From positions 609-5,829 of the forward strand of contig QNVH01000046.1 in NCBI GenBank assembly GCA_004347955.1: a stretch of DNA of 5,221 nt, in the 5' to 3' direction. Source of the DNA: Thermoproteota archaeon. GTDB lineage: Archaea; Thermoproteota; Methanomethylicia; Methanomethylicales; Methanomethylicaceae. Both the position numbers and the translations under genes were made by a program. Shown here in pieces: positions 1 through 5,221 of the stretch (position 1 is its first letter; each line of letters begins with the position of its first letter). Below the pieces are notes generated by a model that worked only from the letters and a program-made list of their open reading frames with translations, made no database searches and was not told the DNA's origin.

Positions 1-452
1 ATGGAAATCAACCTCTCCAAGATCTTTTCCTTGTTGTTCCTTGGCGTGTGCATGATCATCGGTACAGGGTACTCGTTGGCGATCCTGATCTGCTGGGTCA
101 AGACATACTCCTCCTCTTGGCTGCCAGTCTCGAGACCCACCTCGCCTAGCGCGGAGACTTTTTCGTTGTCAAAGAGGGCCAGGATGTGGTCTAGGACGGC
201 CTTTAGGTCCGCTTCTGGAATTGACCTTGGGTGGATCCCGACGGCAACCCTTGAGCTTATCCCGTACGAGCTGAGCCTCATCGGCTCCTCCTCCACTACC
301 CAACGGAAGAGGTCATGCAGAGTCGAGAAGCCAGATGGCTGGACTGGGAAAAAAGAGCAGATAATCACGCCCTCCACGCCAGAGACAGACATTAGCTCAA
401 GGTCTTCTGGACCCCTAAGATAGGTGTGGGTGTGAGAGTCGATGAACCTCAA
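1..452 (-). CDS. TatD-like metal-dependent hydrolase, archaeal COG1099 type (3' end outside window)
   Basis: The N-terminal 150 residues of a TIM-barrel amidohydrolase-superfamily protein are visible; the C-terminus lies beyond position 1. The protein opens with strand 1 and the metal-binding HxH pair (IDSHTH, H7 and H9). A GIHP motif follows near residue 72, then LGEVGLE with a likely metal-ligand Glu at 104, and MIMHTP with H135, in the order found in TatD-family enzymes. The stretch RGPEDLELMSVSGVEGVI resembles archaeal TatD-related proteins (COG1099, predicted hydrolases), whose substrate is unknown to me; TatD relatives are metal-dependent nucleases. Start: TTG at 452 sits 6 bases after a GGAGGTG site; TTG at 455 is the alternative. 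It is the last gene of the minus-strand series, 133 bases after the thioredoxin gene. The family call is firm, the substrate is not. Confidence 0.85.
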   Translation of the reverse strand, partial: MRFIDSHTHTYLRGPEDLELMSVSGVEGVIICSFFPVQPSGFSTLHDLFRWVVEEEPMRLSSYGISSRVAVGIHPRSIPEADLKAVLDHILALFDNEKVSALGEVGLETGSQEEEYVLTQQIRIANEYPVPMIMHTPRNNKEKILERLIS

Positions 453-458
453 CAAGCC

Positions 459-465
459 CACCTCC
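459..465 (-). promoter_or_regulatory. Shine-Dalgarno site of the TatD-like gene
   Basis: On the minus strand GGAGGTG lies 6 bases before TTG 452 and 3 bases before TTG 455. It supports a TTG start at this point, since there is no ATG upstream of the HxH motif, and favours TTG 452 on spacing. Confidence 0.7.
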
Positions 466-524
466 AAAAAAGGTCTTGAGTTGCCGTTTTAGTGCAGTGT
501 TTGGATCTATTCAGGTTTTGCTTG

Positions 525-534
525 TTTTTTAAGT
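525..534 (-). promoter_or_regulatory. possible TATA element for the TatD-like gene
   Basis: The minus strand reads CTTAAAAAAC here, in the otherwise gene-free 453-585 interval. Initiation about 25 bases downstream would give a leader of roughly 50 bases before TTG 452. The interval is T-rich on the plus strand and shows no clear terminator for the thioredoxin transcript. This rests on AT-content and spacing only, so read-through from the thioredoxin gene is an equal possibility. Confidence 0.3.
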
Positions 535-585
535 GTGTCTGTTTGGATTTGACCTCTCACTCCAATTTAATCCAATCTGTGGGAT

Positions 586-1005
586 TCAGAGGTATTTCTT
601 TATCTCGGCTTCGAGTCCGCCTGCTCCAACCGCGCCGACGAGTCGCCCGATTTCCTTGCCATTCTTGAAGAAGACAAATGTGGGTATCCCATAAATCCCA
701 AGCCTTTGGGGGACCTCGGGATTCTCATCAACATTAACTTTTGCCATAAGTACCTTACCTTCGTACTTTCTGGCGAGTTGCTCAAATATTGGCGCCATTA
801 TCATGCAAGGCCCACACCATGATGCCCAGAAGTCCACTACCACCAATTTATCGGCGTTGGACACAAAGGAGTCGAATGTTTGATCGTTAAGCTCCACATA
901 ACCATGGCTCATTTTCTTATCACCACCAGTATATTTTTTAGTCATAATCTCTGAGAGTTTTCTGGCTTTTATCCTTTCAAGCTCATCATCAAAACTCTCG
1001 GACAT
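586..1005 (-). CDS. thioredoxin with about 32-residue N-terminal extension
   Basis: Thiol-disulfide oxidoreductase of the cytoplasm. The thioredoxin fold begins near residue 36 and carries the classic WCGPC active site (residues 63-67, catalytic C64 and C67), the buried Asp in VVDFWA (D58), the VDENP segment and the cis-proline in GIPTF (P108). The fold itself is a normal ~105 residues. Ahead of it is a charged, probably helical stretch (DDELERIKARKLSEI) that I recall from other archaeal thioredoxins; its role is unknown to me. ATG 1005 has no clear Shine-Dalgarno site but lies about 30 bases after a TATA-like element, which would give a very short leader. An internal ATG at 912 (MSHGY...) does have a strong site, so a short form is possible. 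It lies 34 bases after the radical SAM gene. Electron donor and targets are not visible here. Confidence 0.92.
   Translation of the reverse strand: MSESFDDELERIKARKLSEIMTKKYTGGDKKMSHGYVELNDQTFDSFVSNADKLVVVDFWASWCGPCMIMAPIFEQLARKYEGKVLMAKVNVDENPEVPQRLGIYGIPTFVFFKNGKEIGRLVGAVGAGGLEAEIKKYL
919..927 (-). promoter_or_regulatory. internal Shine-Dalgarno site within the thioredoxin gene
   Basis: The minus strand reads GGTGGTGAT, 6 bases before the in-frame ATG at 912. It matches the archaeal GGTGAT ribosome-binding consensus far better than anything before the upstream ATG at 1005. It could start a 108-residue thioredoxin lacking the N-terminal extension. A TATA-like TAAAAAATAT also lies just upstream at 931-940. 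Confidence 0.5.
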
Positions 1006-1034
1006 AGGCTTTCAGGCTACTTTTGAGAAGGAGG

Positions 1035-1047
1035 AATATTTATTTTT
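1035..1047 (-). promoter_or_regulatory. TATA-like promoter element of the thioredoxin gene
   Basis: The minus strand reads AAAAATAAATATT, overlapping the stop codon of the upstream radical SAM gene. Initiation about 25 bases downstream would fall near 1015, giving a leader of about 10 bases before ATG 1005. That fits the lack of a Shine-Dalgarno site at that start. Prediction from sequence only. Confidence 0.4.
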
Positions 1048-2242
1048 CCCTTATTTTGAGGAGGGATTTGTCAGGTTTTAGGCGAAGATACTTTGAGTAT
1101 GTCATGGAATCTGCTTCCATTAGGTAGGGTTTGCCGCAGACCGGCTCCTGAACGCCCCTGGCACAGGAGAGGCAGTCTCCATCGCACCTCGGTATTGGTC
1201 TGAAGTTCTCTCCGAGGTTTGTTCTGAAGTACACCGGCACGGTTTTTCCCTCGCAGACCTTGGAAGTCATAAACTCTGAGTTCATGCCAATGTAGTTCCT
1301 CCCGACCTTTCTGAACTCCATACATAGGGCGAATGTTAGTCCCTTCTTGGCGGAGAGCTCTCTGAGGGCCCCAAAAACTTTAGAGCGATAGGCTTCTGAT
1401 GCTTGGTAGCTCAGACCGATGCGTTCCCTGTAAATCGAGTGCCAGAGTTTGGGGATCTTGGAGTCGATGGACTTGACCACCGAGAGAAGTCTGTCGATGT
1501 AGGAGGCATTAATGTCGCACACGCTCGCTATGACATGGTCTGCCCCCCTCTCTTTGACCGCGTCCAGGAGATCCGAAAGATCCCGGAGAGCATCGTTTAT
1601 CCCTGGGAGGATGGGGTCGATCCTCACGACCACGTAAAGACCGTGATCCTTCGATTTCTGTATCGCTCTGAGCTGCTCTTCCACAGTTGAGCCTCCAGGG
1701 GAGAAGGCTCTGCGAATATCCTCATCGAGGGACAGGAGAGTGAATTGACAAAAACAGTGGTTGTATGGGTGTTCTGACATGCGCCTCAGCAGGCGGTTAG
1801 GAACTTTAGCCCCATTCTTGGTCACAAACTCCACAGGGAGGTCCAAATCGAGGAAGACGCCCATGCAGCGCTCTGAGAGGTGATAGGTCTCCTCGAGGGG
1901 GGACTGAAAGGGATCAGTGACGGGGGAGAAGTACCCGCAGGATGCGTAGTAAAGCCTCCGCAGCTCCCCATTCAATTTTTTGTCTATCTCTTTAAACACG
2001 GTTACTATACCTGTCTTGTTCCACTCCTCGAAATAGCCCCCGTAAGCTCGTGCATAGCACATGGGGCAGTTTATCGTGCAGCCATTGTATGGGTTGACGA
2101 GGATCCGCTCGGAACTGCATTCCCTGCGCCCTGAACGGTACGGGAAATACCATCCGTGAACCACGCATTTCTTTGTGGGAACGAGTATGTGAGGGATGGG
2201 CTCAAGGATAAGTTGAGGGGCTATTCCAGAACTTATTGGCAT
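1040..2242 (-). CDS. SPL-like radical SAM protein (COG1533 family)
   Basis: Radical S-adenosylmethionine enzyme related to spore photoproduct lyase / SplB-type proteins; the reaction is unknown. In the longest reading (TTG 2254, 404 residues), NPYNGCTINCPMCYAR gives the CX3CX2C motif (C59, C63, C66) that binds the SAM [4Fe-4S] cluster. SPVTDPFQSPLE (110-121) is a conserved SPL-like feature. Later come FVTKN (143-147) and VRIDPILPG (210-218), as expected for the radical SAM barrel. The C-terminal part adds a second cysteine group, C357, C361, C364 and C373. Starts possible are TTG 2254, TTG 2251 and ATG 2242; none has a good Shine-Dalgarno site, and I take the ATG because conserved sequence begins after it. 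The gene starts 87 bases after serB ends and has the same strand. Despite old 'DNA repair photolyase' labels for this family, repair activity is not implied. Confidence 0.88.
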   Translation of the reverse strand: MPISSGIAPQLILEPIPHILVPTKKCVVHGWYFPYRSGRRECSSERILVNPYNGCTINCPMCYARAYGGYFEEWNKTGIVTVFKEIDKKLNGELRRLYYASCGYFSPVTDPFQSPLEETYHLSERCMGVFLDLDLPVEFVTKNGAKVPNRLLRRMSEHPYNHCFCQFTLLSLDEDIRRAFSPGGSTVEEQLRAIQKSKDHGLYVVVRIDPILPGINDALRDLSDLLDAVKERGADHVIASVCDINASYIDRLLSVVKSIDSKIPKLWHSIYRERIGLSYQASEAYRSKVFGALRELSAKKGLTFALCMEFRKVGRNYIGMNSEFMTSKVCEGKTVPVYFRTNLGENFRPIPRCDGDCLSCARGVQEPVCGKPYLMEADSMTYSKYLRLKPDKSLLKIREK

Positions 2243-2329
2243 CTGGGTCAACAATTTATAGTTGCAGGATCAACTAAAATCGTTTACTCAACCTCGCTGC
2301 TATGAGGATCTTAGGAGTGAACGGAAAAG

Positions 2330-3262
2330 TTAGATCCGGCAGATTATATCCTTCCTCATGTCGACGCACCCAATCAGTGCAAGGAGGACCCTCGCATCCT
2401 CGGTATTCACGACTCCATGGGCCCTCTCCCTCACCACGAGTTTTGGCTTATATCCAATGCCGAGCCCCACATTTTCTATCATGAAGAGGTCGTTTGCACC
2501 GTCCCCCACGGCCACACATGCCTCTAGGCCCACACCCACCTTGGCGGCGATGGTCTTTATCGCCTTGAGTTTTGCCTCAGGCCCGACCATCTCACCATCA
2601 ACCTCGCCCGTCAGGCGCCCACCCTTTACAATTAGTCGGTTGCTGAAGACATAGTCGGCGCCTATCATCCTGCCGACGTGCTCAGCGGCAAAATCAAAGC
2701 TGCCTGTCACGATCCCTATTACGAAGCCAAGTTCCTTGAGCTTCGCTATCAACTCTTTCACTCCTGGGTTGATTTTTATTGAAGATTTAATCTGATCCAG
2801 AACTTCGACCGGGAGACCTTCCAGTAGCTTGACTCTAGATCTCAGGGCCTCAAGGAAGTTCAACTTTCCATCCATGGCAAGCTTAGTGATCTTCTTAACC
2901 TCTTCGCCCACTCCCGCAGCCTTTGCCAGCTCCTCTATAACCTCCTGCTCTATTAGGGTCCCGTCAAGGTCGAATACTATGACCTTCTTTCCACACTTGT
3001 AGCTCTGGCAGGACTCTGCCGCCAGCGCCAACCCCACATCGTCACAGCTGTTCTTTAGTATGTTCAACAGGACGTCCTTCTTGACAATGGACGTCCTTGT
3101 GTCAACCACCATGATAATGACAAAGAGGTCGTTGAAAATAGTCGAAGCCCTGGTCTTTATTATGTTTGCATGAAGTCTGGCCAAGACTCCAGTCACAGTG
3201 GCAACTATGCCCGGACGGTCCCTTCCCAAGACCGTGATGACCAGCCTACCGTCCTCCGGCAT
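2330..3262 (-). CDS. serB: phosphoserine phosphatase with N-terminal ACT domain
   Basis: HAD-superfamily phosphatase that should hydrolyse phosphoserine to serine, the last step of the phosphorylated serine pathway. From ATG 3262 (310 residues), residues 6-85 form an ACT domain with the GRDRPGI turn, likely a ligand-sensing module. The HAD domain (92-310) has motif I DLDGT (nucleophile D98, acid D100) and E107 at the substrate-binding Glu position. R143 in LRSRVKLLEGLP, T186-G187 (motif II), K231 (motif III) and VGDGAND with D254, N257 and D258 (motif IV) complete the set. It matches Methanocaldococcus SerB closely as I remember it, including NRLIVKGGRLTGEV. TTG 3286 is in frame upstream, but GGAGGTG at 3273-3279 points to ATG 3262. 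The gene overlaps the ACT gene by 17 bases, suggesting coupled translation. Confidence 0.9.
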   Translation of the reverse strand: MPEDGRLVITVLGRDRPGIVATVTGVLARLHANIIKTRASTIFNDLFVIIMVVDTRTSIVKKDVLLNILKNSCDDVGLALAAESCQSYKCGKKVIVFDLDGTLIEQEVIEELAKAAGVGEEVKKITKLAMDGKLNFLEALRSRVKLLEGLPVEVLDQIKSSIKINPGVKELIAKLKELGFVIGIVTGSFDFAAEHVGRMIGADYVFSNRLIVKGGRLTGEVDGEMVGPEAKLKAIKTIAAKVGVGLEACVAVGDGANDLFMIENVGLGIGYKPKLVVRERAHGVVNTEDARVLLALIGCVDMRKDIICRI

Positions 3263-3503
3263 AGTAAAAAGACACCTCCAGCCCAAGCTCGTGGCACAGG
3301 TACTCTAGCTTCTTACGAAATGTGTCGAGATTAAGCCCGGCGGCAAGTTTAATGAGCACGGAAAGTATGAAGATACCCTTCATCACGACCTGGTCCATGT
3401 CCTCAATGTTGCACCCAAATTCGGAGATCACTGAGGATATCTCGGCAATTAAGCCAGGGCGATCCGGCCCAACAGCGGTTATAACCATGTACCTATCACG
3501 CAT
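3246..3503 (-). CDS. small stand-alone ACT-domain protein (UPF0237-like)
   Basis: An 85-residue protein made of one ACT domain: strand RYMVITAVG, the GPDRPGL turn (12-18), helix AEISSVISEF, the CNIEDMDQVVM strand, FILSVLIKL, a second helix and a last strand EVSFYY. ACT domains bind small ligands, usually amino acids, as dimers. The length and the NIEDMDQ segment resemble the UPF0237 family of free ACT proteins. It overlaps serB, whose own N-terminus is another ACT domain, so it may regulate or pair with SerB; this is inferred from position. Starts: GTG 3512 is possible, but ATG 3503 is better placed, with GGTG 6 bases upstream and a TATA element about 40 bases upstream. It is the first gene of the minus-strand series. 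Confidence 0.8.
   Translation of the reverse strand: MRDRYMVITAVGPDRPGLIAEISSVISEFGCNIEDMDQVVMKGIFILSVLIKLAAGLNLDTFRKKLEYLCHELGLEVSFYYAGGR
3273..3279 (-). promoter_or_regulatory. Shine-Dalgarno site of serB inside the ACT gene
   Basis: The minus strand reads GGAGGTG, 10 bases before ATG 3262 and within the last codons of the ACT gene. It lies downstream of the alternative TTG 3286, so it argues for the ATG as the serB start. Confidence 0.6.
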
Positions 3504-3537
3504 AGATTGCACCGGTGACCATCGAAGATTGTACAGA

Positions 3538-3555
3538 AAATCTAATTAAGTTTTC
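3538..3555. promoter_or_regulatory. divergent promoter region with a shared, near-palindromic TATA element
   Basis: The 86 bases between the ACT gene and the corrinoid-protein gene contain CTAATTAAG (3542-3550), which reads CTTAATTAG on the other strand. On the minus strand it follows a CGAAAA sequence resembling an archaeal BRE, and a start about 25 bases away would fall near 3520, giving a leader of roughly 17 bases before ATG 3503. On the plus strand, with AGAAAA upstream, initiation near 3572 would give about 18 bases before TTG 3590. One TBP site might thus serve both directions. Inferred from motif and spacing. Confidence 0.45.
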
Positions 3556-3577
3556 GTATTGATATTGGAAGCACCAC

Positions 3578-3588
3578 GAGGGATGATG
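3578..3588 (+). promoter_or_regulatory. Shine-Dalgarno region of the corrinoid-protein gene
   Basis: GAGGGATGATG precedes TTG 3590, with the GAGGG core 7 bases upstream. An in-frame TGA at 3584-3586 rules out any start further upstream, so the TTG is essentially forced. The same bases contain ATGATG in another frame, which opens an eight-codon reading frame ending at 3609. Confidence 0.6.
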
Positions 3589-3589
3589 T

Positions 3590-4222
3590 TTGAGCAAAGT
3601 TCGACTTGAGGCGCTCAAGGAGGCTCTGATCGAGCAGGATCAAAAGAAGGCAAAAGATCTCACAGAAGAATTTTTGCGAGCAGGGGTGCAGCCAAAGGAT
3701 ATAATTGATGTGATATCTGACGGGCTAAAGTTGGTTGGAGACCTATTTGAGAGGGGGGAACTCTTCCTGCCAGAGGTCATGAGGTCGGCCAACGCCGCCA
3801 AGGCCTCCTTGAGCGTTGTATTGCCAATGATGGTCAAGGAGAAGGCGGGAGAAGGGCGGGGAACGATCGCGATAGGTTCGCTTGGACCGCATGACATAGG
3901 AAAGACCATTGTATCATCCACGCTCATCGCAGATGGTTTCAAGGTGTTGGACATGGGCATAAACGTGACACCAGGTGCTGTGGAGGATTTTTTGAGAAAC
4001 AATGAGGTGGACATACTCGCCCTCTCAATTCTCCTCACCTCTGACATAGATAAATGTGCCAATGTGATAGAGAGGGCAAGGAAGGTCAGGAGCGGAATTA
4101 AGGTGATGGTTGGGGGCGCAGCGATGAGTCCGGAAACGGCAAGAAAAATAAAGGCAGACGCATACGGTAGAGATGCAAACGAGGCAGTTAAGATAGCAAG
4201 GGAGCTCACCGGGAGGAGGTAG
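3590..4222 (+). CDS. corrinoid (B12-binding) methyltransferase protein, MtaC/MttC/MtgC-like
   Basis: A 210-residue cobamide carrier that shuttles methyl groups between partner methyltransferases. Residues 1-85 are the helical cap domain with the typical LFERGELFLPEVM signature (52-64). Residues 90-208 are the B12-binding Rossmann domain: PHDIGK with lower-axial-ligand H101 and G104, then exactly 41 residues to S146-x-L148, then 26 residues to the GG pair (175-176), and YGRDA near the end. This spacing is canonical. Odd point: the DxHxxG aspartate is replaced by glycine (G99). The TTG start is fixed by an in-frame stop 4 bases upstream and a Shine-Dalgarno site. It heads a cluster with the MetE-like and MtrH-like genes, its likely partners. 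The methyl donor cannot be read from this protein, and no substrate-specific methyltransferase of the MtaB or MttB type is in the window. Confidence 0.92.
   Translation: MSKVRLEALKEALIEQDQKKAKDLTEEFLRAGVQPKDIIDVISDGLKLVGDLFERGELFLPEVMRSANAAKASLSVVLPMMVKEKAGEGRGTIAIGSLGPHDIGKTIVSSTLIADGFKVLDMGINVTPGAVEDFLRNNEVDILALSILLTSDIDKCANVIERARKVRSGIKVMVGGAAMSPETARKIKADAYGRDANEAVKIARELTGRR
4215..4220 (+). promoter_or_regulatory. Shine-Dalgarno site of the MetE-like gene
   Basis: GGAGGT overlaps the first base of the TAG stop of the corrinoid-protein gene and lies 7 bases before ATG 4228. Stop and start are only 5 bases apart, so the two genes are almost certainly on one transcript. Confidence 0.75.
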
Positions 4223-4227
4223 AGAGG

Positions 4228-5109
4228 ATGAAGACGACAGTCATTGGTAGCTACCCAGTCGTCGGCGAGGGGCTGGAGGCTATAAAAAACGCGGTGAAGG
4301 ATCAGCTAGATGCAGGGATCGAGATAATCAGCGACGGGCAGACTAGGAAGGACATGGTATGTTACTTTGCAGACCACATACCTGGGTTCAAGGTCGAGGA
4401 TGAGAAGGCGAAGATAGTTGGAAGGATAAGACCGCCAGAAGAAACGCCGGTGGTTGAGGACCTGATATTTGCCAGGGAGTTGGCAGGGAGTAGGGCTGAG
4501 GTAAAAGCAATAATTACTGGACCAGTCACAATGGTCTTCTTTTCAGAGCTGACGCCAGAGGCCCCCTACGCAGGGTTTCGGGACGAGAGGCTATACGAGG
4601 ACGTGAGCGCAGCCCTGGCAGTTGAGGCGGAGATCATGCAAAAATCGGGCTTTTTGAAGGTTCAGATAGACGAGCCCAGTTTTTCCATCGGGGCCCCCAT
4701 GAACATAGGGAGAAAGGTTCTCGAGGCGATTGTATCAGACTTGAAAGGAGTTAAGGCGTTACACGTCTGTGGAAACCTTAGGAGGGCCTTCAAGGAGATA
4801 GTGAAGATAGAGGGCTTTGACGTTCTGAGCTTCTCGTTCAAAGACAATGTGAGTAATTTTGACAATGTTGAGAGGAAGCTTCTTGAGGATTATTCAAAGA
4901 GGCTTGGCGTGGGGTGTGTGAGTACGATGAGTCCCGAAGCAGAGGACGTAGAGTCTATCAAGAAGGTGCTGAGTAGGGCGCTGGAGTTGTACGGGGTGGA
5001 AAACATTGAGTGGATCCACCCTGACTGTGGGCTGAGATCATTGAAGAGGGATGAGGCTTTCACCAAGCTCAAGAATATGGTGACGGCGGCTAAGGAGCTG
5101 AGAGTCTGA
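4228..5109 (+). CDS. short MetE-like (core methionine synthase family) zinc methyltransferase
   Basis: A 293-residue protein corresponding to the C-terminal catalytic barrel of cobalamin-independent methionine synthase, without the N-terminal half of bacterial MetE. Family marks in order are TTVIGSYP (3-10), IISDGQTRKDMV (33-44), IITGPVTM (95-102), QIDEP (146-150, D148 expected near the substrate amino group), LHVCG with H179 and C181, and HPDCGL with C267. H179, C181 and C267 match three of the four zinc ligands of E. coli MetE (H641, C643, C726). The fourth, E665, lies 22 residues after C643; here that place is S203. Short archaeal and Dehalococcoides relatives are folate-independent methionine synthases taking methyl from a corrinoid protein, which suits the adjacent corrinoid gene. 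The altered ligand leaves a different thiol acceptor, such as coenzyme M, possible. Its stop overlaps the next gene's ATG. Confidence 0.85.
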   Translation: MKTTVIGSYPVVGEGLEAIKNAVKDQLDAGIEIISDGQTRKDMVCYFADHIPGFKVEDEKAKIVGRIRPPEETPVVEDLIFARELAGSRAEVKAIITGPVTMVFFSELTPEAPYAGFRDERLYEDVSAALAVEAEIMQKSGFLKVQIDEPSFSIGAPMNIGRKVLEAIVSDLKGVKALHVCGNLRRAFKEIVKIEGFDVLSFSFKDNVSNFDNVERKLLEDYSKRLGVGCVSTMSPEAEDVESIKKVLSRALELYGVENIEWIHPDCGLRSLKRDEAFTKLKNMVTAAKELRV

Positions 5110-5221
5110 TGGTAGAAGTTCGCTTGGGAAATGTTAAATTTGGCGACGTCCCGGTCATGATAGGCAGCCTGTTCTACAAATCGGACAGAAAGGTCATAGA
5201 CCACAAGAAGGGCGAGGTGAA
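5109..5221 (+). CDS. MtrH-like methyltransferase, N-terminal fragment (3' end outside window)
   Basis: Only 37 residues are visible. The sequence VRLGNVKFGDVPVMIGSLFY followed by a KKGE segment resembles the beginning of MtrH, the subunit of tetrahydromethanopterin S-methyltransferase that moves methyl between the pterin and a corrinoid, and of the related MtgA-like enzymes; MtrH typically has a V-x-I-G start, a G-x-I/L-F-Y segment and DEKKG. The ATG at 5109 shares its A with the TGA of the MetE-like gene (TGATG), and GGAG lies 11 bases upstream, which suggests coupled translation. It stands beside a corrinoid protein and a thiol methyltransferase rather than with other mtr genes. The family call rests on a short stretch, but the context supports it. 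Confidence 0.72.
   Translation, partial: MVEVRLGNVKFGDVPVMIGSLFYKSDRKVIDHKKGEV

What the first reader, a model, noticed from the sequence alone, without database searches (positions are those of the whole stretch)
3590..5221. Corrinoid protein, MetE-like and MtrH-like genes in one tight cluster: a possible soluble pterin-to-thiol methyl transfer system
Seen: three genes with 5-base spacing and then a 1-base overlap, encoding a B12 carrier, a zinc thiol methyltransferase and the start of an MtrH-like pterin methyltransferase. Known: MtrH and MtgA move methyl between H4MPT or folate and a corrinoid; short MetE proteins in archaea and Dehalococcoides are folate-independent methionine synthases. 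Inferred: MtrH-like protein loads the corrinoid from methyl-pterin and the MetE-like protein delivers it to homocysteine or another thiol. This would be a dedicated methionine synthase or a soluble counterpart of the membrane Mtr reaction. The reverse direction, demethylating a methylated thiol, is equally open.
Basis: partly seen in the sequence, partly recalled or inferred. Interest (0 to 1): 0.78.

Follow-up and report, generated by a model that had tools for sequence, protein, structure and literature searches.

The report
Three-piece methionine synthase in methanogenic archaea
In a family of archaea thought to make methane, three tightly packed neighbouring genes (a vitamin B12 carrier, a zinc methyltransferase and a pterin methyltransferase) likely work together as a three-piece enzyme that makes methionine, rather than feeding methane production as has been suggested.

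Summary
The extended contig gives a complete MtrH-family gene (window 5109-5981), then two stand-alone Lrp/AsnC effector (RAM) domains. The host is a Ca. Methanomethylicia archaeon. In its family (22 genomes) corrinoid-MetE-MtrH-RAM-RAM lies on one contig in 18; the other 4 are cut by contig ends. MTHFR is found in 19 of 22 (0 of 18 other class members); Mer, FolD and MetH/BHMT-type domains over cut-off in 0 of 22; MtrA in 1 of 22. In three Asgard loci MTHFR, MetE-like and MtrH-like genes adjoin, and that MtrH is sister to this one. Best reading: methyl-pterin from MetV/MetF -> MtrH-like -> corrinoid -> MesA-like -> methionine, a MetH rebuilt from methanogenesis-type parts. This disputes readings of this mtrH as methanogenesis from unknown compounds; its co-location with metE is already in print (PMC7886697). 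Each protein lacks one canonical acidic residue. Against: HcyBio is missing in the host genus, a sister-family genome has the mtrH without metE, nothing is assayed.

The parts
3590..4222 (+). corrinoid (B12) shuttle protein, MttC/MtbC-like, 210 aa; carries L-G-P-H-D-I-G-K where related proteins have x-G-D-x-H-D-x-G-K
   Evidence: (TIGR02370 134 bits, under its 215 cut-off)
4228..5109 (+). core methionine-synthase-like zinc methyltransferase (MesA-like), 293 aa; S8/Q38/D148 homocysteine contacts, H179/C181/C267 zinc ligands, Glu ligand replaced by S203
   Evidence: (PRK00957 253.5 bits, cut-off 258)
5109..5221 (+). start of the MtrH-like pterin:corrinoid methyltransferase (full gene window 5109-5981 = L001 5717-6589, 290 aa, beyond the window's end)
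   Evidence: (MtrH 143 bits)
3246..3512 (-). ACT-domain protein, divergent from the cluster; same neighbour in 16 of the 17 named family loci (the 17th is cut by its contig end); linked, not shown to be part of the mechanism
2330..3286 (-). ACT-SerB phosphoserine phosphatase, divergent from the cluster; same neighbour in 16 of the 17 named family loci; a possible tie between serine supply and the cluster
   Evidence: (serB 229 bits, cut-off 144)

Best explanation
The three genes lie in one conserved cluster and are predicted to form a soluble, three-protein methionine synthase. Proposed steps, all inferred: MetV/MetF (encoded elsewhere in the genome) reduces a methylene-pterin to methyl-pterin; the MtrH-like TIM barrel moves the methyl to Co(I) of the corrinoid protein; the methylated corrinoid docks on the MesA-like zinc enzyme, which transfers the methyl to zinc-bound homocysteine; a genome-encoded RamA-type activase rescues Co(II). 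Shown here: gene order and its conservation, family membership by profile, co-occurrence with MTHFR, absence over cut-off of the alternatives searched (Mer, FolD, S-methyl_trans in the whole family; MtrA in all but one family genome), and conserved homocysteine-contact and zinc residues apart from the Glu ligand. Not shown: which pterin (THF or H4MPT), the acceptor, and any activity. The two RAM proteins downstream may sense an amino acid; that is a guess.
Against: HcyBio (archaeal homocysteine synthesis) is found in only 5 of 22 family genomes and 0 of 4 of the host genus, so homocysteine supply is unresolved there. The Glu zinc ligand is Ser/Ala in all 21 trio rows (20 distinct loci); Price et al. 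[quoted passage not shown] The MtrH-like protein lacks a pterin-contact Asp and the corrinoid lacks the Asp of DxHxxG. The sister-family genome G009 (91% complete) has the MtrH ortholog without corrinoid or MetE upstream and without MTHFR. The MTHFR co-occurrence within the class is one clade, so it counts as one observation; the Asgard loci are the second. Of the 63 fetched MesA-relative loci outside the family, 57 show no MtrH in the flanks held, and 3 of the other 6 show it only about 3 kb away.
Confidence: 0.75

Rival explanations
1. Methanogenesis module: the cluster demethylates an unknown methylated thiol or other compound and passes the methyl on, to CoM or to a pterin, for methane production.
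For: This is how isolated mtrH genes next to corrinoid and methyltransferase genes in these archaea are read in PMC6783470 and PMC10033731 (passages). L013 comes from LCB019-004, one of the MAGs of PMC10033731; the one MtrH found in G015, which I take for the same genome from its equal contig length, is the one in this cluster.
Against: No MttB-like gene in L004-L020 by tblastn, and none of the genes annotated on the host contig is a substrate methyltransferase; MtaB and MtmB were not sought. The zinc protein is MetE-like with conserved homocysteine contacts. Moving methyl to a pterin has no oxidative outlet by Mer (0 of 22 over cut-off) and none to CoM by Mtr (MtrA 1 of 22).
Confidence: 0.1
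2. Dual use: the corrinoid and MtrH-like protein serve methionine synthesis and also take methyl groups from another methyltransferase encoded elsewhere, as MtgC and MtgD do in Ruegeria pomeroyi.
For: Precedent in PMC12478193 (abstract and passages). Methanomethylicia genomes are reported to encode several corrinoid methyltransferases (PMC10033731, passage).
Against: In 18 of 22 genomes corrinoid and MtrH are joined to MetE, with no MttB-like gene in the named loci. The corrinoid's changed motif, constant in 19 distinct loci, may mean specialised partners.
Confidence: 0.12
3. The MesA-like protein takes methyl from another corrinoid protein and the CoP-MtrH pair serves a different anabolic acceptor; the co-location reflects shared regulation only.
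For: CoP-MtrH pairs without metE exist in Bathy-6 (PMC7886697, passages); G009 has the MtrH ortholog without MetE.
Against: Overlapping or closely spaced genes in most of the 20 rows measured and one order in all family genomes where it can be read; the MtrH next to MesA in the Asgard loci is sister to this one.
Confidence: 0.08

Closest known systems
Split cobalamin-dependent methionine synthase of Phaeobacter inhibens / Ruegeria pomeroyi (MtgC, MtgD, MtgE)
   Same: Separate proteins for pterin, B12 and homocysteine modules; proposed direction methyl-pterin -> B12 -> homocysteine (PMC12478193, abstract and passages).
   Different: There the homocysteine module is MtgE, homologous to a Bhmt; here S-methyl_trans is absent over cut-off and the modules are MtrH-family, MttC-like and MesA-like, encoded side by side.
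Core methionine synthase MesA (Methanothermobacter METE and orthologs)
   Same: Length, fold, Ser/Gln/Asp homocysteine residues, His/Cys/Cys zinc ligands; PRK00957 at 253.5 bits against a cut-off of 258.
   Different: Glu zinc ligand is Ser/Ala; grouped with Asgard and Chloroflexota rows apart from the rows with euryarchaeal MesA (100/99). MesA is predicted to use MtrA (PMC7857596), which is not detected in 21 of 22 family genomes.
MtrH of the Mtr complex; MtgA of Desulfitobacterium hafniense
   Same: Same Pfam family, 143 bits; best solved matches are the MtgA entries, E 2.5e-37; three of four pterin residues kept.
   Different: The fourth pterin residue (Asp102 of MtrH) is Gly, as in 5 further rows of the family seen; NCBIfam MtrH and MtgA cut-offs are not reached; no other mtr gene in the cluster.
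CoP-MtrH couple with metE in Ca. Methanomethylicus mesodigestum, noted by Loh et al. 2021
   Same: The same kind of gene neighbourhood, described in PMC7886697, which raised an anabolic role (passages).
   Different: There it is a remark on gene location; distribution, MTHFR link, residue changes and a mechanism were not in the passages I read.

Membership tests
MesA core methionine synthase | Catalytic MetE domain alone, no N-terminal folate domain | tested here: met
   293 aa, Meth_synt_2 135 bits over residues 17-289; Meth_synt_1 only 21.4 bits, under its cut-off of 27
MesA core methionine synthase | Homocysteine contacts Ser/Gln/Asp (MesA type, PMC7857596) | tested here: met
   S8, Q38, D148; constant wherever aligned in 84 rows (row L104 has gaps at the first two)
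MesA core methionine synthase | Zinc ligands His, Cys, Glu, Cys | tested here: not met
   H179, C181, C267 kept, but the Glu is Ser (8) or Ala (13) in 21 trio rows; Glu in 44 of 44 rows of the remaining, mostly euryarchaeal, group. Filed only as MesA-like
MesA core methionine synthase | About 40% identity or more to the characterized MesA, METE_METTM (PMC7857596) | not tested
   that sequence was not at hand; euryarchaeal relatives in L030-L083 are 36-42% identical
MesA core methionine synthase | NCBIfam PRK00957 equivalog cut-off | tested here: not met
   253.5 against 258 bits
MtrH / MtgA family (PF02007) | Pfam MtrH profile over cut-off | tested here: met
   143.4 bits, cut-off 22.8
MtrH / MtgA family (PF02007) | Four pterin-contact residues Asp102, Asn128, Asp195, Asn229 (PMC10998594, passages) | tested here: not met
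   Asn, Asp, Asn kept; Asp102 is Gly in all 19 distinct trio MtrH, in G009 and in 5 further rows. Mapping by motif columns; the Methanothermobacter sequence itself was not aligned
Mtr complex (Na+-pumping, MtrA-H) | MtrA partner | tested here: not met
   MtrA over cut-off in 1 of 22 family genomes, own genome 0
MttC/MtbC-type corrinoid protein | B12-binding_2 plus B12-binding domains | tested here: met
MttC/MtbC-type corrinoid protein | D-x-H-x-x-G motif (motif recalled) | tested here: not met
   His and Gly kept, Asp replaced: LGPHDIGK in 21 of 21 trio rows, 19 distinct loci
Split cobalamin-dependent methionine synthase | Separate pterin, B12 and homocysteine modules | tested here: met
   three genes by profile; that the zinc protein's substrate is homocysteine is inferred
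Split cobalamin-dependent methionine synthase | Methionine made from homocysteine | not testable with these tools
   needs enzyme assay or genetics

The most novel reading that the evidence does not exclude
A separately evolved kind of methionine synthase: an obligate three-protein machine with its own dedicated corrinoid shuttle, fixed in the ancestor of the host's family, which does without Mtr and Mer, in which the carrier, the zinc enzyme and the pterin enzyme each lack one canonical acidic residue, and two stand-alone RAM domains gate the flux.
Probability: 0.35. Interest if true: 0.75.

Novelty: new variant of a known kind. Interest (0 to 1): 0.62.

Why it matters
How archaea without Mtr, Mer or a recognised MetH charge a core methionine synthase is open: PMC7857596 predicts MtrA or CoFeSP as donors for the families it treats. 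This cluster offers a concrete, testable donor route. It also weakens one argument for methanogenesis from unknown methyl compounds in Methanomethylicia, since in 21 of 22 family genomes searched the only MtrH gene found is the one in this cluster (G025 has a second).

Full report
What is there. The window is bases 609-5829 of contig 49 of a 1.16 Mb, 80%-complete, 107-contig genome. The whole contig completes the third gene to 290 aa (window 5109-5981), and it is MtrH family (143 bits). Two further genes follow in the same direction, each a bare Lrp/AsnC effector (RAM) domain of 76 and 77 aa. The closest named relatives of the MetE-like protein are Candidatus Methanomethylicia archaea, the former Verstraetearchaeota.

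Conservation. Of 80 loci fetched with a MetE-like alignment (495 relatives found, best 80 kept), 17 are Methanomethylicia (L004-L020). Fifteen of these carry corrinoid, metE, mtrH, ram1 and ram2 in that order and strand; L012 and L016 are cut by contig ends. Counting whole genomes, 22 of the 40 held genomes of the class belong to the host's family f1; all 22 have the MtrH, and all five genes lie on one contig in 18, while G013, G016, G021 and G023 are cut by contig ends. L004-L020 and 17 of these genomes are the same by equal contig length. Divergent serB and an ACT-domain gene flank the cluster in 16 of the 17 named loci. dN/dS against two relatives is about 0.05-0.09 for the three main genes, 0.01-0.02 for ram1 and 0.06-0.18 for ram2.

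Host inventory (40 class genomes; 22 in f1, 18 outside). Strong Meth_synt_2: 21 of 22 in f1 (98-130 bits); outside f1 only partial matches of 42 bits or less in 11 of 18. S-methyl_trans over cut-off: 0 of 40, one weak match in G015. MTHFR: 19 of 22 in f1, 0 of 18 outside; the three f1 genomes without it are 59%, 77% and 73% complete. In the six f1 genomes whose MTHFR neighbourhood I read, a 208-239 aa ORF adjoins it; in the two that were scanned this ORF matches PF12225, methylene-THF reductase C terminal (the name MetV is recalled). Mer over cut-off: 0 of 22 in f1, 10 of 18 outside, with one sub-threshold f1 match in G018. FolD over cut-off: 0 of 22, 5 of 18. MtrA: 1 of 22, 6 of 18. RamA-type RACo_C_ter: 22 of 22, 10 of 18. 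HcyBio: 5 of 22, 0 of 4 in the host genus, 6 of 18 outside f1. The MTHFR pattern separates one clade from the rest, so it is a single evolutionary observation; the independent support is in Asgard archaea, where MTHFR, MesA-like and MtrH-like genes sit side by side in L022-L024 (two Baldrarchaeota records and one titled Odinarchaeota; Pfam was run on L022 only).

Trees. MtrH (89 rows): the f1 MtrH form one clade (99/98); joined by the G009 ortholog (100/100, a long branch, so its place is less sure) and then by the MesA-adjacent MtrH of L022-L024 (98/94), apart from the mtrA-linked MtrH of G025 and the Methanocellales loci and from the other class MtrH. MesA-like (59 rows, after I dropped 22 euryarchaeal loci, mostly Methanomicrobiales, from 81): the 18 Methanomethylicia rows group with 9 Asgard and 10 Chloroflexota rows (100/99), apart from 22 rows with the euryarchaeal MesA and a few others.

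Residues. Homocysteine contacts Ser8, Gln38, Asp148 and zinc ligands His179, Cys181, Cys267 are kept; the Glu ligand of MetE is Ser (8) or Ala (13) in 21 trio rows, one row (L118) being a copy of L016; Ala in 8 of 9 Asgard rows (Glu in L021); Ala or Gly in 10 of 10 Chloroflexota rows; Glu in 44 of 44 rows of the rest (row L104 has gaps at the first two sites). Two rows, L103 (fragment) and L150 (copy of L010), were left out of that count. The corrinoid has LGPHDIGK in 21 trio rows, 19 distinct loci, where the five Asgard MttC-like rows have EGDIHDLGK. The MtrH-like protein has Gly where MtrH Asp102 is expected, with Asn128, Asp195 and Asn229 equivalents kept, in all 19 distinct trio MtrH; the Gly is also in G009 and in P0221, P0228, P0229, P0231 and P0236 (residue roles from PMC10998594, passages). 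In the MtgA entries, 6sjo differs from 6sj8 at that Asp and 6sjp at the Asn (alignments). The losses may mean altered chemistry; none is proof of inactivity, and purifying selection argues for function.

Mechanism. The most economical reading is a disassembled MetH: MtrH-like in place of the folate domain, MttC-like in place of the cobalamin domain, MesA-like in place of the homocysteine domain. Methyl-pterin would come from MetV/MetF, not Mer. The flux likely runs toward methionine because methyl-pterin has no oxidative outlet by Mer in the family. The divergent serB hints that serine is the C1 source; that is inference. All catalytic steps are predicted.

Literature. Price et al. 2021 (PMC7857596; abstract, passages, sections 7 and 11) define MesA-D and predict MtrA as donor for MesA; my term search found no mention of MtrH, Verstraete- or Methanomethylic- in its text. 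Deobald et al. 2020 (PMC7005905, passages) recount an old proposal naming MtrH as a candidate partner of core MetE. Loh et al. 2021 (PMC7886697, passages) already note CoP-MtrH next to metE in Ca. Methanomethylicus mesodigestum and an anabolic option. PMC6783470 and PMC10033731 (passages) read such mtrH as methanogenesis from unknown compounds; LCB019-004 of the latter is the source of locus L013, whose mtrH is in this cluster. A split methionine synthase is shown by genetics in marine bacteria (PMC12478193, abstract and passages). Among the papers these searches gave, of which I read passages of ten to eleven, none assigned this cluster to methionine synthesis with such data; most subscription papers are not held.

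Limits. No assay, no coordinates of the zinc site, incomplete host genome, homocysteine supply unresolved, and one sister-family genome (G009) with the MtrH ortholog but no strong MesA match and no MTHFR.

Noticed in passing
L001 6607-6837 and 6839-7072 (window + 608; beyond the window): Two stand-alone Lrp/AsnC effector (RAM) domains without a DNA-binding part end the cluster in every family genome whose contig reaches that far; ram1 is the most conserved gene of the five.
   Followed up: partly
L152 133-996 (G009, sister family): Ortholog of the cluster's MtrH without corrinoid or MetE upstream; a thioredoxin-like and a TatD-like gene lie next to it, divergent. What follows it is cut by the contig end.
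   Followed up: partly
L030, L033, L040 about 1546-6909: In three Methanocellales/Methanosarcinales MAGs an isolated mtrA-mtrH pair lies about 3 kb upstream of a MesA gene, with a methanogenesis marker 14 gene between, fitting the published MtrA-to-MesA prediction.
   Followed up: partly
L029, L034, L035, L039, L042: In five Jord/Frey/Sigyn Asgard loci the MesA-like gene is convergent with an MttB-like gene and a corrinoid gene.
   Followed up: no
L151 7036-8735 (G025): One family member carries an extra, more canonical mtrA-mtrH pair away from the cluster.
   Followed up: no
L001 5830, 6103, 6508, 6716: Single N bases in the contig, three in mtrH and one in ram1; the first lies immediately after the window's end.
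   Followed up: no
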